DNA of 64,000 nt. Source: Nocardioides caldifontis. GTDB taxonomy: Bacteria > Actinomycetota > Actinomycetes > Propionibacteriales > Nocardioidaceae. The notes below the pieces were generated by a model. That model was given only the letters and a program-made list of their open reading frames with translations, was not told the origin of the DNA and made no database searches. Shown here piece after piece: positions 1 through 64,000 of this stretch (position 1 is the first letter of the stretch; each line of letters begins with the position of its first letter). The position numbers were made by a program, and so were the translations under genes. The stretch is from positions 372,001 through 436,000 of the forward strand of contig NZ_VHIB01000008.1 in the NCBI RefSeq assembly GCF_008087345.1. Direction: 5' to 3'.

Positions 1-62
1 ACGCGGCGACCCTACCTGGCACGTGACGGGCTCCGGTCTCCGGAGGCACGCGTCCGGCTGGG

Positions 63-419
63 TCAGCTGGAGGCCTCGCGCTTCTCCTTGATCTTGGCGG
101 CCTTGCCGCGGAGGTTGCGCAGGTAGTAGAGCTTCGCGCGGCGCACGTCTCCGCGGGTCACGACCTCGATGTGGTCGATGATCGGGGTGTGCAGCGGGAA
201 GGTCCGCTCGACGCCGACGCCGAACGAGACCTTGCGGACGGTGAAGGTGCGACCCACACCGGAGCCCTGGACGCGGATGCACACGCCCTGGAAGACCTGG
301 ACGCGCGAGCGGTTGCCCTCGACGACCTTGACGTGCACCTTCAGGGTGTCGCCGGCGCGGAACGCGGGGATGTCGTCGCGCTTCGAGGCGGCTGCGATCG
401 TGTCGATGACGTTGGTCAT
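63..419 (-). CDS. rplS: 50S ribosomal protein L19
   Basis: Ribosomal protein L19 (118 aa), located at the 30S-50S interface of the ribosome. The protein shows the family pattern throughout, including [20 protein letters not shown] near residues 19-38, the central [19 protein letters not shown] and the basic C-terminal [16 protein letters not shown]. The reading frame stays open 47 codons further upstream, but the ATG at 419 is preceded by a clear GAGGAG ribosome binding site and gives the usual family length, so the longer version is rejected. It is the last gene of the rpsP-KH-rimM-trmD-rplS series on this strand, with a 193-base gap after trmD in which I see no gene; it may have its own promoter there. 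Confidence 0.97.
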
Positions 420-612
420 GGGGGTCTCCTCGTCGGCGCCACAGGTCGCCCACGGACGTGGGTCGATGCTTGCTGGTGTCCGTCCTCGCCTCGCGCGGCT
501 CGCCCCCTGTGGCAGGTGCGCCGCCGACCGTCGCTCGACGCGATCCCGTCGGGAGGCCACGGACCAAGGGTCGATTCTGCCACACCGGTGGCAGCGGCCG
601 GAAATCGAGCGC

Positions 613-1791
613 TCAGCCCCGGGGCCGGCGCCGCCTGGTCAACGTCGCCACCCGCGTCCCGGTGGCCCCGACCGTCTCCTCGCCCCGGACCGAGTAGCCG
701 GCCCGCCGGTAGAGCCGGAGGTTGCCGGCGGCCGCCGCATCGGTGCGCAGCCGGAACGTCGCCACCCCGTCGGGTGCCAGCGCCTCACCCTCGGAGAGCA
801 GGAACGTGCCGATCCCCCGGCCGCGCAGGTCGGGCGCGACCATGAGCAGCGAGAGCTGCCAGACCGTGCCGTCGTCCGCGGGCCGTCCGCTGACCGCGCC
901 GACCAGCCGACCACCCACGCGCAGCACGAGCGTGGTCCCCCCGAGGACCTCCTCGGCCAGCGCGTCGAGCGGCTCGCGCAGCGGGGGGTCGAAGCAGGCC
1001 CACTGCAGGGTCATGAGCTCCCCGAGGTCCGCCCGTCGGGCGGGCCGCAGCTCGACGGCGCCGGCCGCCAGCCGGTCGGTTAGCTCCGTAGCCACGACCA
1101 CCCCGGAGGCGTGCAGCAGGTCGGGCCGACGCTCCGCGGTGCGCCGCTCGGCCTGCCGGCGGCGCCAGGCCGCGATGCGCGCGTGGTCGCCGGAGAGCAG
1201 CACGTCGGGGACCTCGAGTCCCCGCCAGGTCGCGGGCTTGGTGTAGACGGGGTACTCCAGCAGCCCCTCGGCGCCGTGCGACTCCTCCGCGAGCGATTCC
1301 TGGTTGCCCATGAAGCCCGGGAGCAGCCGCACGACCGCCTCGAGCACCACCAGCGCGGCGGCCTCGCCGCCGTTGAGCACGTAGTCGCCGACCGACACCT
1401 CGAGGACCCGCATCCGCGTCCGGGCGTGGTCGACCACCCGCTGGTCGATCCCCTCGTATCGGCCGCAGGCGACCACCAGGTGCGGCTCTCGGGCCAGCTC
1501 GGCGGCGAGCCGCTGCGTGAAGGGCACGCCGGAGGGGGTCGGGACGACGAGGACCGCGTCGTCGCCGGGGACCAGGGCGTCGAGCGCCTCGCCCCAGGGC
1601 TCGGGCTTCATCACCATCCCGGCGCCGCCGCCGTAGGGGGTGTCGTCGACCGTCCGGTGGCGGTCGTGGGTCCACTGCCGCAGGTCGTGCACGTGAAGGT
1701 CGAGGAGCCCCTTGGCCCGCGCCTTTCCCGGCAGCGAGAGGTCGAGCGCGTCGAGGTAGGCCGGGAAGATCGACACGACGTCGACCCGCAC
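613..1791 (-). CDS. trmD: tRNA (guanine37-N1)-methyltransferase TrmD fused to a GNAT acetyltransferase domain
   Basis: TrmD transfers methyl from SAM to N1 of G37 next to the tRNA anticodon, preventing +1 frameshifting. Residues 1 to about 235 form a complete SPOUT-fold TrmD, with [10 protein letters not shown] at 110-119 and [11 protein letters not shown] at 133-143 making the trefoil-knot SAM site. Ordinary TrmD is about 230-270 aa; this one is 392 aa. From about residue 247 a second domain reads as a GNAT N-acetyltransferase: the acetyl-CoA loop [15 protein letters not shown] is at 318-332 and an [12 protein letters not shown] motif at 355-366. The frame is uninterrupted, so this is a fusion and not two overlapping genes. 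It starts 2 bases after the rimM stop, so the two are translationally close. The substrate of the acetyltransferase half is unknown. Confidence 0.93.
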
Positions 1792-1793
1792 GC

Positions 1794-2336
1794 TCAGCGC
1801 TCTCCCTCGTCGTCCTCGAGCGGCTCGAGGAGCCCCGGCCGGTCGGCCACGACGACGCGCCCGCCGTCGAGGTCCACCTGGGGCACCAGCGCCGTCACGA
1901 ACGGCACGAGTGCGTCCTCGTGCCCGGAGCGACGTACGACGAGGAGGTCCTGGGCGCCGTGGTGGAGCACCTCGGCGAGCGTGCCGACGGCGCGGCCGTC
2001 GGTCGTCACCACGTCGAGCCCGACCAGCTGGTGGTCGTAGAACTCCTCGGGGTCATCGGGCCGCTCCTCCGCGCTGACCGTGGCGAGCAGCAGACAGCCC
2101 CGCAGCGCCTCGGCGGCGGGGCGGTCGGGCAGCTCCTCGAAGGTGACGAGGAGCCGGTCCTGGTGCGTGCGCGTCGAGCGCACCGTCAGGTGGGAGTACG
2201 CCGGAGCGGCCCCCTGTCGCGGGGGGCGGAGCGCCAGTCGGGCGCCGTCGGCGAACCGGCGGTCCGGCTCGTCGGTCCGGGGCTCGACGGAGACCTCCCC
2301 CCGGACGCCGTGCGGCCGCCCGACGCGGCCGACCAC
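1794..2336 (-). CDS. rimM: 16S rRNA processing protein RimM
   Basis: RimM (180 aa) binds ribosomal protein S19 and helps mature the 16S rRNA head domain. The N-terminal [14 protein letters not shown] motif is diagnostic, and the C-terminal PRC-barrel half carries [13 protein letters not shown] (about 97-109) and the DLLVV and LVPFV strands. Translation is placed at GTG 2336; the frame continues upstream without ATG, GTG or TTG back to the KH-gene stop region, so this is the only conventional start, although it leaves only one residue before VGR. The gene lies 38 bases downstream of the KH gene and 2 bases before trmD, the standard arrangement. Confidence 0.95.
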
Positions 2337-2374
2337 GACCTCGCCGGGCCCGGCGCCGCCCTCGACCGGAGTGG

Positions 2375-2617
2375 TCAGCGCCGCCGGTCCACGTCGACGA
2401 AGTCGATCCGCGCGCCGTTGCGGCCGCCGAGCGCGTTGACGACCGTCCGGAGCGCGGTCGCGGTGCGCCCGTTGCGGCCGATCACCTTGCCGAGGTCGTC
2501 GGGGTGGACCCGGACCTCGAGCAGCGAGCCGCGGCGCAGCTGCTTGTCACGGACGACCACCTCGTCCGGGTGCTTCACGATGCCCCGGACGAGGTGCTCG
2601 AGTGCCTCGGAGAGCAC
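2375..2617 (-). CDS. khpA: KH-domain RNA-binding protein (KhpA type)
   Basis: Small single-KH protein (80 aa) of the KhpA/YlqC type, an RNA-binding protein that in Gram-positive bacteria works with KhpB in RNA metabolism and cell-envelope control. The GxxG loop is visible as GKVIGRNGRT at about residues 43-52, preceded by the LEVRVHPDD strand and followed by the ALRTVVNALGG helix. Length and position between rpsP and rimM match the family in other actinobacteria. It starts 5 bases after the rpsP stop, so it is almost certainly cotranscribed and possibly coupled. Confidence 0.94.
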   Translation of the reverse strand: MLSEALEHLVRGIVKHPDEVVVRDKQLRRGSLLEVRVHPDDLGKVIGRNGRTATALRTVVNALGGRNGARIDFVDVDRRR

Positions 2618-2622
2618 GGGGC

Positions 2623-3135
2623 TCAGCCCTCGGTGCCCTGGGCCGGCGTCTCGGTGCCGGCGTCACCCTCAGGGACGGCGTCGGTCGCGGCGGCATCGGG
2701 AGCGGCGGCCGCGTCCTCGGCGCCCGACTCCGGAGCAGCAGCGGCCTTCTTCGCCGGCGCCTTCTTGGTGACGGCCTCGCCGCCGAGCTCGCCCTGGGAC
2801 TCCTTGAGGATCTCGTTGAAGACGTCCTGCTTGGACTTCCGCTCGGGAGCGGTCTTCAGGGTCCCCTCGGTGCCCGCCTCGCCCTTGAACGCCTGCCAGT
2901 CGCCGGTCACCTTGAGGATGGCGGCGACGGCCTCGGTCGGCTGCGCGCCGACGCCCAGCCAGTACTGCGCCCGCTCGGACTTGACCTCGATCAGCGAGGG
3001 CTCCTCCTTGGGGTGGTACTTGCCGATCTCCTCGATGACGCGGCCGTCGCGCTTGGTGCGGGAGTCGGCGACGACGATGCGGTAGTACGGCGCGCGGATC
3101 TTGCCCATGCGCTTCAGGCGAATCTTGACGGCCAC
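2623..3135 (-). CDS. rpsP: 30S ribosomal protein S16 with long acidic/alanine tail
   Basis: S16 binds 16S rRNA early in small-subunit assembly. Residues 1-80 are canonical: [20 protein letters not shown] at the N-terminus, [13 protein letters not shown] and the QPTEAV motif. The protein is 170 aa, about twice the minimal length; residues from about 118 onward are a low-complexity tail rich in Ala, Glu, Lys and Pro. Such tails are common in actinobacterial S16. The GTG at 3135 is preceded by GAGGAG with proper spacing. It is the first gene of the rpsP-KH-rimM-trmD-rplS unit; the 194 bases upstream to the next gene must contain its promoter, though I could not fix a convincing box. Confidence 0.96.
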
Positions 3136-3329
3136 GAGTGTGGTGTCTCCTCAACGATTGTTTGACGGGTGGGCGTCCCGGGTCAGGTGGGGAACCGGCC
3201 GGTCGGCGCCGTGGGGCCTGCCCGACACCGGATGAGAGGGTCCGGTCGGGCGGGACTCAACGGGTCATTCTGCCAGACGAAGGGGCACCGACCGAAATCG
3301 GCGGCCGGCGACCGGTCCCGGCGGGCGGC

Positions 3330-4412
3330 TCAGCGGACGACCGAGCCGCGCAGCACCACCCGGCGCGGGTGCTTGAGGATCGCCAGGTCGTCGAGCGGGT
3401 CGGTGTCGTAGACCACGAAGTCCGCCTCGGCCCCCTCGTCGAGGGTGGCCGAGAGCCCCAGCCAGGCCCGGGCACGCCACGAGGCCGCGCCGAGCGCCTC
3501 CTCCGCGCTCATCCCGTAGCGGGCCAGCTCGATGACCTCCGCGGCGATCAGCCCGTGCGGCAGCACGCCACCGGCGTCGGTGCCCGCGTAGATCGGCACC
3601 CCCGCCTCGTGGGCGGCGCCGATGGTCTCCCGGCGCCGCTGCCAGAGGTCCAGCATGTGCGAGGAGTACGCCGGGAACTTGGCCGCACCGGCCGCGGCGT
3701 ACTGGGGGAAGTTGTCGAGCTGCACGACCGTCGGGACGAGCGCGGTCCCCTGGCTGGCCATCAGGTCGATCATCGGCAGCGACAGCCCGGTGCCGTGCTC
3801 GATGCAGTCGATCCCGGCCTCGAGGAGGTCCACGAGGGCCTCCTCGCCGAAGACATGTGCAGTGACGCGGGCGCCGTGGGCGTGCGCGACTCCGATGGCC
3901 GCCTCGAGGGCCTCACGGGGCCAGAGCGGCTGCAGGTCGCCGGCGTCGCGGTCGATCCAGTCCCCCACGAGCTTGACCCAGCCGTCGCCGCCGCGGGCCT
4001 CCCGCGCGACGTAGTCCGGGAGCTGGTCGGGCTCGATCTCGTGGCCGTAGCCGCGCAGGTAGCGCTTGGGGCGCGCCAGGTGGCGGCCGGCGCGCACCAG
4101 TCGGGGCAGGTCGTCGCGCTCCTGGATCCAGCGGGTGTCTGCCGGGGAGCCGGCGTCGCGGAGCAGCAGCGCACCGGCGTCGCGGTCGGCGAGCGCCTGC
4201 CGCTCCTGCTCGTCGGTGTCGACGGCGCCGCCGGAGCCGAGGCCGACGTGGCAGTGGGCGTCGACGAGCCCCGGCACGATCCACCCCTCGGCCACCAGCT
4301 CGGCGTCCGGCTGGGGCTCGTAGGTCACGTGCCCGTCGACGACGTACAACCGGCGGTGCTCGCCCTCGGGGAGGACGGGGCCGCGGACCTCGAGCGCCTG
4401 CGTCACCTGCAC
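3330..4412 (-). CDS. Metal-dependent amidohydrolase
   Basis: A 360-residue amidohydrolase-superfamily enzyme (TIM-barrel hydrolase; exact substrate unknown). Metal-site elements are all present in order: DAHCH at about 51-55, the strand with a Lys that may be carboxylated (WVKLVGDWID, about 144-153), TAHVFG (about 185-190), CIEHGTGLS (about 203-211) and the catalytic Asp in AGTDAGG. The C-terminal LDEGAEADFVVYDTDP strand is typical of imidazolonepropionase-like amidohydrolases. GTG 4412 starts one base after the ffh stop; a second GTG two codons later is equally possible. Close spacing suggests cotranscription with ffh, without implying a shared pathway. Confidence 0.88.
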   Translation of the reverse strand: MQVTQALEVRGPVLPEGEHRRLYVVDGHVTYEPQPDAELVAEGWIVPGLVDAHCHVGLGSGGAVDTDEQERQALADRDAGALLLRDAGSPADTRWIQERDDLPRLVRAGRHLARPKRYLRGYGHEIEPDQLPDYVAREARGGDGWVKLVGDWIDRDAGDLQPLWPREALEAAIGVAHAHGARVTAHVFGEEALVDLLEAGIDCIEHGTGLSLPMIDLMASQGTALVPTVVQLDNFPQYAAAGAAKFPAYSSHMLDLWQRRRETIGAAHEAGVPIYAGTDAGGVLPHGLIAAEVIELARYGMSAEEALGAASWRARAWLGLSATLDEGAEADFVVYDTDPLDDLAILKHPRRVVLRGSVVR

Positions 4413-4413
4413 C

Positions 4414-5973
4414 TCACTTGTCGAGGAACTTCGCGACCTCGGGCGGCAGGTTGAACTGCGAGGGGTCGAAGTCCGGCTGCTGGTCCCCGTCCTGGGGCAG
4501 GCCGAACGGGTTCGCCGGCGCGGCCGCGGCCTTCTCCGACGCGGCCTTCTGCTGCTCGGCCCGCTTGGCCGGGTTGCCGGAGCCGCGCTTGGCCTTGCCC
4601 TTCTTGGGCGCCTGCTTGCCCTTGCGCTTGCCGGGGCCCGGCATCCCCGGCATCCCGGGCATCCCGCCGCCCTTGGCCATGCTCATCATCATCTTGCGGG
4701 CCTCGAAGAACCGCTCGACGAGGAGGTTGACCTCCGAGACGTGGACACCGGAGCCCTTCGCGATGCGGGCCCGCCGCGACCCGTCGATGATCTTGGGGTT
4801 GGCCCGCTCCCCCGGGGTCATCGACCGGATGATCGCCTGGATCCGGTCGATCTCGCGCTCGTCGAAGTTCGCGAGCTGGTCACGGAACTGCCCCATCCCG
4901 GGCAGCATCCCCATGATCTTCGACAGCGAGCCCATCTTGCGGATGGCCTGCATCTGCTCGAGGAAGTCGTCGAGGGTGAACTCGCCGCCCTGGCCGGTGA
5001 GCTTGGCGGCGGCCTTCGCGGCCTGGTCGGCGTCGAACGCCTTCTCGGCCTGCTCGATCAGGGTGAGCACGTCACCCATGTCCAGGATGCGCGAGGCCAT
5101 CCGGTCGGGGTGGAAGAGGTCGAAGTCGGTGAGCTTCTCGCCGGCGGAGGCGAACATGATCGGACGGCCGGTCACCGAGCGGATCGACAGCGCCGCACCA
5201 CCGCGCGCGTCGCCGTCGAGCTTGGTGAGCACCACGCCGTCGAAGCCGACGCCGTCGAGGAACGCCTGGGCGGTGTTGACCGCGTCCTGGCCGATCATCG
5301 CGTCGACGACGAAGAGGATCTCGTCGGGGTCGACCGCGTCGCGGATGTCGGCGGCCTGCTGCATCATCTCGGCGTCGACACCGAGGCGACCCGCGGTGTC
5401 GACGATCACGACGTCGTGGAGGGTGCGGCGCGCCTCGGCGACACCCGCCCGCGCCACCGCGACCGGGTCACCCACGCCGTTGCCCGGCTCGGGGGCGAAC
5501 ACGGTGACGCCCGCGCGCTCGCCGTTGACCTGGAGCTGGTTGACCGCGTTGGGGCGCTGGAGGTCGGCGGCGACGAGCATCGGGCTGCTGCCCTGCCCCT
5601 TGAGCCAGAGCGCGAGCTTCGCGGCGAGCGTCGTCTTGCCGGCGCCCTGGAGGCCGGCGAGGAGGATCACGGTCGGCGGGTTCTTCGCGAACCGGATCCG
5701 ACGGGTCTCGCCGCCGAGGATCTGGACGAGCTCCTCGTGGACGATCTTGACGACCTGCTGGGCCGGGTTGAGCGCCTGGCTGACCTCGGCGCCGCGGGCC
5801 CGCTCCTTGACCGAGGCGACGAACTGCTTCACGACCGGCAGCGCGACGTCGGCCTCGAGCAGCGCGATGCGGATCTCGCGCGCGGTGGCGTCGATGTCGG
5901 CGTCGGAGAGCCGTCCCTTGCCCCGGAGGTTCTTGAAGGTGTCCGCGAGGCGGTCGGAGAGGGTGGCGAACAC
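4414..5973 (-). CDS. ffh: Signal recognition particle protein Ffh
   Basis: Ffh (519 aa) is the SRP54 GTPase that binds SRP RNA and signal sequences and delivers ribosomes to FtsY at the membrane. N domain about 1-90; G domain with the P-loop GLQGAGKT at 107-114, DTAGR at 192-196 and TKLDGDARGG near 248-257; methionine-rich M domain from about 325 with the signal-sequence groove and the RNA-binding SRRARIAKGSG region. The C-terminal 80 residues are a Gly/Met/Lys-rich tail (GMPGMPGMPG then KRKGK) longer than in E. coli but usual in actinobacteria. The start is GTG 5973. FtsY is encoded in the same window at 10300-11469. Confidence 0.97.
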   Translation of the reverse strand: MFATLSDRLADTFKNLRGKGRLSDADIDATAREIRIALLEADVALPVVKQFVASVKERARGAEVSQALNPAQQVVKIVHEELVQILGGETRRIRFAKNPPTVILLAGLQGAGKTTLAAKLALWLKGQGSSPMLVAADLQRPNAVNQLQVNGERAGVTVFAPEPGNGVGDPVAVARAGVAEARRTLHDVVIVDTAGRLGVDAEMMQQAADIRDAVDPDEILFVVDAMIGQDAVNTAQAFLDGVGFDGVVLTKLDGDARGGAALSIRSVTGRPIMFASAGEKLTDFDLFHPDRMASRILDMGDVLTLIEQAEKAFDADQAAKAAAKLTGQGGEFTLDDFLEQMQAIRKMGSLSKIMGMLPGMGQFRDQLANFDEREIDRIQAIIRSMTPGERANPKIIDGSRRARIAKGSGVHVSEVNLLVERFFEARKMMMSMAKGGGMPGMPGMPGPGKRKGKQAPKKGKAKRGSGNPAKRAEQQKAASEKAAAAPANPFGLPQDGDQQPDFDPSQFNLPPEVAKFLDK

Positions 5974-6046
5974 TGCAGTCTGTCCTCAGGGTCGTCCGGC
6001 GGGTCACGCGCCGGACGTGCTGCGTCGGCAGCCGTCCCGGGCGCGG

Positions 6047-8194
6047 TCAGGCGTCCAGGGTACTGGCGCGCTCCAGCGCCTGGCGCACCGCGTGTGCCGC
6101 CGAGGCGGCCCGCTCGTCGGTCAGCCCCCCGGCTCCGGGCTCCTGCACGTAGAACACGTCCACCGCCTGCGGACCGATCGTCGTGACGTGCGCGGAGCGC
6201 ACGCTGAGGTCCATCGCGGCCAGGGCCCGGCAGGCCAGGAACACGACGCCATGGGTGTCCTCCGTGCGCACCTCCAGGACCGTCGCGTCGTCGGACGCGC
6301 CGTGGCGCACGAGCACCGTCGGAGGCAGCCCCCCGCTGCCGACCCGCACCCGCCGGGCGGGGTCCGCGCTGCCGCGGACGACGGCCCCCAGCCGCTCGGC
6401 GACGACCGCCGGGTCGAGGTGGCCCCCGTCGGTCTCCCAGTCGGAGACCGCCACCCCGTCCACCGTCCACGCGCGGGCCGCACGGACGCCGGCACGCAGC
6501 AGCGCGAGGGTGCCCGCCACGTCGGCCATCAGCCCCACCCGGTCGGCGGCGGTGACGCGCACCCGGCAGCCGTCCTCGCGCGGCTCGGTCTCCACGCACG
6601 CGCCGTCGCCCTCCGGGAGCACCGCCGGCAGCGCCGGCTCCTGCTCGTGCCCCCGCTCCCCCGGGGCCGCGAGCAGCGCGGCCCGGGCTCGGGCGGCCAG
6701 CCGGCGGACCAGCGTCTCCCGCCAGCTCGTCCACGCCTGGGGCGACGTCGCCCGCGCGTCGGCCTCGGTCAGCACCTCCAGCAGGTCGAGGGTCTCCAGG
6801 TCCGGCACCAGGCGTACGACGGTCTCGACGGTGACCGGGTCGTCGAGGTCCCGGGTCGTGGCCGTCTCCGCGAGCAGCAGGTGGCGTCGCACCAGCCCGG
6901 CGACCGTGGCCACGTCGGCCGGCGCGAACCCCATCCGGGTCGCCACCGCCGCGGCGACCGGCTCGCCGGCGACGCTGTGGTCCTGCCGTCCGCCCTTGCC
7001 GACGTCGTGCAGCAGGGCCGCGACCAGCAGCAGGTCGGGGCGGGCCACGCGCCGGATCAGCCGCGACGCCTCGACGCAGCTCTCCACCACGTGCCGGTCG
7101 ACGGTGAACCGGTGCACCGCGGAGGCGTGCGGCAGCAGGCGGATCCGCTGCCACTCCGGGAGCACCGCGTCCAGCGCCCCGGTCTCGTCGAGGGTCTCCC
7201 ACACCGGCAGCAGCCCCCGCCCGGAGGCGAGGAGCCGCACCAGGAGGTCCCGGGCCTCGGCAGGCCACGGGTCGGGCAGCGGCGCGGACGAGCGGGCGAG
7301 CCGCGCCGCGGTCGGGGGCGCCAGCATCAGCCGGCGCTCGGCGGCGACGGCGGCGGCCCGCAGCAGCAGCACCGCGTCCTGCGCAGGGTCGGCGCCCCGG
7401 TCGAGCACGACCTCGCCGCCGGACAGCGCGACCCCGTCGGCCACCCGCTCCAGCTGCGGCCGACGGGACGTCGCGCCGCGGGGGCGGGGCGCGAGCAGCT
7501 GCTCGACGCGGCTCCACGTCACCCGCGACAGGTGGGTGGTGCGCCGGCCCAGCTCGCGCAGCCGCTGCTGCGCCTCGTGCTCGTCGGCCAGCCCGAGCCC
7601 CTCGGCGAGCGCGCCCCAGAGCTCCGGGGTGACCCGGTCGGTGGCGCGGCCGGCGTGCGCCTGCAGCACGTCGCGGATGTCGAGGAGCTGGAGGCGGCAC
7701 CGCTCGAGGTCGGCCTGCGGGACGTCCACGAGCCACGTCGCCACCAGCGCGTTGAGGACGGTGGCGTCCCGCAGTCCGCCGGTCGACTCCTTCAGGTCCG
7801 GCAGCGCGGCGTGCGCCAGCTCCCCCACCCGGGCGGCCCGCTCGCGCACGAGGTCGCGCAGCCGGGGCAGGTTCGCCCGGGCGTCGCGCCGCCACCTCGC
7901 CCGTACGTCGGTCCGCAGCCTGAGCGAGACCGACGTGTCACCGGCCAGGTGGCGGGCGTCGAGCAACCCCAGCGCCACCCGCACGTCGGCCGCCGCGGCC
8001 TCGGTGACCTCGGGGAGGGCGCGCACGGAGTGGTCGAGGTCGACGCGGGCGTCCCAGAGCGGGTACCAGAGCTGCTGCGCCAGCTTGCCGACGTCCGCCG
8101 CCGCGTCGTGCACCAGCACCACGTCGAGGTCGGAGTGCGGCGCCAGCTCTCCACGGCCGTAGCCGCCCACCGCCACCAGCGCGACGCCGGGCAT
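6047..8194 (-). CDS. glnD: Bifunctional PII uridylyltransferase/uridylyl-removing enzyme GlnD
   Basis: GlnD senses glutamine and adds or removes a nucleotide on PII (the product of the gene just upstream); in some actinobacteria the modification is adenylylation. The nucleotidyltransferase motif VGGYGRGELAPHSDLDVV appears at residues 8-25 from this ATG, a central HD phosphohydrolase domain contains LLHDVGKGGRQDHS, and two ACT domains follow at the C-terminus (the last with VFYVQEPGAGG). With ATG 8194 the protein is 715 aa but begins almost directly at the catalytic strand. The same frame continues 28 codons upstream with family-like sequence to a CTG at 8278 that overlaps the glnB stop, so the native start may be this CTG (743 aa). 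Third gene of amt-glnB-glnD. Confidence 0.93.
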   Translation of the reverse strand: MPGVALVAVGGYGRGELAPHSDLDVVLVHDAAADVGKLAQQLWYPLWDARVDLDHSVRALPEVTEAAAADVRVALGLLDARHLAGDTSVSLRLRTDVRARWRRDARANLPRLRDLVRERAARVGELAHAALPDLKESTGGLRDATVLNALVATWLVDVPQADLERCRLQLLDIRDVLQAHAGRATDRVTPELWGALAEGLGLADEHEAQQRLRELGRRTTHLSRVTWSRVEQLLAPRPRGATSRRPQLERVADGVALSGGEVVLDRGADPAQDAVLLLRAAAVAAERRLMLAPPTAARLARSSAPLPDPWPAEARDLLVRLLASGRGLLPVWETLDETGALDAVLPEWQRIRLLPHASAVHRFTVDRHVVESCVEASRLIRRVARPDLLLVAALLHDVGKGGRQDHSVAGEPVAAAVATRMGFAPADVATVAGLVRRHLLLAETATTRDLDDPVTVETVVRLVPDLETLDLLEVLTEADARATSPQAWTSWRETLVRRLAARARAALLAAPGERGHEQEPALPAVLPEGDGACVETEPREDGCRVRVTAADRVGLMADVAGTLALLRAGVRAARAWTVDGVAVSDWETDGGHLDPAVVAERLGAVVRGSADPARRVRVGSGGLPPTVLVRHGASDDATVLEVRTEDTHGVVFLACRALAAMDLSVRSAHVTTIGPQAVDVFYVQEPGAGGLTDERAASAAHAVRQALERASTLDA

Positions 8195-8274
8195 CCCGTC
8201 GCCCCCGGCCGACGAGAAGGCCGACCGGCAGAGCCGGTCGGCCTCCTCGGTGCGCGCGGCGCGCTCGGTCGCGG

Positions 8275-10040
<1,766 letters not shown>

Positions 10041-10181
10041 GGGACCTCCGGGAGTCGCGGTCGGGATGCCGACCGGTCTGTGGCAGGGGAGGTACCGCGG
10101 TGCCACCTCGTCGTGCGCCGCAGCCGTCCTCCGGGTGCGACACACGATGGTGCGGGGAGGTTTCGGTTCCGAGCGGCTGGT

Positions 10182-10228
10182 GTTGCGTCCTCGTGACAGG
10201 TGGCCGCCCGGTGTTACGTCGAGGTAAC
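10182..10228. promoter_or_regulatory. Two GlnR-type operator boxes upstream of amt-glnB-glnD
   Basis: Two copies of the actinobacterial GlnR pattern gTnAC-n6-GnAAC (either strand) lie in the 259-base gap between ftsY and amt. Box 1 is 10213-10228, GTTACGTCGAGGTAAC, an exact palindromic match. Box 2 is 10182-10197; on the minus strand it reads GTCACGAGGACGCAAC. Box starts are 31 bases apart, about three helical turns. GlnR is known to control amtB-glnK-glnD in Streptomyces; that it does so here is inference. Confidence 0.7.
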
Positions 10229-10299
10229 GCCGTCACACGAGGGTGCGGGGCCGAGCGGCCCGGCTCAGGCGCCGGGCCGAGCGCCGCGCGAGGGCCGGC

Positions 10300-11469
10300 T
10301 CAGCCCTCGCCGAGAAGTGCGTCGACGAACGCGCCCGGGTCGAAGGGCGCCAGGTCGTCGGGGCCCTCGCCGAGCCCGACGAGCTTGACCGGGACGCCGA
10401 GCTCGCGCTGCACCGCGACGACGATGCCACCCTTGGCGGACCCGTCGAGCTTGGTGAGCACGATGCCGGTGACGTCGACGACCTCGCTGAAGACGCGCGC
10501 CTGGATCATGCCGTTCTGGCCGGTCGTCGCGTCGAGGACGAGCAGCACCTCGCTGACCGGTGCCTGCTTCTCGACGACGCGCTTGACCTTGCCGAGCTCG
10601 TCCATCAGCCCGGCCTTGTTCTGCAGCCGCCCCGCGGTGTCGACCAGGACGACGTCGGCCTCCTGCTCCATGCCGGTGCGCACCGCCTCGAAGGCGACGC
10701 TCGCCGGGTCGGAGCCCTCGGGGCCGCGGACCGTGGGGACGCCGACGCGCTCGCCCCAGGTCGTGAGCTGCTCGGAGGCCGCGGCGCGGAACGTGTCGGC
10801 CGCGCCGAGCACGACCTGCTTGTCCTCGGCGACCAGCACCCGGGCGAGCTTGCCGACCGTGGTGGTCTTGCCGGTGCCGTTGACCCCGACGACCATCATC
10901 ACCGAGGGCTTGCCGTCGGTGCGCTGCGCGGCGAGGCGGCGGTCCATCGTCGGGTCGACCAGCGCGAGGAGCTCCTCGCGGAGGACGTCACGTGGCTTCC
11001 CCGCGGCACCGCCCTCGACCCGGAGCCGGGTGCGCAGCCGCTCCACCAGCTCCTGGGTGGGGCCGACGCCGACGTCGGCGGTCAGCAGGCTGTCCTCGAT
11101 CTCCTCCCAGGTGTCCTCGTCGAGCCGGTCGCGGGAGAGCAGCGCGAGCAGCCCGCGGCCGAGCGCGCCCTGGGAGCGGGAGAGCCGCTGCCGCAGCCGG
11201 ACCAGCCGGCCGGCCGCGCTCTCGGGGCGCTCGAGGGCCGGGGCGGCCGGCTCCGGCTCGGTGACGACCTCGGGCGCCTCGGTCGGCGCCTCGGTGGGCG
11301 CCTCCACCTCCGGCTCCGGAGGCGCGATCGTGCCGGTGCCCGCACCTCGCTCGAGGTCGGGACGGCGACGGGAGCGTCGTACGCCGGACGTGACGAGCCC
11401 GGCGACCGTGACGACGGCGACGACCGCCAGGACGATGATCAGGTAGAGGAGCTCACCCACGGCGGCCAT
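10300..11469 (-). CDS. ftsY: Signal recognition particle receptor FtsY
   Basis: FtsY (389 aa) is the membrane receptor GTPase that docks SRP-ribosome complexes. ATG 11469 gives an N-terminal hydrophobic segment (about residues 5-28), a real membrane anchor as in other actinobacteria, then an acidic Pro/Glu-rich linker (about 40-85). The NG domain follows, with the P-loop GVNGTGKT at 195-202, DTAGRLQNK, and TKLDGSAKGG. The frame remains open far upstream of this ATG, but that part is the shadow of other sequence and lacks FtsY similarity. Its start overlaps the 3' end of the small membrane ORF by 17 bases. Its partner Ffh is encoded at 4414-5973. Confidence 0.96.
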   Translation of the reverse strand: MAAVGELLYLIIVLAVVAVVTVAGLVTSGVRRSRRRPDLERGAGTGTIAPPEPEVEAPTEAPTEAPEVVTEPEPAAPALERPESAAGRLVRLRQRLSRSQGALGRGLLALLSRDRLDEDTWEEIEDSLLTADVGVGPTQELVERLRTRLRVEGGAAGKPRDVLREELLALVDPTMDRRLAAQRTDGKPSVMMVVGVNGTGKTTTVGKLARVLVAEDKQVVLGAADTFRAAASEQLTTWGERVGVPTVRGPEGSDPASVAFEAVRTGMEQEADVVLVDTAGRLQNKAGLMDELGKVKRVVEKQAPVSEVLLVLDATTGQNGMIQARVFSEVVDVTGIVLTKLDGSAKGGIVVAVQRELGVPVKLVGLGEGPDDLAPFDPGAFVDALLGEG

Positions 11470-11644
11470 CCAACCAGAGGCGCCCCCGGGTCCCGGCGGG
11501 CAGCAGGGCGGCGCGCATCCGCGCGAGCACCCGCCCCGACCGCGCTGGGATCGGCAGCTCGTCGCGGTGCGGGTAGGCGACGACGAGGACGACGGTGAAG
11601 GCGATCCCGAGGATCGCGAGCATGGCGACGAGGGCCCAGAGCAC
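11453..11644 (-). CDS. Small predicted membrane protein overlapping ftsY start
   Basis: A 63-residue ORF starting at GTG 11644, chosen because AGGAG lies 8 bases upstream; the frame extends 17 codons further upstream to another possible start. Residues about 2-22 are one hydrophobic helix (LWALVAMLAILGIAFTVVLV), followed by a basic tail with several Arg. Its last 17 bases overlap the ftsY start, so translation is probably coupled to ftsY. I recognise no family; one membrane helix plus a positively charged cytoplasmic tail is all that can be said. It could also be non-coding sequence, so confidence is moderate. Confidence 0.5.
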   Translation of the reverse strand: MLWALVAMLAILGIAFTVVLVVAYPHRDELPIPARSGRVLARMRAALLPAGTRGRLWLDGRRG

Positions 11645-11814
11645 CGAGAAGACTCCTGGTGGGACGAGTGGTTCGGGGACACGGCACGCGCCCACCCGTG
11701 CTGGGGCGGTGCCGGAGGTGACCGGGGGACCCCGGCCGGCTCCTCCATGGTGCCACCCGTCCGCAGGTGCCCCGCGGGGGTCAGGCGGGGACGGTCACCC
11801 CGGCGTGACCGACC

Positions 11815-12282
11815 TCACGCTCCCCCGCCGGGGCGGTGGAGCCGCTCGGCGACGGCGCGCACCTCATCCGGCAGGGGTACGACGGGCCGCTGACCGTCGT
11901 CCCGGGTGTTGTCGACGTAGACGTGCACGAACCGGCCCTCGGCCGCGGCCTCGTCACCGGGCCCCTGGAACAGCCCGATCCGGTAGACGACGGACGAGCG
12001 GCCGACACGGTCCACGACGAGCCCGAGGTCGACCGGCGCCGGGAAGGTGAGCTCGCGGAAGTAGCGGCAGGAGACCTCGGCGACCACCCCCACCGCCGGG
12101 AGCAGCCGGATGTCGACGCCGGTCTCCTCGAGCAGGTGGGCGTTGACCGCGGTGTCGATGAGCTCGAAGTACACCGCGTTGTTCATGTGGCGGTAGACGT
12201 CGATGTCGGCCCAGCGGGTGGTCGCGGTCCGCCAGGCGACGTAGTCGTCGCGCACCGGGCGGGGCGGGCGCTCCTCCGTCAC
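11815..12282 (-). CDS. Acyl-CoA thioesterase (4HBT, hot-dog fold)
   Basis: A 155-residue single hot-dog-fold thioesterase of the 4-hydroxybenzoyl-CoA thioesterase/YbgC group. The helix-capping motif WADIDVYRHMNNAVYFELID (about 24-43) contains the Asp that acts in catalysis in this family, and the later strands VVAEVSCRYFRELTFPAPVD and RSSVVYRIGLFQ fit the fold. The start is GTG 12282, 10 bases downstream of the smc stop, so cotranscription with smc is likely. The acyl substrate cannot be told from the sequence. Confidence 0.86.
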   Translation of the reverse strand: MTEERPPRPVRDDYVAWRTATTRWADIDVYRHMNNAVYFELIDTAVNAHLLEETGVDIRLLPAVGVVAEVSCRYFRELTFPAPVDLGLVVDRVGRSSVVYRIGLFQGPGDEAAAEGRFVHVYVDNTRDDGQRPVVPLPDEVRAVAERLHRPGGGA

Positions 12283-12292
12283 GCCGGTCCCG

Positions 12293-15200
12293 TCATGCGG
12301 GCTGGGCCTCGCGCAGCCGCTGGCTGATCACCGCCGAGACCCCGTCGCCGCGCATCGTGACGCCGTAGAGCGCGTCGCCGATCTCCATCGTGCGCTTCTG
12401 GTGGGTGATCACGAGCAGCTGGCTGTTCTCCCGCAGCTCCTCGTAGATCTCCAGGAGCCGCCCGAGGTTGGTGTCGTCGAGCGCCGCCTCCACCTCGTCG
12501 AGGATGTAGAAGGGCGACGGTCGTGCCTTGAACAACGAGACCAGGAACGCCACCGCCACCAGCGAGCGTTCGCCGCCGGAGAGCAGCGAGAGCCGCTTGA
12601 CCTTCTTGCCCGGCGGCCGGGCCTCGACCTCGACGCCGGTCGTGAGCATGTTCGACGGGTCGGTGAGCACCAGCCGCCCCTCGCCGCCGGGGAAGAGCCG
12701 GGCGAAGACGTGGTCGAAGGCGTCACGGACGTCCTCCCACGCCTCGGTGAACACCTGCTCGACCCGCTCGTCGACCTCCTTGACGATGTCGAGGAGGTCC
12801 TGGCGCGTGCGCCGCAGGTCGTCGAGCTGCTCGCTGAGGAACTGGTGGCGCTCCTCCATCGCGGTGAACTCCTCGAGCGCGAGCGGGTTCACCTTCCCGA
12901 GCTGGGTGAGGGCGCGCTCCGCCGCGCGCAGCCGCTTCTGCTGCTCCTCGCGGACGAACGGCACCGGCTCGGCCTCCTGGGGCACTCCCGCATCGTCGAC
13001 GACGAACACCGGGACGGGCAGGTGCGGGCCGTAGTCGGAGACGAGCGCCTCGGCCTCCAGCCCGAGCTCCTCCAGCGAGCGCTCCTCGAGCTGCTCGAGC
13101 CGCATCCGCTGCTGCGCCCGCGCGAGCTCGTCGCGGTGCACGCTGTCGACCAGCTCGGCGTGCTGCTTCTCGAGCTCCCGCAGCCGGCCCCGGACCTCGC
13201 GGAGCTCCTCCTCGCGCCCGCGCCGCTGCTGCTCGACGGCCTCCCGGCGGGCGGCCGCCGCGGTCAGCGACCGCTCCAGGCGGGCGAGCACGACCTCGGC
13301 GCCGCGTGCGACGGCCTCGCCGACCTGTCCCTCCTGCCGCACCCGCTCGCGGTGGGCCAGCGCCCGGGCGCGCGCCTGCCGCTCCTGCTCGGCCGACCGG
13401 CTCAGGGCGTCCGCCCGTCCGGCGAGGGCCCGGGCCCGCTCCTCCGCGGTGCGCAGCAGCAGCCGGGCCTCGGTCTCGGCGGCGCGGGCCGCCTTCGCGG
13501 CCTCGGCCAGCGGCTCCCGGTCGTCCTGGTCGGGCTCCTCGGTCTCGTCGGCCTGCGCGGCGGCGAGCCGCTGCTCCAGCTCGGCGAGCCCCGCGAGGTC
13601 GGCGTCGCGGGCCTCCTCGGCGCCGGCGATGGCACGGGCGAGCCGCTCGGCCTCACCCTTCGCCGACCGGGCCTGCGCGCCGTACTGCGCCAGCTCCTCG
13701 GCGACCGCCGCGAGGTGCGCGTCGGACTCGTGGAGCCGGGCCAGGGCCACGTCGACCCGCTGCTGGGCCTCGTGGCGCTCCTGCTCCAGACGGTTGAGGG
13801 TGAACGCGAGCCGCTCGCACGAGTGGGTCACCGCGGTGAGCTGCTCGGTCGCCTCGTCGACCGCCGCCTGCACCTCGAGGAGGCTGGGCGCCGACGACGA
13901 CCCGCCGGCCACCAGGTGGCTGCCGACGAGGTCGCCCTCACGGGTGACCGCGATGACCTCCGGCAGCGCGGCGACGGTGGACCGGGCGGCGTCGAGGTCG
14001 TCGACGACCGCGACCCGGGCCAGCACCCGGCTCAGCGCGCCTCGGAGCTCCTCGGGGCACGCGACGACGTCGGTGGCGTAGACCGCGCCAGGCGGCAGGG
14101 CCGGCCAGGAGCTCGGGTCCCCGGAGGCACCGGCGACCAGGATCGCGGCGCGGCCGAGGTCCTCCTCCTTGAGCCGGACGACCGCGTCGAGCGCGGCGCC
14201 GACCTCGGTCACGGCGAGCGCGTCTGCGGCCGCTCCGAGCGCGGCGGCGACGGCGGCCTCGTACCCGGGCCGCACGCTCAGCAGGGCGGCCACGGAGCCG
14301 AGCAGCCCGGAGACCGGCTCGGTCGCGGCGAGCAGCGCACCGGCGCCGTCCTTGCGGTTCAGCCCCATCTCGAGCGCCTCGCGGCGCGCGGTCAGCGCGG
14401 TGCGCTCGCGATCGGCGGCCTGCGCCTCCTCGCGGGTCTTGGCGAGCCGCTCCTCCACGTCCTGCAGGGCCGCGGCGGCGCCCTCGTGCTCCGCGTCGAG
14501 CCCCTCCTCCCCCGCGTCGAGCCCGGCCACCTGGGTCTCGAGCGCAGTGAAGTCCCGCTCGGCGCGGGCGACGCGGGCCAGGGCCTCCTCACGGGCCTGG
14601 GTGAGCCGCCCGATCTCGTCCTCGGCCGCAGCCGCGCGGCTCCGCTTCGCGTTGACCTGGCCCTGGAGCCGGGCCAGCCCCTCGCGCCGGTCCGCCGCGG
14701 CCCGGTGCGCCGCCGCCACGCGGCGCTCCTCGGCGGCATGCTCCTGCTCCGCCTGCTGTCGGCGGGCGAGGGCCTCGTCGAGGGCGGTCCGGCGGGAGGC
14801 GACCTCCGCCTCGATCTCGCGCTCCTGCTCCCGCACCCGGGCGGCCTGGGCCAGCAGCTCGTCGGGGTCGCGGCCGGCCGGCACCTCGGGCTCGGCGGCC
14901 GCGTTGCGCACCCGCTCGGCGGCCAGCGACCGGACCCCCTGGACCCGCTCGCGGAGCCCGGAGAGGGCGAACCAGGTCTCCTGCGCCTTCGCCAGCGCCG
15001 GGAGGTCCTCCCGCAGGTCGGCCTCGAGGGCCGCCTCCGCCGCGCGCGCCTCCGCGACCGCGCGCTCCACCTCGGCCTGCCGCTCGAGCAGCGCCGACTC
15101 GTCGGCGAGCTCCTGCTCCAGCGCGTTGCGGACGGTGACCAGCTCGTCGGCGAGCAGCCGTGCCTTCGCGTCGCGGGCGTCGCTCTGCACGACCGCCGCC

Positions 15201-15841
15201 TTGCGGGCGACCTCCGCCTGGCGGCCGAGCGGCTTCAGCTGGCGGCGGATCTCGGAGAGCAGGTCGCCGAGCCGGGTCAGGTTGCCCTCGGTGGAGTCGA
15301 GCTTGCGGAGCGCCTTCTCCTTGCGCTTGCGGTGCTTGAGGACGCCCGCAGCCTCCTCGATGAAGCCGCGCCGGTCCTCGGGGGTGGCGTGCAGGATCGA
15401 GTCGAGCTGCCCCTGCCCGACGATCACGTGCATCTCGCGCCCGATGCCGGAGTCGGAAAGGAGCTCCTGGACGTCGAGGAGCCGGCAGGACTGCCCGTTG
15501 ATGGCGTACTCCGAGCCGCCGTTGCGGAACATCGTCCGGCTGATCGTGACCTCGGCGTAGTCGATCGGCAGCGCGCCGTCGCTGTTGTCGATGGTCAGCG
15601 CCACCTCGGCGCGGCCCAGCGGAGGACGACCGGAGGTGCCGGCGAAGATGACGTCCTCCATCTTGCCGCCGCGCAGCGACTTGGCGCCCTGCTCGCCCAT
15701 CACCCAGGCGAGCGCGTCGACGACGTTGGACTTGCCCGAGCCGTTGGGGCCGACGATGCAGGTGATCCCCGGCTCGAGCTGGAGGGTCGTCGCGGAGGCG
15801 AAGGACTTGAACCCGCGGAGGGTCAGGCTCTTCAGGTACAC
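12293..15841 (-). CDS. smc: Chromosome segregation protein SMC
   Basis: Condensin ATPase of 1182 aa that loops and segregates chromosomal DNA with ScpA and ScpB. The Walker A motif GPNGSGKSN is at residues 31-39 after the typical MYLKSLTLRGFKSFAS start; two long coiled-coil arms flank a hinge at about 500-650; the ABC signature LSGGERSLVAV and Walker B FYILDEVEAALDD lie in the last 120 residues. The coiled coils are unusually rich in Ala, Glu and Arg, as expected at this GC content. GTG 15841 has a GAGGAG site upstream. The 266 bases to the divergent 5'-nucleotidase gene must hold both promoters. Confidence 0.97.
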   Translation of the reverse strand: MYLKSLTLRGFKSFASATTLQLEPGITCIVGPNGSGKSNVVDALAWVMGEQGAKSLRGGKMEDVIFAGTSGRPPLGRAEVALTIDNSDGALPIDYAEVTISRTMFRNGGSEYAINGQSCRLLDVQELLSDSGIGREMHVIVGQGQLDSILHATPEDRRGFIEEAAGVLKHRKRKEKALRKLDSTEGNLTRLGDLLSEIRRQLKPLGRQAEVARKAAVVQSDARDAKARLLADELVTVRNALEQELADESALLERQAEVERAVAEARAAEAALEADLREDLPALAKAQETWFALSGLRERVQGVRSLAAERVRNAAAEPEVPAGRDPDELLAQAARVREQEREIEAEVASRRTALDEALARRQQAEQEHAAEERRVAAAHRAAADRREGLARLQGQVNAKRSRAAAAEDEIGRLTQAREEALARVARAERDFTALETQVAGLDAGEEGLDAEHEGAAAALQDVEERLAKTREEAQAADRERTALTARREALEMGLNRKDGAGALLAATEPVSGLLGSVAALLSVRPGYEAAVAAALGAAADALAVTEVGAALDAVVRLKEEDLGRAAILVAGASGDPSSWPALPPGAVYATDVVACPEELRGALSRVLARVAVVDDLDAARSTVAALPEVIAVTREGDLVGSHLVAGGSSSAPSLLEVQAAVDEATEQLTAVTHSCERLAFTLNRLEQERHEAQQRVDVALARLHESDAHLAAVAEELAQYGAQARSAKGEAERLARAIAGAEEARDADLAGLAELEQRLAAAQADETEEPDQDDREPLAEAAKAARAAETEARLLLRTAEERARALAGRADALSRSAEQERQARARALAHRERVRQEGQVGEAVARGAEVVLARLERSLTAAAARREAVEQQRRGREEELREVRGRLRELEKQHAELVDSVHRDELARAQQRMRLEQLEERSLEELGLEAEALVSDYGPHLPVPVFVVDDAGVPQEAEPVPFVREEQQKRLRAAERALTQLGKVNPLALEEFTAMEERHQFLSEQLDDLRRTRQDLLDIVKEVDERVEQVFTEAWEDVRDAFDHVFARLFPGGEGRLVLTDPSNMLTTGVEVEARPPGKKVKRLSLLSGGERSLVAVAFLVSLFKARPSPFYILDEVEAALDDTNLGRLLEIYEELRENSQLLVITHQKRTMEIGDALYGVTMRGDGVSAVISQRLREAQPA

Positions 15842-16107
15842 GTGGGCTCCTCACCAGTGAGATCCCGCGCCCAGGGGGGAAGCCAGCGCAGCCGCTCGGT
15901 CAGCGCGGCTCACCCTACCCGCCGCCTCCCCCGCATCCGCGGAGCCCGCCGCGTGCCGCCGGAGCTCGTCACGCCACGTCACAACACCGTCACGAACCGG
16001 CCCCGGGCCCCTCGCGCCTGCTGTCCGCACGGGTCCCGAGATGGTTGAGTGCAGGACGAGCCGGGCACTTCCCCGCCCGGACGACCGCACGTCACTCGGG
16101 AGATCTC

Positions 16108-18039
16108 GTGACACCACTTCCCCGTCCCTCGTCCCGCGGGCGGCACGGCGCCCGCCGTACGCCCACCCCGACCGCCCGTACCGCGCTCGCCGGACTCGTC
16201 GCCGTCGCCGTCGCCTCCGCGCCCCTCGCGCTGGCCGGCGGCGCCGCCGCCGCCCCGGAGCGCTCGCCCGACGGCACGTCGGAGACCGCGCCGGACGCGG
16301 CCCCCGGAGTCGACACGGCCCCGGCCGAGAAGCCCCGCAAACCCAAGCGGAAGCCGCCGCTCAAGCTCCAGCTGCTGGCGCTCAACGACTTCCACGGCCA
16401 GCTCGAGCAGGTCAGCCCGACCAGCTCCTCCGGCAACGTCAACGGCACCCCCGCCGGCGGCGTGGCCTATCTCGCCAGCCACCTTCGTGAGCTTCGCCAG
16501 GAGGCGCGCGCCAAGGGGTGGCGGAGCATGACGGTCGCCGCCGGTGACCTGATCGGTGCGACGCCGCTGCTCTCGGCCGCGTTCCACGACGAGCCGACGA
16601 TCGAGGCGATGAACATGCTCGGCCTCGACGTCGCCTCGGTCGGCAACCACGAGTTCGACGAGGGGTACCGCGAGCTGCTGCGGATGCAGCGCGGCGGCTG
16701 CCTCGCCGACGGCGACGGCGCCGCGAACCAGAACTCCTGCCCCGACCCGACCCGCCCGTTCACCGGCGCGGACTTCCAGTACCTCGCGGCGAACGTGAAG
16801 TACGCGAGCAACGGCAAGACGATCCTGCCGCCGTTCTCCGTCCGCAAGGTCCGCGGCGTCAAGGTCGGGTTCATCGGCATGACGCTGGAGAACACCCCGA
16901 ACATCGTCACCAAGGCCGGTGTCCAGGGGCTCCGGTTCACCGACGAGGTGCGCACGGTCCGGCAGCTCATGCCCAAGCTGCGCAAGCGCGGCGTCAAGTC
17001 GATCGTCGTGCTGCTGCACGAGGGCGGCGTGCCCGAGGACCGCAGCCAGTACGTCGGCTGCGCCGGCGTCAGCGGCGACGGCTACGACATCGCCCGCCGG
17101 CTCCCGGCCGCCGTCGACCTGGTCGTCTCCGGCCACACCCACGAGGGCTACACCTGCACCGTGCGCGACCCGAAGGGGAACCCGCGGCTCTTCACCAGCG
17201 CCGAGTCGCTGGGGCGCATCGTCACCGACATCCGGCTCCGAGTCGACCGGTCCACCGGCGACGTCATCCGGCCGAAGGTCGGCGCCTTCAACCACCTGGT
17301 CCGCAACGCCGACGGGACCGCACCGCGGCCCGCGCTGCTCCGGCTGATCGACCGCTACACCACGCTCGTGGAGCCCATCGCCAACGAGGTGCTCGGCGAG
17401 CTCGCGCCGGCAGGGACGCAGAACGCCCTGCCCAAGCCGGGGACGGTCACCGAGGACTTCGCCCTCGGCAACCTGATCGCGGACTCGCAGCTCGCCGACG
17501 ACAGCGTGGTCACCGACGCCGGCGACCCGGTCATCGCGTTCATGAACCCGGGCGGGATCCGCACCAGCCTGGAGGAGAACGCGCAGGGCGAGGTGACGTA
17601 CGGCGCGGCCTTCGCGGTCCAGCCGTTCAACAACTACGTCACCTCGATGACCCTCACCGGCGAGCAGGTGCTGGCCGTCCTCGAGGAGCAGTGGAACGGG
17701 CTCAACGAGGGCAGCCCGAAGGTGCTCCAGGTCGCCGGGCTGAGCTACACCTACGACGCCGGTGACGCCGCTGCGGCGGGCACCGACGCGGTCGTCGACG
17801 GCAGCGTCGAGGTCGACACCGACGGCGACGGGGTGACCGACACGCCGCTCGACCCGGCCGAGGAGTACCGCGTCGTGGTGAACAGCTTCCTCTCCGACGG
17901 AGGGGACGGCTTCGGCACCCTCGCCGAGGGGACCGACAAGTACATCGGCGGGCTCGACATCGACGCGCTCGCGGAGTACCTCGGGATCAACTCCCCGTAC
18001 ACCCCGCCGGCCGAGGACCGGATCACCGTCCAGCCCTGA
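16108..18039 (+). CDS. Secreted 5'-nucleotidase/2',3'-cyclic phosphodiesterase (UshA family)
   Basis: A 643-residue secreted metallophosphoesterase that salvages phosphate and nucleosides from extracellular nucleotides. The N-terminus has basic residues then a hydrophobic stretch ending AGGAAAAP (about residues 30-50), a Sec signal peptide. Catalytic-domain motifs are LLALNDFHGQ, GNHEFDEG and SGHTHEGY, which supply the two-metal site. The C-terminal nucleotidase domain has NPGGIRT and VQPFNNYVTSMTLTG for base binding. The start is placed at GTG 16108, which has GGGAG at good spacing; the frame is open 21 codons earlier. A strong terminator follows the stop, so it is likely monocistronic. I see no C-terminal LPxTG or membrane anchor. 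Confidence 0.92.
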   Translation: MTPLPRPSSRGRHGARRTPTPTARTALAGLVAVAVASAPLALAGGAAAAPERSPDGTSETAPDAAPGVDTAPAEKPRKPKRKPPLKLQLLALNDFHGQLEQVSPTSSSGNVNGTPAGGVAYLASHLRELRQEARAKGWRSMTVAAGDLIGATPLLSAAFHDEPTIEAMNMLGLDVASVGNHEFDEGYRELLRMQRGGCLADGDGAANQNSCPDPTRPFTGADFQYLAANVKYASNGKTILPPFSVRKVRGVKVGFIGMTLENTPNIVTKAGVQGLRFTDEVRTVRQLMPKLRKRGVKSIVVLLHEGGVPEDRSQYVGCAGVSGDGYDIARRLPAAVDLVVSGHTHEGYTCTVRDPKGNPRLFTSAESLGRIVTDIRLRVDRSTGDVIRPKVGAFNHLVRNADGTAPRPALLRLIDRYTTLVEPIANEVLGELAPAGTQNALPKPGTVTEDFALGNLIADSQLADDSVVTDAGDPVIAFMNPGGIRTSLEENAQGEVTYGAAFAVQPFNNYVTSMTLTGEQVLAVLEEQWNGLNEGSPKVLQVAGLSYTYDAGDAAAAGTDAVVDGSVEVDTDGDGVTDTPLDPAEEYRVVVNSFLSDGGDGFGTLAEGTDKYIGGLDIDALAEYLGINSPYTPPAEDRITVQP

Positions 18040-18053
18040 CCCCGGACGACAGG

Positions 18054-18090
18054 AAGCCCGCCGCGCCCCTCGGGGCTCGGCGGGCTTCTT
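18054..18090 (+). terminator. Intrinsic terminator after the 5'-nucleotidase gene
   Basis: AAGCCCGCC at 18054-18062 pairs with GGCGGGCTT at 18079-18087, with further pairing in the loop (GCCCC with GGGGC) and a short pyrimidine run after. It separates the plus-strand nucleotidase gene from the convergent small gene at 18109. Confidence 0.8.
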
Positions 18091-18108
18091 CGTTGCGGTG
18101 TCGTCGCC

Positions 18109-18315
18109 TCAGGCGGGCTGCATGTGCTCCTCGGGCACCGTCAGGAGCGACTCCGAGCTCACGGACGCGGCGAGCGCGTCGTTCTCGGACTGGAGCCGCA
18201 TGACGTGGGCCTCGAGATCAGCGACCCGCTGACGCAGACGACGGTTCTCTCCGGTGATCTGGGCAACGACGCGGGGGTCGGTGCCGTTCATGTACCCGAC
18301 GAGGGCCTTCGCCAT
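18109..18315 (-). CDS. Small conserved coiled-coil protein
   Basis: A 68-residue protein starting MAKALVGYMNG, with a GGAGG ribosome binding site 5 bases before ATG 18315. Residues about 20-52 form a short coiled coil (heptads of Leu and Val in NRRLRQRVADLEAHVMRLQS). I recall proteins with this start and layout as conserved small proteins of unknown function in actinobacteria; no enzyme motif is visible. It is flanked by the convergent nucleotidase gene and by mutM, with about 100 bases upstream free of genes. Function not assigned. Confidence 0.8.
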   Translation of the reverse strand: MAKALVGYMNGTDPRVVAQITGENRRLRQRVADLEAHVMRLQSENDALAASVSSESLLTVPEEHMQPA

Positions 18316-18418
18316 TGTGTGTCCTCCGCTGATGTGTTCGGACGCACCCTTGATCCGGCTCGGTCAGAGCCAGGAAAAAGGTGGGTGCGATCCAGGGTCC
18401 CACACCCCCCACGCAGGG

Positions 18419-19309
18419 TCAATCCCGGCGGGAAGCGCCCCCACGGGGGGCCGTCCGGGGGGTCCTGGGACGGCGCTGGCAGACCGGGCAGAAGTACGAC
18501 GAACGGTTCATGAACGGCGCCCGCTCGACGGCCGCGCCGCACCGCCGGCACGCCCTCCCCTCCTGGCCGTAGACCGCCAGCGAACGGTCGAAGTAGCCGC
18601 TCTCGCCGTTGACGTTGACGTAGAGCGCGTCGAACGACGTCCCGCCCTCGAGGAGCGCGGCCCGCATCACCTCGCGGACCCCCTCGAGCAGCTCGCGCAC
18701 CTGGCGTGCGGTGAGCCGGGTGCCGAGCCGGTCGCCGTGCAGCCCGGCGCCCCAGAGGGCCTCGTCGGCGTAGATGTTCCCGACCCCGGACACCACGGTC
18801 TGGTCGAGCAGGATCCGCTTGATCCCGGAGCTCCGGCGCCGCACGCGTCGGACGAATTCCGCCTCGTCGAAGAGCGGGTCGAGGGGGTCGCGGGCGATGT
18901 GCGCGATCTCGGAGGGCAGCTCCGCCCCGCCCGTGGAGACCGAGAGGCCGCCGAACATCCGCTGGTCGACGAAGCGCAGCTCGCGTGCCGGACCGGGGCC
19001 GGCGAGGCCGAACCTGACCCGGAGGTGCCGCTCGGGCACCGCGTCGGGCGGCTGGACGAGGAGCTGGCCGCTCATCCCGAGGTGGGCGAGCAGCGCGTCG
19101 CCGCTGTCGAGCGGCAGCCAGAGGTACTTCCCGCGCCGGCGGGCGTCCTCGACGGTGCGTCCGGTCAGCGCCGCCACGAAGTGGTCCGCGCCGGCGAGGT
19201 GGCGACGGACGGGACGCGGGTGGAGCACCTCCACCTCGGTGATCCGCCGGCCGACGACGTGGTCGGCCACCCCGCGCCGGACCACCTCGACCTCGGGGAG
19301 CTCAGGCAT
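18419..19309 (-). CDS. mutM: Formamidopyrimidine-DNA glycosylase (Fpg/MutM)
   Basis: Base-excision repair glycosylase/AP lyase (296 aa) for 8-oxoguanine and FaPy lesions. The catalytic N-terminal Pro follows the start Met in [12 protein letters not shown], with the catalytic Glu at position 3; GKYLWLPL and the conserved Lys lie near residue 60; the helix-two-turn-helix [20 protein letters not shown] is at about 163-182; and the C-terminal zinc finger has two CxxC pairs (CRRC and CPVC). A basic tail of about 20 residues follows the finger. It sits 6 bases after the rnc stop, the conserved rpmF-rnc-mutM order in actinobacteria. Confidence 0.96.
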
Positions 19310-19315
19310 CCGGGG

Positions 19316-20068
19316 CTACGGCCGGCCGTTCGTCTCGTCGGGCGTGGGCACCGGCACGCCGCCACCGACCTTCGCGACGATCTCGCGGTAGGCGGTCTCG
19401 GCGGCCTGCTGCTCCGCCTCCTTCTTGGAACGGCCCTTGCCGTGGCCGTAGCGGCCGTCGCCGACCTTGACCTGGGCCGTGAAGGTCTTCGCGTGGTCGG
19501 GTCCGTCGTCCTCGATGAGGTACTCCGGCACCCCGAGGGAGTGCTCGGCCGACAGCTCCTGGAGGCTCGTCTTCCAGTCCAGCCCGGCCCCGAGCCCGGC
19601 GGCCTCGGCCATCAGCGGGTCGAAGAGCCGGTGCACCACGTCACGGGCGGTCTCGAAGCCGCCGCTGAGGTAGACCGCACCGATCACCGCCTCGACGGTG
19701 TCGGAGAGGATCGAGGCCTTCGTGCGGCCGCCGGTGATCTCCTCGCCGCGCCCGAGCTTGACGTGCTCGCCCAACCCGATCGTGCGGGCGACGTCGGCGA
19801 GGGCACGGGCGTTGACCACCGCGGCCCGCAGCTTCGCCAGCCGTCCCTCGGTGAGGTCCGGGTGGGTGCGGTACAGCGTCTCGGTGACGACCAGCCCGAG
19901 CACGGAGTCCCCGAGGAACTCCAGCCGCTCGTTGGTCGGCAACCCGCCGTTCTCGTAGGCGAACGAGCGGTGGGTCAGCGCCCGGTCGAGGAGGCCGGGC
20001 TCCAGCACCGGGTCGCCCAGGGCATGGCAGAGCTCGGCGTACTGCTTCTGCTCGACCTGTTCGGACAC
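19316..20068 (-). CDS. rnc: Ribonuclease III
   Basis: Double-strand-specific endoribonuclease (250 aa) for rRNA precursor and mRNA processing. The RNase III signature [16 protein letters not shown] lies at about 45-60 with acidic metal ligands, and a second acidic site is in [15 protein letters not shown]-terminal dsRNA-binding domain ends with [21 protein letters not shown] 20068 is chosen because it directly precedes the conserved N-terminal helices and lies 20 bases after the rpmF stop; the frame extends upstream into rpmF but without family similarity. Confidence 0.95.
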
Positions 20069-20088
20069 CGAAGCGCCAGCGTCGCGGG

Positions 20089-20274
20089 TCAGAGCACCGG
20101 CCGCTGGTTGGCGCGCGCGCCGTACTGGCCGCACTGCGGGCAGGCGCGGTGCGGGAGGTGCTTGGCACCGCAGGCCGGGTTGGCGCAGGTCACCAGGGAC
20201 GGCGCCACGGCCTTCCACTGGGAGCGGCGGTGACGGGTGTTGCTCCGCGACATCTTCCGCTTCGGGACAGCCAC
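20089..20274 (-). CDS. rpmF: 50S ribosomal protein L32
   Basis: L32 (61 aa) with the standard [20 protein letters not shown] start and a zinc ribbon formed by the Cys pairs in CANPAC and CPQC. This is the zinc-binding (C+) version. The start is GTG 20274, four bases after the stop of the YceD-family gene. Placement between a YceD protein and rnc is conserved widely in bacteria. Confidence 0.97.
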
Positions 20275-20278
20275 TTCT

Positions 20279-20887
20279 CTACTCCTCTGTCAGGCCGCTG
20301 GTGCGACCGCTGGTCGTGCTGGTCGGCCCTTGCGGACCCGCGTCCTGCTGCTCGGCCAACTGTTGCAGAGCGGCCCACCGTGGGTCGATCTGGTCGTCGT
20401 GCGTGTGGTCCGGCGCGTCGGCCAGCCGGATGCCGCACTCGGAGCACAGCCCCGGACAGTCCTCCTGGCACAACGGCTGGAACGGCAGTGCGAGCACCAC
20501 CGCGTCCCGCAGCAGTGGCTCGAGGTCGAGCAGGTCACCGTGGAGCCGGCTGGTCTCGCCGTCCTCGGTCTCCTCCTCCTGCGTGTCCCCGTCGTCGTAG
20601 ACGAACAGCTCCTGGAAGTCAGCGGTGATGCCACTGCTGATCTCCTCCAGGCACCGGACACACTCGCCGGCCAGCACCGCCTGGGCGGTCCCGGTGACGA
20701 GCACGCCCTCGACGACCGCCTCGAGCCGGATGTCGAACTCGATCGGCGAGCCCTCGGGGACGCGCAGCACCTCGATACCGAGATCTGCCGGCGCCGGCGC
20801 TGTCAGCGACCGCTTGCGCTCCGACCCCGGGCGGCGGCCGAGCTCGCGGGTGTCGAGCACGAGCGGCGCTCTCGGGTCGAGACGCAC
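20279..20887 (-). CDS. YceD/DUF177 family protein (23S rRNA accumulation protein)
   Basis: DUF177/YceD protein of 202 aa from the chosen GTG 20887. In E. coli and plants, YceD-family proteins are needed for normal 23S rRNA levels; the mechanism is unclear. The family core is visible as CVRCLEE (about 110-116) and a second Cys cluster, [13 protein letters not shown], near 158-170, which could bind a metal. The frame is open 33 codons earlier, but sequence before GTG 20887 is unrelated low-complexity. It is 4 bases upstream of rpmF, as in most bacteria. Confidence 0.88.
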
Positions 20888-21025
20888 GGGTTCACTTCCA
20901 TCGTCGGCAGACAGATCACGATCCCCATCCCGGCGACGGGTGCCGCCGACACGAGGACCGTCGACCAGGATACCGGTGGGGCACACCGGGGACCAAACCG
21001 CGCGGTCCGGGCGTGCTGCCCGGGG

Positions 21026-21544
<519 letters not shown>

Positions 21545-21588
21545 GGGCGGCTCCTCCGGCTGGTGGGTGGTCGCGACCGTACCAGTGG

Positions 21589-22161
21589 TCAGTCCGGGGG
21601 CGTCCCGGACCACTCGGCACGGGCGAGCGCGGTCTCGCCGTACCTCTTGACCTTGGCGGGCAGGTAGCCGTCCGGCCACGCGACGTCGGCGCCGCGCGAG
21701 GACCGCTCGACGACGACGAGCGCACCGGCCGCCAGCCAGCCGCGGCCGAGCGCCTCGAGATCGGCGACCACCACCCCCTCCTCCACGGCGTACGGCGGGT
21801 CGAGGAACACGACGTCGAACGGGCTCGAGGGGCGTCCGGCGAGGTAGCGGGCGACCGGCAGCCGGACGACCTCCACGCCGGTGAGCCCGAGCGTCGCGGC
21901 GTTGGCGGAGGCGACCGCGGCGGCCCGGCGGTCGTGCTCGACGAGCGTGACGGCGTCGGCACCTCGCGACCTGGCCTCGAGGCCGACCGCGCCCGACCCG
22001 GCGTACAGGTCGAGGAAGCGGAGGCCGTGCAGGGTGCCGACCGCGGCCTCCACGGCGCTGAACAGCGCCTCGCGGACCCGGTCGGAGGTGGGCCGGGTCC
22101 CGGCGCCCTCGGGTGCACGGATCCGCCGCCCGCCGACGGAGCCGCCGATGATCCGGGTCAC
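21589..22161 (-). CDS. rsmD: 16S rRNA (guanine966-N2)-methyltransferase RsmD
   Basis: RsmD (190 aa) methylates G966 of 16S rRNA in the small subunit. The SAM-binding motif FLDLYAGSGAVGLEA is at about 49-63 and the N-methyltransferase catalytic motif DPPY near residue 119. The N-terminal RIIGGSVGGRRIRAP is typical. The GTG start at 22161 overlaps the recG stop (GTGA), indicating translational coupling. Confidence 0.95.
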   Translation of the reverse strand: MTRIIGGSVGGRRIRAPEGAGTRPTSDRVREALFSAVEAAVGTLHGLRFLDLYAGSGAVGLEARSRGADAVTLVEHDRRAAAVASANAATLGLTGVEVVRLPVARYLAGRPSSPFDVVFLDPPYAVEEGVVVADLEALGRGWLAAGALVVVERSSRGADVAWPDGYLPAKVKRYGETALARAEWSGTPPD

Positions 22162-24395
22162 GCCTTGTCCAGGTACTCGGCCATGTCGGAGCGGAGCAGC
22201 CGCTCCACCTCGCGGCGCAGCGCGGGGCTGCCCTCGAGGACGGGGTCCTCGTCCACCAGCCGGGCCGCCGCGGCACGGGCAGCCTCGATGACGTCGCCGT
22301 CCTTGACCACCGACAGCAGCTGTAGCCCGCCGCGGGCGCCGGACTGGCGGCTGCCGAGCACGTCGCCCTCGCGGCGGAGCTCGAGGTCGAGCTCGGCGAG
22401 GCGGAACCCGTCGGTGGTGGAGGCGACCGCGTCGAGTCGGGTGCGGGCGCCGGAGCCCGCGCGGGCGCCGGTCACCAGCAGGCAGAGCCCCGGGTGGCCG
22501 CCGCGCCCCACCCGGCCGCGGAGCTGGTGGAGCTGGGAGATCCCGAACCGGTCGGCGTCGAGGAGCACCATCGCGGTCGCGTTGCCGACGTCGACGCCCA
22601 CCTCGATGACGGTCGTGGAGACCAGCACGTCGACGTCGCCGGCCGCGAACGCCTGCATCGTCGCGTCCTTCGCCTCCGGCGCCATCCGGCCGTGCAGCAC
22701 CCCGACACGCAGCCCGGCGAGCGGCCCCTCCTCGAGGGCGGGTGCCACCTCCTCGACGGCCGCGAGCGGCGGGCCCTTGCGCTCCTCCTCGTCGAGCGGC
22801 GGCTCGACCTCGTCGTCGTCCTTGTCGTCGCCCGAGATCCGGGGGCAGACGACGTAGACCTGGTGCCCCTTGGCAACCTCCTCGCGCACCCGGGCCCAGA
22901 CCCGGTCGAACCAGGCGGGCTGGTCGGCGAGGGGCACGACGGTCGTCTGGATCGGGCTCCGGCCGGCGGGGAGCTCGGTCAGCGAGGAGGTCTCGAGGTC
23001 GCCGAAGACGGTCATCGCGACCGTCCGCGGGATCGGGGTGGCCGTCATCACCAGCTCGTGCGGCGTGCGGCCGGCCCCCTTCGCCGCCAGCGCGGCGCGC
23101 TGCTCCACTCCGAACCGGTGCTGCTCGTCGACGACCACGAGGCCGAGGTCGGCGAACTGCACGACGTCCTCGAGGAGCGCGTGGGTGCCGATGACGATGC
23201 CGGCCTCGCCCGAGGCGATCTCGAGGAGCACCGCCCGGCGGGCGGCGGCGGGCATCGACCCGGTGAGCAGCGCCACCTTCGTCGCGGCGTCGTCGGCGCC
23301 GAGCTCGCCGGCTTTCGCGAGGTCACCGAGCATCCGGGTCAGCGAGCGGTGGTGCTGCTGGGCGAGCACCTCGGTGGGCGCCAGCAGCGCCGCCTGGCCG
23401 CCGGAGTCGACCACCCTGAGCATCGCCCGCAGGGAGACCACGGTCTTGCCGGAGCCGACCTCGCCCTGGAGCAGCCGGCGCATCGGGTGGGGCCGGGCGA
23501 GGTCGGCGAGGATCTCCTCCTCGACCGCGCGCTGCCCGGCGGTGAGGTCGAACGGCATCCGGGCGTCGAAGGCGTCGAAGGCGCCTCCGTCGCGGCCGGT
23601 GCGCGGCTCGGCCGCCACCTCGGCCTGCTCCCGTCGGCGCAGCGCGAAGGCGACCTGGGTGACGAGCGCCTCGTCGAACTTCAGCCGCTTGGTCGCGGCG
23701 CCGACCTGCCGGCGGTCCTCAGGACGGTGGATCCACCGGATCGCGGTCGCGGCGTCGAGGAGACCGTGCTCGTCGCGGAGCCAGGTGGGGATGCGTTCGG
23801 GGACGTCGGTGACGATGTCGAGGACCGGTCGGACGACCTTGCGGACCTCGTCGGCGGTGAGCGCGCCGCCCACCTTGTAGACGGGTAGCAGCGAGAAGCC
23901 GGTCTCGGCCTCGTCGATGAACGGCTGGATCAGCTCCCAGCGCTGCTTCTTGAACCGGTTCTGCTCGGCGCGCCCGGAGGCGACGACCCGCCTGCCGCGG
24001 TGCAGCTTCTCCACCCGGTCCTTCGCCATCGACTCGTAGGGGTCGAAGAAGGTCATCCACAGCGATGCCTCGGCGAGCCGGGTCTCCACCTCCGTTCGGA
24101 ACCTCCGCTTGCCGGTGCGCTTGTCCTGGTAGGTGTGCACCGTCGCGCCCACGACCTCGACGACCACGGAGGCCTGCTCGCCCGCCACCAGCTCGTGGAC
24201 CGAGTCGACGGCGTCGAGGTCGAGGTAGCGCCGTGGGTACCAGGTCAGCAGCTCACCCACGGTCTCCAGCCCGAGGATCTCCTCGACCTTGCCGGGGCCG
24301 CCGGCGCTCGCCTTCTTGCCCTTGCGCCGGTCCCGCGCGTCGAAGTCGCGGAACCGGTCGTCCCAGGAGAGGCCGACCGTCTGGTCCGTGACCAT
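22158..24395 (-). CDS. recG: ATP-dependent DNA helicase RecG
   Basis: RecG (745 aa) reverses stalled forks and processes recombination intermediates. The wedge/OB domain is in the N-terminal third; the helicase core has Walker A GEVGSGKT, the DEQH box (VVVDEQHRFG), VMTATPIPRT, and motif VI QLRGRVGRG. A strongly acidic insert (ISGDDKDDDEVEPPLDEEE, about residues 500-518) lies between the two RecA lobes. ATG 24395 overlaps the preceding stop as TGATG, so it is coupled to the DAK-domain gene. Upstream extension of the frame is rejected because it belongs to that gene. Confidence 0.95.
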   Translation of the reverse strand: MVTDQTVGLSWDDRFRDFDARDRRKGKKASAGGPGKVEEILGLETVGELLTWYPRRYLDLDAVDSVHELVAGEQASVVVEVVGATVHTYQDKRTGKRRFRTEVETRLAEASLWMTFFDPYESMAKDRVEKLHRGRRVVASGRAEQNRFKKQRWELIQPFIDEAETGFSLLPVYKVGGALTADEVRKVVRPVLDIVTDVPERIPTWLRDEHGLLDAATAIRWIHRPEDRRQVGAATKRLKFDEALVTQVAFALRRREQAEVAAEPRTGRDGGAFDAFDARMPFDLTAGQRAVEEEILADLARPHPMRRLLQGEVGSGKTVVSLRAMLRVVDSGGQAALLAPTEVLAQQHHRSLTRMLGDLAKAGELGADDAATKVALLTGSMPAAARRAVLLEIASGEAGIVIGTHALLEDVVQFADLGLVVVDEQHRFGVEQRAALAAKGAGRTPHELVMTATPIPRTVAMTVFGDLETSSLTELPAGRSPIQTTVVPLADQPAWFDRVWARVREEVAKGHQVYVVCPRISGDDKDDDEVEPPLDEEERKGPPLAAVEEVAPALEEGPLAGLRVGVLHGRMAPEAKDATMQAFAAGDVDVLVSTTVIEVGVDVGNATAMVLLDADRFGISQLHQLRGRVGRGGHPGLCLLVTGARAGSGARTRLDAVASTTDGFRLAELDLELRREGDVLGSRQSGARGGLQLLSVVKDGDVIEAARAAAARLVDEDPVLEGSPALRREVERLLRSDMAEYLDKA

Positions 24396-26194
24396 CACTC
24401 GACCCCGAACAGCAGCGGGTAGCGCTCCTGTCCCCCGTCGTAGAGCTGGACCTCGACCGTCGGATGGACCTGCTGCAGGTGCTCGACGCACCGGCGCGCG
24501 GCCTCCTCGCCCCCCGCACCCGAGATCACCGTGAACAGCTCGCCGCCGCCGCCCAGCATCAGCGCGATCACCTGCCGCGCCACGTCGACGAGGTCGTCGC
24601 CGACCACGACGAAGTCGCCCTCGACCGCACCGAGCACGTCCCCGGGCTCGCACAGCCCCGCCGTGGTGATCGCCTGCTTGACCGCCACCGTCACCGCGCC
24701 CGACCGGGCGTGCCGCGCGGCCGCGGCCATCTCGACGAGGTCGTGGTCGAAGGGGCGCTCGGGGTCGTGGACGGCCAGTGCCGCGATCGCCTGCACCTGG
24801 GCGGTCGTGGGGATGACCGCGGCCCGGATCCCCTCGTCGCGGGCGAGCCGGGCCGCCGCCTCAGCGGCGGGCACCACGTCGTGGGCGTTCGGCACCAGCG
24901 CCACCTCGGCCGCACCGGTCGCCCGCACCGCCTCGAGCAGCTCGCCGGTCGACGGACGGCGGTCGAGGCGGGCCTCGACGACGTGCGCCCCGGCCTCGCC
25001 GAAGGTGGCGGCCAGCCCGCCGCCGAAGCAGATGACCACGACCGCGCGCCCCTGCCGCTGGTCGCGCTTGAGCTCCTTCTTCTGATCCTTCTTGTGCTCC
25101 TTCTGCTCCTTCCTCTGCTCCCGGCGCTGCTTGCGCCGCCGGCGCCGGTCGGCCTCGTCCCGGGCCCGCCGCTCCGTCGCCCGGGCGACCTGCTCGGCGA
25201 AGTGCGTGACCCGGACCCGGTGCGGCCGCCCGGCCTCGATCCCGGCCTCGATCGCGGCCCCCACGTCGTCGACGTGCACGTGGACGTTCCAGAGCCCCTC
25301 GCCGCCGACGACCACCAACGAGTCGCCGAGCGGTGCGAGCGCCTCGCGCAGCGCCGGGACCCGGTCGTCGGGGGCGTCGAGGAGGTACATCACCTCGTAG
25401 GCCGGCCCCTCCTCGGTCAGGTCGTCGGTGGGGACCCCGGCACCGCGCTCGGCGAGCTTGCGGCCGCTGCGCCGGACCTCGCGGTCGAGCCTGCGTCGGC
25501 GCCGGTCGGTGCGGCGGCGGCCGGTGAACGCCGCCTCCGCGGCCTCGAGCACCAGGCACAGCCCCCGGCCTCCGGCGTCGACGACGCCGGCGTCGCGGAG
25601 CACCTCGAGCTGCTCGGGGGTGTGCACCAGGGCTTCCGCGGCCGCCTTCGCCGCGGCCGCGAACAGCTCCTCCACCCCCGCGTCGGGGTCCTTCGCAGCC
25701 TCCACCGCGGCGTCGCTGGCGGCCCGGGCGACGGTGAGGATCGTCCCCTCGACCGGGGTCCCGACCGCGGCGTAGCTCGCCTCGGTGGCCAGCACCATCC
25801 CGTCGGCCAGCACGTCGGCGGGACGCTCCTCGACCCCCGCGCGGCCGATGCGACGCAGCAGCGCCCCGACGAGCTGGGCGGTGATCACGCCGGAGTTGCC
25901 GCGCGCTCCGAGCAGGAACCCCCGCCGGTAGGCGCGCATCGTCGTGACGAGGTCGGCGCCCTCCTCGCCGCCCTGCTCCTCCAGCGACTCGAGCAGCGCC
26001 GCGTGGGCGCTCTCGAAGGTGAGGAAGAGGTTGGTGCCGGTGTCGCCGTCGGGCACCGGGTACACGTTGAGCGCGTCGATCTCCTCGCGCGCCGCGGCCA
26101 GCTGCTCGAGCGCCAGCGTCGAGAAGCGGCGCAGCGGACCGATCCCGAAGCGGGTGGTCCCCGCCTGCGGGACCGCCTGGCCCTCGACCGGCAC
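24395..26194 (-). CDS. DAK2-domain fatty-acid-kinase-type protein (FakA/YloV)
   Basis: A 599-residue protein of the FakA/YloV group, which phosphorylates fatty acids bound to FakB partners. The DhaL-like ATP domain occupies about 20-220, with NVYPVPDGDTGTN at 43-55 and GARGNSGVI at 97-105, which supply metal and phosphate contacts. The C-terminal DegV-like half has VVVICFGGGLAATF and VPNAHDVV. Between them, residues about 336-383 are an extraordinary basic/charged stretch (repeats such as KEQKEHKKDQKKELKRDQ) that I do not associate with the family core. GTG 26194 has a GGAGG site. No FakB is visible in the window, so the fatty-acid role is family inference. Confidence 0.85.
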   Translation of the reverse strand: MPVEGQAVPQAGTTRFGIGPLRRFSTLALEQLAAAREEIDALNVYPVPDGDTGTNLFLTFESAHAALLESLEEQGGEEGADLVTTMRAYRRGFLLGARGNSGVITAQLVGALLRRIGRAGVEERPADVLADGMVLATEASYAAVGTPVEGTILTVARAASDAAVEAAKDPDAGVEELFAAAAKAAAEALVHTPEQLEVLRDAGVVDAGGRGLCLVLEAAEAAFTGRRRTDRRRRRLDREVRRSGRKLAERGAGVPTDDLTEEGPAYEVMYLLDAPDDRVPALREALAPLGDSLVVVGGEGLWNVHVHVDDVGAAIEAGIEAGRPHRVRVTHFAEQVARATERRARDEADRRRRRKQRREQRKEQKEHKKDQKKELKRDQRQGRAVVVICFGGGLAATFGEAGAHVVEARLDRRPSTGELLEAVRATGAAEVALVPNAHDVVPAAEAAARLARDEGIRAAVIPTTAQVQAIAALAVHDPERPFDHDLVEMAAAARHARSGAVTVAVKQAITTAGLCEPGDVLGAVEGDFVVVGDDLVDVARQVIALMLGGGGELFTVISGAGGEEAARRCVEHLQQVHPTVEVQLYDGGQERYPLLFGVE

Positions 26195-26284
26195 CGGTAC
26201 CTCCTCGCCCCGTAGCCTGCTGAACGTGGGGTCAGGGTAACGGGGCCCACCCCCGGTCAGCCGACGTCGCGGCGGACGGCCGAT

Positions 26285-26314
26285 TTGGGTCGCGCGTCCC
26301 GGATCGGATACGCT
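26285..26314 (+). promoter_or_regulatory. Candidate promoter of rpmB
   Basis: TTGGGT at 26285-26290 and TACGCT at 26309-26314 are separated by 18 bases, a plausible -35/-10 pair about 70 bases before the rpmB start. Predicted by eye only. Confidence 0.4.
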
Positions 26315-26382
26315 AGCGCGGTTGTCCGGCCATGATCGTGGCTCCGGACCTTCCTCGATCTCGACGTTCCCAGGAGTTCACG

Positions 26383-26568
26383 GTGGCTGCCGTCTGCGAC
26401 ATCTGCGCCAAGGGCCCGGGCTTCGGCAACAACCGGCCGTGGTCCCGGAAGATCACGAAGCGCCGCTTCGACCCCAACATCCAGCGGGTCCGCGCGACCG
26501 TCAACGGTTCGCCCAAGCGGCTCAACGTGTGCACCGGCTGCCTCAAGGCCGGCAAGGTCACCCGCTGA
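26383..26568 (+). CDS. rpmB: 50S ribosomal protein L28
   Basis: L28 (61 aa), a small 50S protein near the tRNA exit side. The zinc-binding Cys pairs are seen in CDICAKGPGFGNN at the N-terminus and CTGCLKAGKV at the end, so this is a zinc-containing paralogue. GTG 26383 is chosen because CAGGAG precedes it and the family begins at this residue; the frame is open 17 codons earlier. A strong terminator follows, so it is probably transcribed alone from the promoter region shared with the divergent DAK-domain gene. Confidence 0.95.
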   Translation: MAAVCDICAKGPGFGNNRPWSRKITKRRFDPNIQRVRATVNGSPKRLNVCTGCLKAGKVTR

Positions 26569-26582
26569 CCCGAGCGACCCTC

Positions 26583-26618
26583 AGGAGAGCCGCCCCTCGG
26601 GGCGGCTCTCCTGCTTTT
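26583..26618 (+). terminator. Intrinsic terminator between rpmB and thiL
   Basis: AGGAGAGCCGCCCC at 26583-26596 pairs with GGGGCGGCTCTCCT at 26599-26612, followed by GCTTTT. A textbook factor-independent terminator for rpmB; the stem could also end convergent thiL transcripts. Confidence 0.9.
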
Positions 26619-26634
26619 GCGCCCGTTCCTGCGC

Positions 26635-27615
26635 TCAGAAGTGGCGCCACCCCGGGTCCCCGTCGTACGACGCCCCGTCGACCGTGACCCCCTCCCCCTC
26701 GGCCACCGACCCCACGACCGTCCACCCCTCCGGGACCCCGGCGTCCGCGGGGAACGTCGCGACCAGCGCGTGGTCGTCCCCGCCGCCGAGGACGAACGTC
26801 AACGGGTCGACCCCGAGCGCCGCCCCGACGGACTGGAGCGGCTCGTCGAGGGTGAAGGCGTCGGTGCGCAGGTCCACGGCGACGCCGCTGGCGGTGGCCA
26901 CGTGGCCGACGTCGGCGACGAGTCCGTCCGACACGTCCACGAGCGAGGTCGCGCCCGCGGCCCGGGCCTGCTCCCCCGCGCCGTACGGCACCTGGGGGCG
27001 GCGGTAGGCCTCCACGACCGCACGCGGCGACCGGAAGCCGCGGCCGAGCACGGCGAGCCCGGCGGCCGCCCACCCCTGCCGTCCGCGGAGTGCGACGACG
27101 TCGCCGGGCCGGGCGCCCGAGCGGAGCACCGGATCCCCCTCCACGACACCGAGCGCCGTGACCGAGAGGACCAGCAGGTCGCTGCGGGTCACGTCGCCGC
27201 CGACCACCGACGCCCCGACCAGGGCGCACTCCTCGGAGATGCCGGTCGACAGCGCGTCCGCCCAGCCGGCCTCGAGCTCGGCGGGGGCGGCGAGCCCCAC
27301 CGTGACGGCCGTCGCCCGACCTCCCATCGCGTTGACGTCGGAGAGGCTCTGCGCGGCGGCGCGGTGGCCGACGTCCTCCGCGGTCGCCCAGTCGCGACGG
27401 AAGTGCCGGCCGTCGACGAGGAGGTCGGTGGTCACCACCACCCGCCCGCCCGGGACGAGGAGCTCCGCGGCGTCGTCGCCGGGGCCGACCGTGACCTCCG
27501 GCCCCATGGTCAGCCCCCGGGTCACCAGGTCGATGAGGCCGAACTCGCCGACCTCCCCGAGGGTCGCGGAGGGGTTGCTGCGGTCGGGGCGGGAGCCGGC
27601 GGTCATGGCGCCCAT
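26635..27615 (-). CDS. thiL: Thiamine-monophosphate kinase ThiL
   Basis: ThiL (326 aa) phosphorylates thiamine monophosphate to the cofactor thiamine diphosphate. PurM/ThiL-family motifs are GEFGLID, VGPGDDAA (about 44-51), VVTTDLLVDGRHF (about 60-72), SLSDVNAMGG and the C-terminal VLGGGDDHALV. ATG 27615 is used; a second ATG three codons later is equally possible and neither has a strong ribosome binding site. It is divergent from the RAM-domain gene and convergent with rpmB. Confidence 0.94.
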   Translation of the reverse strand: MGAMTAGSRPDRSNPSATLGEVGEFGLIDLVTRGLTMGPEVTVGPGDDAAELLVPGGRVVVTTDLLVDGRHFRRDWATAEDVGHRAAAQSLSDVNAMGGRATAVTVGLAAPAELEAGWADALSTGISEECALVGASVVGGDVTRSDLLVLSVTALGVVEGDPVLRSGARPGDVVALRGRQGWAAAGLAVLGRGFRSPRAVVEAYRRPQVPYGAGEQARAAGATSLVDVSDGLVADVGHVATASGVAVDLRTDAFTLDEPLQSVGAALGVDPLTFVLGGGDDHALVATFPADAGVPEGWTVVGSVAEGEGVTVDGASYDGDPGWRHF

Positions 27616-27761
27616 TCAAACGAGCCGAGCCGCACCTCCGCGGGGGCGGGGGTCCCGGACGGTTCCCGGCCCACGAGGTGCGCGGTAGGTTGATCCCGGC
27701 CTCGCCGCCCACGGGGAGGCTTCCCCGTCGCCACGCACCCGCACGCAGACAGGAGCCCGAC

Positions 27762-27998
27762 ATGGTCGTCCAGGCCTACATCTTGATCCAGACCGACGTC
27801 GGCAAGGCGGCCGAGGTCGCAGCCGCCATCGCCGAGATCAAGGGCGTCACGCTGGCCGAGGACGTCACCGGCCCCTACGACGTCATCGTCCGCGCCGAGG
27901 CGAGCAACGTCGACGAGCTGGGCCGGCTCGTGGTGGCGAAGGTCCAGGGCGTCGATGGGATCACCCGCACGCTGACGTGCCCGGTGGTGCACATCTGA
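27762..27998 (+). CDS. Stand-alone Lrp/AsnC ligand-binding (RAM) domain protein
   Basis: A 78-residue protein consisting only of the RAM effector domain of Lrp/AsnC regulators: MVVQAYILIQTDVGKAAEV, then GPYDVIVRAEA (about 42-52) and the final TRTLTCPVVHI strand. There is no DNA-binding helix-turn-helix, so it is not a regulator by itself; such proteins may bind amino acids or partner with full-length Lrp proteins. ATG 27762 has AGGAG 7 bases upstream. The start of the DUF3515 gene overlaps its 3' end by 22 bases. Confidence 0.88.
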   Translation: MVVQAYILIQTDVGKAAEVAAAIAEIKGVTLAEDVTGPYDVIVRAEASNVDELGRLVVAKVQGVDGITRTLTCPVVHI

Positions 27999-28549
27999 GC
28001 AGGTCGCGAGGACGGCGCCCCTCCCTGCGGGGACGGGGCGCCGTCGCACGTACGACGCGCGCGCTCCCGGCCCTCGTGGGCGTCGTGTGCCTCGTGGGGC
28101 TCGTCGGCTGCGGTCCCGGCACCGTCGAGGTCGACCCGCCGGAGCCGGAGGGCAGGGCGGCCGCGGCGTGCGCCTCCCTGGTCGACGCGCTGCCCCAGCA
28201 GGTCGCCGACCTCGACCCCCGCGAGGTCGAGCCGGCCGATGCGCTCGGCGCCGCCTGGGGCGACCCGGCGATCGTGCTCACCTGCGACGACCAGCCGCCG
28301 GCCGGCTTCGACGAGCTCTCGAGCTGCACGACGGTCGAGGACGTCGACTGGTACCTCCCCGAGGAGCAGGTGGAGGTCGACGACCCCGGCGACGTCACGA
28401 TGTCCACGGTGAACCGCGAGGCGTTCGTCCACGTGCAGCTCCCGGCGGAGCACTGGCCGCCGGCCACCGCGATGGTCGACCTGGCCGACGCGATCTCGTC
28501 GACCCTGGAGGTCTCCCCGACCCTCGAGGGCGCAGGGCCCTGCCTCTAG
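27977..28549 (+). CDS. DUF3515 family lipoprotein
   Basis: A 190-residue actinobacterial protein of the DUF3515 type. After a basic N-terminus (about 25 residues with many Arg) comes a hydrophobic stretch ending in LVGLVGCGPG (about 40-49), a lipobox with the acylated Cys near residue 46, so the mature domain is exposed outside the membrane. The exported part has four further Cys (CASL, LTCDDQ, SSCTT, GPCL). Function is unknown. The start is uncertain: GTG 27977 overlaps the previous gene, and a CTG lies downstream. Its position beside ddl and thiL is, as far as I recall, shared with related genomes. Confidence 0.78.
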   Translation: MPGGAHLSRSRGRRPSLRGRGAVARTTRALPALVGVVCLVGLVGCGPGTVEVDPPEPEGRAAAACASLVDALPQQVADLDPREVEPADALGAAWGDPAIVLTCDDQPPAGFDELSSCTTVEDVDWYLPEEQVEVDDPGDVTMSTVNREAFVHVQLPAEHWPPATAMVDLADAISSTLEVSPTLEGAGPCL

Positions 28550-28580
28550 CCCACCCTCCGGCCCTGCGTCCGGCCCTGCC

Positions 28581-29735
28581 TCAACGCAGCCCGGTCGGGC
28601 GCTGCAGCGCGAGCCGGAGGAGCCGGTCGACCAGGTCGGGGTAGGCGAGGCCGGAGGCCGCCCACATCCGCGGGAACATCGAGGTCGGCGTGAACCCCGG
28701 CATCGTGTTGATCTCGTTGACCGCCAGCCGGCCGTCGGCGAGGAGGAAGAAGTCGACCCGGGCGAGCCCCTCGCAGGACAGCGCCTCGAAGGCCGCGACC
28801 GAGAGCGCCCGCACCTCGTCGGCGACCGTGGGGTCGAGGTCGGCCGGCACGTCGAGCCGGGTGGACTCCTCGGGGAGGTACTTCGCGGCGAAGTCGTAGA
28901 AGTCGTGGTCGCCCTGGACGACGATCTCCGCCACCACGCTGGCCTCGGGCAGCTCGCCGCCGAGGCTCTCCAGCACCCCGCACTCGATCTCGCGGGCGCC
29001 CTCCCCGGCGGCCGCCTCGACGACCACCTTGGGGTCCCAGCGCCGCGCCTCCTCGACGGCGGCGTCGAGCTCGTCGCGCGACCGGACCTTGCTGATGCCG
29101 ATCGAGGAGCCACCCCGGCAGGGCTTGACGAAGACCGGGTAGCCGAGCGCGTCGACCTCCGCGCGGCAGGCGTCGGGGTCGGAGCGCCACTCGCGGTCGG
29201 TGATGACGGCGTAGGGCAGCACCGGCAGCCCGGCGGACTCGAAGACCACCTTCATGTAGTGCTTGTCCATGCCGACCGCCGAGGCGAGCACGCCGGCCCC
29301 GACGTAGCGGACGTCGGCGATCTCGAGCAGCCCCTGGATGGTGCCGTCCTCGCCGAAGGGGCCGTGCAGCACGGGGAAGACGACGTCGACCCGGCCGAGC
29401 GTGGCGGGCACGTCGCCCTGCGGGTGGACGACCAGCGAGCCGGCGAGCCCGTCCTGGGCGATGGAGAGCACCGGGAGGGTCCCGTCGACCTCCGGCAGCT
29501 TGTCGGGGTCCTCGATCGCCAGCCGCGAGGTGTCACCGTCCTCGAGCACCCAGCGGCCGTCCTTCGCGATGCCGATGGGCACCACGTCGTACTTCTGCGG
29601 GTCGATGGAGGCGAGCACGCTCCCCGCGGTGACGCACGAGATGGCGTGCTCGCTGGAGCGGCCACCGAAGAGCACCGCCACGCGGGGCCTGACGGGACCG
29701 GTGCCGGCGTCGTCCGGGGCACTGAGGTCGCTCAT
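28581..29735 (-). CDS. ddl: D-alanine--D-alanine ligase
   Basis: ATP-grasp ligase (384 aa) making the D-Ala-D-Ala dipeptide of peptidoglycan. The N-terminal VAVLFGGRSSEHAIS (about 19-33), KPCRGGSSIGISKV loop (about 198-211) and C-terminal LARVDFFL plus INTMPGFTPTSMFP (metal and phosphate binding) are diagnostic. The C-terminal Tyr/Phe specificity residues look like an ordinary D-Ala-D-Ala enzyme, not a D-lactate one, but that is judged by eye. It converges on the DUF3515 gene and diverges from the PLP-lyase gene, 33 bases away. Confidence 0.95.
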   Translation of the reverse strand: MSDLSAPDDAGTGPVRPRVAVLFGGRSSEHAISCVTAGSVLASIDPQKYDVVPIGIAKDGRWVLEDGDTSRLAIEDPDKLPEVDGTLPVLSIAQDGLAGSLVVHPQGDVPATLGRVDVVFPVLHGPFGEDGTIQGLLEIADVRYVGAGVLASAVGMDKHYMKVVFESAGLPVLPYAVITDREWRSDPDACRAEVDALGYPVFVKPCRGGSSIGISKVRSRDELDAAVEEARRWDPKVVVEAAAGEGAREIECGVLESLGGELPEASVVAEIVVQGDHDFYDFAAKYLPEESTRLDVPADLDPTVADEVRALSVAAFEALSCEGLARVDFFLLADGRLAVNEINTMPGFTPTSMFPRMWAASGLAYPDLVDRLLRLALQRPTGLR

Positions 29736-29768
29736 GGTGAGCCGACCCTACCGGCCTACGCTGGCGGC

Positions 29769-30884
29769 ATGTCGCTGCCCACGCCCCCCGACCGCCCCTC
29801 CGACGAGCCTCGCTGGTCGCCCGCCACGCTGGCGGTGACGGTCGGCCGGCCGCCGCACGAGCCCGACCAGCCGCTGAACTCCCCGGTGACGATGGCCTCG
29901 ACGTACGTCGCGGGCGGCGACCTGGAGTACGGCCGCTACGCGAACCCCACGTGGACGGCGTTCGAGGAGGCCCTGGGCGCGCTCGAGGGCGGCCGGTGCC
30001 TGGCCTTCGCCAGCGGGCTCGCCACCGCCGCGACGATCCTCGACCTCGTCGGCAACGGGGCCACCGTGGTGGCCCCGCGGCACGCCTACAACGGCACCGT
30101 GATGCAGCTGGCCGAGCTCGAGGCCCGGGGCCGGCTGACCGCCCGCCTCGTCGACGTCACCGACCTCGACGCGGTGGTGAAGGCCTGCGACGACGCGGCT
30201 CTGGTCTGGCTCGAGTCCCCGACGAACCCCGCGCTGGAGGTCGTCGACCTCGAGGCGGTGATCGAGGCGGCGCACCGGGCCGGGGCGTACGTCGTCGTCG
30301 ACAACACCTTCGCCACGCCGCTGCTCCAGCGCCCGCTCGAGCTCGGGGCCGACCTCGTGGTGCACTCCGCCACGAAGTTCATCGCCGGCCACAGCGACGT
30401 GCTGATGGGCGCGGTGGTCACCCGGTCCGACGAGCTGTTCACCGTCCTCAAGCAGCGCCGCGACCTCGTCGGCAACGCTCCCGGCCCGTTCGAGGCGTGG
30501 CTGGCGCTCCGCGGGCTGCGCACCCTGCACGTCCGGCTGGAGCGTGCCCAGGCCAATGCCGCCGAGCTCGCGCGCCGCCTCGGCGACCACCCGGCCATCG
30601 AGGAGGTCCGCTACCCCGGGTTCGGCGCGATCATCTCCGTGGTGGTCGCCCAGGGCGCCCTGGCCGCCGACCTGCTCACCCGCTCGACGCGGCTGTGGGT
30701 CCACGCCACCAGCCTCGGTGGGGTCGAGTCGACGTTCGAGCGGCGCCGCCGCTGGAAGACCGAGCCGGTCACGATCCCCGACGGGCTGGTGCGGCTCTCG
30801 GTCGGCATCGAGGACGTCGACGACCTGTGGGCCGACCTCGCCGGGGCGCTGGAGGCCCTCCCCCGGCCGTCGACCGGCGGCTGA
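29769..30884 (+). CDS. Cystathionine gamma-synthase/lyase family PLP enzyme
   Basis: A 371-residue PLP enzyme of the Cys/Met metabolism family (MetB, MetC, MGL and relatives). The PLP phosphate site YGRYANPT (about 54-61), the substrate loop ASGLATAAT, DNTFATPLLQRPLELGAD (about 178-195), the Schiff-base Lys at 203 in SATKFIAGHSD, and the C-terminal RLSVGIED are all present. It starts at ATG 29769, directly before the conserved N-terminal region; the long upstream open frame is antisense to ddl. Which reaction it performs (gamma-synthase, gamma- or beta-lyase) cannot be decided here. The heme monooxygenase gene starts 19 bases downstream. Confidence 0.9.
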   Translation: MSLPTPPDRPSDEPRWSPATLAVTVGRPPHEPDQPLNSPVTMASTYVAGGDLEYGRYANPTWTAFEEALGALEGGRCLAFASGLATAATILDLVGNGATVVAPRHAYNGTVMQLAELEARGRLTARLVDVTDLDAVVKACDDAALVWLESPTNPALEVVDLEAVIEAAHRAGAYVVVDNTFATPLLQRPLELGADLVVHSATKFIAGHSDVLMGAVVTRSDELFTVLKQRRDLVGNAPGPFEAWLALRGLRTLHVRLERAQANAAELARRLGDHPAIEEVRYPGFGAIISVVVAQGALAADLLTRSTRLWVHATSLGGVESTFERRRRWKTEPVTIPDGLVRLSVGIEDVDDLWADLAGALEALPRPSTGG

Positions 30885-30903
30885 CCCTGCCAGGATCTGC
30901 TCC

Positions 30904-31305
30904 ATGAGCGTCATCAAGATCAACGCGATCACCGTCGACCCCTCCAGCGGCGACGAGCTCGCCCACCGGTTCGCCGCCCGTGCCGGCGCGGTCGACGACC
31001 AGGACGGCTTCGAGGGGTTCGAGCTCCTCAAGCCCACCGACGACCGGACCACCTGGCTGGTGATCACCCGGTGGCGGGACGAGGCCGCGTTCGAGGCGTG
31101 GGTCGACGGCCCCGCGTTCGCGAAGGGGCACCGCGGCGAGGGCGCCGGGGAGGGCCACGGCCATGGTCACGGTCACGGTCACGGCCATGGTCACGGCCAT
31201 GGCCACGGTCATGGTCATGAGGGCGGCGACGCGCCGCGTCCCGTCGGCGTCAGCAGCGAGCTGTGGTCCTACGTGGTGGCCGGAGGCTCCGCCCCGCAGG
31301 GCTGA
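30904..31305 (+). CDS. MhuD-like heme-degrading monooxygenase with Gly-His repeat insert
   Basis: A 133-residue ABM-fold protein closely resembling mycobacterial MhuD, which opens heme and releases iron. The N-terminal VIKINAITV, the helix with RFAARAGAV, the GFEGFELLKP strand, the WLVITRW strand and AFEAWVDGPAFAKGH line up with MhuD in order; His76 falls at the position of the heme-ligand His. MhuD is about 105 aa. The extra length here is an insert right after that helix, holding 11 consecutive Gly-His pairs (residues 84-105), before the last strand SSELWSYVV. Such a His run would bind Ni, Zn, Fe or heme. ATG 30904 is the only sensible start; cotranscription with the PLP enzyme is likely. 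Confidence 0.88.
   Translation: MSVIKINAITVDPSSGDELAHRFAARAGAVDDQDGFEGFELLKPTDDRTTWLVITRWRDEAAFEAWVDGPAFAKGHRGEGAGEGHGHGHGHGHGHGHGHGHGHGHEGGDAPRPVGVSSELWSYVVAGGSAPQG
31153..31218 (+). repeat. 11 tandem Gly-His codon pairs
   Basis: Eleven consecutive 6-base units of GGY-CAY encode (Gly-His)11 inside the MhuD-like gene. Synonymous codons are mixed (GGC/GGT and CAC/CAT), so the repeat is not a fresh slippage product; the amino-acid pattern appears to be maintained. Confidence 0.95.
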
Positions 31306-31312
31306 ACCGTCG

Positions 31313-32314
31313 TCAGTCGCGCTCGTGCTTGGTCTCGCGGCTGAGGAAGCTGTCCATCATCTCCTGCGTCGTCATCTCGCCGGTGATCACGGCGTGCACC
31401 GCCTCGGTGATCGGCGCGTAGATGTCGTGGCGCTGCGCGAGGGCGAGCAGCGAGCCGCACGACTTCACACCCTCCGCGACCTGGCGGGTCGAGGCGGTGA
31501 TCTCCTCGGTGGTCATCCCCTGCCCGAGCTTCTCGCCGAAGGTGCGGTTGCGGGACAGCGGTGAGGAGCAGGTGGCCACGAGGTCGCCGAGTCCGGCGAG
31601 CCCCATGAGCGTCAGCGGGTCGGCGCCCAGCTTCATCGCCAGCCGCGCGGTCTCCGCCAGCCCGCGGGTGATCAGCGAAGCCGTGGTGTTGTCGCCGAAC
31701 CCGAGCCCGACGGCCATCCCCACGGCCAGCGCGATGACGTTCTTGTAGGCGCCGCCGAGCTCGCACCCGACGACGTCGACGCTGGAGTACGGGCGGAAGT
31801 TGGGGCCGTGCAGCCACTCGCGGAGCCGGGCGGCGACCGCCTCCTCCTGGCAGGCGACGACGCTGGCGGCCGGCTCACGGTTGGCGATCTCCCGCGCCAG
31901 GTTGGGTCCGGACAGCACCGCGATCCGGTCGGGGCCGGCGCCGGTGACCTCCGCGATCACCTCGCTCATCCGCTCGAGGGTGCCGAGCTCGACGCCCTTC
32001 ATCAGCGAGAGCATCACGGCGTCCCGGGGCACGACCTCGGCCCAGTCCTGGAGGTTCTCCCGCAGCCGCTGGGACGGGACCGCGAGCACGACGAGCCCGG
32101 CGCCGTCGGCGGCCTCGGCGGGGTCGTGGGTGGCCCGGATCGTCCCGGGCAGCTCGATCCCCGGCAGGTAGTCGGGGTTCTCGTGCTTCTCCGTGATCGT
32201 CGCGCAGAGGTCCTCGCGGCGCCCCCAGATCGTCACGTCGTGGCCGGCGTCCGCGAGCACCAGCGAGAACGCCGTGCCCCACGAACCTGCACCGAAGACG
32301 GCGGCGTGGGTCAT
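31313..32314 (-). CDS. gpsA: Glycerol-3-phosphate dehydrogenase [NAD(P)+]
   Basis: GpsA (333 aa) reduces dihydroxyacetone phosphate to sn-glycerol-3-phosphate for phospholipid synthesis. The Rossmann motif [13 protein letters not shown] is at residues 5-17; [11 protein letters not shown] (about 137-147), the catalytic Lys in [12 protein letters not shown] (about 188-199) and [12 protein letters not shown] match. AGGAGGAG precedes ATG 32314. It lies 25 bases downstream of the plsC-type acyltransferase, which uses its product pathway, so the two form a lipid-synthesis pair. Confidence 0.95.
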
Positions 32315-32339
32315 CTCGACTCCTCCTCCTGCGACGCGT

Positions 32340-33143
32340 TCACCGGGTCCTCCGCCTCGACAGCGCGCGGCGGCGCTTGCGCTCCGCCTCGGCGCGGGCG
32401 TGCGGGTTCCCCGTCAGCCGTACGCCGGCCCGGCGCATGTCGAACCGCTCGGCCGGCGGCTCCTCCTCGCGGATCTCGGCGAGCAGCGCGGTGATCGCAT
32501 CCATGATCCGGTCGGTGGCGATCCGGAGGTTCTCCGGGGTGATCGGCTGCCCGCGCAGGTCGTCGAGGTCGACGGGGTCGCCGACGTTGGCGTGGACGGT
32601 GTGCCGAGGGAAGAGCCGGGGGCGCTTCGCGTAGGGGTAGAGGATCTCGTGGGCGCCCCACTGGGCGACCGGGATCACCGGCACCCCCGCCGTCAGCGCG
32701 ATGCGGGCGGCGCCGGTCTTGCCGGCCATCGGCCAGAGGTCCGGCTGGCGGGTCAAGGTGCCCTCCGGGTAGACCACCACGAGCCGCCCGCGCTGGACGG
32801 CGTCGACGGCCGCGGAGAACGCCTTGGCGGCGTCGGTGCTCTGCCGGTAGACAGGGATCTGGCCGGTGTTGCGCAGCACGGCCCCGACGAAGAAGACGTC
32901 GAAGAGCCCGGCCTTCGCGAGGTAGCGCGGGAGCCGGCCGTGGTCGTAGACGATGTGCGCGAAGGTCAGCGGGTCGACGTGGCTGACGTGGTTGGCGGCC
33001 AGCACCGCGCCGCCCTCGGCCGGGATCTTCTCGCCACCGGTCCAGCGGTGCCGGGTCAGGAGCAGCAGCGTCGGCTTCACGATGGCGACCGCGAGGAGGA
33101 ACCCCCAGCCGCGTCGTTCGCGCATCCGGCGTGGCTTGCCCAA
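32340..33143 (-). CDS. plsC: 1-acyl-sn-glycerol-3-phosphate acyltransferase (PlsC family)
   Basis: A 267-residue acyltransferase placing the second acyl chain on lysophosphatidic acid. The NHVSHVD motif (HX4D, about residues 45-51), the substrate motif [11 protein letters not shown] (about 118-128) and the Pro-rich strand PVIPVAQWG identify it. The start is set at TTG 33143 because AAGGAGG lies 7 bases before it and the protein then begins with a basic/hydrophobic anchor; ATG further in (MRERRGWG) lacks such a site. A highly basic C-terminus ends [13 protein letters not shown]. It is divergent from cofC. Confidence 0.88.
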
Positions 33144-33288
33144 CGCGCCCTCCTTCCTCTGCACCCTGTGAGGGTCGTCGGCGGGCGAAGCGCAGAGCGT
33201 CCTGCCACCAGGCCGCACGAGACCGTGTGTGGGCTCTGACACTACTGCGTGGTCACCGCGATCTCGTGCCCTGGCAGGATCGGCAGCG

Positions 33289-33963
33289 ATGAACCCGCAG
33301 TCCGCTCCTCCCGTCGACACCTCGGCCGGGCACCGCCGCTTCGGCGTGGTGGTGCCGGTGAAGCCGTTGCGGGTGGCCAAGTCCCGTCTCGCTCCCCTCG
33401 GCGACGAGCTCCGCCGCGAGCTGGTGGCCGCCTTCGCGGTGGACACCGTCGTGGCGGTGTCCGAGTCGCCGTCGGTCGGCGGCGTCCTGGTCGTGACCGA
33501 CGAGGTCGGGCTCGCGCGGGAGCTGCAGGAGCTCGGCGTCGCGGCCGTCCCGGACGGCACCAGCGGCGACCTCAACGCCACGTTGCAGCAGGGGGCGGCC
33601 GAGCTGGTGCGCCGCCGCCCGGACCTGGCACCGGTGGCGATGTGCGCCGACCTGCCGTGCCTGCGGTCCGACGAGCTGACCGCGACGCTCGCGGGGTGCA
33701 CGCCCGGCTCCGCGGCCTTCGTGCCGGACGCCGCCGGCACCGGCACGACGCTCTACACCGCTCCCGACCTCGAGCGGTTCCGCCCGAGGTTCGGCCCCGG
33801 ATCGAGGGGCGCCCACGAGACGGCGGGGGCGCTGCCGCTTGCCGCTCCTCCGTCGCTCCGACGCGACGTGGACACCGCCGAGGACCTCGAGGCGGCGCGG
33901 GAGCTGGGGGTCGGGGCACGGACGGGGTGGGTGCTCACCCGGTTGCTGCCGCGCCCGTCCTGA
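33289..33963 (+). CDS. cofC: 2-phospho-L-lactate/phosphoenolpyruvate guanylyltransferase (CofC/FbiD)
   Basis: CofC/FbiD (224 aa) activates 2-phospholactate or, in actinobacteria, PEP with GTP in coenzyme F420 synthesis. The nucleotidyltransferase core VVPVKPLRVAKSRLAP (about 20-35), VVTDEVGLARELQELG, PDGTSGDLNATLQQGA, MCADLPCL and the FGPGSRGAHE motif fit the family. ATG 33289 lacks a strong ribosome binding site but starts just before the conserved region. No other F420 gene is in the window, so the rest of the pathway must be elsewhere. Confidence 0.92.
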   Translation: MNPQSAPPVDTSAGHRRFGVVVPVKPLRVAKSRLAPLGDELRRELVAAFAVDTVVAVSESPSVGGVLVVTDEVGLARELQELGVAAVPDGTSGDLNATLQQGAAELVRRRPDLAPVAMCADLPCLRSDELTATLAGCTPGSAAFVPDAAGTGTTLYTAPDLERFRPRFGPGSRGAHETAGALPLAAPPSLRRDVDTAEDLEAARELGVGARTGWVLTRLLPRPS

Positions 33964-33975
33964 CGACGGACCGAG

Positions 33976-34005
33976 CCGTGGGGCCGGCGGACGCCGGCCC
34001 CACGG
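33976..34005. terminator. Bidirectional hairpin between cofC and the HU gene
   Basis: A perfect 13-base inverted repeat, CCGTGGGGCCGGC (33976-33988) and its complement (33993-34005) around a 4-base loop, lies between the two convergent stops. There is no T run on either side, so it is a GC-type terminator or transcript-stabilising hairpin. Confidence 0.6.
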
Positions 34006-34011
34006 ACCAGG

Positions 34012-34797
34012 TCAGGACTTCTTGGCCGTGCGCTTGCTGGTGCTCTTCGAGGCCGACTTCTTCGCCGGCGCCTTCTTGGCGGTGGTCTTGCTCGCGGTCG
34101 ACTTGCTGGCCGACTTCTTCGCGGCGGTCGACTTGCTCGCCGAGGTCTTGCTGGCCGTCGACTTGGCCGTCGACTTCTTCGCCGCGGTCGACTTGCTCGC
34201 GGTGGACTTCGCCGGCGAGGACTTCTTGGCCGCCGTCGACTTGGCCGTCGACTTCTTCGCCGCGGTCGACTTGCTCGCGGTGGACTTGGCCGGCGAGGAC
34301 TTCTTCGCCGCGGTCGACTTGCTGGCGGTCGACTTGCTGGTCGACTTCTTCGCCGCCGTCGACTTGCTCGCCGTCGACGACTTCTTCGCGGTGGACCGCG
34401 AGCCGGTCGCCTTCTTGGCCGCCGCAGCACCGGTGGACGCAGCAGCCGACGCGGCCTGCCGTGCGGGGGCGGTCGCCTTCTTGGCGAGGTCGCCGGCCTT
34501 CGGCAGCTTCGGCAGCTTCTTGGCGCCGGAGACGACGTTCTTCAGGTCCGCACCCGCGGTGAACTTCGGGATGGCGGTCTTCTTGGCCTTGATGCGCTCG
34601 CCCGTGCGCGGATTGCGCACCCACCGGGACTCGCGCACCCGCTTCTCGAACGAGCCGAACCCGGTGATCGCCACCTTCTCGCCCCGGGCGACCTCGCGGG
34701 TGATCACGTCGAGCACGGACTCGAGCGCATGCTGCGCCTGCTTCCGGTTCCCTTCGTAGCGTGTCGACAGAGCGTCGATCAGCTGAGTCTTGTTCAC
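34012..34797 (-). CDS. hup: HU-family DNA-binding protein with long Lys/Ser/Thr/Ala C-terminal tail
   Basis: A two-part nucleoid protein of 261 aa. Residues 1-92 are a standard HU domain: MNKTQLIDALSTRY start, VAITGFGSFEKRVR and the DNA-contacting arm with RNPRTGE at 61-67. From about residue 130 to the end the sequence is a degenerate array of SKSTAAKK, SPAKSTASK and similar units, histone H1-like and unstructured. Mycobacterial HupB and Streptomyces HupS have the same layout; the tail binds DNA and is a known site of acetylation in HupB. GTG 34797 follows AAAGGGAAG. Tail length probably varies between strains because of the repeats. Confidence 0.94.
   Translation of the reverse strand: MNKTQLIDALSTRYEGNRKQAQHALESVLDVITREVARGEKVAITGFGSFEKRVRESRWVRNPRTGERIKAKKTAIPKFTAGADLKNVVSGAKKLPKLPKAGDLAKKATAPARQAASAAASTGAAAAKKATGSRSTAKKSSTASKSTAAKKSTSKSTASKSTAAKKSSPAKSTASKSTAAKKSTAKSTAAKKSSPAKSTASKSTAAKKSTAKSTASKTSASKSTAAKKSASKSTASKTTAKKAPAKKSASKSTSKRTAKKS
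34015..34410 (-). repeat. Degenerate repeats encoding the HU tail
   Basis: Repeated units of about 24-30 bases (for example ttcttcgccgcggtcgactt on the plus strand) encode the SKSTAAKK-type tail. Several units are near-identical at DNA level, so expansion or contraction by recombination is plausible. Confidence 0.85.
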
Positions 34798-35024
34798 TGG
34801 CTTCCCTTTCGTGAACGACCAGAGCCGAACCCCTGCTCGGCGTTTCGTTGCACGCTAGGCAAAACTCGCTTCACTCACAACGACATCGGACCGATTTCGC
34901 GCGACTAATCCGAGCCGTTTTCCGCTCTGTTGACCCGCTTCCGGGACCTCCGGCCATCCCCGCGCTCACCTGCAGGTTCGTCCGCCGGAGCCGCATCGTG
35001 GCCGAATTCCCAGGCAGGTAAGGG

Positions 35025-35063
35025 AAAACCCCGACACCGGGTGCTTTCGCACCGGTGCCGGGG
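35025..35063 (-). terminator. Intrinsic terminator after leuCD
   Basis: On the minus strand, CCCCGGCACCGGTGC, a GAAA loop and GCACCCGGTGTCGGGG form a long stem followed by TTTTCCC. It ends the leuC-leuD transcript. The rest of the 34798-35081 gap holds the upstream region of the HU gene; I see no gene in it. Confidence 0.88.
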
Positions 35064-35081
35064 CGTCCGGAACGCGTCGTT

Positions 35082-35669
35082 TCAGAGGGTCACGGGCTTC
35101 CAGGGGAAGCGACTGGACTCATACGCCGTGATCGCGTCGTCGTGGGTCAACGTGATGCCGATGTCGTCGAGTCCGTTGAGCAGCCGGTAGCGCGTGTAGT
35201 CGTCGATCCGGAACGGCGCGACCACGTCGCCGGCACGGACCTCGCGGCTCTCGAGGTCCACCGTCACCGGGGTCGTCGGGTCCGCCTCGACCTTCGCCCA
35301 GAGCACCTCGACCACCGACGGGTCGACCTCGGCCGCCAGCAGCCCGGCCTTGCCGGCGTTGCCCCGGAAGATGTCCGCGAACCGGCTGGAGATCACGACC
35401 CGGAAGCCGTAGTCCATCAACGCCCACACCGCGTGCTCGCGGGAGGAGCCGGTGCCGAAGTCGGGCCCGGCCACGAGGATGCTCACGCCGGCGTGCTCCG
35501 GCTTGTTGAGCACGAAGTCCGGGTCGTTCCTCCAGGCGCTGAAGAGGCCGTCCTCGAAGCCGGTCCTGGTGACCCGCTTGAGGTAGACCGCCGGGATGAT
35601 CTGGTCGGTGTCGACGTTGCTGCGGCGCAGCGGCAGCGCCGTGCCGGTGTGGGTCTTGATCGCTTCCAT
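35082..35669 (-). CDS. leuD: 3-isopropylmalate dehydratase small subunit
   Basis: LeuD (195 aa), the swivel subunit of isopropylmalate isomerase. The N-terminal [19 protein letters not shown] (about 12-30), [11 protein letters not shown] (about 75-85), [18 protein letters not shown] and a C-terminal [15 protein letters not shown] are family hallmarks. ATG 35669 has AAGGA upstream. It follows leuC by 47 bases and ends at the strong terminator. With CimA in the window it may also act on citramalate. Confidence 0.96.
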
Positions 35670-35716
35670 GTCGGGTCCTTCGTCGTCGTCCGTGGTCGCT
35701 CGGTCGTTGCGGGCGG

Positions 35717-37117
35717 TCAGTCCAGGTCGGCGGGGCTGGCGAGGTGGCCCGCCACCGCGGTCGCGGCCGCGACCGGCACCGACACGAGGTGGGTGCGCCC
35801 GCCCTTGCCCTGCCGGCCCTCGAAGTTCCGGTTGGACGTCGAGGCGCTGCGCTCGCCGGGCGCCAGCTGGTCAGGGTTCATGCCCAGGCACATCGAGCAC
35901 CCCGCGCCGCGCCACTCGGCCCCCGCTTCGAGGAAGACCTTGTCCAGCCCCTCCTCCTCGGCCTGGAGGCGGACCCGGACCGAGCCGGGGACGACGAGCA
36001 GCCGGGTGCCCTCGGCGACCTTGCGCCCCTTGACCACCTCGGCGGCGAGCCGCAGGTCCTCGATGCGGCCGTTGGTGCAGGAGCCCACGAACACGGTGTC
36101 GACGGCGATGTCGCGCATCGGCGTCCCGGGCGTCAGAGCCATGTACTCCAAGGCTTTCGCCGCGGCGACGCGGTCGGACTCCTCGGCGAAGTCGTCCGGC
36201 GAGGGAACCGTCGACCCGAGCGGGACGCCCTGGCCGGGGTTGGTCCCCCAGGTCACGAACGGCGTGACCTCCGCGGCATCGATCACGATCTCCTTGTCGA
36301 AGGTCGCGTCGCCGTCGGTGACCAGCGTCTGCCAGTGCGCCACCGCGGCGTCCCAGTCGGCGCCCTTGGGGGCCTCGGGCTTGCCCTCGATGTAGTCGAA
36401 GGTGGTGCTGTCGGGCGCGATCATGCCCGCCTTGGCGCCCCACTCGATCGACATGTTGCACACCGTCATCCGGCCCTCCATGGAGAGCTCGCGGATGGCC
36501 TGGCCGCGGTACTCCACCACGTAGCCCTGGCCGCCGCCGGTGCCGGTGCGGCTGATCAGCGTGAGGATCAGGTCCTTCGCCGTCACGCCCTCGGGGAGCG
36601 AGCCGTTGACGGTCACCGCCATCGTCCTCGGCCGGGCCTGCGGCAGCGTCTGGGTGGCCAGGACGTGCTCCACCTCCGACGTACCGATGCCGAACGCGAG
36701 GGCGCCGAAGGCGCCGTGCGTCGAGGTGTGCGAGTCGCCGCAGACGATCGTCATGCCCGGCTGCGTCAGCCCCAGCTGCGGGCCGACGACGTGCACGATG
36801 CCCTGCTCGACGTCGCCCAGCGGGTGCAGCCGCACGCCGAACTCCGCGGCGTTCTTGCGCAGCGTCTCGACCTGGGTGCGGCTCACCGGGTCGGCGATCG
36901 GCTTGTCCAGGTCGAGGGTCGGCACGTTGTGGTCCTCGGTGGCCAGCGTCAGGTCCGGGCGACGCACGCGCCGGCCGGCGAGCCGCAGCCCGTCGAAGGC
37001 CTGGGGGGAGGTGACCTCGTGGATGAGGTGGAGATCGATGTAGAGGAGGTCAGGCTCCCCCTCGGCCCTGCGGACGACGTGCTCGTCCCACACCTTCTCT
37101 GCGAGCGTCTTGCCCAT
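35717..37117 (-). CDS. leuC: 3-isopropylmalate dehydratase large subunit
   Basis: LeuC (466 aa), the aconitase-like [4Fe-4S] subunit of isopropylmalate isomerase. Cluster ligands are in [14 protein letters not shown] (about 343-356) and [11 protein letters not shown] (about 405-415), and the N-terminal [14 protein letters not shown] and [20 protein letters not shown] are standard. ATG 37117 is preceded by GAGGAGG. The gene is divergent from the IclR regulator, 142 bases away, which by analogy with NdgR/LtbR controls leuCD. Confidence 0.97.
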
Positions 37118-37224
37118 GGTTCCTCCTCGACCGACGTGCTGGCGCCGGAGGGATCTCCCTCCGCCGTGCGGGGCGCCTTCCTCGAGTGTGTGACGGGCGC
37201 CGCCTCCCTGCCGGCGCCTCCTGC

Positions 37225-37253
37225 TTGCATATCACTATGCGAGACGCCATTAT
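37225..37253 (+). promoter_or_regulatory. Candidate leaderless promoter of the IclR/NdgR gene
   Basis: TTGCAT (37225-37230) and CATTAT (37248-37253) are spaced 17 bases, and the ATG at 37260 lies where transcription should start. No ribosome binding site precedes that ATG, which fits a leaderless mRNA. The AT-rich block with CATATCACTATG (inverted CATA/TATG) also lies within the leuC upstream region and may be the regulator's operator. Confidence 0.5.
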
Positions 37254-37259
37254 CAGAGT

Positions 37260-37979
37260 ATGGACAACTCTAGCGGAGTGGGCGTGCTCGACAAAGCCGC
37301 CCTCGTGCTCACGGCACTCGAGTCCGGACCGGCGACGCTGGCCGGGCTGGTCGCCGCGACCGGGCTCGCCCGGCCGACGGCCCACCGGCTCGCCGTGGCC
37401 CTCGAGCACCACCGGCTGGTGGCCCGCGACATGCAGGGCCGGTTCGTCCTCGGCCCCCGGCTCGCCGAGCTCAGCGCCGCCGCCGGTGAGGACCGGTTGC
37501 TCGCGGCCGCCGGCCCCGTCCTCGCGCGGCTGCGCGACATCACCGGCGAGAGCGCCCAGCTGTGGCGCCGCCAGGGCGAGCACCGCGTCTGCGTGGCCGC
37601 CGCCGAGCGCCCCTCGGGGCTCCGCGACACCATCCCGGTGGGCTCGCAGCTGACGATGCGGGCGGGCTCCGCTGCGCAGGTGCTGCTGGCCTGGGAGGAC
37701 CCCGAGCGGATGCACCGCGGCCTCCAGAACGCCGCCTTCTCCGCGACCGCGCTCTCCGCGATCCGCCGTCGGGGCTGGGCCCAGTCGGTCGGCGAGCGCG
37801 AGGCAGGCGTCGCCTCCGTCTCCGCTCCGGTCCGCTCCCCCTCCGGGAAGATCATCGCGGCGGTCTCGGTCTCCGGCCCCCTGGAGCGGCTGACCCGCCA
37901 GCCCGGCCGGATGCACGCCCCCGCGGTGCTCGCCGCCGCGGAGCGGCTCTCGGAGTCCCTGCGCCGCTCCTCGGAGTGA
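37260..37979 (+). CDS. IclR-family transcriptional regulator (NdgR/LtbR type)
   Basis: A 239-residue IclR regulator. The N-terminal winged helix-turn-helix covers about 10-70 (VLDKAALVLTALESG, then GLARPTAHRLAVALEHH), and the C-terminal effector domain has VGSQLTMRAGSAAQVLLAW and GVASVSAPVRSPSGKIIAAVSVSG. The MDNSSGVGVLDKA start and the divergent placement from leuCD match NdgR of Streptomyces and LtbR of Corynebacterium, which regulate leucine synthesis and nitrogen/amino-acid metabolism. ATG 37260 probably starts a leaderless transcript. It is the best candidate for transcriptional control of the branched-chain genes here. Confidence 0.9.
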   Translation: MDNSSGVGVLDKAALVLTALESGPATLAGLVAATGLARPTAHRLAVALEHHRLVARDMQGRFVLGPRLAELSAAAGEDRLLAAAGPVLARLRDITGESAQLWRRQGEHRVCVAAAERPSGLRDTIPVGSQLTMRAGSAAQVLLAWEDPERMHRGLQNAAFSATALSAIRRRGWAQSVGEREAGVASVSAPVRSPSGKIIAAVSVSGPLERLTRQPGRMHAPAVLAAAERLSESLRRSSE

Positions 37980-38004
37980 CCCCCCGGGACAGCCCAGGAA
38001 CGAC

Positions 38005-38538
38005 TCAGAACAACGTGACGGCCTCGTGCGCGAGGAGCCACTCCTTGCGCGCGAGCCCGCCGCCGTAGCCGGTGAGCCCACCGGCCGCACCCAGGACCCG
38101 GTGGCACGGCACGACGATCGCCAGCGGGTTCCGGCCGTTCGCGAGCCCCACCGCCCGCGCCCCGTGGCCGGTCAGCCCGAGCCGGCCCGCGAGCTCGCCG
38201 TACGACGCGGTCGTGCCGTAGGGCAGCGTGCGCAGCTCCGCCCACACCCGTTGCTGGAACGGGGTCCCGTCCGGCGCGAGCGGAAGGTCGAACACCTCGA
38301 GCGCCCCGTCGAAGTACGCCGTCAGCTGGGCGGCGGCGTCCTTCAGGACCGGGTCGTCGTCGCCGCGCGCCCCGAGCGGTCGGGCATCGGCCCGGGCAGC
38401 GAACCGCTCGACGGTCGCCCGGTCCTCGGGGTCGGCCGGGGCGCCCTCCATCGGCCCGAGGAAGGCGACCGCGGTGAGCGCACCGCCGTGGACCACGAGC
38501 CGCAGCTCGCCCACCGGCGACGGGAGCGTCGTCCACAT
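38005..38538 (-). CDS. ogt: Methylated-DNA--protein-cysteine methyltransferase
   Basis: O6-alkylguanine DNA alkyltransferase (177 aa), a suicide repair protein. The acceptor Cys lies in IVVPCHRVLG (about 142-151); the DNA-binding helix FQQRVWAELRTLPYGTTASY (about 95-114) and the N-terminal SPVGELRLV strand fit. ATG 38538 starts at the conserved WTTLPSP region; the frame is open 10 codons earlier. It converges with the IclR gene, 25 bases apart. Confidence 0.94.
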   Translation of the reverse strand: MWTTLPSPVGELRLVVHGGALTAVAFLGPMEGAPADPEDRATVERFAARADARPLGARGDDDPVLKDAAAQLTAYFDGALEVFDLPLAPDGTPFQQRVWAELRTLPYGTTASYGELAGRLGLTGHGARAVGLANGRNPLAIVVPCHRVLGAAGGLTGYGGGLARKEWLLAHEAVTLF

Positions 38539-38600
38539 GCGTGTGACGCTACTCGCACCCACCGACAACCCCGCCCTGATGTGTCTTGAGCCGCCCTCGT

Positions 38601-38623
38601 CGTTTCGACGAGCTCGACCACCT
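38601..38623. repeat. Possible dispersed extragenic element
   Basis: The segment cgtttcgacgagctcgacca in the gene-free stretch 38539-38719 resembles the GTTTCGACAAGCTCAACCACC-like motif that I recall as frequent between genes in Nocardioides and related genomes. Only one copy is present in this window, so the assignment rests on memory. Confidence 0.35.
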
Positions 38624-38662
38624 CGGCACCTCCTGGCGCGGTGTCACACCCCACACAGCACG

Positions 38663-38693
38663 AGAGCCCCGGTCCCAGCGGGACCGAGGCTCT
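38663..38693 (-). terminator. Hairpin downstream of tRNA-Glu
   Basis: AGAGCCCCGGTCCC (38663-38676) pairs with GGGACCGAGGCTCT (38680-38693) around a 3-base loop with one mismatch. It lies 26 bases past the 3' end of tRNA-Glu and probably ends the tRNA transcript; no T run. Confidence 0.6.
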
Positions 38694-38719
38694 GTGGTGT
38701 CTTGCGATTTCCTGCGATG

Positions 38720-38792
38720 TACCCCCGACCGGATTCGAACCGGCGCTACCGCCTTGAGAGGGCGGCGTGCTAGGCCGCTACACAACGGGGGC
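38720..38792 (-). tRNA. tRNA-Glu (anticodon CTC)
   Basis: A 73-base cloverleaf on the minus strand: acceptor GCCCCCG pairs with CGGGGGT, the anticodon arm is CCGCC-CTCTCAA-GGCGG with anticodon CTC, and the T arm contains GGTTCGAATCC. CCA is not encoded. It is probably cotranscribed with the tRNA-Gln 50 bases upstream. Confidence 0.95.
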
Positions 38793-38842
38793 CCTGTGAA
38801 GCGATCGGAACTCTAGCCGAGACCGGGGAACCGACCAAATCG

Positions 38843-38914
38843 CTGGGGTACTAGGACTCGAACCTAGACTAACGGAGCCAGAATCCGTCGGGCTGCCAAT
38901 TACCCCATACCCCA
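38843..38914 (-). tRNA. tRNA-Gln (anticodon CTG)
   Basis: A 72-base cloverleaf on the minus strand: acceptor TGGGGTA pairs with TACCCCA, the anticodon arm is ACGGA-TTCTGGC-TCCGT with anticodon CTG, and the T arm is CTAGG-TTCGAGT-CCTAG. CCA is not encoded. It lies just downstream of the CPBP protease gene and close to gltX, whose product charges tRNA-Glu and, in bacteria lacking GlnRS, also tRNA-Gln. Confidence 0.95.
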
Positions 38915-38967
38915 TGGGACGTGGCTCCTTGCGAAGCCTGGACGAGGATACACGTCCGTCTCGCCAG

Positions 38968-40113
38968 TCACAAAAGGGACGGCTGCTGGCGGCTCGCCGC
39001 CGGTGAGGCCGGCGGCCTGGTGCGGGTCTGCACCCCCATGCGCTGCGCCACGGCGGCCACCAGGGCGGCGTAGACGAGCGACTGGGTCAGGCTCACCGGC
39101 ACGTTCCACCAGTTCGCCTCCGGGGCGCTGAGCGCCTGCGAGAGGTCGCCGAACGCGACCGCCCACCCCATCGCCAGGTAGTTGTTGAGGACGTGCAGGG
39201 CGATGCCCGCCTCGAGGCCGCCGGTGCGGATCACGAGCCACGCCGCGATCACCCCGAAGACGAAGCGGTCGAAGAACACCGGCGGCTCGAACTGCAGGTG
39301 TGCGACCGCGAAGAGCAGCGCGGTGACGACGATCGTGATCCACCGGTTGCGCAGCAGCGAGCCGGTCGCCTGGAGGAGGTAGCCGCGGAAGGCGTACTCC
39401 TCCCCCGCCGCCTGCAGCGGCGTGGTGAGGACGATGATCACGACGAGCGCGAGCATCGTGCCGTTCCACGGGTTGGTGCCGTCGGAGGAGCTCGCACTCT
39501 CCGGGGTCGGCAGGAACAGCCCCATGACGAAGGACACCGTCAGGGCGACGACGGAGAGCCCCAGGCAGACGAAGAGGAACTTCCAGCGGAGCTTGGGCAC
39601 CACCGACGACAGCCACCGCGGGCGCAGCGAGTGCAGCACCCGGACCAGCCCCCACGTCCAGAGGATCAGCGACCCGAGCGCGAGGTTGAGGTAGAGCAGC
39701 CCCGACGGCGTGAGCTCCTGGGTCAACGTGCGCTCGAAGCGGTTGCCCAGGTCCGCGGTGCCGCCCTCGACGAGCAGCCCGATCCCCAGCACCGGCAGGA
39801 AGACCAGCGGCAGCAGGATGCTCATCGCCACGGGGATCGTGATGATCCCGAGCACCGGCTTCCACCAGCGGTAGGTCCACGTCCGGTACATCTCGTGGTA
39901 CTCGCGCGGCTCCGCGTGCGGGAACGACGGTCGCGGCGGCGCCGGCGCCCAGCCCTGCTGCGGGTACGGCGCGGGGTACGGCTGGTGGTACGGCTGCTGC
40001 GGGTACGCCGGGTAGGGCTGCTGCCCCTGCGGGCCGGGCCACGGCTGTCCCTGCGGGTACGGCGACGAGCCCGACGGCACCTCCGGGTGCTCGGGCGGAC
40101 CGGCGGACGTCAC
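38968..40113 (-). CDS. CPBP-family intramembrane metalloprotease
   Basis: A 381-residue multi-pass protein of the CPBP (CAAX protease and bacteriocin-processing/Abi) family. Residues 1-70 are a Pro/Tyr/Gln-rich cytoplasmic arm ([20 protein letters not shown]). About seven membrane helices follow. The glutamate motif EEYAFRG is at 238-244, a His at 272 (FAVAHLQF) and the HVLNN motif at 307-311, together the presumed metal site. GTG 40113 overlaps the gltX stop (GTGA), so it is coupled to gltX. Substrate unknown. Confidence 0.88.
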
Positions 40114-41597
40114 GCCCGCCCCGCGTCCTCGAGCCGCGCCAACGAGCTCTCGCGCCCCAGCAGCTCGAGGGACTCGAAGAGCGGCGGCGAGACCCGCCGA
40201 CCGGTCACCGCGACCCTCACCGGACCGAAGGCGTTGCGTGGCTTGAGCCCCAGCCCGTCGATGAGGGCGGTGCGCAGCGCCTCCTCGATCGACGCGGTGT
40301 CCCAGGTGGAGAGGGCCGCCAGCGCGTCGTGGGCGGCCTGCACGACCGCCCGGCCGTCGTCGGTCGCGAGCAGCTTGGCGGTGTCGGCCGGGTCGCGCGT
40401 GAACGCACGGTCGTCGACCAGCAGGAAGCCGACCATCTCGACGGCCTCGCCGAGGGTGCCCATCCGCTCCTGCACCAGCGGCGCCGCCGCACCGAGCAGC
40501 CGGCGCTGCTCCTCGGTGACGTCCTCGCCGAGGATGCCGGCCCGCTGCAGGTAGGGCACCATCCGCTCGGCGAGCTCGTCGACCGAGAGGGCGCGCAGGT
40601 GCGTCGCGTTGATCGCCTCGGCCTTCTTGAGGTCGAACCGCGCCGGGTTGGGGTTCACGCGGGCGATGTCGAACGCGGCGACCATCTCGTCCATGGAGAA
40701 GATGTCGCGGTCCTCCGCGATCGCCCACCCCAGCAGGGCCAGGTAGTTGAGCAGCCCCTCCGGCAGGAAGCCGCGGTCGCGGTAGCCGAGGAGGTTCGAC
40801 TCGGGGTCGCGCTTCGAGAGCTTCTTGTTGCCCTGGCCCATCACGTAGGGCAGGTGGCCGAACCGCGGCGGCGTCCCGTCACCGATGCCGATCTCCCCGA
40901 GCGCCTCGTAGAGCGCGATCTGGCGCGGCGTCGACGACAGCAGGTCCTCGCCGCGCAGCACGTGGGTGATCTCCATCAGCGCGTCGTCGACGGGGTTGAC
41001 CAGCGTGTAGAGCGGGTGCCCGTTGCCCCGCACCAGCACGTAGTCCGGCACGTGCTCGGGCTGGAAGGTGATCTCCCCGCGGACCAGGTCGTCGAAGGCG
41101 ATCGCACGGTCCGGCATCCGCAGCCGGACCACCGGTCGCCGGCCCTCGGCCTCGTAGGCGGCGACCTGCTCCGCCCTCAGCTCGCGACAGTGGCCGTCGT
41201 ACCCCGGTGTGCGGGCCTCCTTGCGCGCCCGCTCGTTGCGCTCGTCGAGCTCCTCCTGCGAGCAGTAGCAGCGATAGGCCCGGCCGGCCTCGAGCAGCCG
41301 GCGCGCGACGTCGGCGTACACGTCGAACCGCTCGGACTGCCGGTACGGCGCGTGGGGACCGCCGATCTCGGGGCCCTCGTCCCAGCTGAACCCGAGCCAG
41401 TCCATCACCTCGAGCAGCGTCTCGTAGGACTCCTGGGAGTCCCGCGCCGCGTCGGTGTCCTCGATGCGGAACACGAAGGTGCCGCCGTGGTGGCGGGCGA
41501 ACGCCCAGTTGAACAGCGCCGTCCTTGCCAGCCCCACGTGGGGCGACCCCGTGGGCGAGGGGCAGAACCGGACTCGTACGGCGGACTTCTCGCTCAT
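40110..41597 (-). CDS. gltX: Glutamate--tRNA ligase
   Basis: GltX (495 aa), class I synthetase. The HIGH-type motif is [10 protein letters not shown] (13-22), the KMSKS-type motif is KLSKRDPE (about 250), and [19 protein letters not shown] is typical of the active-site floor. The C-terminal helical anticodon-binding domain is complete. The open frame extends 43 codons upstream through a 54-base tandem duplication to GTG 41726; ATG 41597 is preferred because the family starts at [11 protein letters not shown] and the upstream residues are a perfect 18-residue repeat. If GlnRS is absent from this genome, GltX is non-discriminating. Confidence 0.95.
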
Positions 41598-41610
41598 CGA
41601 CCCTTCACTG

Positions 41611-41716
41611 TGCTGATGGGGCGAGCGCGTCGGCTCCGCCGCCACGCTGCCGCCCGTCGTTGACTGCTGATGGGGCGAGCGCGTCGGCTCCGCCGCCACG
41701 CTGCCGCCCGTCGTTG
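41611..41716. repeat. 54-base tandem duplication between the FAH-family gene and gltX
   Basis: Two identical 52-base units at 41611-41662 and 41665-41716 sit 54 bases apart in the gap upstream of gltX. Being a multiple of three, the repeat stays open in the gltX frame and would encode an 18-residue repeat containing [14 protein letters not shown]. It could be a duplicated regulatory or extragenic element, or an N-terminal extension of GltX. Confidence 0.95.
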
Positions 41717-41718
41717 GA

Positions 41719-42519
41719 TCAGCCACGGCGCGCGACCCGGTTGGTCAGCGTGCCGATGCCCTCGACGACCACGTCCACCTCGTCGCCGACCTCCATCGGT
41801 CCCACCCCGTCGGGGGTGCCGGTGAGGATCACGTCGCCGGGCAGCAGCGTCATCACGGAGCTGACGTGCGCGACGAGGGTCGGCACGTCGAAGATCAGGT
41901 CCTTGGTGCGACCGTCCTGCTTGAGGTCGCCGTTGAGGAAGGTCTGCACCCGCAGGTCGCTGACGTCGAGCTCGGTCTCGATCCACGGCCCCAACGGGCA
42001 GAAGGAGTCGAACCCCTTGCCGCGGGTGAACTGCACGTCGCTGCGCTGCAGGTCGCGCGCGGTCACGTCGTTGCCCACGGTGTAGCCGTGGATCACGTCC
42101 GCGACCTTCTCCTTCGGGACGTCGCGGCAGATCCGCCCGATCACCACCGCCAGCTCGCCCTCGAAGTGCACCTCGGAGGACTGGTGGGGGTAGAAGACCG
42201 GGTCGCCGGGGCCGACGACCGAGGTGTTCGGCTTGAGGAACATCAGCGGCTCGGCGGGGACGTCGTTGCCCATCTCGGCGGCGTGGGCGGCGTAGTTGCG
42301 GCCGATCCCCACGACCTTGCTGCGGGGCAGCACCGGCGCGAGGAGCCGGACGTCGGCGAGCCGGTGCTGCTCCTCGGTCGGGTGCATGCCGACGTAGAGC
42401 GGGTCGCCCGCCAGCGCGACGACAGTGGCGTCGGGGTCCAGCTCGCCGTGCTCGTCCAGGTCGCCGCTGACGACGCCGTAGCGGGGGTCGTCACCGGTGG
42501 TGAATCTCGCGATACGCAC
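41719..42519 (-). CDS. Fumarylacetoacetate hydrolase (FAH) family protein
   Basis: A 266-residue FAH-superfamily enzyme. Signature elements are [16 protein letters not shown] (about 69-84), the metal ligands in [14 protein letters not shown] (about 116-129), [14 protein letters not shown] (about 145-158), and the C-terminal [15 protein letters not shown]. Members include fumarylpyruvate hydrolases, acylpyruvases and oxaloacetate decarboxylases; the specific substrate is not determinable. GTG 42519 is used. It is upstream of gltX on the same strand and divergent from the gene at 42572. Confidence 0.9.
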
Positions 42520-42571
42520 CCGGCGAGCCTACCGGCGGGAGCAGCACCGGGCTCTCGTTACCCTCGAGGCT

Positions 42572-43477
42572 GTGGAGAGGGCGACGACAACGGCGACGCG
42601 ACCCGCCGCACCCCTCCCCGTCCTGGCGCGAGAGGAGTGGGAACCGCTCGCCCGCCGGCACGCCGCGCGCGTCGACGTCTCGGTCCAGCCGCACCTCGAG
42701 CGGCGTCGCCGCGGGGTCCGCCACCCCGTCGAGGACTTCCTCTTCGACTACTACAGCCACCGACCGGCAGCCCTGCGCCGCTGGCACCCCGGCCACGGCG
42801 TCGTGCTCGCCGACGCCCCGGAGCACCGCTCCACCAAGGCGTACGTCGAGGTGGCCGGCGGCGTGACGGTCGACGACGGCTTCGTCGAGCAGCGGCGCAC
42901 GCTCGTCTCCTCGATCCGCACGCTCCTCGCCGCGACCGAGCGGCGGACCCCGACGCTGGGATGCTTCGGGATGCACGAGTGGGCGATGGTCTACCGGCTC
43001 CCGCAGGACGACGTCCGCCATGCCGCGTGGCCGCTGCGGCTCGGTCCGGAGGGGACGGACGCGGTCGTCGAGGGGCACCGGATCAGCTGCTCGCACTTCG
43101 ACGCGTTCCGGTTCTTCACCGAGGAAGCGCGCCCCCGCAACACCTTGCAGCCCGGGCGTGACGACCGGCCGGCGTTCGAGCAGCCGGGGTGCCTGCACGC
43201 CGGGATGGACCTCTACAAGCACGCCTTCCGGCTCTCCCCGATGGTCGGCTCGGACCTGGTCGCCGACTGCTTCGAGCTGGCCCGCGACATCCGGGTCCTC
43301 GACATGCGGGCGTCGCCGTACGACCTGTCGGGGCTGGGCTACGAGCCGGTCCGCGTCGAGACCGCCGAGGGCAAGCAGGAGTACGTCGCCGCCCAGCGGG
43401 TGTTGGCCGAGCGCGGCCGACCACTGCGCCGCCGGCTGGTCGAGGCCTGTGACCGGCTCCTGGCCGTGGCCGCATGA
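42572..43477 (+). CDS. Conserved actinobacterial protein of unclear function (often labelled 3-methyladenine DNA glycosylase)
   Basis: A 301-residue soluble protein. I recall close relatives in actinobacteria carrying the name 3-methyladenine DNA glycosylase, but I see neither the helix-hairpin-helix plus Asp of AlkA/Tag nor the fold signature of MPG/AAG. Distinct, likely conserved blocks are HPVEDFLFDYYSHRPAALRRWHPG (first 9 residues conserved), LGCFGMHEWAMVY, GHRISCSHFDAFRFF, QPGCLHAGMDLYKHAFRLSP and VLDMRASPYDL. The many His, Asp and Cys residues hint at a metal enzyme. GTG 42572 is the chosen start; an upstream frame extension overlaps the divergent gene. Its stop overlaps the P1 peptidase start, so the two are coupled. 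Confidence 0.75.
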   Translation: MERATTTATRPAAPLPVLAREEWEPLARRHAARVDVSVQPHLERRRRGVRHPVEDFLFDYYSHRPAALRRWHPGHGVVLADAPEHRSTKAYVEVAGGVTVDDGFVEQRRTLVSSIRTLLAATERRTPTLGCFGMHEWAMVYRLPQDDVRHAAWPLRLGPEGTDAVVEGHRISCSHFDAFRFFTEEARPRNTLQPGRDDRPAFEQPGCLHAGMDLYKHAFRLSPMVGSDLVADCFELARDIRVLDMRASPYDLSGLGYEPVRVETAEGKQEYVAAQRVLAERGRPLRRRLVEACDRLLAVAA

Positions 43478-44382
43478 CCGGCGACCTCACCGACGTCCCC
43501 GGGATCCGGGTCGGCCACTGGTCCGACCGCACGGGGCTGACCGGCTGCACGGTGGTGCTGCTCCCCGACGAGGGCACCGCCGCCGGCGTGGCTGTCCGCG
43601 GCGCCGCACCCGGCACCCGGGAGACCGACCTGCTCGACCCGGGCGCGATGGTGCCCGGGGTGCACGCCGTGCTGCTGACCGGTGGTTCCGCCTTCGGGCT
43701 CGCAGCGGCCGACGGGGTGCTGCGCCGGCTCGAGGAGCGCGGCGTCGGGCTGGAGACCGGCGCGGGTCCGGTGCCGATCGTCCCCGCCGCGGTCCTCTAC
43801 GACCTGACGGTGGGGTCGGCGGAGGCTCGCCCGGACGCGGCGGCGGGGTACGCCGCCTGCCGGGCCGCGGAGGAGCAGCGGCCCTGCGGCAGCGGGCAGG
43901 TGGGCGCCGGCACCGGTGCGCGGGTCGGCAAGCTCTTCGACCCGCAGGACCCCGCCCCCGGCGGCCTCGGCACCGCCTCGCTCCCCCTGCCCGGTGGCGG
44001 CACGGTGGGCGCGGTCGTCGCCGTCAACGCCCTCGGCGACGTCGTCGACGAGGACGGTCGGGTGCTCTCGGGCCACGGCACCGCGGCCAGGCTGCTGGCG
44101 GAGGGGATGCCGGAGCTGCCGCCGGTCGGCGGGGCGAACACCACGCTGGCCCTGGTCGCCACCGACCTGGCGCTGACCAAGGCGCAGGCCGGTCGGCTCG
44201 CCTCGGTCGCCCACGACGGGTTCGCCCGGGCGATCCGGCCGGTGCACACGTCGTACGACGGGGACACGGTGTTCGCGGTCTCGACCGGGCAGGTCGAGAC
44301 CGCACCGGAGCAGCTGCTCGTGCTGGAGACCGCGGCCGCCGAGGTGGTGGCCCGGGCGGTCCGCGCGGCGGTGACCGGCTAG
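43474..44382 (+). CDS. P1 family peptidase (DmpA/NylC-type Ntn hydrolase)
   Basis: A 302-residue self-processing Ntn-type hydrolase of the P1/DmpA family (D-aminopeptidases, nylon oligomer hydrolases). The N-terminal VPGIRVGHWSDRTGLTGCTV, LLTGGSAFGLAAADGV and VGAGTGARVGK are family blocks. The expected self-cleavage point is Asn222-Thr223 in GGANTTLALVATD, giving a Thr nucleophile as in NylC, not the Ser of DmpA. ATG 43474 overlaps the previous stop by four bases. Its stop shares a CTAG with the convergent cimA stop. Substrate unknown. Confidence 0.9.
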   Translation: MTGDLTDVPGIRVGHWSDRTGLTGCTVVLLPDEGTAAGVAVRGAAPGTRETDLLDPGAMVPGVHAVLLTGGSAFGLAAADGVLRRLEERGVGLETGAGPVPIVPAAVLYDLTVGSAEARPDAAAGYAACRAAEEQRPCGSGQVGAGTGARVGKLFDPQDPAPGGLGTASLPLPGGGTVGAVVAVNALGDVVDEDGRVLSGHGTAARLLAEGMPELPPVGGANTTLALVATDLALTKAQAGRLASVAHDGFARAIRPVHTSYDGDTVFAVSTGQVETAPEQLLVLETAAAEVVARAVRAAVTG

Positions 44383-45959
44383 CTCAACGGCTGCTCGCCG
44401 TGGCGGCGCAGTCCGAAGACCACACCGTCGACGAGCGCCTCCCACGACGCCTCGATCACGTTGCCGCCGACGCCGACGGTGACCCACGACGACTCGCCGT
44501 CCGAGGTCTCGATGAGCACCCGGGTGACCGCGTCGGTGCCGTGCCCCTGGTCGAGGATCCGCACCTTGTAGTCGATGAGCTCGAACTTCCCGACCTCCGG
44601 GTACGCCTGCCCGATCGCCTGCCGCAGCGCGTGGTCGAGGGCGTTCACCGGGCCGTTGCCCTCCCCGACCGCGATGATCCGGCTGCCGCCGGCCCGCAGC
44701 TTCACGATCGCCTCGGCGGCCGCCTCGTTCTCCACCGAGCTGGTGATCGCGCGCCACGACTCGACCTCGAAGTACGCCGGACGCTGCCCCTGCACCTCCT
44801 CCACGAGGAGCAGCTCGAACGACGCGTCGGCGGCCTCGAAGGTGTAGCCGGCCGACTCCATCGCCTTGACGCGCGCGGTGACCCGGGTGACCAGCTCTTT
44901 GTCCTGCGAGAGGTCGAAGCCGAGCTGGGCGCCCTTCAGCTCGATGCTGGCGCGGCCGGCCATGTCCGAGACGAGCAGCCGCATGTCGTTGCCGACACCG
45001 GCCGGGTCCATGTGCTGGTAGAGGTTGGGGTCGACCTTGATCGCCGACGCGTGCAGCCCGGCCTTGTGGGCGAACGCGCTGACGCCGACGTAGGGCTGGC
45101 GCGCGGCGGGCGGCACGTTGGTGACGTCGGCGACCGCGTGGGCGACCCGGGTGGCCTCGCGGAGGCTGCCGCTGGGCAGCACCGGGCGGCCGAGCTTGAG
45201 CTCGAGGTTCGCCACCACCGTGACGAGGTCGGCGTTGCCGGTGCGCTCGCCGTAGCCGTTGAGCGTGCCCTGCACGTGCGTCGCGCCTGCCTCCACCGCG
45301 GCCAGCGAGTTCGCCACCGCGCACCCGGTGTCGTTGTGGCAGTGGATACCGACGCGCACCCCGGTGGTCGTGACGACGTCGTCGACCACGTCGGCGACCC
45401 ACCCCGGGAGCATCCCGCCGTTGGTGTCGCAGAGCGCGACGACCTCCGCACCGGCCTCCGCGGCGACCCGTAGCGCCTCCAGCGCGTAGGCCCGGTTGCT
45501 GCGGTAGCCGTCGAAGAAGTGCTCGGCGTCGAGGAACACCCGCTGCCCCTCGGTGCGGAGGTGCGCCACGGTGTCGCGGATCATCGCGAGGTTCTCCTCG
45601 AGGGTGGTCCGCAGGGCGAGCTCGACGTGGCGGTCGTGGGACTTGGCGACCAGGGTGACCACCGACGCACCCGAGTCCCGGAGCGCGGCGACCAGCGGGT
45701 CGTCGGCGGCGGCGACGCCGGCCCGGCGGGTCGCGCCGAAGGCCGCGAGCTGCGCGTGCTCGAGCTTCAGCTCGTCCTTGGCGCGCCGGAAGAACTCGGT
45801 GTCCTTCGGGTTGGCGCCCGGCCAGCCGCCCTCGATGAACCCGACCCCCAGCTGGTCGATGTGCCGCGCGATGTGCAGCTTGTCGAGCACGGAGAGGTTG
45901 AGCCCCTCCTGCTGCGCGCCGTCGCGGAGCGTGGTGTCGTAGACGTGGAAGTCGTTCAT
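44379..45959 (-). CDS. cimA: (R)-citramalate synthase
   Basis: A 526-residue DRE-TIM synthase of the LeuA/CimA group. The catalytic DTTLRDGAQQEG (8-19), metal-binding HCHNDTG (about 204-210) and GYGERTGNADLVTV motifs are followed by a C-terminal regulatory LeuA dimer domain (from about 390). The DGAQQEGLNLSVLDKL start and length of about 530 fit CimA, not the longer actinobacterial LeuA. It condenses pyruvate with acetyl-CoA, starting a threonine-independent route to isoleucine. ATG 45959 has AGGACAGG upstream. LeuCD and LeuB for the next steps are in the window. Confidence 0.88.
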   Translation of the reverse strand: MNDFHVYDTTLRDGAQQEGLNLSVLDKLHIARHIDQLGVGFIEGGWPGANPKDTEFFRRAKDELKLEHAQLAAFGATRRAGVAAADDPLVAALRDSGASVVTLVAKSHDRHVELALRTTLEENLAMIRDTVAHLRTEGQRVFLDAEHFFDGYRSNRAYALEALRVAAEAGAEVVALCDTNGGMLPGWVADVVDDVVTTTGVRVGIHCHNDTGCAVANSLAAVEAGATHVQGTLNGYGERTGNADLVTVVANLELKLGRPVLPSGSLREATRVAHAVADVTNVPPAARQPYVGVSAFAHKAGLHASAIKVDPNLYQHMDPAGVGNDMRLLVSDMAGRASIELKGAQLGFDLSQDKELVTRVTARVKAMESAGYTFEAADASFELLLVEEVQGQRPAYFEVESWRAITSSVENEAAAEAIVKLRAGGSRIIAVGEGNGPVNALDHALRQAIGQAYPEVGKFELIDYKVRILDQGHGTDAVTRVLIETSDGESSWVTVGVGGNVIEASWEALVDGVVFGLRRHGEQPLS

Positions 45960-46039
45960 CGTCCTGTCCTGCTCTTCGGGGAACTCTCCGAGCGTGCCAG
46001 ACCGTGGCGCGGTCCGTGACCGCGTCTCGGGGATCGGGG

Positions 46040-48022
46040 TCAGATCCGGCCCTGGAGCGGCCCCGGCAGGGCGCCGCGCAGCTGTGACCACGGTGCTGCG
46101 TCGGTGGGCCACCACTCCACGCCGCCGCCGGCGGCGGAGACGACCAGCCCGGCGGCCACGGCCACCGCGAGCACCGCCGCGCCCCACCCGACCGGGGCGT
46201 GCCGGGCCAGCGCCGTCGCGCCCTGGCCGACCGGGCGCCGGAGCCGGCGCGACCCCGGGCCGCACCAGACCGCGAGTACCGTCACCACACCGCCGACCCA
46301 GAGGGCGTCCCGTCCCGCCATCCCGCCGACGACCAGGAGCGCGACGGTGAAGGCGGTCGCGACCGCGGCGGTCAGCAGGTTGAGGACCGAGGCGGTCGCC
46401 ATCAGCACCGTGTGCCACGGGAACGTCGCGACCCCGCGCGGGGCGTCGCTCCACCGGCGGCCGCGGAAGACCCGGCGGCGCCAGAGCGACTCCTGGGTCC
46501 TGGCGAGGCCGCGGAGCCCGGCGACGAGGACGAGCAGGAGGAGGTAGGTGACGTAGGGAGCGAGCCGGTAGGCCGCGACCACTCCGACCGTGAGCGCGCC
46601 CATGAGCAGCGCGCGGCGGAGCCGGCCCGGGGCGTCGAGCCGCTCCCCTGCGGCGGGCTGGGCGGCCGGGTGCTGGGCGTAGGGGTACGGCTGGGCCGGT
46701 GGCCGGTGGCCGTTCGGCTGGCCGGGGAACGGGGCCTGCTGCGGTCCGGCGTGCTGGACGGGCTGCTGGCCCGGGTGCTGGCCCGGGTGCTGGACGGGCT
46801 GCTGGCCCGGGTGCTGACCCGGGTAGGGCCTGGCGTACTGCCCCGGCGACGCGTAGGGCGGCGGTGGGAACCCCTGCCCAGGCTGGGCTCCCGTGCGGTA
46901 CGCCGGCGCACCGGCCGGGGCGGCCGGGAACCGGGACGTGGGCGACGGCGTCGGGGCGATCGTCGTCGGCGTCACGGTGGTCGGCGTCGGCGTGGGGGCG
47001 ATGGAGGTGGGGTCCGCGGCCAGCCCCGTCGGCGCCGCGGGGAGCACGCCGGTGCGGTCGGCCGGGGCGGGCTGCGGCGCGTCGGCGACGACCTCGCTGG
47101 CCGGCTCCTCCCGGGCGACGGTCTGCCAGGGCATCGTGAGGTCGGGCGCGACCGGCGGCGGGACGGTGGCGAGCAGCGAGGTCGGGAGCTCCGCCTCGGT
47201 CAGCTCCTCGGCGAGCGCCTCGAGCTCCTGGACGGCCTCGGCGACGGTGGGTCGGTCGAGCGGCTCGGTGGCGAGGCAGTCGGCGAGCAGCGCGCGGAGC
47301 TCGACGGGCACGTCCCGCAGGTCGGCCTGGCCGCGACGCGTCCGGTCGAGGATCGCCATCGTGTGGCCTCGGCCGTAGGGCGGCCGCCCGGTCGCGGCGT
47401 ACGCCGTGGTGGCAGCCCAGCCGTGCACGTCGGTGGCCGCGGTCGCGTGGTCGCCGTACAGCACCTCGGGGGCGAGGTAACCGGGCGTCCCGAGCACGGT
47501 GCCGGCCATCGTGAGCCGCGGGTCCTCGGCCAGCCGGGCGAGCCCGAAGTCGATGAGGATCGGCGAGCGGCCCTCCATCACCACGTTCGTGGGCTTGAGG
47601 TCGCGGTGCAGCACCCCGGCGGCGTGCACGTCGCGGACCGCCTCGAGCAGCCGGCGGCCGGTGTGAAGCAGGTCCGCGAGCCGCAGCGGCCCGTCGCGCT
47701 CGACGGTCTCGTGGAGGGAGTGGCCGGGGACGTACCGCGTCACCACGTAGGGGTGCTCGCCCCACGGATCGGCGTCGAGGACCTCGGCGACGTGCGGGCT
47801 CTGCACGTGGCGCAGCGATGCGACCTCGCGCTCGAGGCGGCGGCGCCCCTCCTCGTCGCCGACCACCTGCGGACGCAGCACCTTGAGCGCCACCCGGCGC
47901 CCCTCGTGGTCCTCGGCGAGGTGGACGACCCCCATGCCGCCCTCGCCGATCGGGACCAGGAGGCGGTAGCGACCGATGGTGCGCGGTCCCGGTCCGGTCC
48001 GGTCAGCGGGAGTCGAGGTCAC
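46040..48022 (-). CDS. Membrane Ser/Thr protein kinase with Pro/Gln/His-rich linker
   Basis: A 660-residue eukaryotic-type kinase. The catalytic domain (about 14-285) is complete: GEGGMG at 26-31, ATP Lys47, HRDLKPTN at 139-146, DFG at 158-160, GTPGYLAPE ending at 186. A Pro/Thr linker and then HPGQQPVQHPGQHPGQ-type repeats fill about 300-490. The C-terminal 170 residues contain several hydrophobic segments (for example APYVTYLLLLVLVAGL and LAVAVAAGLVVSAAGG). Unlike PknB there is no PASTA domain. GTG 48022 was chosen as it leads directly into the kinase domain. Its signal and substrates are unknown. Confidence 0.9.
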   Translation of the reverse strand: MTSTPADRTGPGPRTIGRYRLLVPIGEGGMGVVHLAEDHEGRRVALKVLRPQVVGDEEGRRRLEREVASLRHVQSPHVAEVLDADPWGEHPYVVTRYVPGHSLHETVERDGPLRLADLLHTGRRLLEAVRDVHAAGVLHRDLKPTNVVMEGRSPILIDFGLARLAEDPRLTMAGTVLGTPGYLAPEVLYGDHATAATDVHGWAATTAYAATGRPPYGRGHTMAILDRTRRGQADLRDVPVELRALLADCLATEPLDRPTVAEAVQELEALAEELTEAELPTSLLATVPPPVAPDLTMPWQTVAREEPASEVVADAPQPAPADRTGVLPAAPTGLAADPTSIAPTPTPTTVTPTTIAPTPSPTSRFPAAPAGAPAYRTGAQPGQGFPPPPYASPGQYARPYPGQHPGQQPVQHPGQHPGQQPVQHAGPQQAPFPGQPNGHRPPAQPYPYAQHPAAQPAAGERLDAPGRLRRALLMGALTVGVVAAYRLAPYVTYLLLLVLVAGLRGLARTQESLWRRRVFRGRRWSDAPRGVATFPWHTVLMATASVLNLLTAAVATAFTVALLVVGGMAGRDALWVGGVVTVLAVWCGPGSRRLRRPVGQGATALARHAPVGWGAAVLAVAVAAGLVVSAAGGGVEWWPTDAAPWSQLRGALPGPLQGRI

Positions 48023-48069
48023 CCCGTCACGGTAACGCGCCGCCTCCCGCGAGCCGGCGCATCCTGCCG

Positions 48070-48603
48070 TCAGAACGCGTCGAACGGTGCGGCGTAGCGG
48101 AACGGGCCGGACGTCCCCGACCAGGCGGTGAGCGGCCGGACCTGGAAGTAGTCGCCCCACGCCGGGTCCGGGGCGGTGATCTGCAACGACGCCGCCGGGA
48201 CGAAGCCGAAGCGCCGGTAGAAGGCCGGCTCACCCACCAAGCCGACCAGCGACTCCTCCAGCGCGTCGGCGGCACCGAGCACGGCGTGCATCAACGCGGT
48301 GCCGGTCCCCGCGCCCTGCCGCCGCGGCGTGACGCTCACCGGCCCCAGCCCCAGTGCGGGCTCGTCCCCGACCCACGCGCGAGTGGCGACGACGTGGCCG
48401 ACCACCACGTCCTCCTCGACCGCGACGAGCGACAGCGCGGGGATCCATCCCTCGTCGTCGCGCAACCAGGACACGAGCGTCGCCTCCCCCGGCACCCCGT
48501 CCTCCTCGACGGGCGGGGCGCTGTGCGGCGCGTCGCGGAACGCCTCGGCCGTGACGGCGCGGATCGCAGCGACGTCCGCGGGGAGCTCGCGCCGGATGAT
48601 CAC
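48070..48603 (-). CDS. GNAT family N-acetyltransferase
   Basis: A 177-residue acetyltransferase of the YhbS-like GNAT group. The core has VVGHVVATRAWVG, the acetyl-CoA loop GPVSVTPRRQGAGTGTALM (about 85-103) and FYRRFGFVPAA near the end. GTG 48603 starts at VIIRRELPADVAAIRAVT, the normal family N-terminus; an upstream start would add 12 residues. Substrate cannot be inferred. It lies between the kinase and ilvE on the same strand. Confidence 0.88.
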   Translation of the reverse strand: MIIRRELPADVAAIRAVTAEAFRDAPHSAPPVEEDGVPGEATLVSWLRDDEGWIPALSLVAVEEDVVVGHVVATRAWVGDEPALGLGPVSVTPRRQGAGTGTALMHAVLGAADALEESLVGLVGEPAFYRRFGFVPAASLQITAPDPAWGDYFQVRPLTAWSGTSGPFRYAAPFDAF

Positions 48604-48652
48604 GGAGCAACCGTCGAGCCCGGGGCTCGTGCGCGTCAACCGCGCCGGGGCG

Positions 48653-49747
48653 TCAGAGGACGCGGTGCAGCCAGCCGAAGGTGTCCTCGGCGCGGCCGTA
48701 CTGGATGTCCACCAGCCCCTGGCGGATCCGCTGGGTCACCGGGCCGGCGTCGCCGTCGACGGAGCAGTCGACCTCGCCGTCGCTCCAGACCAGCCGGCCG
48801 ATCGGGGTGATGACCGCCGCCGTGCCGCAGGCGAAGACCTCGGTGATCCGTCCGGACGTCACGCCGTCGCGCCACTCGTCGATGGAGAACCGCCGCTCCT
48901 CGACCTTGTGGCCGAGCACCCCGGCGAGCTCGATGATCGAGCCGCGGGTGACGCCCTCGAGGATCGTGCCGGTGAGCTCGGGGGTGACGATCGTGCCGTC
49001 GTCGTGCACGAAGTAGAGGTTCATGCCGCCGAGCTCCTCGACGTACTTCCGCTCGAGGGCGTCGAGGAAGACCACCTGGTCGTAGCCGTGGTCGATCGCC
49101 TCCTGCTGCGGCGCGAGCGACGCGGCGTAGTTGCCGCCGGTCTTCGCCGCACCCATCCCGCCGGTCGCGGCACGGGTGTAGTGCTCGCTCACCAGGATCG
49201 AGACGGGCTTGATGCCGCGCGCGAAGTACGCCCCGGCCGGCGACGCGATCACCATGTAGGTCACGTGCTTCGACGGCCGCACCCCGAGGAACTTCTCCGA
49301 GGCGAACATGAACGGCCGCAGGTAGAGGCTCATCTCGCCCTCGGCGCCGGGCACCCACCGCTCGTCGACCTTCACCAGCTCGTCGACGGTGGCGACGAAG
49401 TCCTCGACCGGCAGCTGCGGCAGCGCCAGCCGGCGAGCGGAGCGCGCGAGCCGCTCGCCGTTCATCTCCGGCCGGAAGGTCCACACCGAGCCGTCGGCGT
49501 GCCGGTAGGCCTTGAGCCCCTCGAAGATCTCCTGCGCGTAGTGCAGCACCGCGGTCGCCGGGTCGAGCGACAGCGGGCCGTACGCCGTGATCCGGGCGTC
49601 GTGCCACCCACGCTCGGGGGTCCACTCCGCGGTGAGCATGTGGTCGGTGAAGTGGGTGCCGAAGCCCGGGGCCGCCAGGATCTCGGCGAGCCGGTCGTCA
49701 CTGACGAGGTCGTTGCTGCGGTGCACCGCGATGTCGAGCGCGCTCAT
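48653..49747 (-). CDS. ilvE: Branched-chain amino-acid aminotransferase
   Basis: IlvE (364 aa), PLP fold-type IV, performing the last step of valine, leucine and isoleucine synthesis. Seen are HYAQEIFEGLKAYRHADG (about 68-85), the PLP Lys in AAKTGGNYAASL (about 197-208), EELGGMNLYFV (about 234-244) and the phosphate-binding GTILEGVTRGSIIELA. ATG 49747 begins with the typical actinobacterial N-terminal extension seen in IlvE of Mycobacterium. It lies 65 bases downstream of leuB and is probably in the same operon. Confidence 0.95.
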   Translation of the reverse strand: MSALDIAVHRSNDLVSDDRLAEILAAPGFGTHFTDHMLTAEWTPERGWHDARITAYGPLSLDPATAVLHYAQEIFEGLKAYRHADGSVWTFRPEMNGERLARSARRLALPQLPVEDFVATVDELVKVDERWVPGAEGEMSLYLRPFMFASEKFLGVRPSKHVTYMVIASPAGAYFARGIKPVSILVSEHYTRAATGGMGAAKTGGNYAASLAPQQEAIDHGYDQVVFLDALERKYVEELGGMNLYFVHDDGTIVTPELTGTILEGVTRGSIIELAGVLGHKVEERRFSIDEWRDGVTSGRITEVFACGTAAVITPIGRLVWSDGEVDCSVDGDAGPVTQRIRQGLVDIQYGRAEDTFGWLHRVL

Positions 49748-49812
49748 GGCTGCACGGTACTTCTTTCGTCGGTCGTCGGGAGGGGCGGACGGCGGCTCCC
49801 GGTGAGGAGCCG

Positions 49813-50880
49813 TCAGCCGGCTACTCGCGCCGCGATCGCGTCGCCGACCTCCGAGGTACGCCGGGGCTCGGGCCCGCGCTCGGCGAGGTCGGCGACGACC
49901 GCCTCCTCCACGCGCCGGGCCGCGTCCTCGAGCCCGAGGTGGTCGAGCATCAGCGCGGCCGAGAGGATCGCCGCGGTCGGGTCGGCCTTCTGCTGCCCGG
50001 CGATGTCCGGCGCGGAGCCGTGCACCGGCTCGAACATGCTCGGCGTGGTGCGGTCGGGGTTGACGTTGCCGCTGGCCGCGAGGCCGATGCCTCCGGTGAC
50101 GGCGGCGGCGAGGTCGGTGATGATGTCGCCGAACAGGTTGTCGGTGACGATCACGTCGAACCGCGCCGGGTCGGTCGCCAGGAAGATCATCGTCGCGTCC
50201 ACGTGCAGGTAGTCGACGGTGACGTCGGGGAACTCCTTCGCCACCTCGCCCACGACCCGGGTCCACACCGCGCCCGCGTGCACGAGCACGTTGGTCTTGT
50301 GGACCAGCGTGAGCTTCTTGCGCGGTCGGCGCCGGGCGCGGGCGAACGCGTCGCGCACGACCCGCTCGACCCCGAAGGCGGTGTTGAGGCTGACCTCGGT
50401 GGCCACCTCGTGGGGCGTGCCGGCGCGCACGGTGCCGCCGTTGCCGGTGTAGGGGCCCTCGGTGCCCTCACGGACGACGACGAAGTCCACCTCGCCCGGG
50501 TCGGCGAGCGGCGAGGGCACGCCCGGGTAGATCCGGGAGGGCCGGAGGTTGACGTAGTGGTCGAGGTCGAAGCGGAGCCGCAGCAGGAGCCCGCGCTCGA
50601 GCAGCCCCGGCGGGAGGTTCGGGTCGCCCGGCTTCCCGCCCACCGCGCCGAGCAGGATCGCGTCGTGCTGCCGGATCTCGGCGAGCACGGAGTCAGGGAG
50701 CACCTCGCCGGTCGCGAGGTAGCGCTCGGCACCCAGGTCGTAACGGTTGGTCTCGACCTTCACCGTGGACGGGGTCACGGCCGAGAGCACCTTGAGGGCC
50801 TCGGTGGTGACCTCCTGGCCGATGCCGTCGCCGGGGACGACGGCGAGCCGGAGGGACTGGGGCTGCGGGGACGCGGTCAT
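49813..50880 (-). CDS. leuB: 3-isopropylmalate dehydrogenase
   Basis: LeuB (355 aa), oxidising and decarboxylating 3-isopropylmalate; it can also act on methylmalate from the citramalate route. The N-terminal [12 protein letters not shown] (about 14-25), [29 protein letters not shown] (about 136-149), [19 protein letters not shown] (about 246-264) and [16 protein letters not shown] are all present. ATG 50880 is 11 bases after the stop of the 54-residue small gene. The upstream region contains a candidate leader peptide. Confidence 0.96.
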
Positions 50881-50891
50881 GGGGCCGGAGC

Positions 50892-51056
50892 CTAGTTGTC
50901 GTCCGGCCGCTCTCCGTCGGCGTCTCGCTGCTCGGGTGCCCCGGCCATCGCCATCGCGGGCGGGGTCGGCTGCCAGTAGCGGGGGCGCCGCACGGCGCGC
51001 GGCTCGTCGTCCTCACGGTGCCGGGCGGGGCCCCACTCGGGGTAGAAGTCGTACAT
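50892..51056 (-). CDS. Small hypothetical protein upstream of leuB
   Basis: A 54-residue hydrophilic protein beginning [13 protein letters not shown], with a purine-rich GAGGACCAGGACG stretch before ATG 51056. It is rich in Arg, Asp and Pro, with no membrane segment and no motif that I recognise. It is placed 11 bases before leuB and downstream of the candidate leader peptide, so any attenuation there would control it too. The frame continues 29 codons upstream; that extension looks non-coding. Confidence 0.55.
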
Positions 51057-51170
51057 CGTCCTGGTCCTCGTTCGCTGTCGTTCCGTGGACCGTGGCGGAA
51101 GCGGACCGAGCGGTCCTCGAGTGGTTGCTTCTTCGTTCGCCACGGGGTCGCAGGGCCGACAACGCGTACA

Positions 51171-51211
51171 CCGCGGCGAGGTGGCCCTACGAGAGGTGGG
51201 CCTCGCCGCGG
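51171..51211 (-). promoter_or_regulatory. 11-base inverted repeat at the end of the candidate leuB leader
   Basis: CCGCGGCGAGG (51171-51181) and CCTCGCCGCGG (51201-51211) are perfect complements with a 19-base loop. One arm lies inside the leader-peptide codons and the other after its stop, the geometry expected if ribosome position controls folding. Confidence 0.5.
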
Positions 51212-51243
51212 CGGCGGATGGCTACGAGGAAGAAGCACGACAT
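51187..51243 (-). CDS. Candidate leader peptide of the leuB-ilvE operon
   Basis: A predicted 18-residue peptide, MSCFFLVAIRRRGEAHLS, encoded 300 bases upstream of leuB. The consecutive codons CTC GTA GCC ATC read Leu-Val-Ala-Ile, and GTA is the same codon used for both valines of the ilvB leader in this window. A -10-like TACAGT at 51254-51259 lies 10 bases before the ATG, so the mRNA would be nearly leaderless. A hairpin overlaps the end of the peptide (51171-51211). No T-run terminator is seen, so the mechanism may differ from classical attenuation. This feature and the hairpin are all that I can see in the 308-base gene-free stretch 51057-51364. Confidence 0.4.
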   Translation of the reverse strand: MSCFFLVAIRRRGEAHLS

Positions 51244-51364
51244 GGTGCGACCAACTGTAGGAGCGCCCTTGCGCGGAGCGCACGACCTTTCGCACCCTTT
51301 CTCACATGATGGACGCGCCACTCGCCATCCGGACCCAGAGCCGCCCGTGGGCGAGGATCGGGTC

Positions 51365-51931
51365 ATGAGCGCGCCACCCGAGGTACCCGACGTCGTCCGC
51401 CGGGCCTTCGACGTCTCGCGGCGACGCGGGTTCGTGTCCTTCTGCCGCAACGAGACCGGCCGGCTGCTCGCCACCCTGGCGGCCTCGCGCGGCGGCACGC
51501 TCGCCGAGTTCGGCACCGGCACCGGCGTCGGCACGGCGTGGCTGCGCAGCGGCATCCGCGACTGCTCCCGCATCGTCAGCGCGGAGCTCGACTCCAAGCT
51601 CGCCGGGGCCGCGGCGGAGATCTTCGTCGACGACGACCAGGTCGAGGTGGTCGCCGCGGACTGGTCGACGCTGCGCGACCGCGGCCCGTTCGCGCTGCTC
51701 TTCCTCGACGCCCGCGAGCCGAAGGACAGCGGCCCCGACGCGGTCGTCGACCTGGTCGAGCCCGGCGGCCTCGTCGTGCTCGACGACTTCACGCCCTGCG
51801 AGTCGTGGCCCCCGGTGTACGGCGGCCGCGTGGACACCCTGCGCGAGGAGTGGCTGACCGACGAACGGTTCACCACCGTCGAGGTGATGGTCGCCTCCGA
51901 CACCGCCGTGCTCATCGCGAGCAAGCGCTGA
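51365..51931 (+). CDS. SAM-dependent O-methyltransferase-like protein
   Basis: A 188-residue class I methyltransferase fold. The SAM motif TLAEFGTGTGVGTAWL is at about 44-59, SAELDSKL after strand 2, and the acidic motif LLFLDAREPKDSGPDAV near 110-126; VEPGGLVVLDDFTP resembles the O-methyltransferase (caffeoyl-CoA-like) family. ATG 51365 follows GAGGATCGGG. Substrate unknown. It converges with the YczE-like gene, whose stop is 11 bases away. Confidence 0.85.
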   Translation: MSAPPEVPDVVRRAFDVSRRRGFVSFCRNETGRLLATLAASRGGTLAEFGTGTGVGTAWLRSGIRDCSRIVSAELDSKLAGAAAEIFVDDDQVEVVAADWSTLRDRGPFALLFLDAREPKDSGPDAVVDLVEPGGLVVLDDFTPCESWPPVYGGRVDTLREEWLTDERFTTVEVMVASDTAVLIASKR

Positions 51932-51941
51932 GGCCGGACGT

Positions 51942-52655
51942 TCACCACGAGGGGCGGAAGGCGCCGTGCCCCACCGGGCGGTGGACCAGGAACCACGCGT
52001 CGTACACGTCCTGGGCCGGCGGCCGCGGCTCGAGCCGCACGACCGCCCGGGGCAGGAACAGCTGCACCAGGGGGCCGATCGAGACCGCGTAGAGCACCGT
52101 GCCGACCCCCACGGTCCCGCCGAGCAGGAAGCCGGTGACGAGGACCACGACCTCGAGCGTCGTGCGGACCAGCCGCACGCTGCGACCGGTGCGGCGCACC
52201 AGCCCGGTCATCAGCCCGTCGCGCGGGCCGGGGCCGAGCTGTGCGCCGATGTAGAGCGCGCCGGCCAGTCCGTTGAGGACGATGCCGCCCACCAGGAGCG
52301 CGGCGCGGCCGGCCGTCGAGCCGGGCGTCTGCAGCACCGCGAGCGTCAGGTCGGTGGCCACACCGATGACGAGCGCGTTCGCGATCGTGCCGAGCCCGGG
52401 CCGCTGACGGAGCGGGATCCAGAGCAGCAGCACGGCCAGCCCGACGACGATGACGATCGCGCCGAAGGAGAGCGGCAGCCAGTGGGCCAGCCCCTCGTGG
52501 AGCACGTCCCACGGGTCGAGCCCGAGGTGCGAGCGGAGCATCATCGCCATGCTGGCGCCGTAGAGCACCAGCCCCAGCATCAGCTGGGCGAGGCGGCGCG
52601 GCAGCCGGGGGGCGCGCAGCTGCTCGAGGGCGGAGAGGTTGGCCAGCTCGTTCAT
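51942..52655 (-). CDS. YczE/YitT-type membrane protein
   Basis: A 237-residue integral membrane protein of the YczE group with about five helices, including LMLGLVLYGASMAMML, FGAIVIVVGLAVLLLWIPL and LVVLVTGFLLGGTVGVGTVLY. The conserved GLDPWDVLHEGLAHWL (about 45-60) and GPGPRDGLMTGLVRR (about 142-156) blocks are hallmarks. The ATG at 52655 is used; an ATG 7 codons earlier is possible. It is divergent from a MocR regulator, as yczE is paired with a MocR-type gene in Bacillus; transport substrate unknown. Confidence 0.87.
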   Translation of the reverse strand: MNELANLSALEQLRAPRLPRRLAQLMLGLVLYGASMAMMLRSHLGLDPWDVLHEGLAHWLPLSFGAIVIVVGLAVLLLWIPLRQRPGLGTIANALVIGVATDLTLAVLQTPGSTAGRAALLVGGIVLNGLAGALYIGAQLGPGPRDGLMTGLVRRTGRSVRLVRTTLEVVVLVTGFLLGGTVGVGTVLYAVSIGPLVQLFLPRAVVRLEPRPPAQDVYDAWFLVHRPVGHGAFRPSW

Positions 52656-52658
52656 GCA

Positions 52659-52715
52659 GGCCACTCTGGCCATCAAGTGGCCTGGTGCGAAATAGCCAAT
52701 CGTGGAACAGTGGCC
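52659..52715. promoter_or_regulatory. Repeated AGTGGCC motifs between yczE-like and MocR genes
   Basis: GGCCACT at 52659-52665 is inverted to AGTGGCC at 52676-52682, and the same AGTGGCC recurs directly at 52709-52715, three base pairs before the MocR start. Direct repeats with an inverted third copy are typical of MocR operators; autoregulation plus control of the membrane gene is inferred. Confidence 0.6.
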
Positions 52716-52717
52716 TC

Positions 52718-54145
52718 ATGGACAGACGGATCACCGCCGAGCGCACCGCCATGCTGATCGGCGGGGCCGTCGACCGCGCGCCGGCGTACCTCGGGATCGC
52801 GGAGGCGCTGCGGATCCTCATCGCCGACGGCCGCATCCCTCCCGAGACGCGGCTGCCGAGCGAGCGGGAGCTGACCACGAAGCTCGGCGTCAGCCGCACC
52901 ACGGTCACGAGGGCCTACTCGCTGCTCCGCGAGAGCGGCCACCTGGTCTCCCGCCAGGGCTCCGGGAGCGTCACCCAGCTGCCGTCGTCGGCGCACGTCG
53001 GCGACCTGCTGCTCAACCCCGAGGCGCCACCCGGCCGCATCGACCTCACCTGCGCCTCCCCCACCGCACCGCCGGGGATCATGCAGGCCTACGAGGCTGC
53101 GCTCGCCGAGCTTCCCGCGCACCTCCCGCTCACCGGCTACTACCCGTCGGGGCTGCCGTTGCTGCGGCAGGCGATCGCCCGGCGGTACGCCGAGCGGGGG
53201 CTGCCCACCGAGCCCGAGCAGGTGCTGGTGACGTCCGGGGCGCTCGCCGCGATGGCCGTGGTGGTGCGGGCCTTCGTGGACCGCGGCGACCGTGTGCTCA
53301 CGGAGAGCCCGTCCTACCCCAACGTGCTCGCTGCACTCCGCGACGCCGGCGCACGGCTCTTCGGGGCCGACGTCGAGCAGCGGGGTTGGGCCACCTCGAG
53401 CGTCCTCGACGCGGTGCGCCAGGTGCGGCCGGCGGCGGCGTACCTGATGCCGGACTTCCACAACCCGACCGGCCAGCTCATGGACGACGACGAACGGGCC
53501 GCGCTCGCGACCGCGCTGCGCCGGGCACGCACCCTCACGGTCGTCGACGAGACGATGGTCGAGATCGCCATCGACGAGGTCGTGACGCCGCTGCCGTTCG
53601 CAGCGCACCTCCCCGACGCGATCAGCATCGGCTCGGCCAGCAAGGCGTTCTGGGGCGGGCTGCGCATCGGCTGGGTCCGCGCCCCCGAGCGCCGGATGGC
53701 CGCGCTCGTCTCGGCGCGGCTCACCCTGGACCTCGGGGCACCGGTGCTCGAGCAGCTCGTGCTCTTGAACCTGATGCAGCGGCGCGAGGAGGTGCTGGAG
53801 CTCAAGCGGCGCCGGCTGCGGGAGTCGCGCGCGGCGCTGGTGGCCGCCCTGGCGGCGAAGCTGCCGGACTGGCGGTTCCAGGTGCCGGCGGGTGGGCTCA
53901 GCCTCTGGTGCGAGCTGCCGCGCCCGGTCTCCTCGGCGCTCACGCAGGCCGCGGCGGACCATGGCGTGCAGCTCGCCGCCGGGCCGCTGTTCGCGCCGGA
54001 GGGCGGGCTGGAGCGGCGCGTGCGGCTGCCCTACAGCCAGTCCCCGACCGCGCTCGCCGACGCCGTCGACCGGCTCGCGAGGGCGTGGGAGGAGGGGCTC
54101 CCCCGGCGCACGACCAGACGGCGTGTGCCGGCGCTCGTCACCTGA
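52718..54145 (+). CDS. MocR-family PLP-dependent transcriptional regulator
   Basis: A 475-residue fusion of a GntR winged helix (about 20-88, with RLPSERELTTKLGVSRTTVT at 46-65) and a fold-type I aminotransferase domain. PLP residues are visible: TSGALAAM (172-179), PDFHNPTGQ (245-253), VVDETMVE and the Schiff-base Lys309 in GSASKAFWGGLRIGW. ATG 52718 fits the operator position just upstream. It should regulate the divergent YczE-like gene, in response to a PLP-linked amino compound. Confidence 0.92.
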   Translation: MDRRITAERTAMLIGGAVDRAPAYLGIAEALRILIADGRIPPETRLPSERELTTKLGVSRTTVTRAYSLLRESGHLVSRQGSGSVTQLPSSAHVGDLLLNPEAPPGRIDLTCASPTAPPGIMQAYEAALAELPAHLPLTGYYPSGLPLLRQAIARRYAERGLPTEPEQVLVTSGALAAMAVVVRAFVDRGDRVLTESPSYPNVLAALRDAGARLFGADVEQRGWATSSVLDAVRQVRPAAAYLMPDFHNPTGQLMDDDERAALATALRRARTLTVVDETMVEIAIDEVVTPLPFAAHLPDAISIGSASKAFWGGLRIGWVRAPERRMAALVSARLTLDLGAPVLEQLVLLNLMQRREEVLELKRRRLRESRAALVAALAAKLPDWRFQVPAGGLSLWCELPRPVSSALTQAAADHGVQLAAGPLFAPEGGLERRVRLPYSQSPTALADAVDRLARAWEEGLPRRTTRRRVPALVT

Positions 54146-54163
54146 GCGGCCCGGTCACCCGCA

Positions 54164-55753
54164 TCATTCCGACAGGTCGACCGCCCGCACCGACACCGCG
54201 TCGATCGCGCGCCGGATCTCCTCGAGGGTCTCGTGCGGGATCGCGTCGTCGACCGACAGCGCGACGAGGGCGTGGCCGCCCTGGTGGTCGCGGCAGACCT
54301 GCATCCCCGCGATGTTGACATGGGCCCGGCCGAGCAGCTGCCCGACCGTGCCGACCATGCCGGGGCGGTCCTCGTAGCGGAGGAACGCCAGGTGCTCGGT
54401 CGGCTCGACGTCGACCGGGTAGCCGTCGACCTCGACGAGCCGCTCGCGCTGCGCGATGCCGATCAGCGTGCCGCTGCAGGAGACCTGGCTGCCGTCGGCG
54501 AGGGTGCCCCGGATCGTGATCAGGTTGCGGTGGTCGGGGCTCTCGGGCTCGGTCACCAGCCGGACGGCGACCCCTCGCTCGGCGGCGAGGAGCGGGGCGT
54601 TCACGTAGGAGACCGACTCCTCGACGATGTCGGCGAAGATCCCCTTCAGCGCGGCGAGCTCGAGCACCTTGACGTCGTACTGCGTGATCTCGCCGCGGAC
54701 CTCGACGTCGACCTGCTGCGCGACCTCGCCGGCGAGCGCGGTGAAGATGCGCCCCAGCTTCTCGGTGAGCGGGATGCCGGGGCGGACGTCCTCGGCGATC
54801 ACGCCGCCCTGCACGTTGACCGCGTCGGGGACGAGCTCGCCGCTGAGGGCGAGGCGGACCGAGCGCGCGACCGCGATGCCCGCCTTCTCCTGCGCCTCGT
54901 CGGTGGAGGCGCCGAGGTGCGGCGTCGCGACGACGTTGTCCAGCTCGAAGAGCGGGCTGTCGGTGCACGGCTCCTTGGCGTAGACGTCGACACCGGCCGC
55001 GGCGACGCGGCCCTCCCGGAGCGCGTTGTAGAGGGCCTGCTCGTCGACGATCCCGCCCCGGGCGGCGTTGACGAGCACCAGCGACGGCTTCACCTTGTCC
55101 AGCTCGTCCTTGCCGATCAGCCCCACGGTCTCGGGGGTCTTCGGCAGGTGCACGGAGATGAAGTCGGACTCGACGAGCAGCTCGTCGAGGCTGACCAGCC
55201 GCACCCCCATCTGCGCCGCGCGCCCCGCCTGCACGTAGGGGTCGTAGGCGATGACCTTCATGCCGAAGGCGCTCAGCCGCTGGGCGACGAGGACGCCGAT
55301 GCGGCCGAGGCCGACGATGCCGACGGTCTTCTCGTAGAGCTCGATGCCGGTGTACTTGCTCCGCTTCCACTCCCCGTTGCGGAGGGCGGCGCTGGCGGGC
55401 GCGATGTGGCGCGCGGCGGCGAGCATCAGCCCGACGGCGAGCTCGGCGGCGGAGACGATGTTGGAGGTCGGCGCGTTGACCACCATCACGCCGTTCTGCG
55501 TGGCGGTCTTGACGTCGACGTTGTCGAGGCCGACGCCCGCGCGGGCGACCACCTTGAGCCGCGGGGCGGCAGCGAGCGCCTCGGCGTCGACCTTGGTCGC
55601 GGAGCGGACCAGCACCGCGTCGACGTCGCCCAGGGCCGGAAGGAGCTCGGCGCGGTCGGCGCCGTTGGCGTGCCGGACCTCGAAGTCGGGGCCGAGCGCG
55701 TCGATGGTGGCGGGGCTCAGCTCTTCGGCGATGAGTACGACGGGCTTGCTCAC
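54164..55753 (-). CDS. serA: D-3-phosphoglycerate dehydrogenase
   Basis: SerA (529 aa), first step of serine synthesis. The long actinobacterial form has NAD-binding VGIVGLGRIGVLVAQRL (about 141-157), the catalytic NAARGGIVDEQAL (about 228-240) and HLGASTDEAQEKAG (about 278-291), then an intervening ASB domain (about 310-450) and a C-terminal ACT domain (GMVGTVGQLLGRAHVNIAGM) for serine feedback. GTG 55753 is the start. A TACAGT-like -10 lies about 100 bases upstream in the 136-base gap. It is convergent with the MocR gene. Confidence 0.96.
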   Translation of the reverse strand: MSKPVVLIAEELSPATIDALGPDFEVRHANGADRAELLPALGDVDAVLVRSATKVDAEALAAAPRLKVVARAGVGLDNVDVKTATQNGVMVVNAPTSNIVSAAELAVGLMLAAARHIAPASAALRNGEWKRSKYTGIELYEKTVGIVGLGRIGVLVAQRLSAFGMKVIAYDPYVQAGRAAQMGVRLVSLDELLVESDFISVHLPKTPETVGLIGKDELDKVKPSLVLVNAARGGIVDEQALYNALREGRVAAAGVDVYAKEPCTDSPLFELDNVVATPHLGASTDEAQEKAGIAVARSVRLALSGELVPDAVNVQGGVIAEDVRPGIPLTEKLGRIFTALAGEVAQQVDVEVRGEITQYDVKVLELAALKGIFADIVEESVSYVNAPLLAAERGVAVRLVTEPESPDHRNLITIRGTLADGSQVSCSGTLIGIAQRERLVEVDGYPVDVEPTEHLAFLRYEDRPGMVGTVGQLLGRAHVNIAGMQVCRDHQGGHALVALSVDDAIPHETLEEIRRAIDAVSVRAVDLSE

Positions 55754-55889
55754 TCTGGTTCCTCAGGTGGTGTCGGTCGGCCGTGACGGTCGGCCAGGCA
55801 GGGGTCCGCGGGTGCGCGGACGACCGTGCACGACGTTGTGCCCGACGCCAGACTGTACCCCTGGCACCGCCGCCGGACCTGCTGCCGTC

Positions 55890-56594
55890 TCAGACCGCGC
55901 AGCCGTCGGGGCCGCAGACGGTGCCGTCCGCGAGCATCTGCAGCCCGGGGTGGCTGTCGTCCCAGGCACGCTGCAGCAGCTCGGAGAAGACCCCGGTCGG
56001 CTGGGCGCCGGAGACGCCGTAGCGCCGGTCGACCACGAAGAACGGCACCCCGGTCGCGCCGTACGCGCGGGCCTGGTCGATGTCCGCGCGCACCGCGCCG
56101 ACGTGCTCGTCGCCGGCGAGGACGGCGTCGACGCGGACGGCATCGAGCCCGGCACCGACCGCGACCTCACGGAGCACCTCGTGGTCCCCCATCGAGCGGC
56201 CGCGGAGGAAGTACGCCGCCAGCAGCCGCTCCTTCAGCTCGCGCTGGAGCGCCGGACCTCCTTGCGCCAGTGCCTCGTGCAGCAGCCGGTGGGCGTCGAC
56301 GGTCTTGGTGTGGGTGGCGTGCTCGTAGTCGAACTCCAGCCCGACCTCGGCGGCGATCACGGCGACGCGGTCCATCATCGGGCGGACGGCGTCCACCCCG
56401 CCGCCGTACTTGCGCCCGAGCGCCTCGGCGACCGACTCGGTGCCGACCTGCGGCGCGGTCGGGTCGAGCTCGAAGGAGCGGAAGACGACGTCGACCTCGT
56501 CGGCGTGCTCGAAGGAGGTCAACGCCTCCTCGAGGCGGCGCTTCCCGATGTAGCACCACGGACAGACGACGTCGGACCAGATCTCGATGAGCAT
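55890..56594 (-). CDS. DsbA-family oxidoreductase (FrnE-like)
   Basis: A 234-residue cytoplasmic thioredoxin-fold protein, FrnE group: MLIEIWSDVVCPWCYIGKRR start with the active site CPWC at 11-14, a helical insert, and the cis-Pro loop GATGVPFFVVDRRYGVSGAQ near 180-199. No signal peptide. A final CGPDGC adds a second Cys pair at the C-terminus. Relatives work as disulfide isomerases or polyketide-associated proteins; role here unknown. ATG 56594. Confidence 0.92.
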   Translation of the reverse strand: MLIEIWSDVVCPWCYIGKRRLEEALTSFEHADEVDVVFRSFELDPTAPQVGTESVAEALGRKYGGGVDAVRPMMDRVAVIAAEVGLEFDYEHATHTKTVDAHRLLHEALAQGGPALQRELKERLLAAYFLRGRSMGDHEVLREVAVGAGLDAVRVDAVLAGDEHVGAVRADIDQARAYGATGVPFFVVDRRYGVSGAQPTGVFSELLQRAWDDSHPGLQMLADGTVCGPDGCAV

Positions 56595-56633
56595 GTCCGC
56601 TTCAACCGTTCACGCGGTGCGGATGTTCCCTGC

Positions 56634-57287
56634 TCACCCCGCGTAGCGGTAGGCGCCGAGCGGCAGGTCGGACATCGTGTGCCAGCGGTAGTGCCCCTCC
56701 CCGCGCGTGACCTGCACCTGCCGCAGCCGGTCGCAGGTGACCTCGACCGGCGGGAGCTGCTCCCCCGCGACGAGTGCCGCCAGCCGGTCCTGGTCGGTCG
56801 CGGTGTTGGCGTAGCCGAGCGTCACGTGCGGGCGGAACGCCTCCTCCGCGTCGGCGAGCGGCAGGCCGTGGGCCTCCCCCGCCTCGCGGACGACGTCGCG
56901 GAGCCGGACCACGTCGTCGTACGGCTGGGCGACCAGCACCACCGAGTCCTCCATCAGCGCGATCGGGCCGAGCGACAGGTGCACCTGCGGCCGTCTCGCC
57001 AGCTCCCGGCGCACATCGGCACCTGCGGCCCGGAACGCGGTGGGGTCGACGGTGTCGACGAACCCGACGTCGGCGAGCGTCAGGTGCAACCACCGTGCCG
57101 GCACGACGTCGAGGGCGCAGGCGCCGAGCGCCTCCTCCGCGGCGGCCGCGCGGGCCGCGACCTCGGGCCGCTCCTCGAAGGTGAGGTACCACAGCAGCCG
57201 CTCGCGACCGCCGGTCCAGTCGGGGCGGTACGACGTCCAGTGGTCCAGCAACGTGTCGACGGCGGGCCAGTCGTGCTCCGACGGCAT
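56634..57287 (-). CDS. 2'-5' RNA ligase/2H phosphoesterase family protein
   Basis: A 217-residue protein of the 2H phosphoesterase superfamily. The two catalytic motifs are visible as WLHLTLADVG (about 67-76) and RPHVTLGYANT (about 153-163). The N-terminal RERLLWYLTFEERPEV strand fits. ATG 57287 has AAGGA upstream. These enzymes act on 2',3'-cyclic or 2'-5' nucleotide ends; the cellular substrate is unknown. A pair of 20-base direct repeats lies in the divergent region upstream. Confidence 0.85.
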   Translation of the reverse strand: MPSEHDWPAVDTLLDHWTSYRPDWTGGRERLLWYLTFEERPEVAARAAAAEEALGACALDVVPARWLHLTLADVGFVDTVDPTAFRAAGADVRRELARRPQVHLSLGPIALMEDSVVLVAQPYDDVVRLRDVVREAGEAHGLPLADAEEAFRPHVTLGYANTATDQDRLAALVAGEQLPPVEVTCDRLRQVQVTRGEGHYRWHTMSDLPLGAYRYAG

Positions 57288-57377
57288 GAGCGGTCCTTCC
57301 CTCCGGATGGCGGCGCCCCCGTCCACGATCCTCCCGACAGGATCACCCGTTCCGGCGCCCGCCACACCGCGTTCCCG

Positions 57378-57429
57378 CCGAGTCGTCGCATCTTCACGCC
57401 GGATCTGTCCCGAGTCGTCGCATCTTCAC
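57378..57429. repeat. Two 20-base direct repeats in a divergent promoter region
   Basis: CCGAGTCGTCGCATCTTCAC occurs at 57378-57397 and again at 57410-57429, 32 bases apart (three helical turns). The position between the divergent 2H phosphoesterase gene and the gene at 57495 suggests a regulator binding site, or two copies of a dispersed repeat. Confidence 0.85.
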
Positions 57430-57494
57430 AGGGAAAGCGACGCTCCGGCGGCAGGTGCAGGCCTACACTGGCCGACCCGACGGAAGGGCACGCC

Positions 57495-58162
57495 ATGCTC
57501 CTCGACACGCTCCTGGTCGCAGCGGGCGGTCTGGCGGGCGGCGCCGTCGTGGTCTCGCGGATCCGTGACCGTGTCGACGACCGCCGCGCAGCCCGGCGGC
57601 GGGAGGCCGAGGAGCTGGCGGCGGCGAGCAGCTGGTGCGGCTGGACGCGCGGCTCGGCGACGTCGACCTCGACGAGGACGCGCGCCACGACTACCGCACG
57701 GCGCTCGAGGCGTACGAGCGGGCACTCCGCGCGGCCGACGGGCTGCAGAGCGTCGACGAGCTCAGCCGGGTCGTGGACGCCCTCACGATCGGCCGCTACG
57801 CGCTGGCGTGCGTGGTGGCGCGCGTCGAGGGCACCGAGCCGCCGGCACGCCGCACCCCGTGCTTCTTCAACCCGCAGCACGGCCCGGCCTCGACCACCGT
57901 GCTCTGGACCCGGCCCGGCCACGGCACCCGCGAGGTCCCGGTCTGCACGCAGGACGCCGCCCGGCACGCCGCGGGCGAGAAGCCGGAGGTGCGGACGGTG
58001 AAGGTCGACGGGCGGCCGCTGCCCTACTACGAGGTCGGTGCGCTGATGCGGCCGTACTCCCGCGGCTACTTCCCCACGACCGTCACCGAGGCCCGGCGCG
58101 ACGCCAAGGCGCAGGCGGCCCTGTGGGACCAGCAGGGCGGCGGCATGACCCACGGCTTCTGA
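57495..58162 (+). pseudogene. Frameshifted conserved-looking membrane-anchored protein
   Basis: ATG 57495 (GAAGGG upstream) opens a frame encoding LLDTLLVAAGGLAGGAVVV, a membrane anchor, then a basic segment ending in EELAAA. At about 57624-57626 the coherent protein continues only in another frame, as EQLVRLDARLGDVDLDEDAR and onward to TGA 58160-58162, with a CFFNPQHGP motif, VPVCTQDAA and a PYSRGYFPTTVT block. Restoring one base in the GCGGCG run would give about 222 aa. So either a one-base deletion broke the gene or the assembly has an error. I know similar Cys/His-containing C-terminal domains in actinobacteria but cannot give a function. Confidence 0.72.
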
Positions 58163-58167
58163 CCGAC

Positions 58168-58204
58168 CGAGCCGGCGCTTCCTGCGGCAGGAAGCGCCGG
58201 CTCG
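58168..58204. terminator. Bidirectional terminator between gene 57495 and ilvC
   Basis: A perfect 17-base inverted repeat (58168-58184 with 58188-58204, loop of 3) between convergent stops. A third, nearly identical arm (CAGGAGCGCCGGCTCG) follows at 58220-58235 and could pair alternatively with the first arm. Confidence 0.75.
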
Positions 58205-58242
58205 AGGTGCTGCGAGTGGCAGGAGCGCCGGCTCGCGGGGGG

Positions 58243-59319
<1,077 letters not shown>

Positions 59320-59859
59320 TCAGCCGGCGGCCGGGGCCGCCGGGACGGGCACGGGCTTCAAGGTGCGCTCGCTGATCGACCGCGAGCCGCGACCGATCGC
59401 GACCATGCCCGACTGCACGAGCTCGCGGACGCCGTACGGCTCCACCATGGTCAGGAAGTCCGCGAGCTTGTCGGTGTTGCCCACGATCTGGATGGTGATC
59501 GCGTCGGTGGCGACGTCGACGACCTTGGCGCGGAAGAGCTGGACGACCTCGAGGACCTGCCCGCGCGTGCTGGCGGTGGCCTTCACCTTCACCAGCATCA
59601 GCTCGCGGTTGACCGACTGGGTCGGGTCGAGCTCGACGATCTTGATCACCTCGACGAGCTTGTTGAGCTGCTTGGTGACCTGCTCCAGCGGCGAGCTCGC
59701 GACGTCGACGACGATCGTCATGCGGGAGACCTCGGGATGCTCGGTCGGGCCGACGGCGAGGCTGTCGATGTTGAAGCCGCGGCGGCTGAAGAGGCCGGCC
59801 ACCCGGGCGAGGACGCCTGGCTTGTTCTCCACCAGGACCGAGAGCGTGTGCTTGCTCAT
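59320..59859 (-). CDS. ilvN: Acetolactate synthase small subunit
   Basis: Regulatory subunit (179 aa) conferring valine feedback on IlvB. An N-terminal ACT domain starts HTLSVLVENKPGVLARVAGL and contains GFNIDSLAVG; the C-terminal half has NRELMLVKVKA and FLTMVEPYGVRELVQSG. ATG 59859 begins one base after the ilvB stop, implying coupling. The frame extends 4 codons upstream into ilvB. Confidence 0.96.
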   Translation of the reverse strand: MSKHTLSVLVENKPGVLARVAGLFSRRGFNIDSLAVGPTEHPEVSRMTIVVDVASSPLEQVTKQLNKLVEVIKIVELDPTQSVNRELMLVKVKATASTRGQVLEVVQLFRAKVVDVATDAITIQIVGNTDKLADFLTMVEPYGVRELVQSGMVAIGRGSRSISERTLKPVPVPAAPAAG

Positions 59860-59860
59860 C

Positions 59861-61636
59861 TCACTTCCCACCCTCGAGGTCGTCGTCCTCCCACGTCGGG
59901 GCCATGTCCCGCGCGGTCTTGATGTCGTCGTTGCTGGTGCCGGCGGCGACCATCGGCCACACCATGGCGTCGCGGTTGACCCGGAAGTCGACGACCACCG
60001 GGACGTCGTTGATCTCCATCGCCTTCTGGATCGTGGAGTCGACGTCGTCGGGCGACTCGCAGGCGAGACCGACGCAGCCGTAGGCGTCCGCGAGCTTCAC
60101 GAAGTCGGGGATGCGCTTCGACTGCAGGTCGGTGTTGGAGTAGCGCTCGTTGTAGAAGAGCGTCTGCCACTGCCGGACCATCCCGAGCGACTCGTTGTTG
60201 ATCACCGCGATCTTGACCGGGATCCCCTCGATCGCACAGGTGGCCAGCTCCTGGTTGGTCATCTGGAAGCAGCCGTCGCCGTCCACCGCCCACACGGTGG
60301 TGTCCGGGCGACCCACCTTCGCGCCCATCGCCGCCGGGACCGCGAACCCCATGGTCCCGAGGCCGCCGGAGTTGATCCAGGTCTGCGGCTTCTCGTAGCC
60401 GATGAACTGGCTGGCCCACATCTGGTGCTGGCCGACGCCGGCGACGTAGATGGAGTCCGGACCGGCGATGTGGCCGAGCCGCTCGAGGACGTACTGAGGG
60501 GCGAGCGAGCCGTCGGTGGGCTTGTCGTAGCCGAGCGGGTAGCGCTTCCGCACCCCCGCCAGGTAGTGCACCCAGCCCTCGTAGTCGCCCTGGCGCCCTG
60601 CGTCGTGCTCGGCCTGGAGCGCGACGACGAGGTCGGCGATCACCTCGCGGCAGTCGCCGACGATCGGCACGTCGGCGAAGCGGTTCTTGCCGATCTCGGC
60701 CGGGTCGATGTCGGCGTGGATCACCTTCGCGTTCGGCGCGAACGAGTCGAGCGCGCCGGTGACCCGGTCGTCGAACCGCGCCCCCAGGCTGATGATCAGG
60801 TCGCTGCGCTGCAGGGCGCCGACGGCCGCCACCGTGCCGTGCATGCCCGGCATGCCGAGGTGCTGCGGGTGCGAGTCGGGGAAGGCGCCGCGGGCCATCA
60901 GGGTGGTGACGACCGGGATGCCCGTGAGCTCGGCGAGGGTGCGGAGCTCCTTCGCGGCCCGGGCCCGGATCACGCCGCCACCGACGTACAGCACCGGCTT
61001 GCGGGACTCGGTGATCAGCCGCGCGGCCTCGCGCACCTGCTTCGAGTGCGGCCGGGTCACCGGGCGGTAGCCGGGCAGGTGCAGCTCGCTCGGCCAGGCG
61101 AACGACGTCCGCGACTGCAGGGCGTCCTTGGAGACGTCGACGAGCACCGGACCGGGGCGACCGGTGGAGGCGATGTGGAACGCCTCGGCGATCGTGCGCG
61201 GGATGTCCGCGGCGTCGGTGACCAGGAAGTTGTGCTTGGTGATCGGCATCGTGATGCCGCGGATGTCCGCCTCCTGGAAGGCGTCGGTCCCGATCGAGCC
61301 GCTGGCCACCTGGCCGGTGACGGCGACGACCGGCACCGAGTCCATGTGCGCGTCGGCGAGCGGCGTCACCAGGTTGGTCGCGCCGGGGCCCGAGGTCGCC
61401 ATGCAGACGCCGACCCGGCCGGTGGCCGCGGCGTACCCCTGTGCGGCGTGACCCGCGCCCTGCTCGTGGCGCACGAGGATGTGGCGGAGCTTGACGGAGT
61501 CGAAGAGGGGGTCGTACGCCGGCAGGATCGCCCCGCCGGGGATCCCGAAGACGTGCTCGACCCCGGCCGCCTCCAGCGACTTGATGAGGCTCTGCGCCCC
61601 CGTCACCGACTCCGTAGCAGCGGGCTGCTCGCTCAT
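59861..61636 (-). CDS. ilvB: Acetolactate synthase large subunit
   Basis: Catalytic ThDP/FAD subunit (591 aa). N-terminal [15 protein letters not shown] and [18 protein letters not shown] (catalytic Glu), central FAD-binding [12 protein letters not shown], and the ThDP motif [19 protein letters not shown] (about 465-483) followed by [15 protein letters not shown] 61636 is the family start; the open frame upstream runs through the attenuator and is non-coding. It is preceded by a T-run terminator and a leader peptide, so expression is attenuated by charged branched-chain tRNAs. Confidence 0.97.
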
Positions 61637-61667
61637 GGTGCCTACTTCCGTGTCGTTCCGGCCCAAC

Positions 61668-61701
61668 AAAAAACCCCCGCAGCCCGGAGGCAAGCGAGGG
61701 G
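61668..61701 (-). terminator. Attenuator terminator of ilvBNC
   Basis: On the minus strand, CCCTCGC and GCGGGGG form a 7-pair stem (one G-U) with a 13-base loop, directly followed by TTTTTT, 31 bases before the ilvB start. Together with the leader peptide it makes a classical attenuator. Confidence 0.85.
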
Positions 61702-61725
61702 TGACGCGCGCGCTGTCAGCTGGTG

Positions 61726-61767
61726 TCAGCCGGCGCGTCGCGTCGATACGAGTACCTGGGTACGCAT
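61726..61767 (-). CDS. ilvB leader peptide
   Basis: A 13-residue peptide, [13 protein letters not shown], ending TGA 24 bases before the terminator stem. The Val-Leu-Val codons GTA CTC GTA are the control codons. Leader peptides of this kind (MRTxxLVL...) precede ilvB in Streptomyces and Corynebacterium. GGGAAGGG lies about 10 bases before its ATG. Confidence 0.82.
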
Positions 61768-61857
61768 GGTGCCACGGTCCCTTCCCGAGCTCCCCGGCGT
61801 CAAGCCGGTTCCCTCCGCGTCTCAGTTGATGGTACGCCGGTCCCGTGATCCGGACGA

Positions 61858-62616
61858 TCAGGGGTCCAGGTCCGAGCGGGTCAGCCCTTCCGGGTGGCGC
61901 ACCAGGAACTCCCCCAGGTCGAGCAACGACTGGAGGTCCGCCCCCGAGGCGTTGAGCCGCCGACGGTAGCGGTTGGCGACGTCGAAGAGCTCCGCCTCGG
62001 TGGTGCCGAGGAACTCCGCGCGCCGGGCCAGCACGTTCGGTGGCTCGGGCTCCCCCTCCAGCAGGTGCCGGTAGAGCACTGCCATCCGGTACCGGAGCGC
62101 CGCCGACATGGGCGCGTCCACGATCCCCTGGGCGTCGCGCAGCCCCGAGGCGCCCGAGTCGATCGTGCTGTCGACCGCGTAGGCGATCCGCTGGTCGTCG
62201 AGCCGGCGGCTGCGGATGCTGACCGACACCGCGAACGGCTTGTCCAGCCCGCTCCACTGCAGCCGGTGCTCCCCGCGCTGGAGCATCACGACCGCGCCCG
62301 GCTTCCAGGTGGCCGCACCGCCCTGCACCCAGTCGTTCTCGACCTGCATCCGCACCCGCGAGGCGTTGGTGACCAGCCACCCGTCGGGCACGGCGGTGAA
62401 GCACGCCAGCTCGGCCGGCGCCCACGGCGCCGGGAAGACCAGCCCGTGTCGCTCCCGTCGGCCGACCGTGGCGGTCGTGCGCCGGGGCAGCCGCCACTGG
62501 CGACCGGAGGCCCCGCCACCCCGCACGACGACGAGCCCCACCAGGTGCGGCAGCGCGGGAGCCGACGAAGGTCCGGGCAGCGCAGCACGCGGCGCGGCGA
62601 CGGTGGCGGACCTCAT
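61858..62616 (-). CDS. Hypothetical protein with FHA-like region
   Basis: A 252-residue soluble protein with no certain family. A middle region (about 65-145) made of beta strands with [18 protein letters not shown] and [17 protein letters not shown] could be an FHA-like phosphopeptide-binding domain, while the C-terminal part (about 170-250: [48 protein letters not shown]) is helical and DNA-binding-like in character. I recall such proteins in actinobacteria named FHA-domain proteins, but the match is weak. ATG 62616 is preferred over TTG 62679. Confidence 0.68.
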
Positions 62617-62746
62617 GCCCCACCCATCGGCAGCCCCGCGGGGGAGCTGAGGGCTCAGCCACCTGGGCGGTAACCGCAACTGGTGGAGGACGACACGTCT
62701 GCCCGCCCCGAACCTGTCGTTCCTTACCAGTTCCCGTCGGCGACGC

Positions 62747-63313
62747 TCAGCCGGTGGGCAGCGGGTCGTCGTCGAAGGCGGGGAGCCCGTCGATGCTGGT
62801 GCGGTTCTTCTTGCGGCGGTACTCGACGACCCCGTCCGGCCCGCGCCGCTCCATGTTCGGGGTGAGGATGTCCCGCTCCCCCACCGGCTCGAGGAGCGGC
62901 AGGGAGTAGCCGCACGACGACGACACCCGGGTGACGTCCACGACGATCACCGCGCGGGCGGCCGGGTTGTCGGGGAACCGCGGCGCCCACGCGGCGTACT
63001 CCTCGTCGTAGATCGTGACGACGCGACCCCGTCCGTGCAGCCGTACGACGTTGGGCGACCGCGAGAACGAGCAGAACATCAGGACGATCCGGCCGTTCTC
63101 GCGCACGTGGGCGATCGTCTCCGCGCCGCTGGCCGTGAGGTCGAGGTAGGCGACCGTGTGGTCGTCGACCACCGTGAAGGTGTCTGCCAGCCCCTTGGGC
63201 GAGATGTTGACGTGCCCGTCGGAGCCGGCGGGCGCCGTGCCCACGAAGAACACCTGCTGCTCGGCGATGAACGACCGCAGCCGCTCGTCGATCCGGTCGT
63301 GGACCTTGCCCAT
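62747..63313 (-). CDS. Pyridoxamine 5'-phosphate oxidase-like flavoprotein
   Basis: A 188-residue split-barrel FMN or F420 protein (PPOX family). HVNISPKGLADTF (about 34-46), VAYLDLTASGAETIAHVREN and VLMFCSFSRSPNVVRLHGRG form the flavin/substrate region. ATG 63313 has an excellent GAGGAG site. CofC elsewhere in the window shows the organism makes F420, so an F420-dependent reductase is possible; cofactor not decided. Confidence 0.86.
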   Translation of the reverse strand: MGKVHDRIDERLRSFIAEQQVFFVGTAPAGSDGHVNISPKGLADTFTVVDDHTVAYLDLTASGAETIAHVRENGRIVLMFCSFSRSPNVVRLHGRGRVVTIYDEEYAAWAPRFPDNPAARAVIVVDVTRVSSSCGYSLPLLEPVGERDILTPNMERRGPDGVVEYRRKKNRTSIDGLPAFDDDPLPTG

Positions 63314-63323
63314 GCGCCTCTCC

Positions 63324-63917
63324 TCAGCCGTCGGCCCGAGTGAACACCAACCCCGCGGCCAGCGCGTCGGCGGTGTCGCAGAACCGGTGGTCCCCCTGCC
63401 CCTCCCAGGCGAGCTGGTGCCAGACCACGTCGCCGTCGGGAGCGCGGAAGAGGTGGCCCACCGCCTCGATCCTCGCCCCCGTGTCGGGGTCCACCTCGCC
63501 CTCCTGGTGCACCCGGAGCGCAGGGCCCACCGGGAGCTGCTCCTCCGTGACCTCGGCGGCGGCACCGGCGAGGTACTCCTCCACCCAGGCCTGCAACGAC
63601 CTCCGTCGCGGCCACCCCGACAGGCTCATCGTCAGCAGCGCCTCGACCGGCCCGTCGAACTCGGTCCGCAGCACGGCTGCGTCGACGACGCCGGGCATCT
63701 CCTCCACGACGTCGCACCACCCGGTGACCTCGGCGGCCAGGCGGCCCGCCTCGTCGGCCGGCATCGGGCGACCGAGCGCGGCCGGGGCACCGTCGGCGAG
63801 GAACGTCGCGACGGCGGCGCGGAGGTCGTCGCGGTCGGAGCCGACGGGGAGCGGGTACCACTCGGGACCCAGCTCACCGCCGACGCTCCAGCCGCGGCGC
63901 CTCCTCCGGCCGAGCAA
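63324..63917 (-). CDS. Hypothetical protein
   Basis: A 197-residue acidic soluble protein that I do not recognise. No signal peptide, membrane helix or catalytic motif stands out; blocks such as SGWPRRRSLQAWVEEYL and APDGDVVWHQLAWEGQGDH may be structural. The start is uncertain: the frame begins at TTG 63917, five bases after the ilvD stop, with no good ribosome binding site and no ATG or GTG nearby. Its stop is 10 bases before the PPOX gene, so the two are probably cotranscribed behind ilvD. Confidence 0.6.
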   Translation of the reverse strand: MLGRRRRRGWSVGGELGPEWYPLPVGSDRDDLRAAVATFLADGAPAALGRPMPADEAGRLAAEVTGWCDVVEEMPGVVDAAVLRTEFDGPVEALLTMSLSGWPRRRSLQAWVEEYLAGAAAEVTEEQLPVGPALRVHQEGEVDPDTGARIEAVGHLFRAPDGDVVWHQLAWEGQGDHRFCDTADALAAGLVFTRADG

Positions 63918-63922
63918 CGGCG

Positions 63923-64000
63923 TCAGCCGCAGACCGCGCCGTGGGCCGCGGACTGCACGACCTTGGCGTACTTGCCGAGCACCCCGCGGTCGTACTTCGG
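63923..64000 (-). CDS. ilvD: Dihydroxy-acid dehydratase, 3' end only
   Basis: The window edge cuts a minus-strand gene whose last 25 codons read PKYDRGVLGKYAKVVQSAAH, then GAVCG and stop. This is the C-terminal end of IlvD (the ALxKYAxLVxSASxGA pattern), the third enzyme of valine and isoleucine synthesis. The rest lies beyond base 64000. It fits the ilvBNC and leu genes in this window. Confidence 0.82.
   Translation of the reverse strand, partial: PKYDRGVLGKYAKVVQSAAHGAVCG

Follow-up and report, generated by a model that had tools for sequence, protein, structure and literature searches.

By its sequence, the protein encoded at positions 30904 to 31305 of the window (the whole 64,000-nucleotide stretch of Nocardioides caldifontis DNA analysed here) is a relative of IsdG and MhuD, with a flexible arm of eleven Gly-His pairs directly behind its predicted heme ligand. 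We tentatively favor the reading that this arm, with its eleven histidines on an IsdG/MhuD-like ABM protein, is a low-affinity heme- or metal-binding tether at the mouth of the pocket, although its chances fall somewhat short of even. We infer that, inside the cell, this arm binds heme or metal to the benefit of the enzyme.

The core is readily placed. Pfam ABM (PF03992) spans residues 3-77 with an E-value of 3.3e-20 and 72.5 bits against a gathering score of 23.1, which makes the protein a member of that family. Its best sequence matches in the PDB are MhuD entries, at about 4e-19 over residues 1-79. All 55 aligned sequences agree at Asn7, Arg22, Phe23, Arg26, Trp66 and His76, positions that include the Asn/Trp/His triad of IsdG-like heme-degrading ABM proteins. 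The spacing from the tryptophan to the ligand histidine is 10, not 9 as in the MhuD/HmuQ type, and the MhuD-like rows of the alignment need a one-residue gap between the two residues. Against the listed NCBIfam models for heme oxygenases, the protein stays far below every curated cut-off (NF053649, 34.1 bits vs 130; NF009840, 31.8 vs 119; NF009839, 30.6 vs 115), those of the MhuD/HmuQ-type equivalogs included. Because of these scores and the IsdG-like spacing, we file the protein as IsdG/MhuD-like and not as a strict MhuD ortholog. An earlier note on this DNA had called it an MhuD-like heme monooxygenase. The IsdG/MhuD-like core holds, given the MhuD matches and Asn7/Trp66/His76, while a strict MhuD assignment does not; the ligand number predicted there, His76, fits the Trp+10 position of IsdG.

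In the AlphaFold2 model, a monomer computed from 55 sequences, the blocks of residues 1-70 average pLDDT 89-97, a helix at 70-76 terminates at His76 and the last strand lies at 115-124. The fold is ferredoxin-like alpha+beta, and MhuD is the top Foldseek match (3hx9, E 1.1e-8). By VIA-align, MhuD 4nl5 reaches Z 14.9 (2.2 Å, 100 residues), TT1380, which is uncharacterised, 14.1, and IsdI 13.9, so that MhuD and IsdG proteins are among the nearest structures, though TT1380 is tied with them. ABM folds with other substrates (SnoaB, ActVA-Orf6 and LsrG) also reach 11-13 against the model. Since the scores of MhuD and TT1380 are tied, fold alone is no proof of heme chemistry. We infer that the core binds and cleaves heme and releases iron. 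The gene has a single close copy in its own genome, the remaining matches being weak or lying on the Gly-His run, and three more ABM proteins there exceed the Pfam cut-off. A canonical heme oxygenase is also encoded in the genome (PF01126, 158 bits; L219, C2:13574-14215), and the window protein is therefore not the sole candidate heme-degrader. As this enzyme is present and a search of the genome for HtaA heme uptake gave no match, heme degradation for uptake is not established as the role.

In the list of open reading frames the gene starts with an ATG at 30904 and its stop codon ends at 31305 (Table 1). The 11-fold Gly-His repeat reported for this frame is borne out: the run is exactly (GH)11, occupies residues 84-105 and begins 8 residues past His76, with a flexible 7-residue spacer ahead of the first pair. 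Its loop is large by any measure. There are 36 residues between His76 and Pro113; model residues 2-132 pair with MhuD 2-101 in the structural alignment, leaving about 31 extra; and the loop is 23 residues longer, net, than the 13 residues usual in the subfamily, with loop boundaries that lie one or two residues apart between the two definitions used. The previous figure of about 35 residues for the insert is slightly high when measured against MhuD. Mean pLDDT values of 51, 55 and 57 across residues 81-110 point to disorder, and the model roots the arm at residue 77, next to the ligand. A flexible insert directly behind the ligand helix, as had been proposed, is thus what the model predicts. 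With a pLDDT of about 51-57, (GH)11 resembles the flexible, His-rich, low-complexity stretches of metal-binding arms. Matches to Pfam TrAA12 and KRTAP and to NCBIfam nickel/cobalt and UreE models are weak and under cut-off, fall on the Gly-His repeat or low-complexity sequence close to it, and do not reflect homology.

Table 1. Features of the ABM gene and its neighbors, in window coordinates.
Feature	Position	Strand	Evidence
Whole gene, IsdG/MhuD-like ABM protein with Gly-His arm, 133 aa	30904..31305	+	Open reading frame; Pfam ABM 3.3e-20; MhuD 4e-19
ABM core, residues 1-76, ending in the predicted heme ligand	30904..31131	+	AlphaFold2 pLDDT; helix 70-76
Asn7 codon, predicted distal-pocket residue	30922..30924	+	Invariant in 55/55 aligned; role from IsdG/MhuD literature
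Trp66 codon	31099..31101	+	Invariant in 55/55 aligned sequences
His76 codon, predicted proximal heme ligand, Trp66+10	31129..31131	+	Trp+10 His in 76/76 in-family subfamily members; invariant column
Expanded loop, residues 77-112 (usual in subfamily, 13)	31132..31239	+	Loop comparison; low pLDDT at 81-110
(Gly-His)11 run, eleven GGYCAY units, residues 84-105	31153..31218	+	Sequence read
C-terminal strand PVGVSSELWSYVVAGG and tail, residues 113-133	31240..31302	+	Modelled strand 115-124; flank conserved in alignment
Cys/Met-metabolism PLP enzyme, upstream	29769..30884	+	Nearest NCBIfam model cystathionine gamma-lyase, below cut-off
gpsA (glycerol-3-phosphate dehydrogenase), convergent neighbor, context only	31313..32314	-	

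The gene lies 19 bases behind that of the PLP enzyme, and the two possibly form a single transcript. CGS-like, ddl and gpsA genes lie near the ABM gene in 3/3 same-genus loci and in 0/87 other loci tested, whose flanks are short (mostly 1500 bases); a conserved neighborhood as a clue to function was rejected on this restriction to the genus. Among ten named loci read no shared partner gene was found, with 0 predicted genes in L168, L128 and L144 and a single distant one in L139. A scan of 29600-31500 returned 0 promoters and 0 terminators, using consensus types that suit GC-rich actinobacteria poorly. An iron-regulator box was dropped as a reading after 0 matches in the window at three or fewer mismatches to the one consensus tried. 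Further along, at 34012-34797 on the minus strand, the window encodes an HU-like DNA-binding protein, read by eye, with a long Lys/Ser/Thr/Ala repeat tail.

At the DNA level the eleven units comprise four GGTCAC, three GGCCAT, two GGCCAC and two GGTCAT, with variation at third positions only (first and second codon positions vary in 0/44). Four unit types require at least three substitutions, all of them synonymous in the window copy, and this modestly supports purifying selection on the peptide. Runs of equal units are also present (three GGTCAC, two GGTCAT) and show that local duplication or slippage contributed. The claim that mixed synonymous codons betray selection is accordingly only partly right, as every difference between units is synonymous and the runs of equal units mark local duplication. 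CAT and GGT are strongly over-used at 31153-31218 compared with the neighboring genes: CAT makes up 5/11 of the His codons in the run vs 1/48 in six window genes, GGT 6/11 of the Gly codons vs 15/243, and in the other His-rich loops of the subfamily only one of 58 His codons is CAT. The run is unlikely to be an assembly artefact, because it sits well within a contig of 598,566 bases, its units are non-identical and both other same-genus carriers have GHGH in the same loop.

The family search covered 341 genomes, 202 of them with a match at 1e-12. The 76 strong matches, which define the window's subfamily (to about 2.5e-20 in the place list), were all read; the other 126, weaker matches were called MhuD-like by subtraction, 14 of them having been read (L081-L094). 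Among the matches listed, each matched genome shows one ABM match (L005-L094 read). Since the two subfamilies meet in no listed genome, they seem to stand in for each other, which suggests that the Trp+10 window type and the Trp+9 MhuD type replace or exclude one another. Within the window's subfamily, 63 of the 76 in-family members have no loop histidine and keep both flanks, and 13 have two or more. Relatives without the repeat and with both flanks, named beforehand as a sign against the proposal, therefore exist; the arm is dispensable and not general, and a conserved arm of the family is ruled out. The gene occurs in three of five genomes of the genus, where the other two carriers have GHGH, that is, two loop histidines each vs eleven in the window, a big length difference among close relatives (genus g1). 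The expectation of a repeat fixed in position and variable in length agrees with the data, as the position of the loop is constant and its length varies in several lineages.

Long His-rich loops are widespread beyond these genomes. The named-genome scan used the best 80 of at least 410 confirmed relatives and so leans to close relatives; matches at 1e-24 were found in 28 of 394 genomes of the class and 17 of 396 of the phylum, and 25 outside the family were taken. The loop analysis began with 195 sequences; once 14 with Trp+9 and a truncated one had been set aside, 180 remained, of which 152 are unique. A histidine at Trp+10 in 152/152 is thus a product of the filter, and the asparagine test over this set accepts Asn at residues 6-9. 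Loops of at least 16 residues (37/152) contain 133 His in 1125 residues (11.8%); each has at least one and 32 have two or more. The 115 loops of 15 residues or fewer contain 8 His in 1331 residues, with any histidine in 8 of them. Neither the 37 long nor the 115 short loops contain Cys or Met. A reading of the arm as unique to this species is ruled out by these 37 long loops. For comparison, the background level of His is 2.23%, taken over 292 proteins predicted from the window and from the named loci. Thirty-six Gly-rich 25-residue segments of nearby predicted proteins have 2.0% His, with two or more in 5/36; these genes were called with a basic codon score, for which six genes of the window served as the training set, and likely include false ones (L134), and the ABM row L118 leaked into a 20-residue control and, as far as the rows show, not into this one.

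The histidines are reached through different units. Besides the window, two other genomes of the family have Gly-His pairs; a sister genus has GEHAGHGHGG, an acidimicrobial clade (GGHP)n and a phylum-level group GGHGS. Three MAG records titled Bifidobacterium breve or Acidobacteria (L154, L191 and L130) hold (GGHP)n proteins that group with the acidimicrobial ones, and their titles are probably wrong. All 13 clades of long loops, drawn by hand from a quick-search tree of 94 columns with 83/146 inner branches open, exceed 2.23% His (means 4.0-19.9%). The label of two or more His changes 12 times on the tree vs 29.4 for shuffled labels, and starred branches force only 3 changes on this poorly resolved 94-column tree. 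Several origins are therefore likely, with three or more forced. At the weak end, 5/37 long loops contain just one His, and several clades average no more than 4-5%. The presence of unlike His-rich loops in separate clades favors selection for His over drift, and because such loops recur it is a stronger functional argument than the codons.

How such an arm might work can be outlined from known heme and metal binders. In MhuD, PMC8801480 describes His75 as the ligand and a second heme that replaces the first. Its authors suggest that His78, which lies three residues further along in a flexible loop, could transiently bind an incoming heme; the arm lies in this same loop. According to PMC5372734, plasma histidine-rich glycoprotein (HRG) has His-rich repeats to which heme, Zn, Cu and Ni bind, and metals displace heme; the arm would therefore be expected to bind both heme and divalent metals. 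The variable loop behind the proximal ligand would have grown into a disordered Gly-His arm whose 11 histidines most likely bind heme and/or divalent metal weakly and many-fold. It would thereby raise the local heme concentration at the pocket mouth, and its histidines could briefly coordinate a heme on its way in, before His76 takes it over or during that step. The seven-residue spacer would let the first of them reach the pocket, and the arm may also hold iron set free on turnover. A more daring version is a heme fishing line that arose convergently in several lineages of actinobacteria, in which the loop arm would capture heme, pass it along its length to His76 and keep the released iron close. 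This would be an expanded form of the loop ligation suggested for MhuD His78, and we regard it as rather unlikely. Counted against the tether are the 63/76 members without loop histidine, the duplicated hexamers, the heme oxygenase elsewhere in the genome, the lack of an HtaA match there, the tied Z-scores, the poorly resolved tree, the weak end of the His counts and the Gly-His runs on other proteins of the genome that are not evidently metal proteins.

The main rival, ranked next after the heme/metal tether and unlikely by itself, is neutral or nearly neutral growth of a tolerant loop. GC-rich hexamers would expand by slippage or unequal exchange, and the histidines would be a by-product of the GHGH seed of the genus. 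This accounts for the majority of relatives that have no loop histidine (63/76), the GHGH of both same-genus carriers, the spread from 2 to 11 among close relatives and the equal-unit runs of the window copy. It is harder to reconcile with loop His at about sixfold the level of Gly-rich segments in nearby proteins, with histidines reached via unlike units in unlike clades, and with 0/44 variable non-third positions despite the three or more substitutions that the four unit types need. Less probable again is a general metal arm that serves as a buffer or sensor for Zn, Ni, Cu or Co, or uses metal to tune the enzyme, with no handling of heme. The His/Gly composition free of Cys and Met would suit it, as would (GH)n on a cation-efflux transporter and the GroEL of the same genome, the several divalent metals that bind HRG repeats and displace heme (PMC5372734), and the His-rich linker of H. 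volcanii PitA, which binds Co beside an ABM-like heme-binding domain (PMC5746218). It leaves the choice of a loop directly behind the heme ligand unexplained, however; the neighborhood is without metal genes (CGS-like, ddl and gpsA in the genus), and the window has no iron-box-like site at the mismatch limit given above, for the one consensus tried.

Most doubtful of all is a core that acts on another substrate and degrades no heme, in which case the arm would be unrelated to heme. The low scores against the NCBIfam heme-oxygenase models listed (at best 34.1 bits vs 130), the Z-scores of 11-13 for ABM proteins with other substrates and the canonical heme oxygenase elsewhere in the genome are consistent with such a core. 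On the other hand, Asn7/Trp66/His76 are kept in 55/55 sequences and the Trp+10 His in the filter-selected 152/152, MhuD comes first both by sequence and by Foldseek, and the window-type and MhuD-like subfamilies are single per matched genome listed, as if replacing each other.

Compared with characterized systems, the window protein is closest to MhuD (Rv3592, Mycobacterium tuberculosis) by sequence and Foldseek, sharing Asn7, Arg22, Phe23, Arg26, Trp66 and the ligand His. MhuD likewise has a flexible loop with a further His behind the ligand (PMC8801480). The window protein differs in having its ligand at Trp+10 and not Trp+9 (the MhuD side read from 14 MhuD-like family members, with His75 from the same paper), a C-terminal strand of the ELWSY type, and a loop that is longer by about 31 residues and bears 11 His. 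Staphylococcus aureus IsdG and IsdI share the Asn, Trp and His triad, and IsdG has a Trp67-His77 spacing of 10; structure alignments with these proteins show only 16-18% identity (IsdI Z 13.9). A Gly-His arm is absent from the PDB entries matched by sequence, for which the alignments covered were those of MhuD. In Haloferax volcanii PitA, composed of a ChdC domain, a His-rich linker and an ABM-like domain, a flexible His-rich stretch likewise lies beside a heme-holding ABM-like domain, and the linker binds Co (PMC5746218). There, by contrast, the stretch serves as a connection between two domains, other residues take the place of the triad Asn and Trp, and the 41-residue insert of the ABM-like domain sits between beta3 and alpha2, not behind the ligand. 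Metal binding by flexible Gly/His(/Pro) repeats is known from plasma HRG, whose repeats also bind heme (PMC5372734), and from the mycobacterial GroEL1 tail (PMC10170517). The acidimicrobial (GGHP)n loops look most like GHHPH of HRG. Neither HRG nor GroEL1 is attached to an ABM active site, which limits the comparison to analogy. A His-rich insert behind the ligand of an IsdG/MhuD protein was not found in the open-licence literature searched on this subject. The core is known, and the nearest precedent for the arm is the PitA linker, at another place. If the arm binds heme or iron, the 63 armless and 13 armed in-family relatives would offer natural pairs for testing heme delivery and the fate of iron in IsdG-type enzymes. 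The gain of His by the same active-site loop, via different units in separate clades, would then be a strong test bed for low-complexity arms.

Gly-His runs also occur elsewhere in the same genome. A four-Gly-His-codon pattern gives 19 overlapping matches at five places, one of them the window gene, against one match for a control pattern. L096 and L095 encode a GroEL with a (GH)5 C-terminal tail and a cation-efflux (CDF) transporter starting MGHGHGHGH. His-rich ends of CDF transporters are tied to metal. The His-rich tail of GroEL1 has been linked to metal as well (PMC10170517). Two of the four other Gly-His places (CDF and GroEL) are settings that the literature ties to metal. The other two are an MFS (DHA2-like) exporter with (GH)7 at its C-terminus (L002:112-1569, plus strand) and a protein whose N-terminus bears a Gly-His run and, behind it, a stretch rich in C and HH (L110:1477-3024, plus strand); at the thresholds applied, neither Pfam nor NCBIfam gave a match for this protein. 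With runs on an exporter of this type and on a protein lacking a family match, Gly-His runs in this genome are therefore not confined to evident metal proteins.
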